Below are positions 1 to 52,448 of a DNA stretch of 52,448 nucleotides, in pieces. How positions within the stretch are numbered: position 1 is the first letter of the stretch; each line of letters starts with the position of its first letter. Source of the DNA: a virus. The notes beneath the pieces are model-generated. The model saw nothing but the letters and a program-made list of their open reading frames with translations, was not told where the DNA came from and searched no databases. The position numbers and the translations under genes were made by a program. The stretch covers positions 1-52,448 of IMG/VR virus record IMGVR_UViG_3300036852_000332; one strand, written 5' to 3'.

Positions 1-117
1 ACCCTGCCCCTCGGCGGCGACCCGTCACGGCTCGATCTCGGCCACACCGACGACCGCACTGGCTACGAGGGACTGACCCACGCCGCGTGCAACCGCGGCA
101 ACCGCCGAGCGACGTGA
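1..117 (+). CDS. HNH endonuclease, C-terminal fragment (cut by window edge)
   Basis: Frame 1 is open from the first base to TGA at 115-117 and gives 38 residues. They include LDLGHTDDRTGYEGLTHAAC followed by NRGNRRAT, which matches the C-terminal half of small phage HNH nucleases: an Asp/His turn followed by a Cys-Asn-Arg helix end. Such genes commonly sit directly upstream of terminase in actinobacteriophages and can assist DNA packaging. The N-terminal part, start codon and any leader lie outside the window, so completeness and activity cannot be judged. Confidence 0.7.
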   Translation, partial: TLPLGGDPSRLDLGHTDDRTGYEGLTHAACNRGNRRAT

Positions 118-208
118 CCGGTTTTTGTTTAGATCGCTGACCGGCGCCGACCCGCTTACCACCGCGCGCGGATTCTGTACGGTTCGGACAAGTGCCCTAG
201 TAGGAGCG

Positions 209-616
209 ATGCCGCAGCCGCCGAAGTTCGACACCAGGCGCCGCAACCCGCGGGCTGGGCCGGTGCAGCTCCCGGCCGAGGGTCGCCGTGGTCGGCCGCC
301 GGTCTGGCCGCTTTCAGCCTTGCCCTCAGCCGAACAGCGGGCACTCTGGGCCAAGTTGTGGCACACCCCGCACGCGGTCGCGTGGGACCGCCTGGGCTGG
401 ACCCGGGTCGTCGCCCGCTACGTCCTGGTCGTGCTCGAGGCCGAAGCCGAGCTGGACGCCAAGGTGCTCGCCCAGGCGGTCGTGCTCGAGGACCGGCTGG
501 GCTTGACGCCGAAGGCGATGCGGCTGCTGCTGTGGGAGATCACCAGCGATGAGGTCACCTCCCAGCGTCAGGCCGGCGGCCGGTACGCCGGCCTTGAGGT
601 CGTCGACGCCGGCTAG
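209..616 (+). CDS. Terminase small subunit
   Basis: 135-residue DNA-recognition subunit of the packaging motor. The ATG at 209 is preceded by TAGGAGCG, which favours it over the upstream in-frame ATG at 125. It has a basic, proline-rich N-terminus (MPQPPKF, then RRRNPRAG), a WAKLWHTPHAVAWDRLGW segment and a helical C-terminus (VVLEDRLGLTPKAMRLLLWEI), the pattern of actinobacteriophage small terminases. It overlaps the start of the large subunit by 68 nt, implying translational coupling. The family call rests on recalled pattern and position. Confidence 0.8.
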   Translation: MPQPPKFDTRRRNPRAGPVQLPAEGRRGRPPVWPLSALPSAEQRALWAKLWHTPHAVAWDRLGWTRVVARYVLVVLEAEAELDAKVLAQAVVLEDRLGLTPKAMRLLLWEITSDEVTSQRQAGGRYAGLEVVDAG

Positions 617-2180
617 GCTGCCGTCGCTGGGCTGGGAGCTGCTCGAGTGGCTCTCCGACGTCCTGCCGTCGCCGTCGGACCCGGAAGCGCCGCTGGTGTT
701 CACCCCGGAGCAGGCGGCGCTGATCGTGCGCTGGTACGCCGTGGACGACCGCGGCCGGTTCCTGTTCCGCCGTGGCTGCTCCCGGCGGTCGAAGGGGTGG
801 GGGAAGAGCCCGGTCGAGGCGGCCAAGGCGATCGCCGAGCTTGCCGGCCCGGTCCGTTTCGACGGTTGGGACGCTCAGGGGCAGCCGGTCGGTCGTCCCT
901 GGGGGACGATGGGCGATCCGCCGGCGTGGGTCCAGATCGCCGCGGTGTCGGAGGACCAGACCGACAACACCTACGGCGCGCTGTACGAGTTCCTCGGCGC
1001 CAACAACGGCCACGCCGCCGAGGCGCTCGGGATCGACCTGGGCCTGACCCGCTGCTTCCTGCCGGCGTTGCGGGGCAAGCTCGAGCCCGTCACCGCCGCG
1101 GCCGGGTCGCGGGAAGGACAACGGGTCACCTACGCCGTCTGCGACGAGACCCACCTGTGGACGCCGCAGAACGGCGGCCTGAAGCTCGCGCGAACCTTGC
1201 GGCGCAACGTCGCCAAGATGCGCGGCCGAAGCTACGAGACGACCAACTCGTTCGCGCCCGGTGAGCACTCGGTGGCGGAGGGCACCCACCGGGCCTGGCT
1301 TGAGGGTGCCGCCGGGTTGTTCTACGACGCGGTCGAGGCGCCCGAAGTCGCAGAGACCGACCCCGACCCGGTCCTGAAGCAGGCGCTGACCGTCCCGTAC
1401 GGCGACTCGACCACCGAAAAGGGCGGCTGGGTCGACCTGGACCGTCTTGTGCTCGAGGTCCGCGACCCGGAGACGACCTGGGAGGACTCCCAGCGGTACT
1501 ACTTCAACCGCAACGTCGACGACCGGCACCAGGCCGTCGCGGAGGCGGCGTGGCGGGCGCTGGCCCGCCCCGACGTGGTCGTGCCAGCCGGGGCGTACAT
1601 CGGTGCCGGGTTCGACGGCAGCATCTCGGAGGACTGCACCGCCCTGATCGGCTGCGTCCTGCTCGACGGCCGGCCACATCTGTTCAAAATCGAGGTGTGG
1701 CACCGGCCGCCCAAGGCGCCGCCGGGGTGGCGGATCCCCCGCCTGGACGTCCGCGCCCGCATCGACGAGGCCCACACGTATTGGCGGGTCGGGCAGCAGC
1801 TGTGTGACCCGGCGAAGTGGGCGACTGAGATCGAGGACTGGTCGGAGACGTACAACACCGCCGACACCGACCGGATCGTGGTGCTGGACACCAACCAGCC
1901 GGGCCGGTTCTGGCGGCTGTGCGACCGGTTCTCCACTGCCGTTGCCGAGGGCGCGGTCACCCATGACGGCTCGCCGGAGCTGGTCGACCACGTCCTGGCG
2001 ATGCACCGCCGCAAGGTCCGCGTCCGCGACCCTGACGATGACGGCCGCACCAAGTTCGTCTTCGTCAAGGGCCCCGACGCCAGGAAGATCGACGCGGGGA
2101 TCGGCGCGGTCCTAGCGCTCGAGGCGGCGATGACGATGCCGGCCGACGACGACTACGACCCCCTCGAAAGCGTCTACTGA
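549..2180 (+). CDS. Terminase large subunit
   Basis: 543-residue ATPase/nuclease that cuts concatemeric DNA and pumps it into the prohead. A Walker-A-like loop RRSKGWGKSP lies near residues 79-88, Walker B with catalytic acid is CDETHLW near 198-204, and a nuclease-domain metal ligand is in GFDGS (Asp about 356), giving the usual N-terminal ATPase and C-terminal RNase-H-like nuclease order. The ATG at 549 has GGGAG 10 nt upstream and lies inside the small subunit gene; a later start near 594 cannot be excluded. Length is normal. Confidence 0.93.
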   Translation: MRSPPSVRPAAGTPALRSSTPARLPSLGWELLEWLSDVLPSPSDPEAPLVFTPEQAALIVRWYAVDDRGRFLFRRGCSRRSKGWGKSPVEAAKAIAELAGPVRFDGWDAQGQPVGRPWGTMGDPPAWVQIAAVSEDQTDNTYGALYEFLGANNGHAAEALGIDLGLTRCFLPALRGKLEPVTAAAGSREGQRVTYAVCDETHLWTPQNGGLKLARTLRRNVAKMRGRSYETTNSFAPGEHSVAEGTHRAWLEGAAGLFYDAVEAPEVAETDPDPVLKQALTVPYGDSTTEKGGWVDLDRLVLEVRDPETTWEDSQRYYFNRNVDDRHQAVAEAAWRALARPDVVVPAGAYIGAGFDGSISEDCTALIGCVLLDGRPHLFKIEVWHRPPKAPPGWRIPRLDVRARIDEAHTYWRVGQQLCDPAKWATEIEDWSETYNTADTDRIVVLDTNQPGRFWRLCDRFSTAVAEGAVTHDGSPELVDHVLAMHRRKVRVRDPDDDGRTKFVFVKGPDARKIDAGIGAVLALEAAMTMPADDDYDPLESVY

Positions 2181-2192
2181 GGAGTTGGCGGT

Positions 2193-2363
2193 GTGCGCGA
2201 GGTCCTCACCACCGCCCTGGACGTCCTGGGCCTGCTCCTGGTCGCAGCCGGCGCGGCGGCGGCGGCCGCTGCGGTGATCGGCCCAGGCCCGGCCCTGGCC
2301 GTCGCCGGGGTGGTGGTCCTGGCCGGTGCGTGGCTCGGGGACAAGCTGGGCGGTGAACGGTGA
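2193..2363 (+). CDS. Small two-helix membrane protein
   Basis: 56 residues from GTG at 2193 behind GAGGAG. Two hydrophobic stretches (VLGLLLVAAGAAAAAAAVIG, then ALAVAGVVVLAGAWLG) end in a short charged tail. The stop overlaps the portal start by 4 nt (GTGA). Small membrane proteins between terminase and portal recur in actinobacteriophages, but no function can be assigned; a role in membrane-associated assembly is conjecture. Confidence 0.65.
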   Translation: MREVLTTALDVLGLLLVAAGAAAAAAAVIGPGPALAVAGVVVLAGAWLGDKLGGER

Positions 2364-3562
2364 GCCTGTTCCGCGCACGACGCGACCATGCCGGCGCGAC
2401 CGCGAACGAGCTGATCCCGCCACGGCAGGCGCAGCGGGCCGGGACGGTCGCGGTCACCTCGGACGTGGCGATGCGGCACTCGGCGGTGTGGGCGTGCCTG
2501 CGCCTGCGCGCCGACCACGTCTCGACGATGCCGGTCGACTGCTACCGCGACGTCGGCGGCGTCCAGGTCGAGGTCCCCAAGCCGCCCGTGCTGGTCAACC
2601 CGGGCGGGGAACGGGTCGGAATACAAGAGTGGCTGTACAGCTCGCAATGTGACCTCGACCGGGCCGGCAACGCGATCGGGATCATCACCGAACGGTCCGG
2701 GTTCGGCTCCGGGACCGGCGCCGGCATCGGCCTGCCGGCACGGATCAACCTGGTCCCGTGCTCGGAGGTGTCGATCCGCGTCACCAAGGGCGAGATCGAC
2801 TACTACCGCATCGGCCAGGAGAAATATCAGCCGCAGGACGTGTGGCACGAGAAGCAGTACACCGTCCCGGGCCTGCACGTCGGCCTGTCCCCGGTGGCGT
2901 ACGCAGCGTGGTCGATCGGGGAGTACCTGTCGATCCAGCAGTTCGCGCTTGACTGGTTCTCGGGCGGCGCGCACCCGTCGGCGATGCTGCGCAACACCCA
3001 GAAGACCCTCCTGCCGAAGGACGCCAGGGAGATCAAGGAGCGGTTCAAGGCCGCCGTCGGCGCCGGGGACCTATTCGTCACCGGCGCCGACTGGGAGTAC
3101 CAGATGCTCCAGGCCGAGCAGGCCGGCTCCTCATGGCTCGAGGCGAAGGGCGCCAGCAACGCGGACATCGCGCGGTTCTTCAACTGCCCCGGCGACCTGA
3201 TCGACGCCGCGGTCCAGATCGGCGGGCAGATCACCTACCAGAACATCACCCAGCGGAACCTCCAGTTCCTGGTGATGAACCTCGGCCCGACCGTCGCCCG
3301 CCGCGAGCACGCCCTGTCCAAGCTGCTGGCGCAGCCCCGGTTCGTGAAGCTGAACGCGGGGTCGCTGCTGCGGATGGACCCGCAGACCCGCGCGCAGGTG
3401 CTTGCCGGGCAGATCGCCTCGCGGCAGCTCGCCCCCTCGGAGGCGCGGGCGCTGGAGGACCGGCCGCCGCTGACCGAGGCGCAGATGGCCGAGTTCGACC
3501 GGCTGTTCGGCGCGCCGAACACGACCACGACCACCGCGACCGCAGGAGCTGCCGCGCCATGA
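2360..3562 (+). CDS. Portal protein (HK97 family)
   Basis: 400 residues. Forms the dodecameric ring at the capsid vertex through which DNA enters and leaves. Recognisable features are an N-terminal MRHSAVWACLRLRADHVSTM segment, LSPVAYA/IGEYLSIQQFALDWFSGGA, and the FNCPGDLI...ITYQNITQRNLQFL block typical of HK97-type portals. The GTG start overlaps the upstream stop by 4 nt and its own stop overlaps the protease start by 4 nt (ATGA), so the head genes are translationally chained. The C-terminus is a short Thr/Ala-rich tail. Confidence 0.92.
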   Translation: MSLFRARRDHAGATANELIPPRQAQRAGTVAVTSDVAMRHSAVWACLRLRADHVSTMPVDCYRDVGGVQVEVPKPPVLVNPGGERVGIQEWLYSSQCDLDRAGNAIGIITERSGFGSGTGAGIGLPARINLVPCSEVSIRVTKGEIDYYRIGQEKYQPQDVWHEKQYTVPGLHVGLSPVAYAAWSIGEYLSIQQFALDWFSGGAHPSAMLRNTQKTLLPKDAREIKERFKAAVGAGDLFVTGADWEYQMLQAEQAGSSWLEAKGASNADIARFFNCPGDLIDAAVQIGGQITYQNITQRNLQFLVMNLGPTVARREHALSKLLAQPRFVKLNAGSLLRMDPQTRAQVLAGQIASRQLAPSEARALEDRPPLTEAQMAEFDRLFGAPNTTTTTATAGAAAP

Positions 3563-4362
3563 CCGACCGTGCCACGCTGCTCGCCGCCGCCGCCGAGGCC
3601 CGCGCCAAGGCCGCCGAGGCCCGGTCGCTCGAGGAACTGCCCGGCGGCGTCGCCCGCCGCGACGACGTGCTGGCGCCGATGCCCCGGTTCCCGTCGACGT
3701 TCCGGGCCGAGCGGGCCAGCAAGGACGGCCAGGACTACTACCTGGTCGAGGGCTACGCCAGCGTGTTCGAACAGCCTTACGAGATGTGGGACTGGGCCGG
3801 CCCCTACAACGAGGTCGTCGACTCCGGCGCCGCCGACGTCACCCTCGCCGCCGGTCCCGAGGTCGTCTACCGCTTCAACCACGCCGGCACGCCGATGGCC
3901 CGCACGACCAACGGCCGCCTGGAGCTGTGGGCCGACACCGGCCTGGGCGACCGCGCCTGGCTGAACCCCAAGCGCGCCGACGTCGAGGAGCTCTACACCG
4001 CGATCACCGACAAGGACGTGACCGAGCAGTCGTTCATGTTCACGATCGTGCGGGGCTCCTGGTCGCCGGACTACACCGAGTACCGCATCCTCGAGTTCGA
4101 CCTGGACCGCGGCGACGTCGGCCCGGTGACCTACGGCGCCAACCCCCACACCTCGGTCGCCGCCCGAAGCGGGCAGATCCTCGCGGCGCTGCCGCAGCTG
4201 CCTGTCCTGGCCGCCCGCGAAGCCCTCGACCTGCTCACTCACCGCACCGACCTCGCCCAGCCTGCTCCGCCGCCGGCAGACCGAACCGGCGGACGGGAGC
4301 TGGCCAAGGTCGGCCGGTCCGTCTCCCTCGTCCTGGCCGAGCTCGCCCTCGACGAGGACTAG
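3559..4362 (+). CDS. HK97-type prohead protease
   Basis: 267-residue herpesvirus-assemblin-like serine protease that trims the capsid delta domain during head maturation. The core runs from about residue 61 (YLVEGYASVF) to about 220. The probable catalytic histidine is in RFNHAGTPMART (His108) and the nucleophile in TEQSFMFT (Ser158), the expected spacing. ATG at 3559 overlaps the portal stop. The 3' end carries the first of three copies of a 19-bp repeat that continues into the intergenic region before the capsid gene. Confidence 0.92.
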   Translation: MTDRATLLAAAAEARAKAAEARSLEELPGGVARRDDVLAPMPRFPSTFRAERASKDGQDYYLVEGYASVFEQPYEMWDWAGPYNEVVDSGAADVTLAAGPEVVYRFNHAGTPMARTTNGRLELWADTGLGDRAWLNPKRADVEELYTAITDKDVTEQSFMFTIVRGSWSPDYTEYRILEFDLDRGDVGPVTYGANPHTSVAARSGQILAALPQLPVLAAREALDLLTHRTDLAQPAPPPADRTGGRELAKVGRSVSLVLAELALDED

Positions 4363-4449
4363 CAACCCCACCTCCGCTTCACGCACCGCACCGGCAGACC
4401 GAACCGGCGTGGTGGTTCCAGGCGCGCGAGCCGGCAGACCGAACCGGCG
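4273..4449 (+). repeat. Three copies of a 19-bp palindrome-containing repeat
   Basis: CCGGCAGACCGAACCGGCG occurs exactly at 4273-4291, 4391-4409 and 4431-4449. Each copy can fold as a CCGG/CCGG mini-hairpin. Copy 1 is inside the protease coding region; copies 2 and 3 are in the 162-nt gap before the capsid gene. A shortened relative (GCCGGCCGAACCGGCC) is present near 8165-8180. Function unknown; candidates are a binding site or RNA processing signal. Confidence 0.85.
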
Positions 4450-4457
4450 GCGGAGCA

Positions 4458-4500
4458 GGAACGGCCAGCGGAACCGTTCCGCCACCCCGCACAGGGGTGG
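4458..4500 (+). promoter_or_regulatory. Tandem hairpins upstream of the capsid gene
   Basis: Two perfect 7-bp stems stand side by side: GGAACGG/CCGTTCC (4458-4464 with 4474-4480) and CCACCCC/GGGGTGG (4482-4488 with 4494-4500, 5-nt loop). No U-tract follows, so they are not classic terminators. They sit 25 nt before the capsid ATG and may stabilise or modulate the capsid message. Confidence 0.5.
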
Positions 4501-4524
4501 CACGCCGAAAGGACCCCACCCGTC

Positions 4525-5967
4525 ATGCCCAGCATCGACGAGCTGATCGCCACCATCGAAGTGGAGCTGGAAGGCGCCACCAAGCGGCGCGACAAGGCCA
4601 CCGCCGAGACCAAGGCCATCGTCACCGTCGCCCAGTCCGAAGGCCGCTCCAACCTCACCGAGGAAGAGGACGAGCGGATCACGCAGCTCCGTGAGAGCCG
4701 CGAGCGCGCCAAGACCGACATCGAGGGGATCAAGGGCAAGCTCGCCCAGGCCAACCGCATCAAGGCCGAGGAGCTCGAGGTCGAACGGCAGGCCAAGGAA
4801 ACCACTCCGACCAAGGCCGCGACCCGGACCCCGAAGCCCTACGACGAGCTGGCCCGCGTCGGGCAGGAGGAGCGCGCCTACCACCCCGGCAACGACCGCA
4901 AGGGCGCCCAGTTCATCCGCGACGTCGCCCGGTCGTTCCTCTACAACGACATCCAGGCGTCCGAACGCCTGGCCCGGCACATGCGCGAGGAACGCGTCGA
5001 GCGTGCCCAGCACATGGAGCGTGCCGCCGGCACCGGCGCGTTCACCGGCCTGGTCGTGCCCCAGTACCTGACCGACCTCAAGGCCCCCGCGATCGCGAAC
5101 CTGCGGCCGTTCGCCAACATCTGCAACAAGCACGACCTGCCCGCCGACGGCATGACCGTCAACATCTCCCGGATCACCACCGCCACCTCGGCCGCGTTGC
5201 AGGCCTCGGAGAACACGGCCGTGTCGGAGACCAACATCGACGACACGCTGCTGACCGAGAACATCCAGACCGCCGCCGGGCAGCAGACCCTGTCCCGGCA
5301 GGCGATCGACCGCGGCACCGGCATCGAAGAGACCGTCATGGACGACCTCTTCCGCCGCTACGCCACCGTCCTCGACTCGACCCTGATCGTGCAGGCCACC
5401 ACCGGCCTGTCCGCGGTGGCGCAGTCCACCGCGTTCACCACCGCCACCCCGGCCTTCATGTCGGCGACCGCGGCCGACTCGCTCTACGGCAAGATCCTGT
5501 CGGCCGCGTCCGGGGTCGAGGCGGCGCTGCTCTCCTACGGCGCTCCCACCCACGCGGTGATGCACTCCCGCCGCTGGTACTGGATCCAGTCCAAGGTCGC
5601 CGCGGTGTGGCCCGGCGTCGCGCAGCCATCGATCCCGACCCAGGCCGGCGGCGTCAACACCGCCGCCGGTTACGACCAGGGCGCCCGCGGGGTCCTGCCC
5701 AACGGCCTCCAGGTCATCGTCGACAACAACATCAGCACCGCCAACGGAACCGCGACCAACGAGGACGAGATCTACGTCGTCCCAAGTTCGGAATGTCACC
5801 TTTGGGAAGATCCCTCGGCCCCTGTCTTCATCCGCGCCGAGCAGGCGGCTGCGGCATCCCTCGGCGTGCTGCTGGTGCTTTACGGCTACTTCGCCTATTC
5901 CCTGCGAAGGTACACAAATGGGATGGGCAAGGTGAACGGAACGGGCCTAACTGTTCCTACCTTCTAG
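4525..5967 (+). CDS. Major capsid protein (HK97 fold, with N-terminal scaffolding domain)
   Basis: 480 residues. Residues 1 to about 105 are charged and helical (coiled-coil delta domain that the protease would remove). The fold proper starts near the GTGAFTGLVVPQYL motif (about 172-185) and continues through NISRITTAT, an SRQAIDRG E-loop-like region and an HSRRWYW segment. The start ATG follows GAAAGGACC. Oddity: from residue 420 to the end codon usage shifts abruptly to A/T-rich choices (CCA, AGT, TGT, CTT, GAA, AAT, ACT, GTT), unlike the preceding 419 codons, suggesting a replaced C-terminus. Confidence 0.92.
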   Translation: MPSIDELIATIEVELEGATKRRDKATAETKAIVTVAQSEGRSNLTEEEDERITQLRESRERAKTDIEGIKGKLAQANRIKAEELEVERQAKETTPTKAATRTPKPYDELARVGQEERAYHPGNDRKGAQFIRDVARSFLYNDIQASERLARHMREERVERAQHMERAAGTGAFTGLVVPQYLTDLKAPAIANLRPFANICNKHDLPADGMTVNISRITTATSAALQASENTAVSETNIDDTLLTENIQTAAGQQTLSRQAIDRGTGIEETVMDDLFRRYATVLDSTLIVQATTGLSAVAQSTAFTTATPAFMSATAADSLYGKILSAASGVEAALLSYGAPTHAVMHSRRWYWIQSKVAAVWPGVAQPSIPTQAGGVNTAAGYDQGARGVLPNGLQVIVDNNISTANGTATNEDEIYVVPSSECHLWEDPSAPVFIRAEQAAAASLGVLLVLYGYFAYSLRRYTNGMGKVNGTGLTVPTF

Positions 5968-5992
5968 ACAACTAGGACAAGGGACCTCGGGG

Positions 5993-6550
5993 ATGCGGCT
6001 GTTGCGGTCCTGGCCGGCCCGCATCCCCGAGGGCCGCAACTACGTCACCGATTCCATCGATCGTCTTGTCATCTCCAACCACGACTACCGCCCGCTCGGC
6101 GGCATCGACGACGACGTCCTCCTGCTCGAATGGGACATCGCTGTCGACCTCGAACAGCTCCAGGCGTTCGCCGAGCGGGCCCGCGAGAGGACCGGCCGGG
6201 TCCTGGTCGCGCCGTACCGGATCCCCGCGGACCTGTACCACCTGCCGGCGCCGTGCTGGGCGCACCGCCGCTGGGACGGCACCGGTCAGGGCACCGTCGT
6301 CCCCGAAGGCGCCCGTCCTGTCGAGACCGGCGATGCGACGTGCAACCTGTTCGGCCTGGGGATGTGCTACCTGCCCCGTGCCCTGGTCCGGCGGTTCCTC
6401 GCCGACGGCTACGCCACGCACTTCGGCGACAAGGAGTTCTCCATGTGGCACTACCAGCGGGTGACCCGTGACGTGCCGATCATGTGGGCGGTCCGCCCGG
6501 TGCACCTCAACTACCTGATCCCCGACCTCGAGGAGGCCCCGCGTGACTGA
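5993..6550 (+). CDS. Glycosyltransferase-like protein (GT-A type, tentative)
   Basis: 185 residues. LLLEWDIAVD (about residues 43-52) resembles the acidic DxD metal-binding strand of GT-A glycosyltransferases, and later blocks CNLFGLGMCYLPRALVRRFL, FGDKEFSMWHYQ and VHLNYL fit acceptor-site and His-ligand elements. The ATG at 5993 follows AGGACAAGGG at a loose distance. It lies just after the capsid gene and just before two methyltransferase genes, so decoration of virion protein with a methylated sugar is a reasonable inference. Family membership is by motif only. Confidence 0.5.
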   Translation: MRLLRSWPARIPEGRNYVTDSIDRLVISNHDYRPLGGIDDDVLLLEWDIAVDLEQLQAFAERARERTGRVLVAPYRIPADLYHLPAPCWAHRRWDGTGQGTVVPEGARPVETGDATCNLFGLGMCYLPRALVRRFLADGYATHFGDKEFSMWHYQRVTRDVPIMWAVRPVHLNYLIPDLEEAPRD

Positions 6551-6842
6551 CGAGCTGCCCTACCAGCAGGGCAACCAGGTCCGCCAGCTGTTGAACGAGC
6601 GCGCCAACGCCGAGGCGTACGGGCAGGCGACTCGCGTCGAGGCGGTCGACAAGCAGCTCGCCGAACTCGGCTACAAGCGCCCCGCGCAGGCCGAGAAGGC
6701 CGCCGCCGCGGCCGAGGAACGCGCCGCCGCCGCCGTCGCCGAGACCGGCGACGAGGAGGAGGCGCGCTCCAAGGCGCCAGAGGGCCGCACGACCCGCGCC
6801 AAGGCGACCACCGACCAGGCCAAGGCCGAGAAGAAGGGCTGA
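6543..6842 (+). CDS. Hypothetical charged Ala/Lys/Glu-rich protein
   Basis: 99 residues from GTG at 6543, overlapping the upstream stop. The first 55 residues are helical (VRQLLNERANAEAYGQATRV, then KQLAELGYKRP); the remainder is a low-complexity A/E/K-rich tail. This layout is common for small proteins encoded between capsid and connector genes of actinobacteriophages. No function is recognised. Confidence 0.65.
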   Translation: MTDELPYQQGNQVRQLLNERANAEAYGQATRVEAVDKQLAELGYKRPAQAEKAAAAAEERAAAAVAETGDEEEARSKAPEGRTTRAKATTDQAKAEKKG

Positions 6843-7067
6843 GTGCGGTTGACGACGACCGATGTAACTCTGCATCTCGACGCCGACGTCCAGGTTCTCA
6901 AACTTGAACCTGGCGATGTGCTGGCTGTTACCCTGCCAGCCCACACTCCGCAGGACGTGGTTGAGGCCATGGCGCAGAAGGTCAGGGCCCGGTTCGACCC
7001 GCTCGGCGTGCCGGTGGTCGTCATGGCCCGTGATCTTGAGTTGAGCATCATTCGTCGCGCGGAGTAG
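6843..7067 (+). CDS. Hypothetical protein, 74 aa
   Basis: Starts with GTG at 6843 immediately after the preceding TGA, with no spacer. It is a compact alpha/beta sequence (VTLHLDADVQVLKLEPGDVL, HTPQDVVEAMAQKVRARFDP, VPVVVMARDLELSIIRR). Codon use is slightly more A/T-rich than that of its neighbours. The pattern recurs as an orphan protein in phage head regions; role unknown. Confidence 0.6.
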   Translation: MRLTTTDVTLHLDADVQVLKLEPGDVLAVTLPAHTPQDVVEAMAQKVRARFDPLGVPVVVMARDLELSIIRRAE

Positions 7068-7074
7068 CTGACGC

Positions 7075-7626
7075 ATGCCGGCGGGGTTCGCCACCGACAA
7101 GGTCGCCCTCGGCTACCTGCCGACCTACCTCGGCCTCGCCGCCCGGATCGGCACGTGCGGGCGGGTGTGTGAGGTCGGCGTCCAGGCCGGCTACTCCCTG
7201 GAGCTGTGGCAGGCGCTGTTCCCCGATGGGCTGGTCGTCGGCGTCGACCACAACCCCAACGCGGTGTGGCCCGACGGTGCCATCCGGATCATCGCCGAGC
7301 AGGATGACCCGGCGTTGCCCGCCCTGCTCGCCGAGCAGGGCCTATTGGCCAATCGTGCCTGGTTCGACCTGATCGTTGATGATGCCTCCCATCAGGGCGC
7401 GCTGACCCGGGCGACGTGGGGGCTGCTGTGGCCGCTTGTCCGGCCGGGCGGCTGGTACGTGATCGAGGACTGGCAGGTCGGCTTCGACGGCGTCGGCTGG
7501 GACGTCTTCGACGACTCGATGCTGGACATGGCCCGCGACCTCCTCGGCCTGCTGAAGTGGCCCGACGGCGACGTCGCGCAGGTCACCTACCGGCATGGCA
7601 TGATCATCCTCGAACGGAAGGCGTGA
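7075..7626 (+). CDS. Class I SAM-dependent methyltransferase
   Basis: 183 residues. Motif I is VCEVGVQAGYS (31-41), the acidic end of strand 2 is VVGVDHN (Asp58), and FDLIVDDASHQGALTRATWG (from residue 97) followed by LVRPGGWYVIEDW matches the TylF/macrocin O-methyltransferase-like branch, which methylates sugar hydroxyls. That fits the adjacent glycosyltransferase-like gene. Start ATG 7075 lies 7 nt after the previous stop. Substrate is inferred from context only. Confidence 0.75.
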   Translation: MPAGFATDKVALGYLPTYLGLAARIGTCGRVCEVGVQAGYSLELWQALFPDGLVVGVDHNPNAVWPDGAIRIIAEQDDPALPALLAEQGLLANRAWFDLIVDDASHQGALTRATWGLLWPLVRPGGWYVIEDWQVGFDGVGWDVFDDSMLDMARDLLGLLKWPDGDVAQVTYRHGMIILERKA

Positions 7627-7628
7627 GG

Positions 7629-8162
7629 ATGCACCCTGAAGCGCGGCAGTTCGTCCACGACACCCTGCACGGCCAGTTCTTCGGCCTGGTCGTCGAGGTC
7701 GGCGGCCGCAACATCAACGGCGGCGTCCGGGGCTTGTTCAACTACCAGGAGTATCTGTCGATCGACCTCGAGCCTGGCCCTGGGGTCGATGTCGTCGGTG
7801 ACTGCCGGGAATGGTCGCCGCCGTGGCCGAACGGGGCGGACCTGGTGGTCTGCTGCGAGGTGCTCGAGCATTCGGACGACCCGGCCGGGGTCATCGCAGC
7901 CTGTGCCGGCTACCTCGCCCTTGGCGGCCGGCTGCTGGTGACGTGCGCGGGTCCGGGCCGTGAGCCCCATTCCGGCCATGATGGTGGTCCGGTCCGCGAC
8001 GGCGAGCACTACGCCAACATCGATCCGCCCGCCCTGGCCCGCTGGCTCCACATCGCAGGCATCCAGGGCAGTTTGATCGAGTATCACGCGGGCGCCTGCG
8101 ACGTGTACGCCACCGGGACCTTCTCCGACGTCCGCGCGGCGGTGGCCAAGCCGACCACATAG
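7629..8162 (+). CDS. Second class I SAM-dependent methyltransferase
   Basis: 177 residues. A shortened motif I (VVEVGGRNINGG, 21-32), an acidic strand-2 end (SIDLEPG, Asp46) and a VCCEVLEHSDDP post-motif (74-85) identify a UbiE/type-11-like methyltransferase fold. The ATG at 7629 has GGAAGG 7 nt upstream; a GTG at 7623 overlapping the previous stop is the alternative. It shares little sequence with the preceding methyltransferase, so this is not a tandem duplication. Likely acts with the two upstream enzymes. Confidence 0.75.
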   Translation: MHPEARQFVHDTLHGQFFGLVVEVGGRNINGGVRGLFNYQEYLSIDLEPGPGVDVVGDCREWSPPWPNGADLVVCCEVLEHSDDPAGVIAACAGYLALGGRLLVTCAGPGREPHSGHDGGPVRDGEHYANIDPPALARWLHIAGIQGSLIEYHAGACDVYATGTFSDVRAAVAKPTT

Positions 8163-8193
8163 ACGCCGGCCGAACCGGCCACGTAGACGCACC

Positions 8194-8262
8194 GGCCGGG
8201 CGCGGCTGGAGCCGGGAACCCCGCGCCAGGAGTCCGGCGCGGCACGCTCGCCGCGCCCGGCC
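8194..8262. terminator. Nested inverted repeat between convergent genes
   Basis: GGCCGGGCGCGG (8194-8205) pairs perfectly with CCGCGCCCGGCC (8251-8262). Inside lies a second hairpin CCGCGCC/GGCGCGG (8221-8227 with 8236-8242). It occupies the junction between the plus-strand methyltransferase and a minus-strand gene and has no U-tract, so a bidirectional, possibly Rho-assisted, terminator is the simplest reading. Confidence 0.5.
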
Positions 8263-8278
8263 GCGCCCGCAGGGGCGG

Positions 8279-8515
8279 TCAGTCCTCGGCGACCCACACG
8301 GTCACCTCGGCCGCGACCGCGCCGCGCAGCAGCCCGACCAGCCGCCGGTGGGCCGCCGCCAGGGCCTGCAGCTCATACCGGCGGGCCGGGTCGTCCGCAG
8401 CTCGGCGGGTGGCCTGGTCGGCCGCGGTCGCCGCGGCGATCAGGAGCGTGTCGAGCTGGGCCTGAGAAAGCCGGACCGTCCGGCTGGTCGCTTTCATCCC
8501 TCCGACTGTTCCCAC
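8279..8515 (-). CDS. Small reverse-strand hypothetical protein
   Basis: Up to 78 residues; the likelier start may be the ATG at 8497 (72 residues). The protein is helical: RTVRLSQAQLDTLLIAAATA, ARRYELQALAAAHRRLVGLL, then AAEVTVWVAED. It sits alone on the minus strand in an otherwise plus-strand late region where the plus strand has no gene, which argues for reality and for moron-like cargo. No good Shine-Dalgarno precedes either start. The TVRLSQ start loosely recalls ribbon-helix-helix proteins; function unknown. Confidence 0.5.
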   Translation of the reverse strand: MGTVGGMKATSRTVRLSQAQLDTLLIAAATAADQATRRAADDPARRYELQALAAAHRRLVGLLRGAVAAEVTVWVAED

Positions 8516-8529
8516 GACGTCTGCGAGGT

Positions 8530-10668
8530 ATGCCCGTGCCGCTGGCTGCTGAGAACTTCGTCCAGGAGAACTCCGGGACCCTCGCCCCCGCCGGGACGTC
8601 CTGTGTGGTCAGCCTTCCAGCAGGCACGACCGCCGGGAACACGCTGCTGGTGTTCGTCACCAGCGTCGTCGGGGTGACGGCACCCGCCGGGTTTGTCGAG
8701 GACCGCTCGATCATCGCCAACCTCTGGGCGTTCCGGCGCTCCGAGGTCGGAGCGTCGGAGACGTCGTGGACGTTCACGACAAGCACGGCCAGCCGGTTCG
8801 GCTGGTACGTGGCGGAGCTCTCGGGCGTCGACGCGGTCGAGCCACTGGACGCCTCGGTGACCTCCGGCGCGGCGTTCGGCTCGACGTCGGGCGGCGGTAC
8901 CCGCTCGACCGGCACCGCGCCGCTGAACGCGGCCCTGGACACGGTCTCACTCGCCGTGTTCTCGGCGTCTCAGGGCAACGGCTCGACCGAGTCGTGGTCG
9001 TCCTACACGCAGGGCTTCGAGGAACTCGTTGACGTCGCGCCGGGCGCCTCGGCGAGTGAGGGCGCCTACCAGCTCGCCGTCGCACGGAAGTTCGTCACCG
9101 GCCAGACCGGGACGTTCGAGTCCACCGCGACGCTTGCGACCTCCCAGGCCAGCACGCTGACCGGCGCGCTGCTGGTGGCCTACCGGGCGGCCGGCTCGCC
9201 GATCGCAGCACCCCTGGCGCACCTGGCCGGGTTCGAGTGGGGCACCCACGGCGGCGCGACGTCCCATACCGGGTCGACGAGCATGCTGGGCAACGCCCTC
9301 GCCCACACGGGGACGTGGGGCACCGGCTACCTCGTCCAGGCCTCATCGGCGCGGAACTCAAGCTACGGGCTGCAGATCGTCCAGGCCGCCTCGGCGGTGG
9401 CGGTGCGGTGCGGGTCGTTCAACGCACCGTCGGGGTCGCTCGGGCTGAACGTGCGGGTGGTATCGGCGACCGGGACCGTCACCGTGGCGATCGTCGGCAC
9501 CGGCGTCGGCGCCGCCATCTTCTATCTGCTGTATGACGCGTCGGCGACGAAGTTCGGCGTGCGGGCCGGCGCGACCGGCACGGTGTCGTGGGAGTCCGGC
9601 ACGACCGCGCTGAACACCTGGCGGTGGATCGACCTGCGGGTGAAGTCGAACTCGGCGACGTGGCATGCGGACTGGCGGATCGAGACCGCCGCTGACACCT
9701 ACACCGACCAGGCGGCGGCGGAACTCGGCGGGCAGGCCGCGAGTAACTGGGGTTCGATCACGTTCGGGTCCGGCAGCTCCCAGACGGTGACCTTCGACGT
9801 CGACGACGTGGTCCTGTCGGCCTACTCCGTTGTCTACCCGCTCGGCCCCCACGAGGTCCGCCTGCTGCGCGTCGATGCGGCCGGCACCCCGACCGTGTCC
9901 GGCACGTCCAGCAACTTCAGTGTGTTCACCACCAACGGCACCCTGGCCGCATGGAACGCCGCCAACGCCCGCGACGCCCTCGACGAGGTCCCCCCGACCG
10001 TGTCGGCCAGCGCGGACGGGGTGTGCCAGACCGCCGTCGCCGCGAGCGACTACATGGAGTTCCCGATGGCCGCGCCGACCGTCGCCGCTGATGAGATCGT
10101 CGCCGGGGTGCGGATGCTGGCGCCGGCGTGGGGCGGGACCGGGACCGGCACCGGCACGCTCGGGCTGCGCGGCTGGGACGGGACCACCGAGGCGACGCTG
10201 ATCGCCGCGTCGACGTCGTACGACGCCGGCAGCCCGACCGTGTACTCGACCACCGAGCCCAGGTGGCAGTGCGCCATGTGGACGCCGCAGGGTGGCTGGA
10301 CCGCCGCGTTGCTCGGCGCCGCCGCGCTGCGGGTCGGCTTCTCGACCGACGCGACGCCGGACATGGGCGTCCACGCCCTGTACCTGGAGTACGCCACGCG
10401 GAAAACGGTCACGGGCCGGATGTTCGGGGTCGACGGCGACGTGACCGTCGACGCCGCCACCAACCCCAACACGCTCGGGATCCGGAGCCTGGCCACGGCC
10501 ACGCCGGCGGGGGGAGGCGCCACCCTGCACTATGAGGTCAACGCAAACCCGACCGACGTGACCGTCCCGCCCGCGAGCTCGGATGTGCAGGTCACCGACG
10601 CGCCCGACGCCGTGACCGTCAACCGGGTCGAGCTGCGTCCTGATGCCGACCCTGACCAGCCGGGCTAG
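8530..10668 (+). CDS. Large beta-rich virion surface or fibre protein
   Basis: 712 residues, rich in Thr/Ser/Gly/Ala and almost Lys-free. Three parts are visible: an N-terminal beta-sandwich (about 1-215) with a YVAELSGVD...P pattern; a LamG/concanavalin-like middle (about 225-440, with FEWG at its start, WRWIDLRVKSNS, FDVDDVVLSAY); and a C-terminal beta domain (about 445-700). Such proteins decorate actinobacteriophage heads or tails and may bind glycans. Starts at ATG 8530 behind GCGAGG. Virion location is inferred from position. Confidence 0.65.
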   Translation: MPVPLAAENFVQENSGTLAPAGTSCVVSLPAGTTAGNTLLVFVTSVVGVTAPAGFVEDRSIIANLWAFRRSEVGASETSWTFTTSTASRFGWYVAELSGVDAVEPLDASVTSGAAFGSTSGGGTRSTGTAPLNAALDTVSLAVFSASQGNGSTESWSSYTQGFEELVDVAPGASASEGAYQLAVARKFVTGQTGTFESTATLATSQASTLTGALLVAYRAAGSPIAAPLAHLAGFEWGTHGGATSHTGSTSMLGNALAHTGTWGTGYLVQASSARNSSYGLQIVQAASAVAVRCGSFNAPSGSLGLNVRVVSATGTVTVAIVGTGVGAAIFYLLYDASATKFGVRAGATGTVSWESGTTALNTWRWIDLRVKSNSATWHADWRIETAADTYTDQAAAELGGQAASNWGSITFGSGSSQTVTFDVDDVVLSAYSVVYPLGPHEVRLLRVDAAGTPTVSGTSSNFSVFTTNGTLAAWNAANARDALDEVPPTVSASADGVCQTAVAASDYMEFPMAAPTVAADEIVAGVRMLAPAWGGTGTGTGTLGLRGWDGTTEATLIAASTSYDAGSPTVYSTTEPRWQCAMWTPQGGWTAALLGAAALRVGFSTDATPDMGVHALYLEYATRKTVTGRMFGVDGDVTVDAATNPNTLGIRSLATATPAGGGATLHYEVNANPTDVTVPPASSDVQVTDAPDAVTVNRVELRPDADPDQPG

Positions 10669-10671
10669 CCG

Positions 10672-11370
10672 ATGGCGATGCCGTTGGTGACCGGCGTCGG
10701 CGCCGTCGCGTCCGGCGTCGGCGCGATCAGCCCCGGCCTGCCCGCCTCGGTGTGGGACTCCGACCTGCTGCTGCTGTTCTGTGAAAGCCAGGACACCACC
10801 GCGGTCCCCGCCGTGGCCGGCTACGCCGATGTGGCCGGCTCGCCGGTGTACGTCTCCACCGGCACCCCGACCCGCCTCACGGTCCGCTGGCGCCGCGCCG
10901 TCGCCGGCGAGGCCGCCCCCACGGTGCCCGACGCCGGTGACCACCTCGTCGGCCGGATCCTGGGGATCCGTGGCGCGGCGATGCAGGGCAACCCGTGGAA
11001 CGTGACCGCCGCCGCCGCGGACCTGGTGTCCTCTGTGACCGCGACGATCCCCGGCGCGACCACGACCGTGCCGGACTGCCTGGTCGTCGCGGCGTGCTCG
11101 ACCGGGACCGACGTGGCCTCCACCGCCCACGCCAGTGGGTGGACCAACGCGTCGCTGGCCAACCTCGCCGAACAGGCCGACAACTGGGTCACCTCCGGCG
11201 GCGGCGGCGGCATCGCCGTAGCGACCGGGGAACTCGCCGCCGCCGGCGCCTACGCGGCCACGACCGTCACGGTCGGGGTGGCGAACTTCAAGGCGTGCCT
11301 GTCCATCGCCATCCGGGGCGCGCAGATGCTCGCCGTGCCCGTCCCCACCATCGCCCGGCCCGTCGGATAG
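10672..11370 (+). CDS. Beta-sandwich structural protein, paralogue of neighbouring N-terminal domain
   Basis: 232 residues from ATG 10672 (10678 is also possible). The order LLLLFCESQD, RLTVRWRRAV, VGRILGIRGA...NPW, then VPDCLVVAACSTG matches the N-terminal domain of the upstream fibre gene and the N-terminal domain of the gene at 11898, suggesting one domain was duplicated through this block. Probably a virion decoration protein; no enzyme motif. Confidence 0.6.
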   Translation: MAMPLVTGVGAVASGVGAISPGLPASVWDSDLLLLFCESQDTTAVPAVAGYADVAGSPVYVSTGTPTRLTVRWRRAVAGEAAPTVPDAGDHLVGRILGIRGAAMQGNPWNVTAAAADLVSSVTATIPGATTTVPDCLVVAACSTGTDVASTAHASGWTNASLANLAEQADNWVTSGGGGGIAVATGELAAAGAYAATTVTVGVANFKACLSIAIRGAQMLAVPVPTIARPVG

Positions 11371-11377
11371 GAGCCCA

Positions 11378-11830
11378 ATGGCGCGCTACTCGGTGACGTC
11401 GAACAAGGCCGGGGTGAACACCGCCAACACGATCATGTGGCAGCTCCGCGCGGTCACCAACCGCGCCTACCTCCTCGAGCTGGGCCTGTCGGTGGCGGTC
11501 GCGCCGACCACCGGCCCGGAGTTCATCCTGTACCGGTCCCTGACCCAGGGAGCCACGCCGACTTCCGTCCAGCCGCAGCCGGAAGGCTCACTCGCGCCGA
11601 CGATGACCGCGCAGCTCGACACGGCGTGGGGCACCCTGCCGACCCTGGCGACCGTGCCGATGCGCCGCTACGCGGTCCCCAACGCGATCGGGTCGGGGAT
11701 TGTCTGGACGTGGTACGACAAGCCGTTGGAGATCGAGCCCGCCACCACTGGCCAGATCATCATCGTCAACGGCAACGCCACTGGCGCGACCACTGGCAAC
11801 CTGGACCTGTACGCCGTACTTGACGGCTGA
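11378..11830 (+). CDS. Probable virion decoration protein, 150 aa
   Basis: The start ATG 11378 follows TAGGAGCCC. The sequence is beta-rich (YSVTSNKAGVNTANTIMWQL, RAYLLELGLSVA, GQIIIVNGNATG, LDLYAVLDG) with no Cys. The pattern resembles small jelly-roll-like proteins encoded among fibre genes of Streptomyces and Frankia-type phages. Function unproven. Confidence 0.6.
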   Translation: MARYSVTSNKAGVNTANTIMWQLRAVTNRAYLLELGLSVAVAPTTGPEFILYRSLTQGATPTSVQPQPEGSLAPTMTAQLDTAWGTLPTLATVPMRRYAVPNAIGSGIVWTWYDKPLEIEPATTGQIIIVNGNATGATTGNLDLYAVLDG

Positions 11831-11840
11831 GAGGAAACGA

Positions 11841-11882
11841 ATGCGCCGAAGGGACTGGCCCCATGTGACCCCCCTCGGCTAG
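11841..11882 (+). CDS. 13-residue mini-ORF with strong ribosome binding site
   Basis: ATG 11841 is preceded by GAGAGGAAACGA, one of the better ribosome binding sites in the window, and reads MRRRDWPHVTPLG then TAG. It ends 15 nt before the next start. It may be a leader peptide, a residual start of a lost gene or chance. Confidence 0.3.
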   Translation: MRRRDWPHVTPLG

Positions 11883-11897
11883 GCGGGAGGACCGGCC

Positions 11898-13736
11898 GTG
11901 CCGGCTATCTCATCCCAGTCGATGCGGGCGCTGTACCCGTTCCGTGACACCCACCACAAGAAGACCGTCCGCCTCCTGGCCCGGACGCGGCTGCTGGTCC
12001 AGCCGCCCGCGCTCGCCCCCGGCGCGCAGGTCACCTTCGACGCCGTCGGCCCCTCGTCGGCGGGGCAAGGCCAGACCGGCACCACGACGCCGATCACCTG
12101 GTCGCACACCTGCACCGGCACCAACCTGGTCCTGCTGGTCGGTGTGGTCGTCGCCGGGACCGACACCGGCGTCACCACCACGGTCACCTACAACGGCGTC
12201 GCGTGCACGTCGATCGCCAAGCGGCACTCCAACGACGGCACCGCCGGCTACGCCGAGCTGTTCTACCTCATCGCCCCCGCGACCGGCGCCAACACCGTCT
12301 CGGTGGCCGTCGCCGGGGGCGGCTGGGAGGGCTTCGAGGGCGGCTCCATCAGCCTGGCCGGCGCCGACCAGGCCAACCCGATCGCGCACTCCGCCACCGC
12401 GGTCGGGACCGCCACCCCCGCCAGCGTCGCGGTCACCAGCGCGGCCGGGAACATGGTCGTGGACCTGGTCTGCTGCGGTAGCGCGGTCGCCGCGTCGAAC
12501 CAGACGTCGCGGTGGCTGCTCAACCGCTCGGCCGCCAGCGCCGCCGGGAACGCCGCGCAGGCGACCGCCGACGGCGCCGCGTCGGTGACGATGACCCGGA
12601 CGGTCACGTCGGACTGGTGGGCGGCGATCGCCGCCGACGTCGCCGTCGCGAGCGGCGCCCCCGCCACGAACGCCAACGCCGAGGCGGCCACCGCGCAGCC
12701 GTGGACTGCCGCCGACGCCCTCGCCGAGGTCGACCCGGCAGTCGGCGCCGCTTCGGTCCCGGTCACCGCGGCTGACGCCGGGGCCTCGGTCGATGCGAAT
12801 GCCGGGGCCGCAGTGGTCGGCTTCGCCGCCGCCGACGCGAGCGCTGCGCTCGACGTCCCGGCGGGCACGGCCACCGTCCCGGCCACCGCCGCCGACGCGA
12901 CCGCGAGCCTCGAGGCGGCCGCCGGCACCGCCACCGTGCCGTTCACTGCGGCGGACGCGACCGTCTCGACCGTTACCGGCACCAACGCCGACGCCGGTCC
13001 CGCCTCGCTGGGCTTCACGGCCGCCGACGCCTCGGTCGCACTCACCGTCGACGCCGGCACCGCGACCGTCCCAGCCACGGCAGCGGACGCGCAAGCCTCG
13101 GTCGGTCCGGCGGCTGGTACCGCGAACGTGCCGCTGGCCGCCGCCGACGCCGCTGTTGCCCTGGACGTGCCGGCCGGCACCGCAGCGGCCCCGTTCACGG
13201 CGGCGGACGCCACGGTTTCAACGGTCGCGCAGACCAACGCCGACGCCGGCCCCGCCGCAGTCGCAATTGCAGCTGCGGATGCCCTGGCGTCGATCGCCCC
13301 GGCCGCTGGCACGGCTACGGTCCCGTTCACGGCCGCCGACGCGGTCGCGACCAACTCGGTCAATGTCGATGCGGGCGCGGCCACGATCAGCATCACCGCT
13401 GCGGATGCGGCTGCCGTCGTCGCCGTCAATGCCGAGGCGGCCAGCGTCCCGGTCACGGCCGCCGCGCCCGGCTGGGGCATCACCGCCGGCTCGCCAGCCG
13501 TTGTGCTTGCGGCCGCGGATGCCGTGGCGAGCCTCGGCGCCCTGGCCGGTGGTGCGGTGGTCGCCTTCGTCGCAGCCGACGCGGTGGTCTACATCCCGCC
13601 GCCGGTGCCGCCGCCCCACTGGGTCGAGGGCGCGGCCGGCGCCAGCGGTGTGGCTGACGGTGCCGGCGGCGGCACCGGCACCGCGGAATTGGTCGGTGCC
13701 GGGACCGGGATCGCTGAAGGGCAGGGAGGCGTATGA
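11898..13736 (+). CDS. Repeat-containing beta-rich fibre or decoration protein
   Basis: 612 residues from GTG 11898 behind GGGAGGACC. Residues about 45-255 form a beta-sandwich similar to those in the two genes upstream (NLVLLVGVVVAG, FEGGSISLAGAD...NP). Residues about 262-567 hold about 15 tandem copies of a 20-residue unit with consensus VPxTAADAxASVxxxAGTAx. The tail is PPPVPPPHW followed by a Gly/Ala-rich stretch. Regular alternation of V/A/T with AAD turns suggests a beta-solenoid or stacked beta structure. Virion location is inferred. Confidence 0.65.
   Translation: MPAISSQSMRALYPFRDTHHKKTVRLLARTRLLVQPPALAPGAQVTFDAVGPSSAGQGQTGTTTPITWSHTCTGTNLVLLVGVVVAGTDTGVTTTVTYNGVACTSIAKRHSNDGTAGYAELFYLIAPATGANTVSVAVAGGGWEGFEGGSISLAGADQANPIAHSATAVGTATPASVAVTSAAGNMVVDLVCCGSAVAASNQTSRWLLNRSAASAAGNAAQATADGAASVTMTRTVTSDWWAAIAADVAVASGAPATNANAEAATAQPWTAADALAEVDPAVGAASVPVTAADAGASVDANAGAAVVGFAAADASAALDVPAGTATVPATAADATASLEAAAGTATVPFTAADATVSTVTGTNADAGPASLGFTAADASVALTVDAGTATVPATAADAQASVGPAAGTANVPLAAADAAVALDVPAGTAAAPFTAADATVSTVAQTNADAGPAAVAIAAADALASIAPAAGTATVPFTAADAVATNSVNVDAGAATISITAADAAAVVAVNAEAASVPVTAAAPGWGITAGSPAVVLAAADAVASLGALAGGAVVAFVAADAVVYIPPPVPPPHWVEGAAGASGVADGAGGGTGTAELVGAGTGIAEGQGGV
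12685..13600 (+). repeat. About fifteen tandem 60-bp (20-codon) repeats
   Basis: Coding repeat inside the fibre gene. The most constant element is the TAADA or AAADA core, recurring every 20 residues; two copies carry a 4-residue insertion (TNADAGPA context). Units are diverged at DNA level, so the array is old and not prone to simple slippage, but two copies (ending in TAADATVSTV near 12960 and 13210) are near-identical and hint at a later internal duplication. Confidence 0.8.
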
Positions 13737-14053
13737 GACCGGTCCTGCTGCGCGCCGAACAGCACTGGACATGCCCCAACTGTCCCGCGACCACCGTGAC
13801 GCACCTGCCGCCGGGGACGGCCGCGTCGCAGATGCACACCTGTCCCGGCCTGCGGGGCCTGACCGCCCCCATGATCCCGGCCGGTCAAGACTGCAAGGTC
13901 GAAGCCGTCGAGTGGGGCGACTACCTGCACGGCGAACTCGCCCAGCGCGACGCAGAAGGCCGGCCCATGTCCGCGGTCGTGACGACCAGGGCGGACGGAT
14001 CGAACGACACGGCGGTGCTCGCGCCGAGCGCCCGATGGAACCTGGAGGACTGA
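13733..14053 (+). CDS. Small zinc-ribbon protein of the phage head region
   Basis: 106 residues. An N-terminal WTCPNC followed by HTCPGLRGLTAPM gives a plausible metal site (Cys-x2-Cys ... His-x-Cys). The later AVEWGDYLHGEL and VVTTRADGSND blocks recur in many actinobacteriophage orphan proteins next to fibre genes. Overlaps the previous gene by 4 nt. Function unknown. Confidence 0.65.
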   Translation: MRPVLLRAEQHWTCPNCPATTVTHLPPGTAASQMHTCPGLRGLTAPMIPAGQDCKVEAVEWGDYLHGELAQRDAEGRPMSAVVTTRADGSNDTAVLAPSARWNLED

Positions 14054-14295
14054 TGGCAGAGCCGAACCCGCTGGCCGGGCTGACCGCCGAGGAGGCCGAC
14101 GCCGCGATCGACCGCCTCGCCGCCAAGGCCGAGGAGGCCGAGGCCCACGCCAAGGCCGTCCGCGCGCACCTCAAGGCCATGAAGGCCGCCCGCCGCGACC
14201 TGGTCGAGCCGGTCCCGCTCGAGCGGCGCGGTGCCAGCTCGACCGACGCGCAGGCCGAGCCCGCGCAGATCACCACGGAGGCGAGCGGGGGATGA
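14053..14295 (+). CDS. Short coiled-coil hypothetical protein
   Basis: 80 residues; ATG 14053 shares a base with the preceding TGA (TGATG). LTAEEADAAIDRLAAKAEEA followed by HAKAVRAHLKAMKAARRDL is a clear amphipathic coiled coil; the C-terminus is disordered. Could be a small assembly factor. No family recognised. Confidence 0.6.
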   Translation: MAEPNPLAGLTAEEADAAIDRLAAKAEEAEAHAKAVRAHLKAMKAARRDLVEPVPLERRGASSTDAQAEPAQITTEASGG

Positions 14296-14792
14296 CCTGG
14301 ACCGCAACCGAAGGCTCCCACGTCTTCCGCGCCTTCGTCGCCGACACCCTCCTGGCCAACTCCTCGACCGGGTACACGGGCCTGGACAGCGACTCGTGCA
14401 AGGTCGCGCTGTACGGCAACACCGGCACCCCCGACCGCAACGTCGCCGCGAACCTCACCGGCTACAACGCGGCGACGTCCCAGTGGGTCCTCGCCAACGA
14501 GATCAGCGCGGCCGGCTGGGCCGCCGGCGGGCTGGTCCTGGCCGGCCCGACGATCAACCAGGGCACCGCCAACACCTTCTACTTCGACGGCACCGACCGC
14601 GCATCCTCGGCCACCACCACCCTGACCAACGTCTACGGCTGCCTCAACTACGACGACACCGTCACCGGCGGCACCGTCGCCAAGGTGGGCATCTCGTTCC
14701 ACTTCTTCGGCGGGGCGCAGAGCGTCACGGCCGGTACGTTCACGGTGATCTGGGCCGCCCCGACGGCGGCGATCTTCTCGGGCACGGTCTAG
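14292..14792 (+). CDS. Structural protein, 166 aa, beta-rich
   Basis: Starts at ATG 14292, overlapping the upstream stop by 4 nt. CKVALYGNTGTPDRN, LTGYNAATSQWVLANEI, GWAAGGLVLAGP, FDGTDRASSATTTL and YGCLNYDD are signature blocks of a phage protein commonly found next to head-tail connector genes. Likely a virion component; exact role not known. Confidence 0.6.
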   Translation: MTWTATEGSHVFRAFVADTLLANSSTGYTGLDSDSCKVALYGNTGTPDRNVAANLTGYNAATSQWVLANEISAAGWAAGGLVLAGPTINQGTANTFYFDGTDRASSATTTLTNVYGCLNYDDTVTGGTVAKVGISFHFFGGAQSVTAGTFTVIWAAPTAAIFSGTV

Positions 14793-14798
14793 TCCACT

Positions 14799-15701
14799 AT
14801 GGCTGACCTGCTGCGGATCCTCGTGCGAAGCGGCGCCAAGCCCTACGTGATCTTCGCGACCGAGAACGGCCCGAACGACCTCGACACCGGCGTCCCGGTC
14901 GTGGTCGCGACCCGCCCCGACGGCACCACCCTCTCGCCGGCGCTGGTCGCCAGCCACGCAGGCGCCACCAATAGCGGGAAGTACGAGGTCACCTACCCGC
15001 CGCAGACGGAGCTGACCCGCACCCGTCTGGACTGGACCGGCACCATCGGCGGCGTCACGGAGACCCTCACCACCTGGGTCGACGTCGTCGGCGGCCACCT
15101 GTTCACCGTCGCCGACGCCCGCGCGTTCAAGGTCGCCGGCACCGCCGTCCTCGCCGATGTGGTGAAGTACCCCGCAGGCGACGTGATCGCCGCCCGGGAC
15201 GAGATCACCGACGACTTCACCGCACGTGGCGGGGTCGCGTTCGCGCCCCGGCACGCCCGCGAAACCCTCAACGGCGACGGCACCAGCCGGCTGATCCCCG
15301 CCGAGATGCTGCCCCACCGCGTCATCAGCGTGACCGTGAACGGGGTCGCGTTCACCGCGGGCGAGCTCGCCGACATCGGGTTCGCCCCCGGCGGGATCCT
15401 GGTCCGCACGGCCGGCGGCACCTTCCCGTCTGGCACCATGAACATCGACGTCGAGTACGCCCACGGCTACGCCCCGACCCCCCCCGCGATCCGCCGGGCG
15501 GCGCTGCACCGCCTGGCGATGCTGCTCAACCCCTCCTCGGCGGCGTCATCGGCGGTCACGTCCTGGACCAGCCCCGACGGCACGTCCTACTCCTACGACC
15601 GCGTCGGGCAGTCCCGCGGCGGGATGACCTACCACTACGGCATCGGCGTGATCGACGGGCCCTTGAACTTCTACGGCATGGCCGGCATGGCGATCGCCTG
15701 A
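14799..15701 (+). CDS. Head-tail connector (gp6-like adaptor, with N-terminal extension)
   Basis: 300 residues. The first 100 residues form a beta domain (VPVVVATRPDGTTLSPALV...GKYEVTYPP...TETLTTWVDVV). The rest has the order ARDEITDDFTARGGVAFAPR...PHRVISVTVNG...HGYAPTPPAIRRAALHRLAM that recalls HK97 gp6-type adaptor proteins joining portal to tail. It precedes the tail terminator, the expected order. Confidence 0.6.
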   Translation: MADLLRILVRSGAKPYVIFATENGPNDLDTGVPVVVATRPDGTTLSPALVASHAGATNSGKYEVTYPPQTELTRTRLDWTGTIGGVTETLTTWVDVVGGHLFTVADARAFKVAGTAVLADVVKYPAGDVIAARDEITDDFTARGGVAFAPRHARETLNGDGTSRLIPAEMLPHRVISVTVNGVAFTAGELADIGFAPGGILVRTAGGTFPSGTMNIDVEYAHGYAPTPPAIRRAALHRLAMLLNPSSAASSAVTSWTSPDGTSYSYDRVGQSRGGMTYHYGIGVIDGPLNFYGMAGMAIA

Positions 15702-16165
15702 TGGCCTCGGCGTCCAACCGTGCCGCGAAACGCGGCATCCGCCAGTACCTGGCGACCACCGGAGGCCTCGGCGCCGCCGACGGCGTCACCATCCGCTCCG
15801 CCATGGTCGACCCTGAGGAGTTCACCGGCGACCTGGTCATCCTCGGCGACGTGGTCGCCCCCCAGGCCCAGGCCGGCCTCGCCACCCGCGCGAAGACCCC
15901 GACCGTCACGTGCTGGGTGATCGTGACCCGCCCCGGCGCCGACGAGGACGCCATCGACGCCGCCGGCGACCGCGCCGAGCAGCTCATGGCCCTGGTCGAG
16001 GCCGCCCTTGACGCCGACCGCTCGGCCGCCGGGTCCGTGCTGCCACCCGGCCAGGTCGTCGTCGCCACGTCGGGGCTCGAGGAGTCACCGGTCGAGATCG
16101 ATGGCTCGGCGGCGAGGCGGGCGACCATCGGATTCCAGCTCTCCTGGACCAGCCACATCACGTAA
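15701..16165 (+). CDS. Tail terminator / tail completion protein
   Basis: 154 residues; ATG 15701 overlaps the preceding TGA. ADEDAIDAAGDRAEQLMALV (helix) followed by beta strands and a final ATIGFQLSWTSH strand fits the gpU/minor tail terminator fold that caps the tail tube. Location between connector and tail tube supports this. Motif evidence is modest. Confidence 0.6.
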   Translation: MASASNRAAKRGIRQYLATTGGLGAADGVTIRSAMVDPEEFTGDLVILGDVVAPQAQAGLATRAKTPTVTCWVIVTRPGADEDAIDAAGDRAEQLMALVEAALDADRSAAGSVLPPGQVVVATSGLEESPVEIDGSAARRATIGFQLSWTSHIT

Positions 16166-16180
16166 TTGTCCGCCTGACCT

Positions 16181-16258
16181 GCGATAATAGACGTAAGTGG
16201 CCCCCGCGCTGCGCAAACAGCCGGGGGCCGTGGCCGACACGAACGGAGCGTGCCGAGC
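16181..16258 (+). promoter_or_regulatory. HNH leader module, copy A
   Basis: An extended -10-like element TGCGATAAT ends at 16188. A GGCCCCC/GGGGGCC stem follows (16199-16205 with 16223-16229), then GTGGCCGACAC. A CACG/CGTG mini-stem then holds the GGAG ribosome binding site in its loop, and the ATG is at 16259. No matching -35 was found. From TGGCCGACAC through the ATG it is identical to copy C at 31 kb. Confidence 0.6.
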
Positions 16259-16771
16259 ATGGCCGAGCCTACCTACTCACCATCCGCCCTGCCGCCCAAG
16301 CTGACGGCCAAGATCAGCCTTGATGAGGCCGGCTGCTGGCTGTGGACCGGGGTCATCACCGACCAGGGCTACGGACGGCGGATCTGGCCACCCACCGGTG
16401 CCAGCCACGGCAGAACATGGTTCGCGCACCGGCTGGTCTACACGCTGCTGGTCGGCCCGATCCCCGAAGGGCTCGTGCTCGACCACCTCTGCAACGTGCG
16501 GCGCTGCGTCAACCCCGCGCACCTTGAGGCCGTCACGCTTGCGGAGAACAGTCGTCGCGCCTACTCGGCTGGCAGGCCGAACACGAACGGGAAGTGCCGG
16601 AGCGGTCGCCACCCATGGGTACCGATCAACATCTACACCGACCCGAAGACAGGCCACCAGCGCTGCAACGAATGCCAGTTGGAGAAGTCGCGAGAGCAAC
16701 GGGCAAGGCTGACGGCGGCAGGCTTGCGCCGGAAGGCCCGGCCAGGTCCAGGGCAGGCATCGCTGCTTTGA
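16259..16771 (+). CDS. HNH homing-type endonuclease A
   Basis: 170 residues. The ATG at 16259 is chosen over the in-frame GTG at 16250 because copies B and C of the leader start the same way. GCWLWTG...GYGR and WFAHRLVYTLLVGPIPEGL precede the nuclease core LDHLCNVRRCVNPAHLEAVT (His76, Cys78, Cys83, Asn85, His88), followed by NSRRAY and a C-terminal zinc-knuckle-like CNEC. Free-standing between tail terminator and a small structural gene, so probably a homing gene with no role in virion assembly. Confidence 0.85.
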   Translation: MAEPTYSPSALPPKLTAKISLDEAGCWLWTGVITDQGYGRRIWPPTGASHGRTWFAHRLVYTLLVGPIPEGLVLDHLCNVRRCVNPAHLEAVTLAENSRRAYSAGRPNTNGKCRSGRHPWVPINIYTDPKTGHQRCNECQLEKSREQRARLTAAGLRRKARPGPGQASLL

Positions 16772-16789
16772 GTAAGTAAGCCCAGCACT

Positions 16790-16824
16790 GCCAGAGGGCA
16801 CCCATCGCCTGGGTGTCCTCTGGC
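16790..16824 (+). terminator. Strong hairpin after HNH gene A
   Basis: A 15-bp stem (GCCAGAGGGCACCCA with TGGGTGTCCTCTGGC, one G-U pair) with a 5-nt loop. No U-run follows. Likely ends the HNH transcript or insulates it from the structural gene that starts at 16861. Confidence 0.6.
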
Positions 16825-16860
16825 ATGCCCTGCGTGTCGTCCACCTAGAAGGAGGCCGCC

Positions 16861-17211
16861 TTGGCGACCTACGTGGCCACTACCGTGCCGCTCAACGGGC
16901 TCGTGCTGAGCACGCTGCTCGCCGCCGCCGCGACGCCCGCCTCGGGCGACCTCGCCCCCACCGGCACGGGGGTGAAGCTGGTCGTCCAGAACACCGGCGG
17001 CGGCGCCTGCGTCGTCACGATCCCCACGCCGGGCACGTTCGAGGGCGACCTGAGCCCGCTGCCGTCGCGGGTGTCGGTCTCGATCCCGGCCACGACCGGC
17101 CTGGCCGAGATTCCATTGACAGATGCGCATAGGGACCCGACCACCGGGCTGGCGACGATCAACTACTCCACGGTGACCGGCGTCAAGGCGATCGTGACAA
17201 GGAACCCGTGA
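16861..17211 (+). CDS. Small beta-rich structural protein
   Basis: 116 residues starting with TTG at 16861 behind a near-perfect AAGGAGG. LNGLVLSTLLAAAA, GVKLVVQNTGGGACVVTIPT and GLAEIPLTDAHRDP...GLATINYS suggest a compact beta protein, of the type found as a decoration or tail-associated protein in actinobacteriophages. Codons are G/C-rich like its neighbours. Confidence 0.6.
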   Translation: MATYVATTVPLNGLVLSTLLAAAATPASGDLAPTGTGVKLVVQNTGGGACVVTIPTPGTFEGDLSPLPSRVSVSIPATTGLAEIPLTDAHRDPTTGLATINYSTVTGVKAIVTRNP

Positions 17212-17648
17212 TGGGCGTGCGACTGCGGCACCCGACCCTGCCGGCGGACCAGGTGATCGAGGTCGACCCGATCGCGGTCCCCCACCACCAGGCCGCCGGC
17301 TGGCAGGTCGAAGAGGGCCAGGACGAGACCGGCGAGGTCTGGCCGGCGGAGCTGCAACGCTTCGAGGGCCAGGAGCAGGTCCGCCTGCGCCACCCGGAGC
17401 TCGACGCCGAGATCACCGTCGCGCGCAGCGCGGTTCCGGTGCACCAGTCCACCGGCTGGTACCAGGTCGAGGAAGACGTGCCGCTGCCCGACGACCTCGG
17501 CGACCTGACCGTCGATGACCTGCGGGACCTGCTCCGCGCCCGGGACCTGCCGGTGTCGGGGACCAAGGCGGAGCTGGTCTCCCGGCTGCGTGCCGCACCA
17601 GCGGAAGAGGAGCCGGCCACCCCGGCCGACCAGGAAAGCGAGGAGTAG
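17211..17648 (+). CDS. Two-repeat protein with a C-terminal SAP-like domain
   Basis: 145 residues. VRLRHPTLPADQVIEVDPIA...HHQAAGW is repeated as VRLRHPELDAEITVARSAVP...HQSTGW. The C-terminus LTVDDLRDLLRARDLPVSGT followed by KAELVSRL is a textbook SAP/LEM-like helix-extension-helix that often binds DNA. ATG 17211 overlaps the previous stop (GTGATG). It may bridge the virion connector and DNA; this is inference. Confidence 0.65.
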   Translation: MGVRLRHPTLPADQVIEVDPIAVPHHQAAGWQVEEGQDETGEVWPAELQRFEGQEQVRLRHPELDAEITVARSAVPVHQSTGWYQVEEDVPLPDDLGDLTVDDLRDLLRARDLPVSGTKAELVSRLRAAPAEEEPATPADQESEE

Positions 17649-18131
17649 ATGGCCGCTCCCAACATCACCGCCAGCACCCGCTACGCGCGGTTCGGCGTCA
17701 CCCGCGTCGTGTACGCCCCGGCCTGCGCCAACATCGCCTCGCCGACCCGGGCCGAGATAAATGCGGGTACAGACCTTTCGAACGAAGTGTCTGAAATCAG
17801 TGGATTCCAAGTTACGAGCAACTTTATCGATACGCCTGACTTGGGAACTTCGTTCACCGCCAAGGTTGCGGGGCGGACCTCGGCGGATGACTCATCGATC
17901 ACGATGTACGCTTCGGTCAACTCGGTCGACGTTCGCACTCTTCTCCCAAGGGGCACAACGGGCTTTCTGATGTGGTTCGATGAGGGAGATGTCGCAGGCC
18001 GCCGCTTCGACATATACCCCATTACGGTCGGATCGGTCCCCAAGGACAGAAGTATCGAAGAGGCCAGCCGAATGAGCGTAAATGTCGCTATCACCAGGAC
18101 GCCCGCTGAGAATGTGGTCGTACCGGCCTAA
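17649..18131 (+). CDS. Major tail (tube) protein
   Basis: 160 residues immediately upstream of the tail assembly block. ASTRYARFGVTRVVYAP, DLSNEVSEISGFQVTSN, FTAKVAGRTSADDSSITMY, TTGFLMWFDEG and RRFDIYPITVGSV fit the tube-subunit pattern of siphoviruses. The first 36 codons are G/C-ending, but from residue 37 to the end codon use turns strongly A/T-rich (ATA, AAT, ACA, CTT, GAA, TCT, AGT, GGA, CAA). HNH gene B lies just downstream, so the tract may mark gene conversion. Confidence 0.8.
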   Translation: MAAPNITASTRYARFGVTRVVYAPACANIASPTRAEINAGTDLSNEVSEISGFQVTSNFIDTPDLGTSFTAKVAGRTSADDSSITMYASVNSVDVRTLLPRGTTGFLMWFDEGDVAGRRFDIYPITVGSVPKDRSIEEASRMSVNVAITRTPAENVVVPA

Positions 18132-18160
18132 CGAGACAACCAAGACAGTCGCACGTCCGC

Positions 18161-18243
18161 GATAGAATGACGCAGTAAGCGGCCCCGGCGGTGGTAAGAC
18201 CCCGGGGCCTGGCCAGCACCTATAGCGAAGGCCGGTGCCGACA
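18161..18243 (+). promoter_or_regulatory. HNH leader module, copy B
   Basis: TAGAAT at 18163-18168, then an 8-bp stem GGCCCCGG/CCGGGGCC (18181-18188 with 18202-18209). TGGCCAGCACC follows, then GGTGC, which pairs with GCACC and leaves GAAGG in the loop; ATG is at 18244. Same layout as copies A, C and D but with a different second stem. Confidence 0.6.
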
Positions 18244-19029
18244 ATGCCCAAGGGTATCCCTGGATCAGGGTCGCCGTGTTCAGCGCCTGACTGCGACCAG
18301 CTCGTCGGACCGAAGGGCGCGCGCGGGCTCTGTCCCGCGCACTATGGGAGCTGGCGCAGGCACGGCACGCCTCCGGCGAAACCAGCTCGCACCACGCTCT
18401 CCACCTGCACCGTCGTCCTGCCGTCCGGGGAGACATGCCCGCACCCGCATCAGGGCAACGGGTACTGCCGTGTGCACAACTGGCGGTTCAAGCGCTACGG
18501 CGACCCGCGGGCGGACAAGCCCATCCGTGGGTGGCATCCACTTGCGGCCGAGTGCACCGTCCCCGGCTGCCCTGAGACCCCGAAGGCTCTTGACCTCTGC
18601 CCGGCGCACTGGGACCGCTGGTACCGGACGGGCGATCCCGGCCCGGCCGAGATCTTCAAGCCCCGCGAGGGATGCGACGTTTCAGGGTGCCCGGATCCGC
18701 ACGTGGGCCTGGGGTTCTGCAAGTCGCACCTGCGCAAGTTCCACCTGTACGGCGATCCAACTCATGCGGAGCATCCGGGCAGGTGGGCCGGCGATGACGT
18801 CGGCTACGACGGCGTGCACAAGCGACTCCGCGCACTCCATGGGGAAGCTGCCGCGCATCCTTGCCGACGGTGCGACAAGCCAGCCAAGCACTGGGCCTAC
18901 GACCACGCCGACCCGGACGAGCGGCAGGACCCCAGACGCGGGCCGTACAGCATCGATCCGGCCCACTACCTGCCGCTGTGTGTTTCCTGCCACAAGACAT
19001 TTGATCTGAAATGGCGGGCGACCTCGTGA
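18244..19029 (+). CDS. HNH endonuclease B with four N-terminal zinc fingers
   Basis: 261 residues from ATG 18244. Four repeats of a Cys-x4-Cys...Cys-x2-His...W/F-x3-G-(D/T)P unit occupy about residues 11-180 (for example CSAPDCDQLV...LCPAHYGSWRRHG). The nuclease part follows: PCRRCDKPAKHWAYDHADPD, then YLPLCVSCHKTFD. Multi-finger arrays like this read extended DNA targets in homing nucleases. It directly follows the tail tube gene and carries its own leader, so it is a free-standing selfish gene. Confidence 0.85.
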   Translation: MPKGIPGSGSPCSAPDCDQLVGPKGARGLCPAHYGSWRRHGTPPAKPARTTLSTCTVVLPSGETCPHPHQGNGYCRVHNWRFKRYGDPRADKPIRGWHPLAAECTVPGCPETPKALDLCPAHWDRWYRTGDPGPAEIFKPREGCDVSGCPDPHVGLGFCKSHLRKFHLYGDPTHAEHPGRWAGDDVGYDGVHKRLRALHGEAAAHPCRRCDKPAKHWAYDHADPDERQDPRRGPYSIDPAHYLPLCVSCHKTFDLKWRATS

Positions 19030-19502
19030 GGATCGACTGGACCGATGGCCGGTTCGTCGACCCGGCCCAGCTCGACGCGTTCCATGCGCAGACGCTGCCG
19101 GTCGACCCGCCGTGCGGCAGCCACGACGGCAAGGTTGTTGCGGTCGGCTGGCGGGTGGCGTGGATCGATGAGGACCTTGCCGAGCTGGTCTGGCGCGCGT
19201 GGCGTCTCGGTGTCGTGACCGAGGAGAGCTGCCAGGACGCCCTCGACGATGGCACGCAAGCGCTGCTGGGCTTCGGCGATCCCGACCAGCTTCGGCAGTT
19301 CCTTGAGCTGGCTGTTCCGTTGTCCGACGTGCCCGGTGGCCTGTTCGACCGGGCGACGGGCTGCAACCTTGACCCGGACGCTGACGGGATGTGGGAGTAC
19401 TCGCTGTTCCCGCACCTTGGCGGCCGTGGCTGCGAGCTGTCAGTGTCAGTGCTGTTCCCGCGTTCGGACATCGCGGCGCTGGTCGCGAGTCTCCGCCGCT
19501 GA
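19026..19502 (+). CDS. Hypothetical protein, about 158 aa
   Basis: The GTG at 19026 overlaps the HNH stop by 4 nt; ATG 19011 is an alternative. Alpha/beta sequence with RIDWTDGRFVDPAQLDAFHA, WRVAWIDEDLAELVWRAWRL, GDPDQLRQFLELAVPLSD and SVSVLFPRSDIAALVASL. It may have arrived with HNH B, or be a tail-region orphan. No family recognised. Confidence 0.6.
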   Translation: MRIDWTDGRFVDPAQLDAFHAQTLPVDPPCGSHDGKVVAVGWRVAWIDEDLAELVWRAWRLGVVTEESCQDALDDGTQALLGFGDPDQLRQFLELAVPLSDVPGGLFDRATGCNLDPDADGMWEYSLFPHLGGRGCELSVSVLFPRSDIAALVASLRR

Positions 19503-19528
19503 CCTGAGTCGCGTGGGCGCGGGAGGTC

Positions 19529-19564
19529 GTGGCCCGCTACGAACCGGTCGAAGGCAAGCTGTAG
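19529..19564 (+). CDS. 11-residue mini-ORF before the gp10-like gene
   Basis: GTG 19529, just after GGGAGG, reads VARYEPVEGKL then TAG. It ends 15 nt before the next gene. Spacing from the ribosome binding site is only 2 nt. Either a tiny coupled peptide or the surviving start of a lost gene. Confidence 0.3.
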   Translation: MARYEPVEGKL

Positions 19565-19579
19565 CCGGGGAGGACCCGC

Positions 19580-20008
19580 ATGGCGATCGTCCGGGTGAAC
19601 CGCAACCTCGAGGCGGAGATGACCCACAGCCTGTCCAACCGCGGGCCGATGGAACGGGCCCTCGGCGGTGCGGCGTCCGACATCGCCCGGACGGCGCGGG
19701 GGATCGCGCGGCGGGAGTTCTACCGCCGCGGCGGCTATGCCCGGGGGATCCACGCCGAGACGGGCCTTGACGAGCGGGGTGAGCTGGTCGGCCGGGTCGT
19801 GGCGACCGATTGGAAGTCACATTGGGCGGAACGGGGGTTCACGGCCAACGGACGGCGGGTTCCCGGCAAGCACATCCTGGCCCGCGCGGCGGCGCAGGAG
19901 GGCTATCTTGCCCTGGCCGGGGTGGCCGCCGGCAGCTTCGGCGGCCGTGGACCGGCCAGGCGGGCGATCGGTGGGCGTCGACGCCGCGCGATCGGTGCGA
20001 GGAGATGA
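19580..20008 (+). CDS. HK97 gp10-like head-tail/tail completion protein
   Basis: 142 residues. ERALGGAASDIARTARGIAR (helix) and the beta segment GRVVATDWKSHWAERGFTAN then GKHILARAA follow the gp10-family order (basic helix, then a WAxRGF-like strand). The C-terminus is Arg-rich and probably disordered. ATG 19580 follows GGGGAGGACC. Acts at the tail terminus or neck during assembly. Confidence 0.65.
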   Translation: MAIVRVNRNLEAEMTHSLSNRGPMERALGGAASDIARTARGIARREFYRRGGYARGIHAETGLDERGELVGRVVATDWKSHWAERGFTANGRRVPGKHILARAAAQEGYLALAGVAAGSFGGRGPARRAIGGRRRRAIGARR

Positions 20009-20011
20009 CCT

Positions 20012-20455
20012 GTGACCGCTGACCCCACCCCGATCCACCCTGAGCCCGAACCCGAGCCGGCCGAGGAAGAATCGTTCGACCTCGACCTGGACGCCTACCG
20101 TGCCGCCCACGCCGAACAGGCCGGGACGCCGCGGCGGGTCCGGTTCGGCGGGCAGGCGTACGAGTTCCCGCCGGAGTGGCCGGTGGAGATGGGCGACCTG
20201 CTCACCGAGGGCCGCTTCGGCGCGGCGGTGCGGCTGCTGCTCGGCGCCGAGCAGGGCAACCGGTTCATGGCGACGAGGCCGCCGATGACGCTTGGGGAGT
20301 TCACCGAGCTGACCGACCGGCTCTACGGGATGGAGCCGGGGGAATCGCCGGCCTCGCCCGCCTCCTCCAAGGCTGGTTCACCGCGGTCGAGGCCGACTTC
20401 CAACGGTTCTACCAGATCGACCTCCGGCAGGCGTGCTGGGGCGAGGAAGCGGTAG
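20012..20455 (+). CDS. Tail assembly chaperone, short form (gpG-like)
   Basis: 147 residues from GTG 20012 behind CGAGGAGATG. The acidic N-terminus is followed by RRVRFGGQAYEFPPEWPVEM and TLGEFTELTDRLYGMEPGE. After that the in-frame tail becomes an S/R-rich sequence, a sign that the biologically favoured C-terminus is in another frame. Position directly before the tape measure is diagnostic. Confidence 0.75.
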   Translation: MTADPTPIHPEPEPEPAEEESFDLDLDAYRAAHAEQAGTPRRVRFGGQAYEFPPEWPVEMGDLLTEGRFGAAVRLLLGAEQGNRFMATRPPMTLGEFTELTDRLYGMEPGESPASPASSKAGSPRSRPTSNGSTRSTSGRRAGARKR

Positions 20456-20541
20456 GCGGCCGGCGGCTGGCCGCGCTGGTCCGCGGGCTGCCGCCCGACG
20501 CGGCGTTGCACCGCGCCCGCGCGGCTAGGAACGGTCCCTGA
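20012..20541 (+). CDS. Tail assembly chaperone, -1 frameshift product (gpG-T-like)
   Basis: A -1 shift within CCGGGGGAATC (20336-20346; P-site GGG can re-pair perfectly) joins the first 109 residues to GIAGLARLLQGWFTAVEADF, then QRFYQIDLRQACWGEEAVGG and a terminal RGLPPDAALHRA, ending at TGA 20539-20541. This helical extension is typical of gpT domains that bind the tape measure. The slip heptamer GGGGGAA is imperfect, since the A-site codon would re-pair as GGA. Confidence 0.65.
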
Positions 20542-20680
20542 GCTGCGCGGCCCGGTCTTGGTAGGACTTGGCGAGGCTGCGGTTGGAGCGGATCAGGGAC
20601 AGCTGCGACCAGACCTGGACGCCGACCCAGCCGAGCCCGACGACGACGGCGAGGACAGCGACGGCGATGACGACCCACAT
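20525..20680 (-). CDS. Small reverse-strand membrane protein
   Basis: 51 residues. ATG (complement at 20678-20680) follows GGAAGGA with 7-nt spacing. One N-terminal transmembrane helix (MWVVIAVAVLAVVVGLGWVG) leads into a polar helix (SLIRSNRSLAKSYQDRAAQL). Convergent with the tail chaperone and just before the tape measure, so it is not part of the late operon. Candidate prophage-expressed membrane peptide, for example in superinfection exclusion. Confidence 0.6.
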   Translation of the reverse strand: MWVVIAVAVLAVVVGLGWVGVQVWSQLSLIRSNRSLAKSYQDRAAQLRDRS

Positions 20681-20738
20681 GGGCCGGTCCTTCCATTTCG
20701 GGGTTCTTGCACCCTGAGCGTACGCCGAGGGGAGCGTC

Positions 20739-23700
20739 GTGGCACTCAACGCCGGTGACGCCTACCTCTCCGTGCATCCGCAGCTCGCCGCCGACGCCGG
20801 CCGGCAGCTCGCCCGGCAGGTCCAAAACCCGGCGGCACGGGCCGGCCAGGAAGCGTCCCACCACTTCGGCCGCTCCTTCGCCAAGGGCATCGGCACCGCC
20901 GGCAAGGCCATCGGGATCGGGATCGCCGCGGGGTTGGGCCTGGCCGTCGCCGCCGCGGTCAAGCTGGTCCCGGTTCTGCGCCAGTCGGTGCAGGGCTGGC
21001 GTGACCACCTCAAGGTCGTCGCGCAGACCACCCAGACCTTGAAGACGATGGGCGGCGCCGCCCACGTCACCGTCGGTCACGTCGCCGCCCTCGCCGACGC
21101 GCTGGAACGCAAGACCGCCATCGACAACGACGTCATCCAGTCCGGCGCGAACCTGCTGCTGACGTTCGCCAACATCCGCAACGAGGTCGGCAAGGGCAAC
21201 GACGTCTTCGACCGGGCGACCAAGGCCGCGGTCGACATGTCGGTGGTGTTCAAGCAAGACATGAAGTCCAGCTCGATCCAGCTCGGCAAGGCCCTCGACA
21301 ACCCGATCAAGGGGCTCACGGCGCTGTCCCGGATCGGCGTGAGCTTCAGCGCCGCCGAGGCCAAGCAGATCAAGAGCCTGGTCGCCCACAACAAGACCCT
21401 GGAAGCGCAGAAGATCATCCTGGCCGCGGTCGAGCGGCAGACCACCGGGTCGGCGGCGGCGTCGGTCACCGCGTCGGACCGCATGGCGATGGGCTGGCGG
21501 AACCTCAAGGACACCATCGGCAAGCTCCTGCTCCCCGTCGTCGACCGGTTCGAGAACCTGCTGGGCGCCCAGCTCCTCCCCGACCTCCAAGCCCTGGCTG
21601 TCAAGCACGGCCCCGCCGTCCAGCGGGTCCTGATCGGCGTCGCCAAGCAGCTCAAGGTCGCCTTGCAGACCTTCGAGGTCCTCGGCGCCAGCGCCGGGGT
21701 CAAGGCGTTGTTCCCGCCGTCGTTCGCCGCCAACGTCGACCAAGTCCTCGCCGGCCTCGCAAAGGTCGGGCCGAGGATCAAGCAGCTGTGGCAGGAGGCG
21801 ACCAGGACCGGCCCGGCGCTGTCGGCCGCCGGCGGCGGCAGCCACGTCTTCGCCAACTCCTTGGCGATCATCGGCCCGGTCCTGGACGTCGTCGCCCGCA
21901 ACGTCCACAACGTCCTGCCGTGGCTGCCGGCCCTGGTCGCCGGGTTCCTGGCGTTCCGGGCGGTCCGCACCGTCATCGGCCCGCTGGGCGACCTCGGGAC
22001 CGCGATCCGGAACTTCGCGACCCCGGCGCTGGTCGTGGCGACGTTCGCGCAGGCGCGGGCGCAGCGGGCCCTCGCCGCGGCGATGCTGGAGACGGCCGGT
22101 GCGGCGGTGGCGTCGTCCGCCGCGCAGGCCGAGGCGAACGTCGTCGGCCAGGCGGGGCTGCTGCTCGCGGTCCGCCAGCGCGCCGCGCTGCTCGCGACCG
22201 CTGCCGCGCAGCGGGTCACCGCCCTCGCGGCGGCGACGAGCCTGGCCCAGTTCGGCCTGTTCGGCGCCGCGCTCGCCGTCGTCGCCGGCCTCGCGCTCAA
22301 GATGAACTCCGAGCTGCACAAGGCCGCCGCCGCCAGCGAGCAGACCGGCCGGGCGATGACGATCGGCGGGAAGGGCGGCCAGTTCTTCGCCGACCGGCTG
22401 GGCCAGCTCGACACAGCGCAGCAGGCCGCCGCGCGGGCGACCCGGGATGCCGCCGCGGCGTCGGCGTTGCACGCCGGGAAGCTGCGGGACGAGCAGACCG
22501 CGGTCGACGCGCTGCGCGACGCCCTGGCCGGTGAGGAAGGCGCCGAGCTGGACGTCCGGCAGGCCAAGATCAACGTCTCGACGGCGCAGCAGCGCCTGAC
22601 CGAGCTGGTCAAGGGTGGCCGCAAGGGCAGCCTGGACTACAAGCAGGCCCAGATCGACCTGAAGCGCGCCCAGATCGAACTGCGGGAACGGACCGCGGCG
22701 TACCGGGAGGCGCAGCTCAAGGCGAACGCGGCGATGACCGGGGCGATGCTGGCCACCCAGCGCGCCACCCCGCCGACCAACAGCCTGACCGAGGCCGCGC
22801 GCCGCTCCGGCGCGCGGCTGGGCATCATGGGCGACCGCGCCCGGGACGCCGGCACCAAGACCGGCGAGTTCGGCCGTGCCGTCGCCGGCTTGAAGGGCAA
22901 GGGCATCGCGATCAAGGCGACCGCGAGCCTGACCGGGTTCGGCGCGCTCGGCGGCCCGGTGCTGGTCGCCGCCGCCCACGGCCGCGCCGGCGGCGGCCCC
23001 ATCGTCGACGGCGTTCGGTCGCGGGACTCGACGCTGGTGATGGTCCGCAAGGACGAGCACGTCTGGACGCCCGAAGAGGTCGATGCGGTCGGCGGCCACG
23101 GCGCGATGTACCGCATGCGCGCCGACGCCCTCGCCGGCGGGTTCCGCGGCTACGCTGCCGGCGGTGCCGTCGACCCGACATTCTCCGCCACCGGGCTGGA
23201 GGCGGCGACCCGGGGCGTCCGCGCGATCCCCGGGGTGGTCGAGCGGATCGTGACCCGCGCGTCGCTGGCGATCGTCCGCAAGGCCGTCAAGGCGCTCGAG
23301 GCCGGCTTCGGCGGCGTCGGCGGCAAGGCGGGGATCAAGGCGTTCATCCTGGCGACCGACCGGTTGCCGTACCGGTGGGGCGCCGCCGGCCCCGGCGCGT
23401 ATGACTGCTCCGGCCTGGTCGGCGCGGTGTACGGCAAGATGCGCGGCGACCCGGCCGCCGGCCGTGGCCGCCGCTACTTCACCACCGCCTCGATCTCGAC
23501 CGGCGTGCCGGGGATCCGCTCCGGGTTCGGCGGCCTGCTCAACATCGGCGTCACGTCCGGCAGCGGGCACATGGCCGGGAACTACGGCGGCCTCGGTTTC
23601 GAGGCACGATCGACCAGAACGGGGATCTTCACCGGCCGTGCGGCCCGGTCGCCGGCGTCGTTCGCCCGCCACTTCCACATGGCCCGCGGCGGCGCGGTCG

Positions 23701-24023
23701 AGTGGGCCGAGCTGCTCGCCCGGCTCCCAGGCTTGGACGTCGCTGGTGACGCCGGCGCGCTGAACGTCGTCCAGGGCCGGTTCCGCGGCTACGACGCTGG
23801 CGGGTGGCTGCCGCCTGGGCTGTCGCTGGCCTACAACGGCACCGGCCGGCCGGAGCCGGTCGGGCCGGCCGCCCGGACGATCAACGTGACGGTGCCGCTG
23901 ACGGTCTACGGGGAGATCACCCCGGCGCAGCGGGCGCAGATGCACGCGATCGCCGAGGAGATGGGGGAGACCGTGGCGGCGGAGCTGTCCGACGCGCTCG
24001 CCCGCCGCGGCTCAGGCGTCTAG
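20739..24023 (+). CDS. Tape measure protein with NlpC/P60 peptidase domain
   Basis: 1094 residues from GTG 20739 behind GAGGGGAGC. It sets tail length and helps DNA entry. A hydrophobic AIGIGIAAGLGLAVAAAVKL segment is near the N-terminus; long helices occupy the middle (KINVSTAQQRLTELVKGGRK...AQIDLKRAQIELRERTAAYR). Near the C-terminus YRWGAAGPGAYDCSGLVGAV (Cys890) and SGSGHMAGN (His944) form an NlpC/P60-like cysteine peptidase site that could open host peptidoglycan during injection. It ends with a Gly-rich region and a short helical tail. Confidence 0.9.
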   Translation: MALNAGDAYLSVHPQLAADAGRQLARQVQNPAARAGQEASHHFGRSFAKGIGTAGKAIGIGIAAGLGLAVAAAVKLVPVLRQSVQGWRDHLKVVAQTTQTLKTMGGAAHVTVGHVAALADALERKTAIDNDVIQSGANLLLTFANIRNEVGKGNDVFDRATKAAVDMSVVFKQDMKSSSIQLGKALDNPIKGLTALSRIGVSFSAAEAKQIKSLVAHNKTLEAQKIILAAVERQTTGSAAASVTASDRMAMGWRNLKDTIGKLLLPVVDRFENLLGAQLLPDLQALAVKHGPAVQRVLIGVAKQLKVALQTFEVLGASAGVKALFPPSFAANVDQVLAGLAKVGPRIKQLWQEATRTGPALSAAGGGSHVFANSLAIIGPVLDVVARNVHNVLPWLPALVAGFLAFRAVRTVIGPLGDLGTAIRNFATPALVVATFAQARAQRALAAAMLETAGAAVASSAAQAEANVVGQAGLLLAVRQRAALLATAAAQRVTALAAATSLAQFGLFGAALAVVAGLALKMNSELHKAAAASEQTGRAMTIGGKGGQFFADRLGQLDTAQQAAARATRDAAAASALHAGKLRDEQTAVDALRDALAGEEGAELDVRQAKINVSTAQQRLTELVKGGRKGSLDYKQAQIDLKRAQIELRERTAAYREAQLKANAAMTGAMLATQRATPPTNSLTEAARRSGARLGIMGDRARDAGTKTGEFGRAVAGLKGKGIAIKATASLTGFGALGGPVLVAAAHGRAGGGPIVDGVRSRDSTLVMVRKDEHVWTPEEVDAVGGHGAMYRMRADALAGGFRGYAAGGAVDPTFSATGLEAATRGVRAIPGVVERIVTRASLAIVRKAVKALEAGFGGVGGKAGIKAFILATDRLPYRWGAAGPGAYDCSGLVGAVYGKMRGDPAAGRGRRYFTTASISTGVPGIRSGFGGLLNIGVTSGSGHMAGNYGGLGFEARSTRTGIFTGRAARSPASFARHFHMARGGAVEWAELLARLPGLDVAGDAGALNVVQGRFRGYDAGGWLPPGLSLAYNGTGRPEPVGPAARTINVTVPLTVYGEITPAQRAQMHAIAEEMGETVAAELSDALARRGSGV

Positions 24024-24164
24024 TTCCCACAGTTCGGCCCATTTCCGGAGCGACTCAGCGATTAGCTCGGCTTCGAGGCGTTCGAAATCCCAGGGCGTAT
24101 CGGTCTTGACTGATGCCCATGTGATCTGCTGCCGGGGATAGCCGGTGCCGCTGATCTCGTCCAT
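24012..24164 (-). CDS. Small reverse-strand hypothetical protein
   Basis: 50 residues, ATG at 24164. The sequence MDEISGTGYPRQQI continues through WASVKTDTPWDFERLEAEL and AESLRKWAELWELDA, acidic and helical with four Trp. Base composition is clearly less G/C-rich than the flanking genes. It overlaps the tape measure end by 12 nt. No good Shine-Dalgarno. Probably a mobile small gene; function unknown. Confidence 0.5.
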   Translation of the reverse strand: MDEISGTGYPRQQITWASVKTDTPWDFERLEAELIAESLRKWAELWELDA

Positions 24165-24181
24165 GCAAGGGAGTGTAGCCG

Positions 24182-26794
24182 GTGGGTGACGGGGCAGGCG
24201 GCGCCGGGTACGTCACCCTGCTCCCCACCAGCGACGTGTCGGGTGCGCGGAACATCACCGGCACGACGCCCCTGGCCGCGCAGATCAACGACAACAGTGA
24301 TGCGACGTTCGTGCGGATGGGCACCGCCGGGCAGGGCTACCCCAACATTTGGTTCGCCACGGTGATGGGCGACCTCGCGGTCGCCGTCGACGGCATCTCC
24401 AAGAAGATCAACCGGTTGCGGTGCCGCGCGAGGATCGGCCGGCAGTCCGCCGACGCCGGGCACTGGCAGAAGGCGTCGCTGACGGTCCGGACGACGACGC
24501 CGAGCATCTCGCCGTCGGGGCCCAGGGACGTCTGCCAGACCGCCTCGGTGGGGCCGCTGGCGTTCACGGGGGCGTGGCGCCCGGCCGACCCGTTCGGCCA
24601 CCCCTGGACCCAGGCCACGGTCAATGGCGTCCAGATGGAGTCCTACGGCTACGTCAACCAGGTCGGCAGCTCGGCGTTGACGGCGTTCCTCGTCTTTTAT
24701 GAATGGTATTTGGACGTCGACATCCGTGAGCGGCCGACGATCACCGGGACGCCGACGATCACGGGGGCGTCGACGACCCGGCCGCAGGTCGACTTCGTCT
24801 ACGCGCCCAATCCTGACGGCGACCCGATGGCCCGCGGCCAGGTCAAGGTCTTCACCGCGGCCCAGTACGGCGCCGCGGGGTTCTCGGCGGACACGAGCGC
24901 GAGCTACTGGGACTCCGGGGAGCTGCCGACCGCCAGCACGAGCTTCAAGGTGGGGCGGGACCTCGCCAACGGCGTCACCTACAAAGCCTATTGCCGGGCG
25001 GCGCAGCTGATCAACGGCGCGGTGTGGTGGACGACGTGGGCGGCGAGCTCGGCGTTCACGGTGTCGCTGGGCCCGCCGGCCGACCCGACCCTCACCGTCA
25101 CCGCCGACGACGCCAACCAGCGGGCCGTGCTCACCGTCGCGGCGAACCAGAACATGCTGTCCGCCGACGACTCGGACTTCGAGGCGACGGCGGGGACGTG
25201 GACGGTCACGACCAACTGCGCCGCGGTCCGCTCCACCACCTTCGCGGTGACCGGCGGGATCGCCAGCTTGCGGCTGACCGCGTCGACGGCGGCGAATATG
25301 GCCGTGCAGATGGCCGGGGATACCACGCCGCTGGTCGCGGGGCGGACCTACACGATCTACTCGCAGTGGCGGGCCGGCACGACGGGGCGGGTGTGCCGCG
25401 TCGAGCTCGACTGGAAGAACGCCGCCGGCGGCGTCATCTCGACCCTGGCCGGCAACAACGTCACCGACACATCGGCGAACTTCGGCAGCGTGTCGACCAC
25501 CTCGGGGGTCGCGCCGGCGGGGACCAGGAGCGGGGTGCTGCGCCTGGAGGTCGACGCGCCCGCCTCGGGCGAGCAGCACTACGCCGACCACATCGGGTTG
25601 TGGCCCGGCTCGAGCGGCGCGTGGACGTCCGGGGGGCAGCAGGCCGTCTCGACGGTGCTGCTGGAGACCCTCGACGCCGCCGCGTCCAGCCTGAACCTCC
25701 TGCAGAATCAGGTGGCGACGTGCGGTGCGGTGGAACGGTCGACGGCGGGGTTCTACGGCCGCGCCGCAAGCGACGGGGTCGTGTTCGACGACGCGGTCGG
25801 GGACGGCACCGGGGAGGGCTCGATCCGCTGGACCAGCGGCATCAGCTTCTCGAACCTGGACGTGGGGATCAACCAGAACGCCCTGGCCCTGTTCGATCCG
25901 TCCTACGCCTTCGGAGTCGTCCCCGGCAAGAGCTACACGTTCACGCTGTCGCTGAAGGCGTCGGCGTCGTTCTCTTCGAAGCTGTTCCTGATGTGGCACG
26001 GCCCGACCGGGACGGCGCTGTCGAGCTCGTCGACGACCATGACGATCACCACCGGGTTCGTCCGCTACACCGTGACCGCGACCGCGCCGGCCGGGGCGAT
26101 GTGGGCCGGCGGGTCGGTGGAGAACACCGCCAGCGTCAGCGGGGTGCAGGTATGGGCGTCGCGGGCGATGCTCCGCGAAGGCGGCACCAGCACGGACACG
26201 TGGGTGCCGGGGCAGCTCGCCGAGGCGCAGTGGCGGACCTACCCCGGCTGGGCCGACAAGACCCTCGGCGGCGACGAGGCCCAGGAAGAGACCGTCTACG
26301 ACTACACCCTGCCCAGGGGCCGGCCCAGGCAGTACCGCGTCCGGGTGATCAACTCGGTCACGGGGACGGCGGTCGCGTCGACCAGCTACGCCTACGGCGC
26401 CGCCGAGGTCTCCAACGCCGGCGGCTGGTACCTCGTCGACCCGTACCACCCGTGGCTGTCGCTGCGGGTCCTCACGCCCGATTTGACCCTGGACACGAGC
26501 GAGAACGCGACTGTGTACCAGCTGCAGGGGCGGGACCGGGCGGTCGTGCTGGCCGACAGTGTGTTCGGCGACGACGGCACCGTCACCTTCACCAGCCTGA
26601 CGCGGGACGAGGGGCTCAGGTTGCTGGCATTGAGCCGTGAGCAGCACGCCCTGCTGCTGCGCTCCCCGTTCGCCGATGAGCAGTGGTGGATCCGCTTTGT
26701 TGACCGGGCGCGGGAGTTCGAGGGCGGCACCGACGCGTCGGTGCCGGTCAGGCAGTGGCGGGTCCGCTACTACGAGGTCGAGCAGCCGGCATGA
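24182..26794 (+). CDS. Distal tail / minor tail protein with carbohydrate-binding-like domains
   Basis: 870 residues from GTG 24182. N-terminal beta region, then a fibronectin-like stretch (RPQVDFVYAPNPDGDPMARG...FTAAQYGAAGF), two CBM-like beta-sandwiches (around 335-470, DDSDFEATAGTWTVTTNCAA; and 530-690, GKSYTFTLSLKASASFSSKL), and a C-terminal region (LVDPYHPWLSLRVLTPDLTL...YQLQGRDRAVVLADS...DEQWWIRFVDR) shared with actinobacteriophage minor tail proteins. Likely at the tail tip contacting cell-surface glycans. Confidence 0.75.
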   Translation: MGDGAGGAGYVTLLPTSDVSGARNITGTTPLAAQINDNSDATFVRMGTAGQGYPNIWFATVMGDLAVAVDGISKKINRLRCRARIGRQSADAGHWQKASLTVRTTTPSISPSGPRDVCQTASVGPLAFTGAWRPADPFGHPWTQATVNGVQMESYGYVNQVGSSALTAFLVFYEWYLDVDIRERPTITGTPTITGASTTRPQVDFVYAPNPDGDPMARGQVKVFTAAQYGAAGFSADTSASYWDSGELPTASTSFKVGRDLANGVTYKAYCRAAQLINGAVWWTTWAASSAFTVSLGPPADPTLTVTADDANQRAVLTVAANQNMLSADDSDFEATAGTWTVTTNCAAVRSTTFAVTGGIASLRLTASTAANMAVQMAGDTTPLVAGRTYTIYSQWRAGTTGRVCRVELDWKNAAGGVISTLAGNNVTDTSANFGSVSTTSGVAPAGTRSGVLRLEVDAPASGEQHYADHIGLWPGSSGAWTSGGQQAVSTVLLETLDAAASSLNLLQNQVATCGAVERSTAGFYGRAASDGVVFDDAVGDGTGEGSIRWTSGISFSNLDVGINQNALALFDPSYAFGVVPGKSYTFTLSLKASASFSSKLFLMWHGPTGTALSSSSTTMTITTGFVRYTVTATAPAGAMWAGGSVENTASVSGVQVWASRAMLREGGTSTDTWVPGQLAEAQWRTYPGWADKTLGGDEAQEETVYDYTLPRGRPRQYRVRVINSVTGTAVASTSYAYGAAEVSNAGGWYLVDPYHPWLSLRVLTPDLTLDTSENATVYQLQGRDRAVVLADSVFGDDGTVTFTSLTRDEGLRLLALSREQHALLLRSPFADEQWWIRFVDRAREFEGGTDASVPVRQWRVRYYEVEQPA

Positions 26795-26869
26795 GGCGGC
26801 GGACAGGCCAGAGAATCACGAGGTCCCATGCTTAGCCGGACATCCATCCGGGACCTGCCCGCCGACCAG

Positions 26870-27234
26870 ATTCTAGATTCTAGTGAGGTTCGAGGGCACG
26901 AGTTGCCTGTTGGATGCTGGTGGGACCTAGCCAGGGGCGCATGGCCTCGAAGATCCGTTCGACCTCAGAACGCCGCTGAACGTAGTAGACCCAACGCTGC
27001 CGCATCGACAGCGGGCTCGCTTTGACCGGCACGATCTTCCCCGCGCCCCATATGGCTTGGAACCGTTCTAGAGGCTCCCGCTCGCTTTGACCCACGGCAA
27101 GGCGGGTTGCTCGGCTGCTCGGCGTCCAATAGATGCCGCCTTCGCCCTCGAAGAACCCGGCGGCCCATGCGATCTGGGTGTCGTCTGGCATGGCGCTAGT
27201 CTAGCTGATCTAGAATCTAGTACCTAGAATCTAG
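26870..27234 (-). mobile_element. Free-standing LAGLIDADG element flanked by inverted CTAGAAT repeats
   Basis: Left end ATTCTAGATTCTAG (26870-26883). Right end carries CTAGAATCTAG twice (27210-27220, 27224-27234). The two ends are inverted copies of the same heptad. Between them lies one reverse-strand homing endonuclease gene. The flanking plus-strand sequence 26795-26869 and 27235-27249 shows only a short open frame (from ATG 26828) and a ribosome binding region, so insertion fell between two minor tail genes. Confidence 0.55.
26880..27191 (-). CDS. LAGLIDADG homing endonuclease (single motif, 103 aa)
   Basis: The motif AWAAGFFEGEGGIYW (residues 8-22) is a clear LAGLIDADG helix. LERFQAIWGAGKIVPVK, WVYYVQRRSEVERIFEAMRP and a terminal ALEPH follow. 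A single motif implies a homodimer cutting a near-palindromic site; the CTAGAAT-rich flanks are palindromic. The stop codon TAG lies inside the left repeat. ATG at 27191 has no clear Shine-Dalgarno. Lower GC than flanks. Confidence 0.85.
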   Translation of the reverse strand: MPDDTQIAWAAGFFEGEGGIYWTPSSRATRLAVGQSEREPLERFQAIWGAGKIVPVKASPLSMRQRWVYYVQRRSEVERIFEAMRPWLGPTSIQQATRALEPH

Positions 27235-27249
27235 AAAGTAGGCGGCCAG

Positions 27250-28371
27250 ATGCTCCCGGTCTCCGACGACTTCACCGCCCGCTGCGGAACCGACCACACC
27301 CTGGTCACCACCGTCCACGTCCTCCAAAACGACGCCGAGGTCCAACAGCTCGACGCCACCCTCGCCGGCTCGGTGACCCGCGAACGCAACGTCGACATCC
27401 GCTCCACCATCGACCTGCAGCTGGTCGACCGGGACGGCACCTTGACCCCCACCAGCCCGTCGCACCTGCTCGCGCCGCTGGGCAACGGCATCCGGGTCCG
27501 CACCGGCGTCACCTGGGACGACGGCCGCGACCCGGAGCTGGTGGCGGTGTTCACCGGCCGGCTTGGCGACTCGGGCGGGACCTGGCCGGAGGTGCCGCTG
27601 AAGGCGTTCGACCGGATGCGTGACCTGGCCCGGCAGGGGTTCACCCTGCCGATGTTCATCCCCCCGGGCACGAGGTACGACGCCGCGATCGAGCAGGTCA
27701 TCAACGGCCTGCTGCCCAGCCCCGACGTCAACTTCGCCTCGAGCGACTTCTTGGTGCCGGCCGGGGGCTTGACGTTCATGGAGGGCGACAACCCGGCGCA
27801 GAAGGTCCGCGAGATGGCGCAGTCGATCGGCCAGGTCATCTACGCGGACACGCTCGGCGTCTTCCGGATGCACGCCGAGCCGGACCCGCAGGACGCCCCG
27901 GTGGTGTGGTCGTTCGCCGACGACGACGGTTCGGTGATCGAGGACAAGGGCGTCGACGCGCCCTGGTCCGACGGCGACTCCTACTCGGTGGTCGTGTGCC
28001 GCGGGGAGAACCTCACCAACGGCGCGGTGGTCGTCGGGGTGGCGGAGGACACCGACGTGACCTCACCGACGTACGTGGGCCGGTTCGGCCGGGTCGTCTA
28101 CCCCATGACCAGCCCTTATGTGGCGACGAACGCGCAGGCGGTCGCGGCCGCGCAAGCCCGGCTGCAGCTCGTGAAGGGCATCGCCAGGAAGGTCGTCCTG
28201 CGGTGCCTGCCGCTGCCGTTCCTCGACGCCGGCGACTGCGTCCACCTCAGCTACAGCCGCTCGGGCATTAACGCGAACTTCGTCATCGACCGGCTCACGT
28301 TGCCGCTCGGCGCCAAGGGCGGCGCGATGGAACTGACGCTCAGGGCGAGGCAGGAGCTGCCCGACCAGTAG
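27250..28371 (+). CDS. Minor tail protein (DUF5047-like)
   Basis: 373 residues. The opening MLPVSDDFTARCGTDHTLVT, followed by LDATLAGSVTRERNVDIRST and ALGNGIRVRTGVTWDDGRDP-like blocks, matches a family of actinobacteriophage minor tail proteins. KAFDRMRDLARQGFT, GDNPAQKVREMAQSIGQVIY and LRCLPLPFLDAGDCVHLSYS also fit the tail-tip hub architecture. ATG 27250 lies after AAAGTAGGCGG. Confidence 0.75.
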   Translation: MLPVSDDFTARCGTDHTLVTTVHVLQNDAEVQQLDATLAGSVTRERNVDIRSTIDLQLVDRDGTLTPTSPSHLLAPLGNGIRVRTGVTWDDGRDPELVAVFTGRLGDSGGTWPEVPLKAFDRMRDLARQGFTLPMFIPPGTRYDAAIEQVINGLLPSPDVNFASSDFLVPAGGLTFMEGDNPAQKVREMAQSIGQVIYADTLGVFRMHAEPDPQDAPVVWSFADDDGSVIEDKGVDAPWSDGDSYSVVVCRGENLTNGAVVVGVAEDTDVTSPTYVGRFGRVVYPMTSPYVATNAQAVAAAQARLQLVKGIARKVVLRCLPLPFLDAGDCVHLSYSRSGINANFVIDRLTLPLGAKGGAMELTLRARQELPDQ

Positions 28372-28645
28372 CAGCCCGGTAGCGGATGACCTCGACGGCG
28401 GGTAGGTGCCGCATCGGGATCGTCCGGGTGACGCTGGCAACCTTGCCGGTCCCGTCCTCGCGGTAGCGGAACCCGTCGCGGCGCAGCCACAGGTCGACCA
28501 CCATGTGGACTGGCCCCTCCCACGACCCGGCGCCGTGGACCGACTGCGGCGTCCAGGTGACCCGGATCTCGGAGCAGTCGTCCGGTTCGATGTCGTGGGC
28601 GCGCAGCCACTGCTCGAACTCGGGCCAGAACACGCCGTCGCTCAT
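28340..28645 (-). CDS. Reverse-strand hypothetical protein, 101 aa
   Basis: MSDGVFWPEFEQWLRAHDIE, EIRVTWTPQSVHG, VHMVVDLWLRRDGFRYREDG and ASVTRTIPMRHLPAVEVIRY form a compact alpha/beta protein with natural composition. It overlaps the preceding gene's 3' end by 32 nt (convergent). No Shine-Dalgarno evident. Fourth of five reverse-strand genes scattered in the late operon; role unknown. Confidence 0.6.
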   Translation of the reverse strand: MSDGVFWPEFEQWLRAHDIEPDDCSEIRVTWTPQSVHGAGSWEGPVHMVVDLWLRRDGFRYREDGTGKVASVTRTIPMRHLPAVEVIRYRAATGRAAPASP

Positions 28646-28665
28646 GGCGGGAGGATAGCGCGCCA

Positions 28666-29340
28666 GTGAAAGAGGCGATGCGCAGGCTCGGCAATCAGCT
28701 CCGCCCCAAGACCGCCCTCCCCGCGCAGCTCACCCACGGCACCGTCACCGCGATCGACACCGGCACCAACACCATCTCCGTCGACCTCGGCGACCCCGCC
28801 AACCCGTCCACGAACGTTCCGGTCCTCCCCGGCTACTACCCGACCGTCGGCGACTTCATCCTGCTGCACAAGATGGGGCCGTATCTCGTCGCGGCCGGGC
28901 CGGCGTCGCCGGTCACCGCGCCCGCGGGCGGGTACGAGGTGCTGCAGCTCACCGAGTGGACGGCCAATTCGACCACGTTCGGTGGCTCGGAGACCGACCT
29001 GTTTGTCCCCGGCGCCGGCGTCACGGTCCCGGCGAACCACTACTTCCGGGTCTCGTTCACGTGGCGGTCGGTCTCGATCGACGCCACCGAGGCGTTGGAG
29101 TTGCGGATCGTCGAGGCCGGCGTCGCGCAACGCCAGGCCGTCTCGCTGAAGCCGCCGGCCGCGAACGTCGGCTCGGAGGGCGCTTCGATGTTCTACGCCG
29201 CGGTCAACGGCGCAAGCCCCCTGTCGGCCACCTACAAGGTCAAGGGCCAGCGCACGACCGGCGCCGCCGGGACCGCCGTGGTGCATGCCGCGGCGACGTA
29301 CCCCGCGCAGCTGCTCGTCGAGGACCTGGGATCGATCTAG
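28666..29340 (+). CDS. Minor tail protein with OB-like N-terminus
   Basis: 224 residues from GTG 28666, with GGGAGGA upstream. The N-terminal 80 residues (HGTVTAIDTGTNTISVDLGD...NVPVLPGYYPTVGDFILLHK) look like the small beta-barrel found in tail spike or hub proteins. The C-terminal 120 residues form a beta-sandwich (YFRVSFTWRSVSIDATEALE). Placed after the tail-tip genes, so probably at the tail tip. Confidence 0.6.
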   Translation: MKEAMRRLGNQLRPKTALPAQLTHGTVTAIDTGTNTISVDLGDPANPSTNVPVLPGYYPTVGDFILLHKMGPYLVAAGPASPVTAPAGGYEVLQLTEWTANSTTFGGSETDLFVPGAGVTVPANHYFRVSFTWRSVSIDATEALELRIVEAGVAQRQAVSLKPPAANVGSEGASMFYAAVNGASPLSATYKVKGQRTTGAAGTAVVHAAATYPAQLLVEDLGSI

Positions 29341-29350
29341 GAGGATTCGC

Positions 29351-29662
29351 ATGGCCGGCAAGGACGTCACCGCGGCCGACATCGCCCGGCAGGTCGCCGC
29401 CATCGCGATCCGCGCGGCGATCCTCGACGAGCACGTCCGCACGGTGAAACGGTTCATGGACACCAAATCGGTCTCAGACCTGAGCGGCCAGTACAACATC
29501 ACCACCGACGACGGCAACCTCTACAAGACCGTCGTCGCTGAGCTCGGCACGCTCATGGCGGTCTACCGCGGCGAGGTGGCGCAGACCCCCGCCCACGACT
29601 TCCGCGTGTTCTGCGATCAGGTGAGCGGCCTCGGCGTCGCCGAGCAGTTCCGCCAGCAGTAG
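29351..29662 (+). CDS. Hypothetical helical protein, 103 aa
   Basis: ATG 29351 follows TAGGAGGATTCGC, a strong ribosome binding site. Helical sequence (VTAADIARQVAAIAIRAAIL, VRTVKRFMDTKSVSDLSGQY, TVVAELGTLMAVYRGEV). Sits between minor tail and lysis genes. No family recognised. Confidence 0.6.
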   Translation: MAGKDVTAADIARQVAAIAIRAAILDEHVRTVKRFMDTKSVSDLSGQYNITTDDGNLYKTVVAELGTLMAVYRGEVAQTPAHDFRVFCDQVSGLGVAEQFRQQ

Positions 29663-29684
29663 CCCGCACGCCCAGCGCCCTTCC

Positions 29685-29706
29685 CCCGAGGGCCTCTACC
29701 CTCGGG
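29685..29706 (+). promoter_or_regulatory. Hairpin partly masking the ribosome binding site of a holin-like gene
   Basis: CCCGAGGG (29685-29692) and CCCTCGGG (29699-29706) form a perfect 8-bp stem with a 6-nt loop. The final GGG is part of the GGGAG (29704-29708) that serves ATG 29713, so folding would block ribosome access. Confidence 0.55.
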
Positions 29707-29712
29707 AGCACC

Positions 29713-29985
29713 ATGCGCCTCGCCCTGCTCACCGCCGCCGCCTCAAGCGTCCTGGCGCAGGCCACGCCGGGGGTCCCTGACGAGGTCGGCCGCTGGCTGA
29801 ACTACGGCACGCTCGGTCTGCTCACGATCGGCTGGCTCTCGGGGAAGATCCGAAGGGGCGCCGACTACGACCAGCTCCGCGCCGAGAACGACCGGCTGCG
29901 GCAGGTGTTCGAGGACCGGGTCCTGCCGGCCCTGATCAAGACCAATGAGCTGGTGTCCCGCCTCGCCGAAGAGCGGAGGCCGTGA
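29713..29985 (+). CDS. Single-pass membrane protein, possible holin
   Basis: 90 residues. Signal-like N-terminus (LALLTAAASSVLAQATPG), one transmembrane helix (LNYGTLGLLTIGWLSG), then a coiled coil (YDQLRAENDRLRQVFEDRVL). This topology is frequent among actinobacteriophage lysis-region membrane proteins. Its ribosome binding site lies in a hairpin. A second holin candidate follows the lysin at 32564. Confidence 0.55.
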   Translation: MRLALLTAAASSVLAQATPGVPDEVGRWLNYGTLGLLTIGWLSGKIRRGADYDQLRAENDRLRQVFEDRVLPALIKTNELVSRLAEERRP

Positions 29986-29989
29986 GGGC

Positions 29990-30409
29990 ATGACCAAGGC
30001 CGCCCTGTGCGTCGCCTGCTGGGACATCGTCTCGCCCCGAAGGGCATGGCAGACGGATCGTTCCTGGCGCTGGTGCGAGTGCGGCCACACGGGCGTTCGC
30101 TGGCGGGACGGCGCCAAGGGGCTGGTGGAGGTCACCTCCCTCCACGGGGCCGAGGGCGTCCACGTGCTCGGCCTGAACAACCTGTTCCTCACGTCAGCGA
30201 TCCAGATGAGCCGTGCCGGGCTGACGTTCGAGGAGTGGCGGCACCTGCACGAGCTGACCAGCGAGCGGGTCGAGCCGCACTACCTCTTCCACGCCGACAA
30301 GCGCAACTGCTGGGCGCTAGTCGTCCGCCCGTCCGAGAGCAGCGACGTCTCCTTCATCGAATATGGCACCGCGAAACGGGACAACCTCACCGGAAGCGGG
30401 GCATCCTGA
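29990..30409 (+). CDS. Hypothetical protein with small zinc-ribbon
   Basis: 139 residues. CVACWDIVSPRRAW and WCECGHTGVRW supply Cys-x2-Cys and Cys-x-Cys ligands near the N-terminus. The rest includes VHVLGLNNLFLTSAIQMS, EEWRHLHELTSERVEPHYLF and NCWALVVRPSESSD. Orphan phage protein near lysis genes. ATG 29990 follows GGAGGCCGTGAGGGC. Confidence 0.6.
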   Translation: MTKAALCVACWDIVSPRRAWQTDRSWRWCECGHTGVRWRDGAKGLVEVTSLHGAEGVHVLGLNNLFLTSAIQMSRAGLTFEEWRHLHELTSERVEPHYLFHADKRNCWALVVRPSESSDVSFIEYGTAKRDNLTGSGAS

Positions 30410-30594
30410 TGCGCTGGCCGTGGCAGGCCGAGACCGAGAAGATCACAGCGTCCCGGGTCCTTGTCGCGCGGGCCGAACGGCTCACCGAACGGCTCGAACA
30501 GGCCGTCGCACGGCTCGAACAGGCCATCGAACAGGACGGGGGGGAGGGCGGTGACGCTGAGTGGCGGACCGGGCCGAGCGGCATCGTTCGCTGA
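30409..30594 (+). CDS. Short coiled-coil protein
   Basis: 61 residues; ATG 30409 shares a base with the preceding TGA (TGATG). MRWPWQAETEKITASRVLVA is followed by a heptad-rich LTERLEQAVARLEQAIEQD coiled coil; an acidic Gly-rich tail overlaps the next gene by 44 nt. Function unknown. Confidence 0.5.
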   Translation: MRWPWQAETEKITASRVLVARAERLTERLEQAVARLEQAIEQDGGEGGDAEWRTGPSGIVR

Positions 30595-30970
30595 GCTGGT
30601 CAAGGTCGTCGAGACGTTGCGCGACGAGGTCAAAGGCCTCCGCCGCGACCTGGTGCCGCGCAAGGCGCTGCGGAGGCAGTGGCGGATCGCCGCAGCCCTA
30701 GTCGTCCTCGGCCTGGTCGTGACGTTCGCTGGCGGTGTCGTGACCCGCAACCTGACCCTGGCGGCGTTCCGCCGTGACGTGGTGACATGCTTCCTGCAGC
30801 CGGCACGGCTGACCGAACGGACTGCGGCGGCGTGCGCGCGCAAGTTCGCGATCCATGACGAATACCGGGAGCAGCAGGCCGCCGGCCGGGCGCGGCTGGC
30901 GGAGTACGAGCGGCTGAAGCAGCGCGTCGCCCAGCTCGAAGCCGAGGTCGCCAAGCTGGAAAAGAAATAG
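30551..30970 (+). CDS. Membrane-anchored coiled-coil protein of the lysis region
   Basis: 139 residues from GTG 30551 behind GGGGAGGGCG. Cytosolic helix (ELVKVVETLRDEVKGLRRDL), one transmembrane segment (IAAALVVLGLVVTFAGGVV), then an outside coiled coil (RLAEYERLKQRVAQLEAEVA). Resembles accessory lysis or spanin-like proteins in layout, but no lipobox or proven family. Confidence 0.6.
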   Translation: MTLSGGPGRAASFAELVKVVETLRDEVKGLRRDLVPRKALRRQWRIAAALVVLGLVVTFAGGVVTRNLTLAAFRRDVVTCFLQPARLTERTAAACARKFAIHDEYREQQAAGRARLAEYERLKQRVAQLEAEVAKLEKK

Positions 30971-30980
30971 CCGCTGACCT

Positions 30981-31059
30981 GCTAGAATAACCCTAAAGAG
31001 CGGCCCCGGCGTGTAGTGAGCACCCGGGGCCTGGCCGACACGAACGGAGCGTGCCGAGC
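30981..31059 (+). promoter_or_regulatory. HNH leader module, copy C
   Basis: An extended -10-like TGC-TAGAAT has its hexamer at 30983-30988. An 8-bp stem GGCCCCGG/CCGGGGCC (31002-31009 with 31024-31031) follows, then TGGCCGACAC and a CACG/CGTG mini-stem with GGAG in its loop; ATG is at 31060. The downstream half is identical to copy A, 15 kb away, and TGACCTGC just upstream of the -10 is also shared with A. Confidence 0.65.
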
Positions 31060-31656
31060 ATGGCCGAGCGTACCTGTTCGATCCCTGGTTGCGACAGAAC
31101 CGTCATCGCGCGTGATCGCTGCAGTACCCACTACTGGCACTGGTGGAAAGTCAACCGCGACATCGCGGCGATGCCCTCGGTAGAAGAGCGATTCTGGTCG
31201 AAGGTCCGCAAGACCGAGACGTGCTGGCTGTGGATGGCCACCAGGAACAACCAGGGCTACGGCGAGTTCTGGGTCGCCGCCGCAGGCAAGAAGGTTCTGG
31301 CCCACCGGTTCGCCTACGAGCTGCTGGTCGGGTCGATTCCCGAGGGCTTGACGCTTGATCACGTCCGGGCGAACGGCTGCACATCGCATGCTTGTGTGAA
31401 GGCCATCGCCGATGAGCATGGCCTACCGCATCTGGAGCCAGTCACCGAGCGGGAGAACATCCTACGCAGCGACAGCTTCAGCGCGCGGAACGCTCGTAAG
31501 ACGCATTGCCCGGCTGGTCATCCCTACGATGAAGTCAACACCTATGTCAGCCGACAGGGCGGTCGCAACTGCCGGACTTGCCACCGGCAGCAGGAACGGG
31601 ATCGCAGGCACCGCCGGATCGAGGACGAGCTGTTCAAGCTGAAGGGCAGGCCGTGA
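31060..31656 (+). CDS. HNH endonuclease C with divergent active-site loop
   Basis: 198 residues. N-terminal zinc finger (CSIPGCDRTV...RCSTHYWHWW), NUMOD-like middle (CWLWMATRNNQGYGEFWV...HRFAYELLVGSIPEGL), then LDHVRANGCTSHACVKA. Where relatives have Cys-x-Asn-Pro-x-His-Leu, this protein reads ACVK, an inserted AIADEHGL, then PHLEPVTEREN, losing the usual Asn. Activity may be impaired. It lies between a membrane protein and the lysin with its own leader. Confidence 0.8.
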   Translation: MAERTCSIPGCDRTVIARDRCSTHYWHWWKVNRDIAAMPSVEERFWSKVRKTETCWLWMATRNNQGYGEFWVAAAGKKVLAHRFAYELLVGSIPEGLTLDHVRANGCTSHACVKAIADEHGLPHLEPVTERENILRSDSFSARNARKTHCPAGHPYDEVNTYVSRQGGRNCRTCHRQQERDRRHRRIEDELFKLKGRP

Positions 31657-32567
31657 TCTTCGGCGTCGACTACTCCGCTGGCGTCCCCGCCGTCGCTGCG
31701 CTGCAGGCCGCCGGCGTGCAGTTCGTCGCCCGCTACGTCAGCCCCGGCGACCGCAGGAAGGACCTGACCCGCGCCGAGGCCGACACCGTTCGCGGCGCCG
31801 GCATCCAGGTCGTGACCGTGTACGAGGACACCGTCGGGGACGCCCGGGGCGGCCGCCTCGCCGGCGTGGCCAACGCACGCTTCGTCAACGCCGAGCTGCC
31901 CCGGCTCGGCGCGCCGCCGGGGGCGCCGTGCTATTTCGCGGTCGACTTCGACGCCCAAGGCGCCGAGGTCCAAACCGCGATCGCCTACGTCCAGGGCGCC
32001 GCCTCGATCCTCGGCCTCGAGCGGACCGGAGTGTACGGCGGCTACTGGGTCGTCAAGGCGTGCCTGGACGCCGGGGCGTGCACGTATGCCTGGCAGACGG
32101 TCGCCTGGTCGGACGGCTGGTGGGACCCGCGGGCGCAGCTGCGGCAGCGCAACGGGCAGCTCATGGTCGGCGGGATCGAATGCGACCGCGACTACGCCCT
32201 GACGGCCGACTACGGCCAGTGGAACCCAGAGGAGGCCGACATGCCGCTGACCGAAGCCGAGTGGGAACGCCTGGGCAAGCTCGTCGACGCGAAGGTCAAG
32301 GCTCACACCGACCGGATCTACGGGCTGATCTACCGCGGCGACGCCGGCGAGCCGGACGCCCACCCGGCCAACCTCGAACAGATCCGCAAGGAACTGGGCG
32401 AGGATACCGCCGACGTCCTCACCGCCGTCAGGGCTGGCGCCACCCTGTCTGACGCCCAGGTCGAGCTGCTCGCCGGGCTGGTCGCCGCCAAGCTCGAGGT
32501 CGCTGGCCACCCTGCCTACGAGGGCGAGGCGCTCATCTCGATCCGGCCGAAGGAGGCTACGCCATGA
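31653..32567 (+). CDS. Lysin with DUF1906 glycoside-hydrolase-like domain
   Basis: 304 residues from GTG 31653 (4-nt overlap with the HNH stop). FGVDYSAGVPAVAALQAAGV, FVARYVSPGDRRKDLTRAEA, CYFAVDFDAQGAE and TGVYGGYWVVKACLDAG are the barrel strands of the Rv2525c-like/DUF1906 TIM-barrel used by many actinobacteriophage endolysins to cut peptidoglycan. The C-terminal 90 residues are helical and may bind wall or oligomerise. A holin gene follows directly. Confidence 0.85.
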   Translation: MIFGVDYSAGVPAVAALQAAGVQFVARYVSPGDRRKDLTRAEADTVRGAGIQVVTVYEDTVGDARGGRLAGVANARFVNAELPRLGAPPGAPCYFAVDFDAQGAEVQTAIAYVQGAASILGLERTGVYGGYWVVKACLDAGACTYAWQTVAWSDGWWDPRAQLRQRNGQLMVGGIECDRDYALTADYGQWNPEEADMPLTEAEWERLGKLVDAKVKAHTDRIYGLIYRGDAGEPDAHPANLEQIRKELGEDTADVLTAVRAGATLSDAQVELLAGLVAAKLEVAGHPAYEGEALISIRPKEATP

Positions 32568-32803
32568 ATACGATCAGCCGCTACAAGAAGGCTCTGGCCG
32601 CCCTGGTCGTCGGCGTGGCGGCCGCGCTGGCGCTATTGCCGACCGACGCCGACCCGCGCCTGCTGGCCCTGATCCCGGTCGCGAACCTCCTGGCGGTCGC
32701 GCTCGCGCCCCGCAACGCCGACCCGCCGACGGGGATGATCGAGAACGTCCGGCGGCCGACGACGTACCGGCCTGTCCGGCGGCCCGGCGACCCGCTCGAG
32801 TAG
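32564..32803 (+). CDS. Holin (two transmembrane segments)
   Basis: 79 residues; ATG 32564 overlaps the lysin stop by 4 nt. Hydrophobic segments ALAALVVGVAAALALLP and LLALIPVANLLAVALAP are separated by a short acidic turn, and the tail is basic and polar. This is the classical size and topology of a small holin following an endolysin. Confidence 0.75.
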   Translation: MNTISRYKKALAALVVGVAAALALLPTDADPRLLALIPVANLLAVALAPRNADPPTGMIENVRRPTTYRPVRRPGDPLE

Positions 32804-32812
32804 TCTTCGTCC

Positions 32813-32916
32813 GTGCGGCAGGGTGCCCGGGAAATATGGTGAATACCCGGGAACGCGCGGGTCGCCTCGCTCTGTTCTGCGCCTTGAGGTCCGCGCGGGT
32901 ACGACCCCTGCCGCAC
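32813..32916. ncRNA. Structured 104-nt element with three-way-junction potential
   Basis: An outer 11-bp stem GTGCGGCAGGG/CCCTGCCGCAC (32813-32823 with 32906-32916) encloses hairpin CCCGGG/CCCGGG (32826-32831 with 32846-32851) and a second arm, CGCGCGG pairing CCGCGCG plus CCTC/GAGG (about 32854-32897). It lies at the junction of the plus late operon and the minus accessory operon. It could be a bidirectional terminator, a small RNA or a recombination site. Confidence 0.5.
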
Positions 32917-32924
32917 CTCGCTCC

Positions 32925-33173
32925 TCAGCGACGGCCCAAGCACGAGCGGCAGTACCCCTCCGCGGCGACGGCCTCGACGGCCGCGTCGCGCAGCAGGTCC
33001 GAGACCGTGGTGCACTTCCGGCTGGCGACGTCCCGGAGCGCCGCGGCGAGGGCGGGTTCGAGGCGGACGGAGACCATCTCGCCGAGGCGGCGCGGTCCGG
33101 CGGGCTGGCCGGAGCCTTCGACGACCTCGCCGGCGTGCCGCTGGGCGGTCTCGCGGCGTTCGGTCTCGCTCAC
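32925..33173 (-). CDS. Ribbon-helix-helix DNA-binding protein
   Basis: 82 residues; GTG 33173 overlaps the upstream stop (GTGA). MVSVRLEPALAAALRDVASR followed by KCTTVSDLLRDAAVEAVA is a typical MetJ/Arc/CopG-like beta-helix-helix. A disordered N-terminus and a Cys-pair tail (CRSC) frame it. Last gene of the minus operon; may autoregulate it. Confidence 0.7.
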   Translation of the reverse strand: MSETERRETAQRHAGEVVEGSGQPAGPRRLGEMVSVRLEPALAAALRDVASRKCTTVSDLLRDAAVEAVAAEGYCRSCLGRR

Positions 33174-33502
33174 CGGCCCAGCGCGGCAGCGAGGCGGCAG
33201 CCTTCAGCGTGGGGCTGCTGGCCGACGGCGGGGCTGTCGGCGAGCACGCCGCAGACCGGACAGGCGGGGTACTCCCGGCCGCCTTCGCAGTGCGTCCCGA
33301 GCCATTGCAGCTGGGCGAGCAGGCCCCGTAGGTGTCCGATCTCGGCGTGGCTCCGGTCGACCTCAGCGATCAGCCACCCAAGGTGACCGGCGAGCGCGGG
33401 CCACTTCTCGTGCCACAGCTCGCGGGCATGCAGCTCCTCGAACGTTGCCTTGATCTCGACGATCGTGTCCGCGCGGTGTGCCGCGCTTGGCCGCGCGCTC
33501 AC
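33170..33502 (-). CDS. Hypothetical protein with helical N-terminus and zinc-ribbon tail
   Basis: 110 residues from GTG 33502 (GTGA overlap). VEIKATFEELHARELWHEKW, GHLGWLIAEVDRSHAEIGHL and CPVCGVLADS. The WLIAEV...HLRG(L/H)LA pattern is shared with the next upstream gene, implying paralogues. Function unknown. Confidence 0.6.
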   Translation of the reverse strand: MSARPSAAHRADTIVEIKATFEELHARELWHEKWPALAGHLGWLIAEVDRSHAEIGHLRGLLAQLQWLGTHCEGGREYPACPVCGVLADSPAVGQQPHAEGCRLAAALGR

Positions 33503-33909
33503 TGCCGCGTCCTGATCGCTCGGGCGATGAAGCAGCCGGGGGAGTGCGGGCCGGGCTTCAGCACCCGGCATGCCGGGCAGATCGCCTGGGCGGGCGCGCC
33601 GGCCGCGTCGGCGGCGGCCCACTCGACCGCGGCCAGGTGGCCGCGCAGGTGGTCAATCTCGGCGTCGCGGTCGGCGAGAACCTCCGCCCCGGCTTGCGCC
33701 GTCGTACGCCATTCGTCGGCTTCGCCCCGCCACTGCTCGACCTCGGCGATCAGCCAGATGACCATCTGCTCCATCTCGGCCATTGGGGCACGCAACTCGA
33801 CGGGCTGCCAGTCGTTGTCCACCTCACGGGCGGCAACGGGATAGCGTGCCTTGATCTTGGGCAGCCGATCGGCCGTCCGTTCGCCGCTTGCTGCTGGTAG
33901 GTTTGCCAT
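33499..33909 (-). CDS. Hypothetical coiled-coil/zinc protein
   Basis: 136 residues; ATG 33909 follows AAGGGAGTGGGC. MEQMVIWLIAEVEQWRGEAD, WRTTAQAGAEVLADRDAEID, a C-terminal CPACRVLKPGPH and GCFIARA. The AGAEVLADRDAE block also occurs in the plus-strand protein encoded at 46222. Function unknown; early accessory protein. Confidence 0.65.
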   Translation of the reverse strand: MANLPAASGERTADRLPKIKARYPVAAREVDNDWQPVELRAPMAEMEQMVIWLIAEVEQWRGEADEWRTTAQAGAEVLADRDAEIDHLRGHLAAVEWAAADAAGAPAQAICPACRVLKPGPHSPGCFIARAIRTRQ

Positions 33910-34049
33910 GCCCACTCCCTTGCCTCTCGGTGGGCCGCCCGGTGATGGCTCGCGCCGCCGTCGCCGGGCACCTCCAAGGTCCGAGCGTATGCTTCGTACG
34001 CGACAGGGGCCAGATCATCTCTGCCCGGCACGACCAGCCCCGCCCTCAC
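33750..34049 (-). CDS. Small accessory protein overlapping the next gene out of frame
   Basis: 99 residues if started at GTG 34049, whose GTGA overlap with the upstream stop matches the rest of this operon. The first 50 residues look like a real phage family (LAPVAYEAYARTLEVPG, HREAREWAWQTYQQQA). The last 45 are S/P/R/W-rich and overlap the 33909 gene by 160 nt, as if an earlier stop was lost. Confidence 0.45.
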   Translation of the reverse strand: MRAGLVVPGRDDLAPVAYEAYARTLEVPGDGGASHHRAAHREAREWAWQTYQQQAANGRPIGCPRSRHAIPLPPVRWTTTGSPSSCVPQWPRWSRWSSG

Positions 34050-34068
34050 GCCGAGGGCGGGGTGTTTT
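34038..34068 (+). terminator. Intrinsic terminator reading in the plus direction
   Basis: CCCCGCCCTC (34038-34047), a 5-nt loop, GAGGGCGGGG (34053-34062), then TGTTTT. A perfect 10-bp stem with U-rich tail. It opposes the minus operon, so it would stop late plus-strand read-through; it overlaps the 3' end of the minus gene at 34046. Confidence 0.65.
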
Positions 34069-34348
34069 GCGTTTCCGGCCCATCGGATCCGGGCTGCTCC
34101 CACCAGACCCTACGTGGCCGTCCATCAGACAGGTGGAGAATCGGTTCGCTCTGATCCTTCGCCGCCGCCTCGTCCTCGGCGAGGACGAGCAGGCAATCAG
34201 GGCAATCAACCTCGCCCTCTTCGGGCTGCGGCTCCCCCGGTTTGACGTAGAGCCAGTTTCCGCGCAGGCCACACTTCGTGAGCGCCTGCCATCTGGTGTC
34301 CAGCACCGCGTGCTGGCGATCATCGAACCGGCGCTTGATCGTCTTCAC
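34046..34348 (-). CDS. Hypothetical protein with CPDC motif
   Basis: 100 residues from GTG 34348 (GTGA overlap). KTIKRRFDDRQHAVLDTRWQ, KCGLRGNWLYVKPGEPQ, EEGEVDCPDCLLVLAED. Cys/His spacing could bind one zinc. Common orphan layout in actinobacteriophage early operons. Confidence 0.6.
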   Translation of the reverse strand: MKTIKRRFDDRQHAVLDTRWQALTKCGLRGNWLYVKPGEPQPEEGEVDCPDCLLVLAEDEAAAKDQSEPILHLSDGRPRRVWWEQPGSDGPETQNTPPSA

Positions 34349-34554
34349 GGGATCCGCCGCTCCGGCGGCGGGCCGACCAGCTCGGCGACCCGTGCCCGCA
34401 GCCGCTCGACCGCCCACGCCGGGATCGGCGACCGGTCGTCCGGGGCGTCACGCCACCGCTGCACGGTGGCCGGGGCGACACCGAGGAAGGTGGCCGTCTC
34501 GCGGACGGACAGGCCGGCGGCGGACTGCAACGCCTTGAACTCAGCACCGGTCAT
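34345..34554 (-). CDS. Helix-turn-helix regulator, 69 aa
   Basis: FKALQSAAGLSVRETATFLG followed by VAPATVQRWRDA is a clear HTH of the Cro/C1 or MerR-like class; PIPAWAVERLRARVAELVG follows as a dimerisation helix. It overlaps both neighbours by 4 nt. Probably a local transcription regulator. Confidence 0.75.
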   Translation of the reverse strand: MTGAEFKALQSAAGLSVRETATFLGVAPATVQRWRDAPDDRSPIPAWAVERLRARVAELVGPPPERRIP

Positions 34555-34730
34555 GCGGCACCGACCTTGCTGTGGGCCGTGCAGAATAGATCGCGGTCGA
34601 GTTCTGCCCGGTCGTCGGTGTAGACGTCACAGTCGGGGTGCTCGCAGAACCAGAAATCCGCAAGGCGGGCGCATGCTTCGTCGCGGACGTAGAGATCCGT
34701 GCTCGCTAGGTCCGAATCGTGGCGGATCAT
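34551..34730 (-). CDS. Small Cys/His-rich protein
   Basis: 59 residues from ATG 34730. YVRDEACARLADFWFCEHPD then CDVYTDD and LFCTAHSKVG give a Cys-x4-Cys...Cys-x2-His zinc site. 4-nt overlaps at both ends. Function unknown. Confidence 0.6.
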   Translation of the reverse strand: MIRHDSDLASTDLYVRDEACARLADFWFCEHPDCDVYTDDRAELDRDLFCTAHSKVGAA

Positions 34731-34858
34731 CGGGTCACCTCCCTGCGGATCTCCCTGTGCGGGTAGGAGATCCAGTCCGCGTGCGAGGCGAGGCAGTCGT
34801 TGCAGGTGTCCCACTCGGTTCCGGTCGTGGCGCCGCGGCTGGTGCAGGCCCTGGCCAT
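34727..34858 (-). CDS. First gene of the minus accessory operon, 43 aa zinc-knuckle-like
   Basis: ATG 34858 follows GAGGGGAATCCG. MARACTSRGATTGTEW then CNDCLASHADWISY: short protein with a Cys-x2-Cys...His pattern. Directly downstream of the promoter at 34893-34921. Function unknown. Confidence 0.6.
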   Translation of the reverse strand: MARACTSRGATTGTEWDTCNDCLASHADWISYPHREIRREVTR

Positions 34859-34892
34859 CGGATTCCCCTCTGCTGTGCTCGTCTGTAGGTAC

Positions 34893-34921
34893 AGAGTACC
34901 CGCGAATGAGTACAGTGTCAA
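34893..34921 (-). promoter_or_regulatory. Consensus-like promoter of the minus accessory operon with GTAC operators
   Basis: On the minus strand TTGACA (complement of 34916-34921), a 17-nt spacer and TACTCT (complement of 34893-34898). GAGTAC-type half-sites recur within and next to it (plus-strand GTACAGAGTAC and GAGTACAG), a likely operator. The -35 overlaps the integrase stop codon region. Confidence 0.6.
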
Positions 34922-35928
34922 GGGTGCCGCGCCGGCTCGGGGGAAGGCGAGCCGGCGCGGGGGTCGGGCAGCCCCTCGACCGCGTCCCACGCGTCGGCGT
35001 CGTAGGCCGACACGTAGCGCTGGGTGGTCTTCGGGTCGGCGTGGCCGAGCAGGTGCTGGACGGCATGGAGGTTCCGCCCGTGGCCAGCAGCGAGAACCTC
35101 GACCGCGAACGTGTGCCGCAACGCATGCGCCGACTCGGTGATTTGGGCCACCTTGAGCGCGGCGTTCAACTCCGCCCCGACCGTCTTGCGCGACAGGCCC
35201 CGGTCGGGGTGGGCATGCTGCGCAAGCACCGGCCCGAGGACTGGCCGGCCGGCCAGGGCCAGGTGGAGGATCTCGGCGACGAGCGAGGCCAGCGGCACCA
35301 CCCGCGGCCGGCCGCCCTTGCCGATCACGTCCAGGTGCGGGTGGTGGCCCAGGACCACGTGCTCGATCCGCAAGGACGCCATCTCGGCGACCCGCAACCC
35401 GGCGCCGTAGCCGAGCCAGACCTCCAGCCACACCCGCGGCGTTGGCGCGGCGGTCTCGAGCAGCCGGGCAATCAGGTCCAGGCCCAGGCTACGTGGCGGG
35501 CCCGGGTGGACCCTCGGCATGACCATGCCGGCGAACGGGTCGCGCCCCACGTGCCGAGTGGCATAGGCCCAACGGTAGAACGCGCGCACCGACGCGGCCT
35601 CCCGCGCCTTGGTCGAATCGGCCAGGTACGGGCCCCGTGAGTTGCCGCCGGGGACGGCGGGACGGGCCAGGAATCGGCGCAGGTCCCGTTCAGTCACGCG
35701 GCCGGGCTGCTTGCCGCAGTGCGCCCAGAACGCCCACAGACAACGGTGGTACTCCTCGAGGGTCCGTGGTGCGCGGGCGGCATCCTCAAGATGGGCGCGG
35801 TAGGCGGCCCACAGGCGCGCGCGCTGATCGGCAGGCACCGGGAGCCCCCCCAGGTCTCGGTCCTTTGCGGCCCCCGCCACCGAAGTGGGCACGCTAGCAA
35901 GGCGCCCGAAGGGCGCGGCACTGCTCAT
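34918..35928 (-). CDS. int: Tyrosine integrase
   Basis: 336 residues. SAM-like N-terminal core-binding domain about 34-140 (YRAHLEDAARAPRTLEEYHR...). Catalytic domain has Arg179 (GYGAGLRVAEM), Lys204 (GKGGRPR), HALRH (His268, Arg271), LLGHADPKTTQRY (His296, Tyr305), the full R-K-H-R-H-Y set. Catalyses attP/attB recombination. The repressor gene ends 13 nt upstream, so both may share a transcript. No attP core could be fixed from sequence alone. Confidence 0.93.
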   Translation of the reverse strand: MSSAAPFGRLASVPTSVAGAAKDRDLGGLPVPADQRARLWAAYRAHLEDAARAPRTLEEYHRCLWAFWAHCGKQPGRVTERDLRRFLARPAVPGGNSRGPYLADSTKAREAASVRAFYRWAYATRHVGRDPFAGMVMPRVHPGPPRSLGLDLIARLLETAAPTPRVWLEVWLGYGAGLRVAEMASLRIEHVVLGHHPHLDVIGKGGRPRVVPLASLVAEILHLALAGRPVLGPVLAQHAHPDRGLSRKTVGAELNAALKVAQITESAHALRHTFAVEVLAAGHGRNLHAVQHLLGHADPKTTQRYVSAYDADAWDAVEGLPDPRAGSPSPEPARHP

Positions 35929-35941
35929 CGTCGTGTTCTAG

Positions 35942-36328
35942 CTACGCCGCGCGCAGTGGACGCACTAGGCGAAGTGCGTAAGCGGACCTATTCCTCTTTG
36001 TGCCCACTGCCTGAACGAAAGCGGCGCTAGCCGCCGCGCCCCCCACGGCGGCGAAATCACGGTGGTCCTCGGCGGTGAACCCCTCCGGCCGCAGGTCCGC
36101 CGCCTCGTAGGCCTCGAACGGGTCCAGGCCCAGCACCTCAACCAGGCGGTCGACCAGTTCGCGGTCGACGCGCACCGGGCCGCCGCGCTCGATCCGGGTG
36201 ATACCGGCGGCGTCGAAGACCCTGCCCGACTCGGGTAGCCGGCCGAGCTGCCGGGCCAGCTCGCTCTTGGAGTAGCCGCCTTGTCGGCGTGCCTGGGCGA
36301 CCAGCCGGCCGAAGTCGTGCGCGTCCAT
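35942..36328 (-). CDS. Immunity repressor (XRE-type HTH)
   Basis: 128 residues; ATG 36328 with GAGAGG upstream is preferred to GTG 36337. FGRLVAQARRQGGYSKSELA...GITRIERGG is the HTH; RELVDRLVEVLGLDPFEAYE completes the domain. The 50-residue tail has no protease fold, so RecA-type autocleavage is unlikely. Divergent from a Cro-like gene with operator palindromes between, the lambda-like immunity layout. A 7-bp hairpin (ACGCACT/AGTGCGT, about 35960-35980) lies in its 3' end. Confidence 0.8.
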   Translation of the reverse strand: MDAHDFGRLVAQARRQGGYSKSELARQLGRLPESGRVFDAAGITRIERGGPVRVDRELVDRLVEVLGLDPFEAYEAADLRPEGFTAEDHRDFAAVGGAAASAAFVQAVGTKRNRSAYALRLVRPLRAA

Positions 36329-36387
36329 TCGTGCCACCTCTCGTGCCCGCGCCTGGACCGGTTGGCGCCCGTCCCTGGCATGAGCTT

Positions 36388-36488
36388 ACAAGCGTACGCA
36401 CACAATTACTAGGCCTCTGAGCAGCAATGCCGGTGAAAATCCCTTGTGCGGCAATGCTTGTGAGGGATTGACAAGCGTACGCGCACAA
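36388..36488. promoter_or_regulatory. Immunity operators and divergent promoters
   Basis: 18-mers ACAAGCGTACGCACACAA (36388-36405) and ACAAGCGTACGCGCACAA (36471-36488) differ at one base and share the palindromic core GCGTACGC. Half-sites TTGTGCG (36444) and TTGTG (36458) lie between. TTGACA at 36468-36473 overlaps the second operator, with a weak -10 (CAAGCT) 18 nt on, facing the Cro-like gene; the minus side has TAAGCT at the first operator. Confidence 0.7.
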
Positions 36489-36545
36489 GCGCAAGCTACC
36501 AACCTGCGGCGGCAGAGTTCATCCCACTTGTTAGGAGCAACCGAC

Positions 36546-36794
36546 TTGAGCGATCAGGACAGGACGAGCCCCTACGGCCGGGTGATTCGTCGGCTCCTCA
36601 AGGAGCGCAAGTGGAGCCAGATGGAACTCGCCCGCCGCTCAGGCCTTGGCCTCCAGGCCGTCAACGCGATCATCACCGGCCGTAGCCCGCGTCCCCAGAC
36701 CAGCAGCATGGACGCCATCGCTGAGGCGTTCGGCGTCCCCCGCGCCGAGCTGTACGCCGAGGCGCCAGAGGGAGTGACCAATGGCGCCGCGTAG
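36546..36794 (+). CDS. Cro-like XRE regulator
   Basis: 82 residues from TTG 36546, with AGGAG 8 nt upstream. YGRVIRRLLKERKWSQMELA followed by RRSGLGLQAVNAIITGRSPR is a full XRE helix-turn-helix; SSMDAIAEAFGVPRAELYAE closes it. First gene of the early plus operon, opposite the repressor, so probably the lytic-switch regulator. Confidence 0.8.
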   Translation: MSDQDRTSPYGRVIRRLLKERKWSQMELARRSGLGLQAVNAIITGRSPRPQTSSMDAIAEAFGVPRAELYAEAPEGVTNGAA

Positions 36795-37371
36795 CAAAGA
36801 CCTCTACTTCATCCAGGCGGCCAAGGTCGACCTCATCAAGATCGGCTCCAGCTTCAACGCGGTCCGGCGCACGGAAGGCTTCCAGGTCGGCAGCCCGGTC
36901 GCCTTGCGGCTGATCGGCGTGATCGAGGGCGCTGGTACATCAGAACGTGAACTACACCGCCGCTTTGCCGCCGCTCACGCCCACGGCGAGTGGTTCCACG
37001 CGACGCCTGAACTGCTCGCCTACGTTGCCGAGCATGCCCGGCCGGCCCGCTCGAAGACCGAACGAGTCGAGCCGTCGCGTGACCCGACCGAGGCAGCCAA
37101 GCCGTTCGCCTGGCGCGACCTCGCCCGTAAGCGGCGTCGCTTCCTGGAGCTCACCTGCGCCGAGGTTGCAGACGCGATCGGCGTGGGGGAGCCGACGCTC
37201 TGGCGCTGGGAGACCGGCAAGGGGCCGCAACCCCGCGTCCACCAATTCGAGGCGTGGGCCGCCGCGATCAAGGTGGATCCGGTCGCGCTGCTTGCGGCGA
37301 AGGAAGAAGACGCGATGGTGATCGCAATGGCCCCGGATTCCGAACCGGCCACGCCGAGGGGGGCAGCGTGA
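36781..37371 (+). CDS. GIY-YIG-like (MUG113/T5orf172) domain fused to XRE HTH
   Basis: 196 residues. N-terminal YFIQAAKVDLIKIGSSFNAV...LRLIGVIEGAGTSERELHRR...EWFHATPELLAYV is the MUG113/T5orf172 branch of the GIY-YIG superfamily. After a linker, CAEVADAIGVGEPTLWRWET...FEAWAAAIKVDPVALL is an HTH. A phage regulator or DNA-targeting nuclease; antirepressor activity is an alternative. It overlaps Cro by 14 nt. Confidence 0.75.
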   Translation: MAPRSKDLYFIQAAKVDLIKIGSSFNAVRRTEGFQVGSPVALRLIGVIEGAGTSERELHRRFAAAHAHGEWFHATPELLAYVAEHARPARSKTERVEPSRDPTEAAKPFAWRDLARKRRRFLELTCAEVADAIGVGEPTLWRWETGKGPQPRVHQFEAWAAAIKVDPVALLAAKEEDAMVIAMAPDSEPATPRGAA

Positions 37372-37523
37372 ATCGGCAGGCGCACACAACGAGGTGGCTG
37401 ACCGTCCTGGTGCTGACGAACTACGCCTGGCACGCCGGCCACATCACGACCGAGGAATACCTCGATCAGGAACAGATCCTGGAGCACCGGATCTGGGGGA
37501 CGGCCGCCAACGGCGCGGCCTAG
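37368..37523 (+). CDS. Hypothetical protein, 51 aa
   Basis: GTG 37368 overlaps the previous stop by 4 nt. NRQAHTTRWLTVLVLTNYAW and HITTEEYLDQEQILEHRIWG, mixed hydrophobic and acidic. A 94-nt gap with a short GGAAGG/CCTTCC palindrome follows. Role unknown. Confidence 0.55.
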   Translation: MNRQAHTTRWLTVLVLTNYAWHAGHITTEEYLDQEQILEHRIWGTAANGAA

Positions 37524-37617
37524 ACAGCCAGACGGCGCCACCGAGCGCGGGCTGCCAAGTGCGCGCCGATCGGGACGCCGCCAACCGGAAGGGCCTTCCA
37601 CAAGGGAGCGTAACCCA

Positions 37618-38268
37618 TTGAACCAGCCGGAGACCACCACCATGCCGGTCCACCGCGCGACCGCGAACGACCGGACCAGCGCCAAGGAGACCGCCGCCCT
37701 CGACCGGCTCGCCGCGCGGCTGCCCAACGGCGGCACCGCCGCCGCGCTGGACCTGGTCCGCGACTTCGCCTACGCCCTCGGCAACGCCACCGCGCGCAGG
37801 TGGTGCCAGCAGCTCGTCCGCGACGCCCGCAAGCTCCCCGCCCCGCCCAAGCGCGCCGACGGCAACCGGTTCGACGGCGACGGCGTGGCGCCGGCGGACC
37901 TGCCGGCCGAGGCCTTCATGTCCGGCGCCCTGGTCGACCTGTGGGGCGACTGCGAGGCGCTGCTCCGCGCCCGCGACGGCCTCTGGAACGCGGCCAGCAC
38001 GCCGCCGCCGGGGCGGGAACTGGCACCGGTCCGGACCGAGCCGATGCAGCGGGTGCCGGCCGAGGACCGGTTCCGCGCTCACTACAACGACGTCGCGGCG
38101 ATGACCCGCTGGGCGGCCGAGCACGACGACAGCGCGCCAGGGTGGATGGACCGCGCCGCCGCGGCGCTGGACGCCGAGCGGCGTACCGCCGGCCTGGTCG
38201 GCCCCGACGACGACACCGAGATGGTCGTGCTCGAAGGCGACCGCCGCACCGGAGGCGGTGCGCGGTGA
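37618..38268 (+). CDS. Hypothetical early protein, 216 aa
   Basis: TTG 37618 behind AAGGGAGCG. Helical with ALDLVRDFAYALGNATARRW, CQQLVRDARKLPAPP, FMSGALVDLWGDCEALLRAR and a C-terminal region with FRAHYNDVAAMTRWAAEHDD. No domain recognised. It begins an unbroken series of coupled early genes. Confidence 0.6.
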   Translation: MNQPETTTMPVHRATANDRTSAKETAALDRLAARLPNGGTAAALDLVRDFAYALGNATARRWCQQLVRDARKLPAPPKRADGNRFDGDGVAPADLPAEAFMSGALVDLWGDCEALLRARDGLWNAASTPPPGRELAPVRTEPMQRVPAEDRFRAHYNDVAAMTRWAAEHDDSAPGWMDRAAAALDAERRTAGLVGPDDDTEMVVLEGDRRTGGGAR

Positions 38269-38546
38269 GCGGCCGCCTGGACTCCTTCCTCGCCGGCATC
38301 CACGCCATGGACCGGCCCGCCTGGTACGTCTCGAACGAGGACCAGTCCACCGTCGCGCTGCGCGAACTGTTCGCCCTCGACGGCATTGACTTGGATGACC
38401 CCGCCCAGGCGCGCGCGGCGGTGGCGGCCGTGCTGTGGGCCAACGCGCTGATCGACGACGAAGGCGGCAACTGGTCCGGCGTGCTGCGCGGCCTGGCCGT
38501 GACCCTGGCGCGGATGGCGGCGGAGGCTGGGAGGGCCGAGCGGTGA
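38265..38546 (+). CDS. Hypothetical protein, 93 aa
   Basis: GTG 38265, GTGA overlap. RLDSFLAGIHAMDRPAWYVS and LRELFALDGIDLDDPAQARA followed by VLWANALIDDE. Acidic and helical. Unknown function. Confidence 0.55.
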   Translation: MSGRLDSFLAGIHAMDRPAWYVSNEDQSTVALRELFALDGIDLDDPAQARAAVAAVLWANALIDDEGGNWSGVLRGLAVTLARMAAEAGRAER

Positions 38547-38779
38547 GCACCCTTGCGGAGTTGCGCGACGACCCGCGCGTCCGGGGCGCGCTCGCCAAGG
38601 CGGTCGAGTGGGCCGAGGCCTGCGACGCCGCCGCCCGCCAGGTGCTCTACGAGTACGTCGAGACCAACGCCAACCCGACGCCCGAGCACTACGTCCGGGC
38701 CACCGAGGCCGCATCCGCCGCCGGGCGGCTGTGGGCGGCCGTCCACGCCGCCACCCGACCCAACGGCGCGAAGGACTGA
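38543..38779 (+). CDS. Hypothetical protein, 78 aa
   Basis: GTG 38543, GTGA overlap. LAELRDDPRVRGALAKAVEW, then DAAARQVLYEYVETNANPTP and HYVRATEAASAAGRLWAAVH. Entirely helical. Unknown function. Confidence 0.55.
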   Translation: MSTLAELRDDPRVRGALAKAVEWAEACDAAARQVLYEYVETNANPTPEHYVRATEAASAAGRLWAAVHAATRPNGAKD

Positions 38780-38782
38780 ACC

Positions 38783-38956
38783 ATGGATCTCACTGAGCTG
38801 TGCGAACTGGTCGGGGATGCGATCGCTGAGGGCACGTTCCCGAGTGGCCGGATCGAAGCCGCCTGGACCGACAGCGCGTCCGTGTGGGTCGAGACGGCCG
38901 ATGGTGAGCGGTTCCGCCTCGACGTGACCTTGGAAGGCAAGGTCGGTGAGCCGTGA
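38783..38956 (+). CDS. Hypothetical protein, 57 aa
   Basis: ATG 38783. MDLTELCELVGDAIAEGTFP, GRIEAAWTDSASVWVETADG, RFRLDVTLEGKVGEP: a helix followed by a beta hairpin. Stop overlaps the next GTG. Unknown function. Confidence 0.55.
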   Translation: MDLTELCELVGDAIAEGTFPSGRIEAAWTDSASVWVETADGERFRLDVTLEGKVGEP

Positions 38957-39141
38957 CCCGGCTCTCCTCGCCGCCGCGGCCCGTGCCCCGGCCGCCGACG
39001 TGGCTGCTCGCGTTCGGCTGGGCCCTCGCCGGGCTGGGCTGGCTCGCCTGCCTCAGCGGGTTCGGGTTCGTCGCGCAGGGCGTCTTCGCCGCGCTCGGGC
39101 TGTGGTGGGCCAGGTGGCTCGCCTCGAAGGACCGGCCATGA
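38953..39141 (+). CDS. Small membrane protein
   Basis: 62 residues from GTG 38953. WLLAFGWALAGLGWLACLSG and VAQGVFAALGLWWARWLA form two transmembrane segments after a proline-rich start. Possibly an early membrane protein affecting the host envelope; function unknown. Confidence 0.6.
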   Translation: MTRLSSPPRPVPRPPTWLLAFGWALAGLGWLACLSGFGFVAQGVFAALGLWWARWLASKDRP

Positions 39142-39377
39142 CCGGCATCCAGGACTCTGGCGGGAGCAGCTTCCGCGTTCCGTCCGCCTACGGGCGGTGC
39201 CGCCGTCCGCGCTGCTACCAGCCACCCGTCGCGGACATGTGGCGAGGCCACGGTGCGCCCGATTCTGACGAGCGCGGCAGCTGGTACGCCTACCGCACCG
39301 AGCACTTGCGCGACTACCGCCGTGAGGTCCGCGACGGGCGCATCCGGTTCCTGCCTCGCCGTGAGGCCGCGTCGTGA
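39138..39377 (+). CDS. Hypothetical basic protein, 79 aa
   Basis: ATG 39138, ATGA overlap. FRVPSAYGRCRRPRCYQPPV, ERGSWYAYRTEHLRDYRREV. Cys-x4-Cys and Arg-rich; may bind nucleic acid. No family recognised. Confidence 0.5.
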   Translation: MTGIQDSGGSSFRVPSAYGRCRRPRCYQPPVADMWRGHGAPDSDERGSWYAYRTEHLRDYRREVRDGRIRFLPRREAAS

Positions 39378-39571
39378 CCGCCGCCGCGCACCTCGCCTCC
39401 TTCGAGGCCGCCGGGGACGCCGCCGTCCACGCCCACCTCATGTTCAGCCACCGCGAGCGGCTACGGCAGCTCGGCCTGGACGGTCCCACGCTGGCCGGCC
39501 AGTCGGCCGCGCTGCTGCACCGCCGCGTCCACGACGACGAATGCTACTTCCCCACGGAGGCCCCAGCATGA
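39374..39571 (+). CDS. Hypothetical protein, 65 aa
   Basis: GTG 39374, GTGA overlap. HLASFEAAGDAAVHAHLMFS, HRERLRQLGLDGPTLAGQSA. Helical; precedes an HNH gene. Unknown function. Confidence 0.5.
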   Translation: MTAAAHLASFEAAGDAAVHAHLMFSHRERLRQLGLDGPTLAGQSAALLHRRVHDDECYFPTEAPA

Positions 39572-40083
39572 CCACCCTGGAAAGCCCGATCGTCGGCCTC
39601 ATCCCGGTCCGTGGCGGCGCCTACTCCGTCGATCCTGTCCGGGGACTCGTCTACGGCCCACGCGGCGTCCCGATCGGCAACCCCGATGGCTCCGGTCATA
39701 TCCAAGTCGACGGCCGCTCTCGTCAGCTCGGCCAGCCATTCGCCCACCACCTCATCTGGGAAGCCGTCCACGGCCCGGTTCCTGATGGCTTGGAGATCAA
39801 CCATCGCAACGGCATCAAGGCCGATAACCGCATCGCCAACCTCGAGGTGGTGACGCGGCAGCAGAACGTTCTGCACGCCTATGCGACCGGCCTGAAGTCC
39901 AACGCGGGCGAGAAGCACCCGAGCCACCGGCTCACCGAGGCCCAGGTCCGCGAGATCCGCCGCCGCGCGGATGGTGGCGAGCCGCACAAGCTGCTGGCCG
40001 CCGAGTACGGCATCAGCCGCCGCCAGGTCAACGACGTGGCTGGCCGCCGCGCCTGGGCACATGTCACAGAGGAGTCGGCATGA
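39568..40083 (+). CDS. HNH endonuclease with C-terminal HTH (operon-embedded)
   Basis: 171 residues, ATG 39568. AHHLIWEAVHGPVPDGLEIN is followed by HRNGIKADNRIANLEVVT, the HNH_3 core (Asn-His, Asp-Asn, Asn-Leu-Glu), then a HASH-like QQNVLHAYATG and an HTH (TEAQVREIRRRADGGEPHKL...YGISRRQVNDVAG). Unlike the other HNH genes it is coupled by 4-nt overlaps on both sides and lacks the hairpin leader. Confidence 0.85.
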   Translation: MTTLESPIVGLIPVRGGAYSVDPVRGLVYGPRGVPIGNPDGSGHIQVDGRSRQLGQPFAHHLIWEAVHGPVPDGLEINHRNGIKADNRIANLEVVTRQQNVLHAYATGLKSNAGEKHPSHRLTEAQVREIRRRADGGEPHKLLAAEYGISRRQVNDVAGRRAWAHVTEESA

Positions 40084-41294
40084 CCGAACTCGATACCTAC
40101 GACGAGCAGGCCGCGCGGGGCATCCGCACCCTCACCTACCGCTACCGCGAGCTGGGTCGGCTCCGTGCCGGGGAGCAGCGCGTCTCCCGCAACGGCAAGC
40201 GCTATCCCGTCAAGCTCGACACGTTCCGGTTCACCTCGACGGACTGGCGGCTCATCCAGCGTGCCGCCGACCTCTACGGCGGTACGCCGTCCCGCTGGGA
40301 AGACGCGCCCGGGTGGAACAAGGACAAGCAGACCGGCCGCCGCCAGTACCAGGTCACCGTCGAGGCTGACCGCATCTTGGTGTCGATTCCCGAACAGCAG
40401 CAGCTCTCCCAGTGCATGGAGCACTGGACCGCCGCCGGTTGCCAGCGCCGCTGCAACGGCGTGGCCATGACCACCGGCGAGCCGTGCGAATGCCGCGCCG
40501 AGATGGCCTCAGGCGCACCGCAGCTCTGCGACCACGTCACCAGGGTCAACTTCGTGCTACCGAACCTGCCGGGGCTCGGCGTGTGGCGACTGCAGTCGCA
40601 TGGCGTGTTTACCGCCTCGGAGCTGCCGTTGCAGTTGGCCATGGCCTCTAGGTACGGCCCGGACCTTGAATGGTGGTTGCGCCTGGACCCGCGCACCTAC
40701 CCGACCACCGACGAGCACGGCAAGCCGGTGACGTTCCAGTATGGCGTGCCGGTCCTGGATACCGACCGGACCCCGGCCGAGCTGTACGCGCTGGCCGCGA
40801 CCGAGCAGGCCTCGCTCGCGCTTGAGGCGCCGACCGCCCAATGGTCCGTGCCGGGCCCCGACCAGGCCCCCCCGGTCGGTGTGCCCGGCGCGGACTTCAC
40901 CGGTGGACGGGAAGGCGCGGCGATGGCCACGGCGCGCCTCCCGGCCCCTGACCCCGACGCTACCCCCGCGTCGGGTGCCAGCCCCGCCACACCCCACCGT
41001 GGCCGTCCCAGGGCTGGCCAGCCGGCCGCCGAGGGTGGCGCCTCACCCTCGGCGCCGGCCCCAAGCTCGTCCGGGGAGGTGGCCGGTAGCGCGAGCGCCA
41101 GCACCCTCGCACAAGGGAAGCACACCTCCCCGGACGACGACCCGGAGGGCGAGGCCGCCCGGCTGTTCGCCGAGCGCGCCTGCACCTGCGCCGACGACCC
41201 CGCCGTTGGGGTGGGTCCCGACCCCGGCTGCCCGATCCACGCCCGCGCGCCGGACGGCTGGCCCCGCGACACCAACGAAGGGACCGCACCGTGA
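40080..41294 (+). CDS. phiC31 gp3-like protein (recombination directionality factor family)
   Basis: 404 residues. RYRELGRLRAGEQRVSRNGK, YPVKLDTFRFTSTDWRLIQR, AADLYGGTPSRWED and CMEHWTAAGCQRRCNGVAMT...CECRAEM match the conserved N-terminal two-thirds of gp3-family factors. The C-terminal 140 residues are Ala/Pro-rich and end in a Cys-rich CTCADD...GCPIH. In phiC31 gp3 directs the serine integrase; here the only visible integrase is a tyrosine type, so its role is probably replication or another early function. Confidence 0.75.
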   Translation: MTELDTYDEQAARGIRTLTYRYRELGRLRAGEQRVSRNGKRYPVKLDTFRFTSTDWRLIQRAADLYGGTPSRWEDAPGWNKDKQTGRRQYQVTVEADRILVSIPEQQQLSQCMEHWTAAGCQRRCNGVAMTTGEPCECRAEMASGAPQLCDHVTRVNFVLPNLPGLGVWRLQSHGVFTASELPLQLAMASRYGPDLEWWLRLDPRTYPTTDEHGKPVTFQYGVPVLDTDRTPAELYALAATEQASLALEAPTAQWSVPGPDQAPPVGVPGADFTGGREGAAMATARLPAPDPDATPASGASPATPHRGRPRAGQPAAEGGASPSAPAPSSSGEVAGSASASTLAQGKHTSPDDDPEGEAARLFAERACTCADDPAVGVGPDPGCPIHARAPDGWPRDTNEGTAP

Positions 41295-41602
41295 CCACGA
41301 CCGCGCGGGGCCTCACCCCCGACGAGGAGCTCCTGCTCGCCGAGCTCCGGGCCCGCCACGCGGCCCGGACCCGCGCCCGCCGCGGCGAGCAGCAGGCCCG
41401 TGACCGCCGCGGCGAACCCCTCGAGCCGCTGCTGCGCACCGCCGAGGTCGCCCAGTGGCTGCAGGTGTCCCAGCGGACCGTCCTGGCCTGGGCCGCCTCG
41501 GGCCGGCTGCCGAGCATTACTACCCCCGGCGGGCACCACAGGTTCCGCGCCCCGGACGTCGAACGGGTCCGCGCCGTGATGTGGAAGGACTCCCAGCCAT
41601 GA
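41291..41602 (+). CDS. MerR/BldC-like helix-turn-helix protein
   Basis: 103 residues, GTG 41291. The N-terminal half is a charged helix (LLLAELRARHAARTRARRGE). The C-terminal RTAEVAQWLQVSQRTVLAWA...GRLPSITTPGGHHRFRAPDV is a winged MerR-type DNA-binding unit. Tandem with a second similar gene; one of the two may act as excisionase. Confidence 0.75.
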   Translation: MTTTARGLTPDEELLLAELRARHAARTRARRGEQQARDRRGEPLEPLLRTAEVAQWLQVSQRTVLAWAASGRLPSITTPGGHHRFRAPDVERVRAVMWKDSQP

Positions 41603-41814
41603 CCGCCACCCGTCCCACCTACCTGCGTGCCGGCCAGGTCGCCAAGATCCTGCTGGTCTCGCCGAAGACGATCTCCCGTTGGGCCGCCGAGGGCAAGCTG
41701 CCGCACCAGCGCACCCTCGGCGGGCACCGCCGCTACCGCGAGGCCGATATCCGCGAGCTGATCCGGACCCTCGACCAGACAGGCGGCCAGGGAGGTGAGG
41801 CCGGCAATTCCTGA
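41599..41814 (+). CDS. BldC-like DNA-binding protein, possible excisionase
   Basis: 71 residues, ATG 41599. YLRAGQVAKILLVSPKTISR then WAAEGKLPHQRTLGGHRRYR and ADIRELIRTL closely follow the BldC pattern (PKT-x-x-RWA-x-x-GKL, TLGGHRRYRE). Such small proteins bend DNA and act as phage excisionases or regulators. Last gene before a 159-nt gap. Confidence 0.8.
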   Translation: MTATRPTYLRAGQVAKILLVSPKTISRWAAEGKLPHQRTLGGHRRYREADIRELIRTLDQTGGQGGEAGNS

Positions 41815-41869
41815 CACTTGAGTCCGCAGCTGCACGTGACCCTTGAACCGCGAATTCGCAACCGTCATT

Positions 41870-41898
41870 GCTCGTGCCGTCCGGCCGGTGGCACGAGC
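41870..41898 (+). terminator. Hairpin between early gene blocks
   Basis: GCTCGTGCC (41870-41878) pairs perfectly with GGCACGAGC (41890-41898) around GTCCGGCCGGT; C residues follow, no U-run. It lies in the only gap over 100 nt in the early operon, before the helicase gene. May be an attenuator. Confidence 0.45.
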
Positions 41899-41973
41899 CC
41901 CATTCCAGGACCCTATTCCCGAGACCGACTGTCCGGCCCGCGGGCGGGCAGGCGGAGATGAGTAGGAGCCAAC

Positions 41974-43932
41974 GTGACGCAGGGCAGGCAGCGATTCTCT
42001 GAGCCAGAGCGAGATCGGCTCTGGGATCTATGGAGTGGTCGCTGTGCCGAATGCGGCAAGCCGCTTGAGGCTGGATGGCACGTCGATCACGAGGTGCCGC
42101 GAGTTGCTGGCGGGCCGACTGCCCTCGGCAACGGCCGGCCGGTCTGCCCGGAGCACAACCTGAAGAAGGGAGCACGAATGGAGTTGCGGCGTGCACAACA
42201 GCAGCTCGTTGAGAAGGTGCTGGACAACGTCGCGCGCCGCAAGACGGTCACGGTCGCGCTGCTGGCGCCCGGTGCGGGCAAGACCCTGGGCTGGGAGGCA
42301 GCGGCCAACGAACTGTACCGGCCGCCGAGGGGTCAGGTCCGGACGGTGGTCGCGCTCGCGCCGCGGCTCAACCTCTGTTCCCAGGCTGAGCTGGAATGGG
42401 CACAGCGCCACTCGGGCTTCCCGAAGCCACGGATGGGCAGCATCGCCCACGCGCCGAACCGCCGACCGCTCCTGAAGCCGGACGAGTGGGGCTACACGAC
42501 GACCTACTCCTCGTTGGTGTCGAAGCCCTGGATGCATGTGGATTTCGCGCAGGAGCACCTCGACCAGTTCCTGCTCGTCCTGGACGAGGCGCAGATCCTT
42601 GGCATGGATGAGGAGCAGGGGACGCAGGCCGCGAAGTACGTTCAGCAGATCCAACCGCTCGCCTTCCACACGATCCTGCTGACTGCCACCCCCGAGCGTG
42701 CTGATGGCCAGCCGCTCCTGTTCGCCTCCTACGGGGAGAAGGACGCCCACGGCTACCGGAAGTTGCTGGCTGACGTGGTCTCGGGCTACCGCGAGGGCAT
42801 CACCGAACGCTACCTGCGGCCGTACCAGGGGGACCTGACCGACGCCACGATGCGTCACCGCTGGGTGGGCGCGGCAGCGGCAGAGGAATGGCGGCTCTCG
42901 GAGAATTCTGACGAGCTGTACAAGTTCATCCGCCAGCCGGAAGTGTGGCAGCCCCTTGTCGACCAGACGGTCGAACGCATCCGCAGGATCAAGCTGCTCG
43001 ATCCGCGGTACTGCGGGCTGATCGCCGCCGCGTACCAGGACGATATCCCTGACATCCAGGCGTACGTGGCGCAGCACCATCCCGACATGAAGGTGCTCGT
43101 GGCACGGTCCGCCGACCCCGGCAAAGAGGGGCTACGGAACCTTGCCCAATTTCGGCAGGGCGGTCATGACCTGCTCATCACCGTCCGAATGGCCTACATC
43201 GGCTATGACCATCCGCCGATCACCGCCATCTGCGTCCTGACCAACTTCCGGGACAAGGGGCACCTATACCAGCTTGTTGGCAGGGGCATGCGCGTGTGGA
43301 GGGAACGGCCGGCCTCCGAGCAGCACCTCTACGTGATCGCCCCGCAGGACAGGAAGATGCAGGACTTCCTCGTCGAGCTGCGGGCAGAGACCGAGGCTGG
43401 CCTGCGCGAGCGAGCCCACCGAGAAGGCGGTGATCCGCCTGGCCCGCCACGGCTGGGGCAGGTTGAGGAGACCCACATCGGGGACACCGCCACGATCGGT
43501 TTGGAGCCGGACGGCGACCTGGAGCCGGCGGAGCGGACCTGGCTGCGTGAGCAGATGGAACGGCACCACCTCGTGATGGCTCCCGAGTCAGGCGTCGCCA
43601 GCCTCTTGCGGGCGGCAGGTGGGCTCATCCTCGGAAGGTCCGCAGCCCCACCGGCCGAGCCCGTGGTTGCGGCCCCCGTGGCGACCAAGACGCGGGAAGA
43701 GCAGCGCCGGGAGAAGGGCGTTGCATGCAGGACGGCAATTGCTCGCTATCTCGCACAGCATGAGGGTCTCACCTCGCAGGGAACGCCGGTGCAGTTCCGG
43801 GACCGCGTTCGGTACCTAAACAACTGGCTCAATGGCGAACAGCGAGTGCCGAACGTCGAGCACCTCAGCCTTGAACAGTGGGACGAGCGTCTGCGGATCA
43901 TCCAGTCGTGGCCGAGCGGCGGCGCGCCATGA
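41974..43932 (+). CDS. HNH nuclease-SF2 helicase fusion protein
   Basis: 652 residues from GTG 41974 behind TAGGAGCC. Residues about 24-66 form an HNH unit (CAECGKPLEAGWHVDHEVPR...RPVCPEHNLKKG). The helicase has Walker A APGAGKT (98-104), DEAQ box (204-207), TATPE motif III (237-241) and motif VI QLVGRGMRVWR (about 433-443). The remaining 200 residues are acidic and helical. Likely unwinds DNA for replication or recombination; joining an HNH to the N-terminus is unusual. Confidence 0.85.
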   Translation: MTQGRQRFSEPERDRLWDLWSGRCAECGKPLEAGWHVDHEVPRVAGGPTALGNGRPVCPEHNLKKGARMELRRAQQQLVEKVLDNVARRKTVTVALLAPGAGKTLGWEAAANELYRPPRGQVRTVVALAPRLNLCSQAELEWAQRHSGFPKPRMGSIAHAPNRRPLLKPDEWGYTTTYSSLVSKPWMHVDFAQEHLDQFLLVLDEAQILGMDEEQGTQAAKYVQQIQPLAFHTILLTATPERADGQPLLFASYGEKDAHGYRKLLADVVSGYREGITERYLRPYQGDLTDATMRHRWVGAAAAEEWRLSENSDELYKFIRQPEVWQPLVDQTVERIRRIKLLDPRYCGLIAAAYQDDIPDIQAYVAQHHPDMKVLVARSADPGKEGLRNLAQFRQGGHDLLITVRMAYIGYDHPPITAICVLTNFRDKGHLYQLVGRGMRVWRERPASEQHLYVIAPQDRKMQDFLVELRAETEAGLRERAHREGGDPPGPPRLGQVEETHIGDTATIGLEPDGDLEPAERTWLREQMERHHLVMAPESGVASLLRAAGGLILGRSAAPPAEPVVAAPVATKTREEQRREKGVACRTAIARYLAQHEGLTSQGTPVQFRDRVRYLNNWLNGEQRVPNVEHLSLEQWDERLRIIQSWPSGGAP

Positions 43933-44540
43933 GCACGCGGGTCATCAGCAACGCGGCGCGCAGCCATGAGGAGGAGCTGCGCGACCGGCTGCGGCTGGCT
44001 GTCCGTCGGGACGGTGGCGACCCGTCGTCGTTCTTGGAGCTGCTCTCGGATGCCGTGGCGGAGCGGATCTGGGAGAAGCTCGGCACGACCCGGTCCTTCC
44101 GGGAATTCGTCGAGGCGCCGATCCCTGACGGACTCGGTCTGGACGAGGCCACGCTGTCACGGCTGATCGCCTTCTCGCACCACCACGAGGACAAGGACCC
44201 AGGCTTGCGCGAGAGCTTGGCCGGCATGCGACGGTTCGTGCGCAGCGAGCTAAATCCCAAGGCTCCCGAACATGTAGGGCGTGGACATAGCTCTGATAAT
44301 ATCAAACCTAACTCTGGTGGAGACAGCGAGACCTATTGGCTGCGCCGGCTCAAGCGGGACGCCCCGGAGCTTGCCGAGCGCGTCCTTGACGGTGAGTTGT
44401 CCGCCAATGCCGCCGCGATCAAGGCTGGCCTGAAGCCCCGCAAGATCAGCGTCAGGATCGATGACGTGTCCCTGCTAGCGGGGACGCTGCGCCGCCGCCT
44501 GACCGCCGATCAGCTCACCGAACTACGGGGGCTGCTGTGA
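43929..44540 (+). CDS. Hypothetical DNA-metabolism-associated protein
   Basis: 203 residues, ATG 43929 (ATGA overlap). ERIWEKLGTTRSFREFVEAP, LDEATLSRLIAFSHHHED, YWLRRLKRDAPELAERVLDG and ANAAAIKAGLKPRKISVRID are blocks seen in orphan proteins next to replication genes in bacterial and phage genomes. An A/T-rich patch (44268-44322) interrupts the G/C-rich coding. Function unknown, possibly a helicase partner. Confidence 0.6.
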   Translation: MSTRVISNAARSHEEELRDRLRLAVRRDGGDPSSFLELLSDAVAERIWEKLGTTRSFREFVEAPIPDGLGLDEATLSRLIAFSHHHEDKDPGLRESLAGMRRFVRSELNPKAPEHVGRGHSSDNIKPNSGGDSETYWLRRLKRDAPELAERVLDGELSANAAAIKAGLKPRKISVRIDDVSLLAGTLRRRLTADQLTELRGLL

Positions 44541-45292
44541 CCGTCCAGGCGATGGCGTACGTGATCGAGCACTCGCGCGCCGACACGATGGCGACCTACG
44601 CGGTCCAGTTCACCCTGGCGAACTACCACGACCGCGAGACCGGCACGGTCGGCCCGGTCGGCCTCAGCCGGCTCGCCAAGGAGTGCCGCTGCGCCCGCTC
44701 GACCGTGCAGGAAGCCATCGTGAGGCTGGTCGAACTGGGCGAGGTGGTCATCATCGACCAGGGCGGCCAAGGCCGCGGACGGTCCAAGACGTACTGCTTC
44801 CCCCGCTTCGATAAAAGGCCGCTCACCGGCCTTTTAGGTCGGCCGGAGTCGGTCTGGCTCGCCGATGATCCACAGGTTCCACAGGCTGTGGACGAAATTG
44901 ATCCACAGGCCGAGAAAAGGCCGGAAAGTGTAGGGAAAGGTACCGGCAGCCGGTCATCACGTATAAGGAATAACCAAGATCCGAGTACCCCTACGCGCGC
45001 ACGCGCGAGAGCAAACGGCGACGATCCACAGCCACAGTCCACAGCCCCCTACCGCCACGACCCGGCGCCACGACCCGGCCACGACCCGGCCGCGTGCGCG
45101 CTGTGCGCCGACCCATCTGGCAAGCCCGCCCCCGCCGAGGCCCGCCGCGGGTGGCGCGAGGCCGTCGGTGCGCGGCCGAACGACTGGCCCGACGGTCCCG
45201 CTGAGCCGCCGCCGCTGGACTCTGAAGCCGAACGCGAGCGGCAGAAGACGGTGCTGGCCGAGCTGATCGAGAAGGGCGGCGAGCGGCCGTGA
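44537..45292 (+). CDS. Replication initiator-like winged-helix protein
   Basis: 251 residues, GTG 44537. N-terminal winged HTH (TLANYHDRETGTVGPVGLSR, CARSTVQEAIVRLVELGEVV...GRGRSKTYCFPRF), then a 110-residue disordered linker and a short C-terminal acidic region. Position after the helicase and embedded DnaA-box-like iterons parallel the lambda O arrangement, in which the initiator gene contains the origin. The linker DNA is less G/C-rich. Confidence 0.65.
   Translation: MTVQAMAYVIEHSRADTMATYAVQFTLANYHDRETGTVGPVGLSRLAKECRCARSTVQEAIVRLVELGEVVIIDQGGQGRGRSKTYCFPRFDKRPLTGLLGRPESVWLADDPQVPQAVDEIDPQAEKRPESVGKGTGSRSSRIRNNQDPSTPTRARARANGDDPQPQSTAPYRHDPAPRPGHDPAACALCADPSGKPAPAEARRGWREAVGARPNDWPDGPAEPPPLDSEAERERQKTVLAELIEKGGERP
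44812..45043 (+). other. Candidate phage replication origin inside the initiator gene
   Basis: Six 9-mers ending in TCCACA: TGATCCACA at 44866 and 44899, GGTTCCACA at 44875, TCGTCCACA on the minus strand at 44887-44895, CGATCCACA at 45022 and CAGTCCACA at 45035; actinobacterial DnaA boxes are TTGTCCACA-like. A 10-bp hairpin TAAAAGGCCG/CGGCCTTTTA (44812-44836) lies upstream and an A/T-richer stretch (about 44955-44990) between the box clusters. Confidence 0.55.
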
Positions 45293-45543
45293 CCGAGCGC
45301 TACGTCCCCGACCAGCCAGCCGTCGACTGGGCCCGTGCAGCGGTCGAGCACACCCTTGCGCGGATGGAGCAGCACCATCGCTGGATGGTCGACCACCGCC
45401 CGCCGGCCGAGTCGGCCGGCTACCTCAAGGCGATCCGTTGGGCCCGCCGTTCCCTGATCGGTGGGCAGGGCTGCGTGATCGCCGCGTTCGACCAGCGCCT
45501 GCCCGAGATCGCCCGGCTGATCGACCAGGGTGAGCCCCGGTGA
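45289..45543 (+). CDS. Hypothetical protein, 84 aa
   Basis: GTG 45289, GTGA overlap. QPAVDWARAAVEHTLARMEQ, GYLKAIRWARRSLIGGQGCV, DQRLPEIARLIDQGEP. Helical; first of a run of very short coupled genes. Unknown function. Confidence 0.55.
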   Translation: MTERYVPDQPAVDWARAAVEHTLARMEQHHRWMVDHRPPAESAGYLKAIRWARRSLIGGQGCVIAAFDQRLPEIARLIDQGEPR

Positions 45544-45692
45544 CCCCGCGCTGGCTGGTCACCGGCGAGCGGCAGTGGTGCGCGACCGAGCGCCGCTGGT
45601 TCGACCCGTTCACCTGCCGCGGCGCGTGCCTGGCGTGCCGGCGGCAGCTGATTGCCGAAGCCGATCGACGACTCGCACGACAGGAGGCCTGA
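45540..45692 (+). CDS. Short Cys-containing protein, 50 aa
   Basis: GTG 45540, GTGA overlap. WLVTGERQWCATERRWFDPF then TCRGACLACRRQLIAEADRR. A CRGACLAC core could bind zinc or iron-sulfur. Unknown function. Confidence 0.5.
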   Translation: MTPRWLVTGERQWCATERRWFDPFTCRGACLACRRQLIAEADRRLARQEA

Positions 45693-45693
45693 C

Positions 45694-45906
45694 ATGGCCG
45701 GCAAGAACGTGACTGACCCCGAGCTGAAGGCGATGGCCGTGATCGCCGAGGCCCTCGACGACCTGACCGTCCCGACCCGCTACCGGGTGGTCGAGTGGCT
45801 CAACGGCCGCTACGGCCCTGACGGCCCGCCGGTGGCGAGCTTCGACGGCGGCCCGAAGGTCCCCGTCGGCCAGTCCGACGGCCGCGTGGTCGAGGCGCAC
45901 CCGTGA
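45694..45906 (+). CDS. Hypothetical protein, 70 aa
   Basis: ATG 45694 follows ACAGGAGGC. VTDPELKAMAVIAEALDDLT, VPTRYRVVEWLNGRYGPDG. Helical N-terminus, disordered C-terminus. The AVIAEALDDLTVPTRYRVVE segment recurs in orphan phage proteins. Unknown function. Confidence 0.55.
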   Translation: MAGKNVTDPELKAMAVIAEALDDLTVPTRYRVVEWLNGRYGPDGPPVASFDGGPKVPVGQSDGRVVEAHP

Positions 45907-46016
45907 GCCCGCACGACGGGCGCGGCTACCGGCGCCGGTCCACGACGTTGCCGTACTTTCAGTGGCTGGTCGCGCTGCTGTGTGGCTGCGAGCGGCGCGC
46001 GGGGGTCGAGCCGTGA
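45903..46016 (+). CDS. Tiny protein, 37 aa
   Basis: GTG 45903 with GTGA overlaps at both ends. Arg-rich start, then LPYFQWLVALLCGCERRAG, a short hydrophobic patch with Cys-x-Cys. Real mainly on the strength of the overlap pattern. Confidence 0.45.
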   Translation: MSPHDGRGYRRRSTTLPYFQWLVALLCGCERRAGVEP

Positions 46017-46225
46017 GCCGCGCGCCGATGACCGCAGCCTGGCTGGACGCGAAGCTCGACCGTGCCGAGCGGACCATCGAGCGGATCGAGCAGACCGTCC
46101 AGAAGCTGGAACACAACCCGGTCGCTGGCCCGCTCGTCGGGTTGCTGGTGGACGCGCGGATCTCGCTGGGTGACCTGCCGGTCCTGGCCGAAGAGCTGCG
46201 CGCCGCGTGGAAGGCGAACCCGTGA
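46013..46225 (+). CDS. Hypothetical coiled-coil protein, 70 aa
   Basis: GTG 46013, GTGA overlap. AWLDAKLDRAERTIERIEQT then VQKLEHNPVAGPLVGLLVDA. Amphipathic helix with Leu/Ile heptads. Unknown function. Confidence 0.5.
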   Translation: MSRAPMTAAWLDAKLDRAERTIERIEQTVQKLEHNPVAGPLVGLLVDARISLGDLPVLAEELRAAWKANP

Positions 46226-46587
46226 GCTTCCAGCTCCTCGCCGCGCCGGAGCCCCAGCCCGGCCGCGCCGACCTGGACCGCGTCGAGGCCGAGGCCGGCC
46301 AGTTCGTCGCCGGCGGCTGGGTGGCCCGGACGGTGCCCGGCCTGGTCGCCGAGGTCAAACGGCTCCGGGCCGAGGTCGAGGAGTGGAAGATGACTGCCAT
46401 GGCCGGGGCGGAAGTCCTCGCCGACCGTGACGCCGAGCTGCGCGCCGCCCGCGAGGCGATCGAGGCGGGAAGGGCGTTCCTCGTAGCGCTGGCCGACCCT
46501 GAGCCGCTTCGGCACTGGACGGAGGGACGCTACCAACGGCTTGCGGAGAAGCTCGCCGCCTACGACCGGGCGGTGAGCGGGCCGTGA
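46222..46587 (+). CDS. Modular coiled-coil protein, 121 aa
   Basis: GTG 46222, GTGA overlap. GLVAEVKRLRAEVEEWKMTA then MAGAEVLADRDAELRAAREA (shared with the minus protein at 33499) and LADPEPLRHWTEGRYQRLAE then LAAYDRAVSG (shared with the protein at 47370). Suggests recombination of short modules among accessory genes. Function unknown. Confidence 0.55.
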   Translation: MSFQLLAAPEPQPGRADLDRVEAEAGQFVAGGWVARTVPGLVAEVKRLRAEVEEWKMTAMAGAEVLADRDAELRAAREAIEAGRAFLVALADPEPLRHWTEGRYQRLAEKLAAYDRAVSGP

Positions 46588-46766
46588 GCCATCCGACCGA
46601 CCTTGACCTCGTGGCGTGGCTTGATGGCGAGGAGCGCGGGGAGCCCGAGCACGGTGAGGTCGCCTGTCACGTCATGGCCTGCACGACCTGCGCCGGGGTG
46701 CTGCTCGCCCAGGGCGACGCCGCCTACGAGCTGCTGCGTACGACCTGGCGGGAGCTGGCCCCGTGA
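46584..46766 (+). CDS. Mini anti-sigma-like zinc protein (ZAS motif)
   Basis: 60 residues, GTG 46584. LDLVAWLDGEERGEPEHGEV then ACHVMACTTCAGVLLAQGDA: a His-x3-Cys-x2-Cys zinc motif with an upstream His, in the same order as ZAS-domain anti-sigma factors such as RsrA. No membrane helix of its own, but the next gene encodes one. May redirect host sigma factors early in infection; inference. Confidence 0.6.
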   Translation: MSHPTDLDLVAWLDGEERGEPEHGEVACHVMACTTCAGVLLAQGDAAYELLRTTWRELAP

Positions 46767-47386
46767 GCCGCGCGCCCCGTCACCTGGCCCGCCGCGGCCA
46801 GCCGTGGTGGTTCCCGACCCTGCTGCTACGCGGCCTGTACGTGTTCTGCGCGGCGGCGTTCCTGGCGGCACTGGTCTACCGGCCCGAGCCGTTGGCGCCG
46901 GTGCTGGTGCCGCCGGCGGCCGCGCTCGACCCCAGCCCCGCCGTGCCGTTCGGCGCGGGCGAACCCGCAGGAGGTGGCCAGTGGTCTTCCACGCCGACGC
47001 CAAGCGCGACCGTGCCGTCGCCCGCCTCGCGAAATGGACCGGACGCCTCGACCGGTGGGACCCGAACAGCCCGCTTGGCCGCTTCGCCGCCACTCGCCGT
47101 GACGCCGCCATCCGTGACGTTCGGCATGCCGCCAAGCGCGACGTCCTCGCCGGGGTTGACGCCGACCACGTCGGCTTCCGGGTCCCCGCCGACCGCGACC
47201 GTGCCGCTGCCACCTTCAACGCCATCGCCCACTACCGCGCCGCCGTCACCGGCCTCGCCGGCTACCTCGACCACGCGGCCGGACTCCGACGGCCAGCGGC
47301 CGGTGAAGGCGTGCCGGGTCCACAAGAAGCCCCGCCCGTGCGTCGACGGTTATGGAAACGGAAGCAGTCGTGATCGACCTGAATGA
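46763..47386 (+). CDS. Membrane protein with long Pro/Ser/Thr-rich tail
   Basis: 207 residues, GTG 46763 (GTGA overlap). PWWFPTLLLRGLYVFCAAAF then LAALVY is one transmembrane helix; after it the frame stays open as a P/S/T-rich stretch ending in KACRVHKKPRPCVDGYGNGS. From 46981 the same DNA encodes a second protein in another frame, so the tail may be genuine overlapping coding or the result of a lost stop. Confidence 0.5.
   Translation: MSRAPRHLARRGQPWWFPTLLLRGLYVFCAAAFLAALVYRPEPLAPVLVPPAAALDPSPAVPFGAGEPAGGGQWSSTPTPSATVPSPASRNGPDASTGGTRTARLAASPPLAVTPPSVTFGMPPSATSSPGLTPTTSASGSPPTATVPLPPSTPSPTTAPPSPASPATSTTRPDSDGQRPVKACRVHKKPRPCVDGYGNGSSRDRPE
46981..47373 (+). CDS. Nested hypothetical protein, 130 aa
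   Basis: GTG 46981 follows AGGAGG with 6-nt spacing, an ideal ribosome binding site. HADAKRDRAVARLAKWTGRL, DPNSPLGRFAATRRDAAIRD, VGFRVPADRDRAAATFNAIA then HYRAAVTGLAGYLD: basic, helical, natural composition. It lies entirely inside the 46763 frame. Function unknown. Confidence 0.6.
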   Translation: MVFHADAKRDRAVARLAKWTGRLDRWDPNSPLGRFAATRRDAAIRDVRHAAKRDVLAGVDADHVGFRVPADRDRAAATFNAIAHYRAAVTGLAGYLDHAAGLRRPAAGEGVPGPQEAPPVRRRLWKRKQS

Positions 47387-47657
47387 GCAGGCGGTCGTCC
47401 GCGAGATCGTCCAAGCCTGGCTCTCGTGGCACTCCCAGCACATGGAGGTCCCCGCCGCCGAGCTTCCTCATGTCCGCTACGCGCACATCGCGGCCAAGGT
47501 CTTCTACGCCGAGCTGCGCGCCGCCCGTGAGGTCGTCGAGAGTACCCGAGGCCACCTCGCCGCGTTGGACGACCCGGAACCGCTTCCGCACTGGATTGGG
47601 CACCGCCACAAGCTGGCCGCCGCCGCCCTTGCCGCCTACGACCAGGCCGTCTCATGA
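47370..47657 (+). CDS. Hypothetical protein, 95 aa, paralogue of 46222 C-terminus
   Basis: GTG 47370 overlaps the preceding stop (GTGA); ATG 47352 is an alternative. EQAVVREIVQAWLSWHSQHM, FYAELRAAREVVESTRGHLA, LDDPEPLPHWIGHRHKLAAA then LAAYDQAVS. The ELRAARE...DPEPLxHW...LAAYDxAVS module matches the protein at 46222. Confidence 0.55.
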   Translation: MIDLNEQAVVREIVQAWLSWHSQHMEVPAAELPHVRYAHIAAKVFYAELRAAREVVESTRGHLAALDDPEPLPHWIGHRHKLAAAALAAYDQAVS

Positions 47658-47872
47658 CCGCCGAGGGGCTGGCCGGTGGCGACCTCGCCCGGGACCTGCG
47701 CCGCGTCGCCGCCCAGCTCGACGCCGGCCGCCGCTTGGCCGCCGAGGTCGCCGAGGGCCACCGGCCCGGCCACACCCGGTACAACCCGCCGTGCCGGGTG
47801 TGCGCGGCCCTGCGCAACTGCGAGGTCGCCGGCCTGTGGACGCCCGAACCCGAGAAGGAGCTGAAGCTATGA
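47654..47872 (+). CDS. Hypothetical protein with CRVC motif, 72 aa
   Basis: ATG 47654, ATGA overlap. GGDLARDLRRVAAQLDAGRR helix, then GHTRYNPPCRVCAALRNCEV with Cys-x2-Cys...Cys. Possible zinc-binding early protein. Confidence 0.5.
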   Translation: MTAEGLAGGDLARDLRRVAAQLDAGRRLAAEVAEGHRPGHTRYNPPCRVCAALRNCEVAGLWTPEPEKELKL

Positions 47873-48201
47873 CCGAGAAGCTGGGGATGTGCTCGAAGTG
47901 CGACCGGCGCTGGGGCGGCGACCGCCAAGCGCACTGCCCGACCTGTTGTGCACATTTCGGCAGCTTGCGGGCGTTCGATCTGCACCTTGGCCCGTTGCCC
48001 GCGTCGGGTCCGCAGTCCTGCCGCGACCCCGCGAGGCTCCGCCGCCGCGACGGCACCCCGAAGCTTGTCGACCACGACGGCGTCTGGTTGGAGCCGGCCC
48101 GGAAATCTGAGTGGGCCGCCGCGACACGGCAGCGAGGGTCAGGACGGCGCGCGGCGGCCCAAACGTCCCCGGATGAGTCCGGGGTCGGTGAGGCCTCGTG
48201 A
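47869..48201 (+). CDS. FDxH-type putative zinc-binding protein
   Basis: 110 residues, ATG 47869. CSKCDRRWGGDRQAHCPTCC followed by AHFGSLRAFDLHLGPLPASG and CRDPARL resembles the actinobacteriophage FDXHR zinc-protein family (paired Cys-x2-Cys, then FDxH and a Cys). C-terminal tail basic and disordered. Function of the family is not known. Confidence 0.65.
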   Translation: MTEKLGMCSKCDRRWGGDRQAHCPTCCAHFGSLRAFDLHLGPLPASGPQSCRDPARLRRRDGTPKLVDHDGVWLEPARKSEWAAATRQRGSGRRAAAQTSPDESGVGEAS

Positions 48202-48359
48202 CCGCGCCCGCGCCGCCGGGGACGCTGCGCCCCTGCGACGGCTCCGGCACGCACGGCTGGGTCGAACCCGCCGTCGTTCCCACCATCTCGGCCCGCCTCG
48301 CCGTGTGGACGTGCGAGGCGGGCGGGTGCCGCTGGAAGCTGGGCGGTGACGGCCGGTGA
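48198..48359 (+). CDS. Small zinc-ribbon-like protein, 53 aa
   Basis: GTG 48198, GTGA overlap. LRPCDGSGTHGWVEPAVVP then LAVWTCEAGGCRWKLGGDG. Cys-x5-His and Cys-x4-Cys spacing fits one zinc. Unknown function. Confidence 0.5.
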   Translation: MTAPAPPGTLRPCDGSGTHGWVEPAVVPTISARLAVWTCEAGGCRWKLGGDGR

Positions 48360-48439
48360 CCGGCTACCTCGCCTGGCTGCTGGTCTGGCTGCTCATCGCC
48401 CGGCTGGTGGGCTGGCTCACCGGGGGGCGGACCACGTGA
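48356..48439 (+). CDS. Single-helix membrane peptide, 27 aa
   Basis: GTG 48356 with GTGA overlaps at both ends. VTGYLAWLLVWLLIARLVGW then LTGGRTT: one transmembrane helix and little else. It directly precedes the membrane-anchored FtsK/Tra-like ATPase and could be an accessory subunit. Supported by overlap pattern only. Confidence 0.45.
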   Translation: MTGYLAWLLVWLLIARLVGWLTGGRTT

Positions 48440-49581
48440 CCGCCGTCCTCGTCACCGGCCTGGCCGGCTGCGTGGCCGCCGCCGCGCTCACCTTCGGTGT
48501 GCCCCTGGTCCACTTCGTCACCGTCTGGTTCCGGCTGACGACGATCGCGACCACCCTGGGCGCCTACGACTCTTCTCATCAGGCCGAAAGCGCCTCGCAC
48601 CCCAGGACCGGCATCCGCCCGCGCCCACCCGAACGCGGCCACGTCCGCCCCGCCCTCGGCGGCTGGGCGAACGGCCTACCGCGGTGCTGGGTCATCTACG
48701 GCAAGACCGTCCCCCCCTCCGACAAGTTCGACCGGTTCGAGCGCGAGGCCCAGCACTACACCGACCTCGCCTGGACGCTCACCCGCCGCCGCCGGGGCCG
48801 TTCCCTCTTGCTCGCCCAGGCCCCCGCCCTGCCCGAGATCCCCACCCAGCCCGAACCGGCGTTCCTCGCCCCGTGGGTCCTGCCCGTCGGCGACACCGCC
48901 TTGGGCCCGGCGGTGTGGGACGTGACCCGCGCCTACCACCGCCTGGTCGTCGGCCGCACCGGCTCGCAGAAGACCAGCCACGCCGCCTGGCTCGCCGGCT
49001 ACGCCGCCCGGATGCGCCACTGGACCGTCATCCGGATCGACCCCGAGGTCGACGACCCGCCCGGCTGGCTCGACAAGCTCCGCACCCTCGACGCCGCCCT
49101 CGAACGCCAACCCGCCGACGTCACACCGCTGCACCGCTACCTCGTCCTGGTCGACGAGTTCGACGACGTCATGGACGACGCCAAGACCGACGACCACCCG
49201 GCCGAGCGCGCCCAGTGCCGCCGCCTGGTCCGCAAGCTCCTCCGCCACGGCGGCAAGCGCGGCATCCACGTCGACGCCTACGCCCAGGACCCCCGCGCCA
49301 AGGTGCTCGGGTCGGGGATCCGGTCGAAGTTCGGCGCCCGCGCCGCCCTCGCCCTCGACCACGCCGAAATACCGCTCGTCCTCAACCAGACCGTCTCGTA
49401 CGCCCCCGACCAGCCCGGCCGGGGCTGGTTCCTCGTGCCCGGCGCGAAGCCCGCCGACACCCGGTTCCACACCGTCCCGATCCAGCAGCCCCAACCGTAT
49501 TTTCATCCCGCCGATCAGGGGGCGCCGACGACCCGCGTCACCCGAATCTACGGCGCCATCGGCGCGAAAAAGTGGAGGTAA
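48436..49581 (+). CDS. FtsK/Tra-like DNA translocase ATPase
   Basis: 381 residues, GTG 48436. Hydrophobic N-terminus (AGCVAAAALTFGVPLVHFVT) anchors it in the membrane; Walker A GRTGSQKT (173-180), Walker B LVLVDEFDDV (Asp240, Glu241), and a TraB/FtsK-like C-terminal half (KRGIHVDAYAQDPRAKVLGS, IRSKFGARAALALDHAE). Related proteins move double-stranded DNA in mating of actinomycete integrative elements. In a phage it may segregate or transfer DNA. No wHTH gamma domain is visible. Confidence 0.75.
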   Translation: MTAVLVTGLAGCVAAAALTFGVPLVHFVTVWFRLTTIATTLGAYDSSHQAESASHPRTGIRPRPPERGHVRPALGGWANGLPRCWVIYGKTVPPSDKFDRFEREAQHYTDLAWTLTRRRRGRSLLLAQAPALPEIPTQPEPAFLAPWVLPVGDTALGPAVWDVTRAYHRLVVGRTGSQKTSHAAWLAGYAARMRHWTVIRIDPEVDDPPGWLDKLRTLDAALERQPADVTPLHRYLVLVDEFDDVMDDAKTDDHPAERAQCRRLVRKLLRHGGKRGIHVDAYAQDPRAKVLGSGIRSKFGARAALALDHAEIPLVLNQTVSYAPDQPGRGWFLVPGAKPADTRFHTVPIQQPQPYFHPADQGAPTTRVTRIYGAIGAKKWR

Positions 49582-49586
49582 AAACC

Positions 49587-49868
49587 ATGGGACGTAACAC
49601 CGCCGACTACCTCGCCGCCGCCCTCAGAGCGGCCGGCGCGCCCGACGACATGATCGCCAAGGCCCGCGACGGCTACTACGACGACTACCGCTCCCCGCTG
49701 GCGACGCCGATCACCCAGCTCGTCGGAGACGCCGTCTCCTTCGGCCTGGCCGAGATCGCCGAACGGGCCCGCCGTGGCGACTTCGACGCCACCCGCGAGG
49801 AGGCCGACGCCTGGGCGCGCTCTGACGACGGCCAGGAGACGTTCCGCCAGCTCACCGAAGGCAGGTAG
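49587..49868 (+). CDS. Hypothetical protein, 93 aa
   Basis: ATG 49587 behind GGAGGTAAAAACC. DYLAAALRAAGAPDDMIAKA, RDGYYDDYRSPLATPITQLV and GDFDATREEADAWARSDDGQ. This layout is widespread in actinobacteriophages as an early orphan. Role unknown. Confidence 0.65.
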   Translation: MGRNTADYLAAALRAAGAPDDMIAKARDGYYDDYRSPLATPITQLVGDAVSFGLAEIAERARRGDFDATREEADAWARSDDGQETFRQLTEGR

Positions 49869-49871
49869 GCC

Positions 49872-50030
49872 ATGAGGAACATGACCATCGGGCAGATGAT
49901 CGTCTACGTCTTCGCCTTCCTTGTGCTGGCCGTGGTCGTCACGAGGCTGGTCGACAAGTACGTCGGCGTCCCTGTCGCCCACCAGATCTTCCAGGCCATC
50001 GCCGACATGTTCACCGGCGCGTCGAAGTGA
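49872..50030 (+). CDS. Small membrane protein, 52 aa
   Basis: ATG 49872. MTIGQMIVYVFAFLVLAVVV is a single transmembrane helix, then TRLVDKYVGVPVAHQIFQAI. Its stop overlaps the next ATG by one base. Unknown function. Confidence 0.55.
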   Translation: MRNMTIGQMIVYVFAFLVLAVVVTRLVDKYVGVPVAHQIFQAIADMFTGASK

Positions 50031-50188
50031 TGACCATGGCCGAGTACGAGGCATGGCTGGCACGCCAGTACGACGTCCTCTTGCTGCGCGCCGAGGCCCT
50101 TGAGCGGATGCAAGTCAACGTCGGCCTGCTCGCGGAGAACGAGGAGCTGAAGCGGCGGGTCCGGCAACTGGAGGAGGGCCACCAGTGA
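50030..50188 (+). CDS. Coiled-coil peptide, 52 aa
   Basis: ATG 50030. YEAWLARQYDVLLLRAEALE then RMQVNVGLLAENEELKRRVR: leucine-zipper-like heptads. GTGA overlap with the next gene. Unknown function. Confidence 0.5.
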   Translation: MTMAEYEAWLARQYDVLLLRAEALERMQVNVGLLAENEELKRRVRQLEEGHQ

Positions 50189-50415
50189 GCGCCCGGCCGC
50201 GTCCTACGGTCCGCTGTACGGGGCAGATCCACGACGACCCCAGGCATCCCGATTGGTACCGGCTCACTGAGTGCGTGACCAGAGCATCCGCACCGTGGGA
50301 AGGGCCACGCCACGGCTACTGGCGTGGCGGGCAGCAGTGGACTGACCCGACCGCGAAGCCGTGCCCCCGCTGCGGCGGCCGGGTCGAGCTGATCCCGGAG
50401 CCACCTGCCCCATGA
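50185..50415 (+). CDS. Hypothetical protein with zinc-ribbon, 76 aa
   Basis: GTG 50185. TVRCTGQIHDDPRHPDWYRL, CVTRASAPWEG and a C-terminal CPRCGGRVEL knuckle. ATGA overlap with the next gene. Unknown function. Confidence 0.55.
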   Translation: MSARPRPTVRCTGQIHDDPRHPDWYRLTECVTRASAPWEGPRHGYWRGGQQWTDPTAKPCPRCGGRVELIPEPPAP

Positions 50416-51065
50416 CCGGCCTCGACCCTGCCCTGGCCGGCGTCCTTCTGTGGACCGCCCTGGCGCTGGTCGCCGGCCTGCTCCTGCGCCGCTCACCCGC
50501 CGCCCTGCTGCTGTGGGCCGGCGCCGGGTGGGGCTTCTACCTGCTGGGCCGCAACCCCTACGCCGCCATCACCGTCCTGCTCGTCCTGGCCATGTGGATC
50601 GTGCACCGCTACGGCCTGCGCCACCTGCTCCTCTACGGCGCCCTCGCGTTCGTGTTCGCCACCGTCACCTGGGTCAACCTCGCCTCGGGCATGCTGCTGC
50701 CCGCCGCGCTGGGCGACGCGGTCGGCCGCACGGTGCGGTTCGTCGCCTTCACCGCCACCGCGTACGTCGGATGGCGGATCGTCACCCACCGCCTCGGCTA
50801 CCTCGCCAACCCGCTCGCCTGGGCGGCCGAGTCCCGCCGGGTGCAGCAGCTCGCCGAGCACAAGCGCGCCATGGGCCTGGGTAAGCGTGGCCTGGGCGCC
50901 ATCGGCCGCAAGGCCCGCGAGCTCGCCACTGGCCGACGGCAGCCCGAGCCCGCCATGCCGGTCCGCATCGTCGACGGCCCCGGAAGCGTCGAGACCCCGG
51001 CATCGGTCTCCCACGGCATCCCCGAGCCCCTGTTCAAACCCGAACCATGGTGGAGGTGGCGGTGA
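50412..51065 (+). CDS. Multi-pass membrane protein
   Basis: 217 residues, ATG 50412. About five hydrophobic segments: VLLWTALALVAGLLLRR, ALLLWAGAGWGFYLLG, AITVLLVLAMWIVHRYG, LLLYGALAFVFATVTWVNLA and VRFVAFTATAYVGWRIV, then a 75-residue cytosolic basic tail. Encoded after the FtsK/Tra-like ATPase, so it could be a partner channel (the spread protein of mobile elements is a loose analogue). Inference. Confidence 0.6.
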   Translation: MTGLDPALAGVLLWTALALVAGLLLRRSPAALLLWAGAGWGFYLLGRNPYAAITVLLVLAMWIVHRYGLRHLLLYGALAFVFATVTWVNLASGMLLPAALGDAVGRTVRFVAFTATAYVGWRIVTHRLGYLANPLAWAAESRRVQQLAEHKRAMGLGKRGLGAIGRKARELATGRRQPEPAMPVRIVDGPGSVETPASVSHGIPEPLFKPEPWWRWR

Positions 51066-51098
51066 CACCGTCGCGACGAACTGTCACAATGTGGCGAA

Positions 51099-51533
51099 AT
51101 GCGCGAAGTCGCCGTCTGGTTCCTGCTCGCCTGCCTTTCGGCCGGCCTGTTCAAGTTCGTCCTGATCCCCTGGGCGATCGGTCGGCTGCCGACCGACCGC
51201 TACCACGAACACCTCCGCTCACCCGAGTGGGCCGCCACCGTTGCTCGGCTTGGCGCCACCCGGCGTGGCCGCCGCTGCGCCGCCTGCTTAGGTACGCTCG
51301 ACTTGAACGTCCATCACGTATTTTACGTGAATCTCGGATTCGAGAGACTTTGGCAATTGGTCCGGTTATGCGACCGGCATCACCGGATGGTGCATACGGC
51401 CTCCGAGTGGGTCTTCTCAAGCAAGACGCGGGGCCTTTGGCTCACGACCCCATCCGTCATCGTCTGCACACGCCTCACGCACCTTGGCCGGCGTCAACCC
51501 CGCCGTTCCCTCGACGCGCGCTGGCGCGCGTAG
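51099..51533 (+). CDS. HNH nuclease with N-terminal membrane anchor
   Basis: 144 residues, ATG 51099. VWFLLACLSAGLFKFVLIPW is a probable transmembrane segment; RCAACLGTLDLNVHHVFYVN then RLWQLVRLCDRHHRMVH forms an HNH core (Cys-x2-Cys, His-His, Cys-x2-His-His). Codon use turns A/T-rich around 51290-51480. Convergent with HNH D, overlapping it by 40 nt. Confidence 0.65.
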   Translation: MREVAVWFLLACLSAGLFKFVLIPWAIGRLPTDRYHEHLRSPEWAATVARLGATRRGRRCAACLGTLDLNVHHVFYVNLGFERLWQLVRLCDRHHRMVHTASEWVFSSKTRGLWLTTPSVIVCTRLTHLGRRQPRRSLDARWRA

Positions 51534-52063
51534 TAGCAGGTCTTGCAGTAGCGCGTCGGCGTCTTCCGCCACTTGTCGGCGGGAAAGATTCCGTCAAGCG
51601 GGTGGCCGTGCTGGCAACGTTCCCGACGTGCTATGGCTCGGGCGACGTTCACGGCGAGGGACACCGCGTCCAGGTGCGCCGGGTTGCAGCAACGGCGGTG
51701 CAGGCACGTCTTACCGCCACGGCACGCCTTATCGCGGTTGTGGCAGGTGTGGTCGACGGTAAGGCCCTCGGGGATTGGGCCGTTGGTCAGCTCCCAGACC
51801 TTGCGGTGCGCGAGGATGATCTGCTTCGGCCTGGACATCGCGCCGTAGCCGTCCGGGGTGAGACCTCCGAGCCAAGGCCAACACTCGTCCGGCCCCCGTT
51901 GGTCGACCTTGATCCAGACGCGCTGCTCGGGCGTGATATCCACCGGCTGGATACCGGTGTAGCCGTACCGCTTCCAGCGGTGGTAATCCAGCTCGCACAA
52001 GCCCCGGGCGTAGTGCTTACACTCGCAACCCGGATGGGAACAGCGGCGGGTAACCTTCGCCAT
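51494..52063 (-). CDS. HNH endonuclease D with zinc finger (reverse strand)
   Basis: 189 residues from ATG at 52063; an upstream in-frame ATG at 52159 would read through the leader hairpin and is rejected. N-terminal finger CSHPGCECKHYARGLCELDY, then CWPWLGGLTPDGYGAM and LAHRKVWELTNGPIPEGLTV, HNH core DHTCHNRDKACRGGKTCLHR...CCNPAHLDAVS, and a C-terminal CQHGHPLDG...YCKTCYYARQ. Carries leader copy D. Same family architecture as A and C. Confidence 0.85.
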   Translation of the reverse strand: MAKVTRRCSHPGCECKHYARGLCELDYHRWKRYGYTGIQPVDITPEQRVWIKVDQRGPDECWPWLGGLTPDGYGAMSRPKQIILAHRKVWELTNGPIPEGLTVDHTCHNRDKACRGGKTCLHRRCCNPAHLDAVSLAVNVARAIARRERCQHGHPLDGIFPADKWRKTPTRYCKTCYYARQRASRERRG

Positions 52064-52140
52064 GTCGACGCCTCCACAGGGTGTCGGCCACGGCCCCGGA
52101 CGTTCACGCGTCGCGGGGCCACTCTCATGCTCATTTTCCC
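52064..52140 (-). promoter_or_regulatory. HNH leader module, copy D
   Basis: Reading the minus strand: GAAAAT (52138-52133), 12 nt, GGCCCCG (52120-52114), loop with an extra GACG/CGTC pairing, CGGGGCC (52098-52092), GTGGCCGACAC, GGAGG inside a CGAC/GTCG mini-stem, ATG at 52063. Same order and spacing as copies A-C despite the opposite strand and a distance of 21-36 kb. Confidence 0.6.
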
Positions 52141-52148
52141 ACAAGAAC

Positions 52149-52237
52149 GGAAGGTGCACCCCGGCCGCCGCCCTACCGCGCGCCAGCGTCGCAAGCTAGC
52201 TGGCGCGCGTCCAGTTGGCGGCCGGGGTGCACCTTCC
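52149..52237. repeat. 89-bp composite inverted repeat
   Basis: A perfect 21-bp arm (52149-52169, beginning GGAAGGTGCACC) pairs with 52217-52237. Inside, CGCGCGCCAGC (52177-52187) pairs with GCTGGCGCGCG (52199-52209) around an 11-nt loop containing GCAAGCTA. It lies between divergent genes (HNH D and the gene starting at 52348). Candidate cruciform, operator, mobile palindrome or origin-like element. Confidence 0.8.
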
Positions 52238-52338
52238 TCGGCCCCGGCGACGAAACGGCGCCCTAGGTCCGACCGCGCGTCCGCCGGCCGGGGCCGGCCC
52301 CTACCTTCCTGGGCCCCGGCGGCGACCAGGCGCCTGGG
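52231..52338 (+). repeat. Two imperfect 36-bp direct repeats with GGCCCCGG motifs
   Basis: ACCTTCCTCGGCCCCGGCGA (52231) and ACCTTCCTGGGCCCCGGCGG (52303) start two copies 72 bp apart. Between them CCGGGGCC (52288-52295) can pair with GGCCCCGG (52240-52247). The GGCCCCGG/CCGGGGCC pairing recalls the HNH leaders, just upstream of the gene at 52348. Confidence 0.6.
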
Positions 52339-52347
52339 AGCGGCCCC

Positions 52348-52448
52348 GTGACCGGCCAGCCCCGCGGACAGCGGCACGACCTGGTCCGCCAGCACACCGT
52401 CCCGGTCACCGTCGAGCTGCACCCCGACGAGATGGACTGCACCGAACT
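52348..52448 (+). CDS. 5' part of a gene cut by the window end
   Basis: GTG 52348 follows GGGAG and reads VTGQPRGQRHDLVRQHTVPV then TVELHPDEMDC before the window ends. 33 codons with no stop. VPVTVELHPDEM could begin a small DNA-binding or structural protein; no assignment possible. Confidence 0.5.
   Translation, partial: MTGQPRGQRHDLVRQHTVPVTVELHPDEMDCTE

Follow-up and report, generated by a model that had tools for sequence, protein, structure and literature searches.

RadD (YejH) of E. coli is a repair-type SF2 protein that speeds RecA strand exchange (PMC8887467) and can partly stand in for RecG at forks and in the resolution of repair intermediates (PMC7470958). ZRANB3 is a eukaryotic fork-remodelling ATPase that is also an ATP-dependent structure-specific HNH endonuclease, its HNH domain resembling the Holliday-junction enzyme T4 endonuclease VII (PMC5481773). 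Archaeal XPB (PDB 6p4f, 6p4w) is a DNA-repair SF2 motor that works with a nuclease, Bax1. The domain types joined in the gene described here are known, and their joint architecture has so far been annotated piecemeal. In the open-licence literature, no description of an HNH-SF2 phage family, or of an HNH-SF2-partner module, was found.

The window, the whole stretch of DNA analysed, is the 52,448 bases of an IMG/VR virus record (IMGVR_UViG_3300036852_000332), which carries terminase, portal, major head, tape measure, endolysin and integrase genes.

Architecture of the fusion gene

The features of the locus, all on the + strand, are as follows.

40080..41294, +, Gp3-like recombination directionality factor gene (PF18897, 8.8e-29)
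41291..41602 and 41599..41814, +, two tandem MerR/excisionase-like HTH genes (PF12728, phrog_66)
41974..43932, +, HNH-SF2 helicase fusion gene, 652 aa, GTG start, one ORF with no interruption
41989..42171, +, HNH domain (Zn-type), residues ~6-66, PF01844 above cut-off, PDB relatives ZRANB3 HNH, nickase 4h9d and T4 endonuclease VII
42178..42708, +, RecA-like lobe 1 of the SF2 motor, residues 69-245, motifs I, II and III, ResIII and DEAD above cut-off, RadD fold
42991..43398, +, RecA-like lobe 2, residues ~340-475, motifs V and VI, Helicase_C below cut-off, conserved motif residues, fold match to residue 472
43486..43923, +, C-terminal helical region, variable, residues ~505-650, 19% mean pairwise identity, linkers with low confidence
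43929..44540, +, partner gene, 203 aa, predicted all-helical, ATG overlapping the helicase stop by 4 bp, conserved downstream in relatives
44537..45292, +, winged-helix replication-initiation (O-like) gene (phrog_270 2.7e-5, phrog_8540 O-like 7.3e-5)

An AGGAG-like ribosome site lies just 5' of the GTG start of the fusion gene. Three Pfam domains of the encoded protein are above their cut-offs: HNH (PF01844) at residues 24-68 (27.3 bits against 21.4), ResIII (PF04851) at residues 69-242 (37.6 against 22.5) and DEAD (PF00270) at residues 73-241 (36 against 26). Helicase_C, at residues 349-440, scores 16.5 bits and is under its cut-off of 23.5. The HNH has Zn ligands C24, C27, C58 and H61 and active-site residues D38, H39, N53 and N62. 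Both the score above the curated PF01844 threshold and the CxxC...DH...N...CxxC/H-N core identify it as a Zn-type HNH. The RadD/XPB-like motor spans residues 69-475, and its motifs I (APGAGKT), II (DEAQ), III (TATP), V (MAYIGYDHP) and VI (QLVGRGMRVW), read by eye in two RecA lobes, are those of an SF2 helicase/translocase. An AlphaFold2 model built from an alignment of 55 relatives (mean pLDDT 85, pTM 0.79) has an HNH-like strand/strand/helix and two RecA lobes, with low-confidence linkers at residues 490-503, 513-515 and 552-565.

The initial annotation described a complete HNH unit followed by all major helicase motifs in one polypeptide. This is borne out by the ORF, the Pfam domains, the motifs, the model and the conservation; although Helicase_C alone is below cut-off, the motifs of lobe 2 are present and conserved.

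Comparison with RadD, XPB, ZRANB3 and endonuclease VII

The best solved match of the modelled motor is RadD (VIA Z 21.0 over 335 residues, 3.5 A, 21% identity; Foldseek 1.5e-14), and a sequence profile of the motor against the PDB places archaeal XPB first (1.2e-25) and RadD second (6.4e-25). RadD (PDB 6jde, 7r7j, 8h5y) belongs to the same SF2 branch and has the same fold, yet it has no HNH and only ~20% identity to the window motor, which at 25.8 bits against a cut-off of 720 falls outside the RadD equivalog NCBIfam NF053632. XPB and Bax1 differ from the window protein in being two separate chains with a different nuclease, and in being cellular rather than carried by a mobile element.

An HNH profile against the PDB matched the HNH of ZRANB3 (8e-8), the HNH nickase 4h9d (2.5e-6) and T4 endonuclease VII (6.8e-5), and the domain also matches phrog_1035, 'endonuclease VII' (8e-12). 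Pfam Endonuclease_7 (PF02945) has no match in the window protein at E 0.1. Because Cas9/IscB-type HNH domains match the profile too, the HNH sequence does not by itself imply specificity for branched DNA.

The window protein shares with ZRANB3 an SF2-type ATPase and a Zn-containing HNH in one polypeptide, with the D-H pair and the Zn cysteines conserved. In ZRANB3, however, the HNH is C-terminal rather than N-terminal, and the motor is SNF2 rather than RadD/XPB-like; the window gene also has its partner gene. The window protein, having neither an SNF2-family ATPase nor a C-terminal HNH, is thus not a member of the ZRANB3 family, though by analogy it may work like ZRANB3. The Zn-HNH of T4 endonuclease VII likewise has D-H and N in its active site, but the enzyme is free-standing and without an ATPase.

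Conservation of the HNH domain

The initial annotation made its reading depend on the HNH residues being conserved in relatives, and this is the case. C24, C27, D38, H39, G47, T49, N53, C58, N62 and K65 are invariant in all 55 aligned relatives, as are G410, Q433, R437 and R440 of the motor; residue 61 is C in 54 of the 55 and H in the window protein. Mean pairwise identity among these relatives is 58% in the HNH, 36% and 40% in the motor lobes and 19% in the C-terminal region; no other region of the protein is as constrained as the HNH.

Single-protein scans of the viral and genome contigs found no relatives, which were instead recovered by alignment-based scans that yielded 80 loci in bacterial genomes and 79 in viral contigs. 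The 55 aligned relatives were picked for carrying the HNH, and the set of viral motor ORFs therefore gives the less biased count, both viral scan patterns having been placed in motor motifs and not in the HNH. In the 76 viral motor ORFs with E<1e-40, the HNH is fused in 63, encoded separately just upstream in 4 and absent from 9, two of which are truncated by the 5' end of the contig. The 79 ORFs from bacterial genomes comprise 74 that lack HNH and partner alike, 3 that carry the two together and 2 with an HNH but no partner. Because near-copies occur among the viral contigs, the tallies refer to ORFs rather than to independent events. The HNH form is confined to phages and plasmids. In a quick motor tree the window protein falls in a supported group of 13 proteins, every one of which has the HNH and the partner; the HNH state needs at least 7 changes over the tree, which has many long branches.

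The HNH is not always fused. In six contigs (L149, L153, L154, L156, L174 and L175) a separate short HNH ORF overlaps the start of the motor ORF in the same order. The motor has its own ATG in the four split loci whose DNA was read, and four split loci form one group in the motor tree with a support of 91. Since these contigs keep both as overlapping genes in one order, the HNH and the motor seem to act together even when unfused.

This bears on whether the HNH could be a selfish, homing-type insertion accidentally joined to an ordinary RadD-like helicase and functionally idle. Free-standing HNH_3 genes are indeed frequent in the record, at 39568-40080 and 51497-52063 (-), and the chromosomal relatives of the motor have no HNH (nor, for that matter, a partner gene). 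An idle insertion is nevertheless highly improbable, and already contradicted by the conservation of the domain, which is the best conserved part of the protein, has an active site invariant in the 55 relatives, always lies at the same end and is retained as an overlapping gene where it is separate. One relative (L140:7995-9812) has an HNH without the four Zn cysteines in which the DH, N and N are kept.

The partner gene

The conserved partner is the most informative feature of the locus and was absent from the initial annotation. Its product is predicted to be all-helical (pLDDT 90), and no Pfam, PHROG or PDB relative stands out in sequence and structure searches. Foldseek gave no significant match to the fold, and the best VIA scores, Z 4.7 for 14-3-3 helices and 4.0 for the ParB/Spo0J HTH, are too low to be informative for helical proteins. 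Against the PDB, a sequence profile of the partner gave only annexin matches at chance level.

Homologues of the partner lie directly downstream of the HNH-helicase in Saccharomonospora phage PIS 136, in Streptomyces plasmids and in viral contigs. By profile, the partner is next to 62 of 67 HNH-positive viral ORFs. The other five make up a divergent HNH-SF2 clade (L148, L150, L151, L162 and L164), in which the next ORF is partner-like by eye where it was read. The HNH of this clade has A, V, C-A or S-type residues, and not D, before the catalytic His (e.g. 'FHVAHLRAASHGG'), and its active site is possibly altered.

In the reverse direction, a search from the partner gave 26 loci, 25 of them with the HNH-SF2 gene, or in L184 its remains, just upstream. 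In the exception, L173, what seems to be a remnant of the partner is fused to initiator sequence. The full partner alignment was too diverse to serve as a scan query and a closer subset was used; many of the loci are contigs already found, and the independent gain is about nine contigs. At L196:2324-4918 a very divergent 865-aa HNH-ResIII protein is encoded directly upstream of a clear partner homologue.

Association with replication genes

The placement of the fusion gene at a replication locus, as initially annotated, is confirmed by the O-like winged-helix gene two genes downstream, whose start shares a 4-bp overlap with the stop of the partner. Relatives often have a replication initiator, a DnaC-like loader, a primase or DnaB as the second or third gene downstream. 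By homology to seed sequences, 19 of 56 non-duplicate loci, that of the window included, have an initiator, loader or primase homologue 2-5 genes downstream. RecT/Erf-type or exonuclease-type genes are upstream in 11 of the 56 and downstream in none; some of these upstream seeds were identified by eye, and PHROG matches back up RecT-like and exonuclease members. The remaining 34 loci, several plasmid-like contigs among them, lack any neighbour recognised as a replication or recombination gene, and on the Streptomyces plasmids the gene does not adjoin an initiator. Linkage to replication and recombination genes is thus frequent but not universal.

The initial annotation offered, as one of two roles, a nick-and-unwind replication initiator, in which the HNH would nick the origin and the SF2 motor open it. 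The initiation genes near the fusion gene, here and in the 19 loci, are in keeping with this, as are the nicking enzyme 4h9d among the HNH relatives and the lack of a match to DnaB_C (PF03796) in the 52,448-base record, the fusion protein itself being SF2 and not a DnaB-type replicative helicase. The presence of a separate O-like gene, here and in many relatives, nevertheless makes origin initiation by the fusion protein quite unlikely. Several relatives also have DnaC or DnaB, and there is no iteron array around the fusion gene, where the sole repeat is one of 28 nt in the tandem HTH genes. HNH nickases are not known to use relaxase-type covalent chemistry, which also counts against this role.

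The fusion protein as a replacement for DnaB or RusA was also considered, and is weakened by co-occurrence in some records. RusA is also present in 3 of 22 records with the HNH-helicase, which is therefore not simply the sole resolvase.

Distribution in phages and plasmids

PIS 136 is the sole match among 50,697 deposited phage records (26.6% identity). Matches in Streptomyces plasmids have 25-38% identity, with 12 across the HNH region among the matches listed. The HNH is present in all six Streptomyces plasmid loci read; in two of these it precedes the annotated start. The proteobacterial and Euzebya plasmid matches examined (L009-L011) have the motor only. The fusion is carried by about 60 viral contigs. 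The initial description of such fusions as uncommon among phage replicative enzymes is therefore upheld by the deposited phage records, with their single match, but not by the viral contigs and the 12 listed Streptomyces plasmid records. PIS_093 of PIS 136 and the copies on Streptomyces plasmids (e.g. SAP1 WP_011109672.1) share both the HNH-SF2 architecture and the downstream partner gene with the window, but have only 25-38% identity to its protein, and are annotated merely as DEAD-like helicase or HNH endonuclease.

In three cases, PIS_093 (L002:7989-9833) and Streptomyces plasmid loci L007:6974-8926 and L008:6971-9070, the annotated start drops an in-frame HNH; in PIS_093 the start lies after the HNH and the ORF is open upstream, where the HNH is encoded. 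On a Streptomyces linear plasmid, a MobF relaxase gene is directly upstream of the HNH-helicase (L003:4787-6709).

The limitation of the HNH form to mobile elements, and its portability among very different neighbourhoods, would also suit an anti-phage or anti-plasmid (superinfection) effector of prophages and plasmids, with the partner as a specificity or control subunit. Helicase-nuclease pairs are common in defence, for example the SF2 fused to an HKD nuclease in PbeA (PMC10853773), and PADLOC gave a weak, helicase-only match to PbeA (2e-4). The locus is not a PbeABCD system, in which an HKD nuclease-SF2 protein is accompanied by ABC-ATPase/DndE genes; the nuclease here is an HNH. Moreover, the nameable neighbours are mostly replication and recombination genes and not defence genes, and the operon of the fusion gene is here directly coupled to an initiator. 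The restriction-like effector initially proposed as the second role is not supported. ATP-dependent restriction (Type I/III, Type ISP) comes with a cognate methyltransferase, but PF01555, PF00145 and PF02384 have no match in the 52-kb record, possibly a fragment, so no self-protecting methyltransferase was found and classical restriction is disfavoured. The effector role is thus unlikely.

Proposed function

The favoured reading, ranked above the defence effector and the origin nickase, is that of a motor-coupled nuclease which would process forks or recombination branches during the element's own replication. We give this about an even chance. The RadD/XPB-like ATPase would translocate along or remodel branched DNA (a fork, D-loop or recombination joint), the N-terminal Zn-HNH domain would nick or cut the DNA at the branch, and the small helical partner, translated from the same transcript, would recruit, regulate or load the HNH-motor. 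The best reading by analogy is an HNH-motor working like ZRANB3, or like endonuclease VII plus RadD.

This branch-nuclease reading is favoured because of the functions of RadD and ZRANB3, the HNH matches to both ZRANB3 and endonuclease VII, and the needs of replication in a staphylococcal phage, which requires an initiator, a loader and an annealing recombinase (PMC5499656). It is supported by the invariant HNH and motor active-site residues in the 55 relatives. Counted against it is one viral clade (L157, L158 and L161) that keeps motor and partner while the HNH is neither fused nor directly upstream. We infer the nuclease and ATPase activities, the branch substrate and the role of the partner from sequence. 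Since 34 of the 56 loci and the Streptomyces plasmids are without a replication neighbour, the role may also be a different one, in transfer, maintenance or defence.

As both halves and the neighbouring gene are retained in many phages and Streptomyces plasmids, the module looks like a mobile DNA-replication or recombination tool. More tentatively, the HNH-motor and partner, with HNH and motor in one fused protein or in two coupled genes, may be a prokaryotic module of mobile elements and the equivalent of ZRANB3 in phages and plasmids. The helical partner would then target or license the translocase-nuclease to replication or recombination branches. If so, this widespread module would provide a small, testable bacterial model of fork-remodelling-and-cutting helicase-nuclease fusions, of which eukaryotic ZRANB3 is a known case, and a function for a protein family absent from Pfam and PHROGs. 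It would also explain genes labelled only 'DEAD/DEAH helicase' or 'HNH endonuclease', in some of which a wrong start codon cuts off the HNH.

Other features of the record

The two tandem HTH genes (41291-41814) have a common 28-nt repeat that is 82% identical, which suggests that they arose by duplication. The record has an integrase of phrog_1 at 34921-35880 (-), a tyrosine-type family, together with the Gp3-like factor upstream of the HTH genes; Gp3 factors usually serve serine integrases. A single gene at 36781-37371 encodes a MUG113/T5orf172 (GIY-YIG-like) domain followed by a helix-turn-helix. An FtsK/SpoIIIE-like gene at 48346-49581 is reminiscent of Streptomyces plasmid transfer genes.
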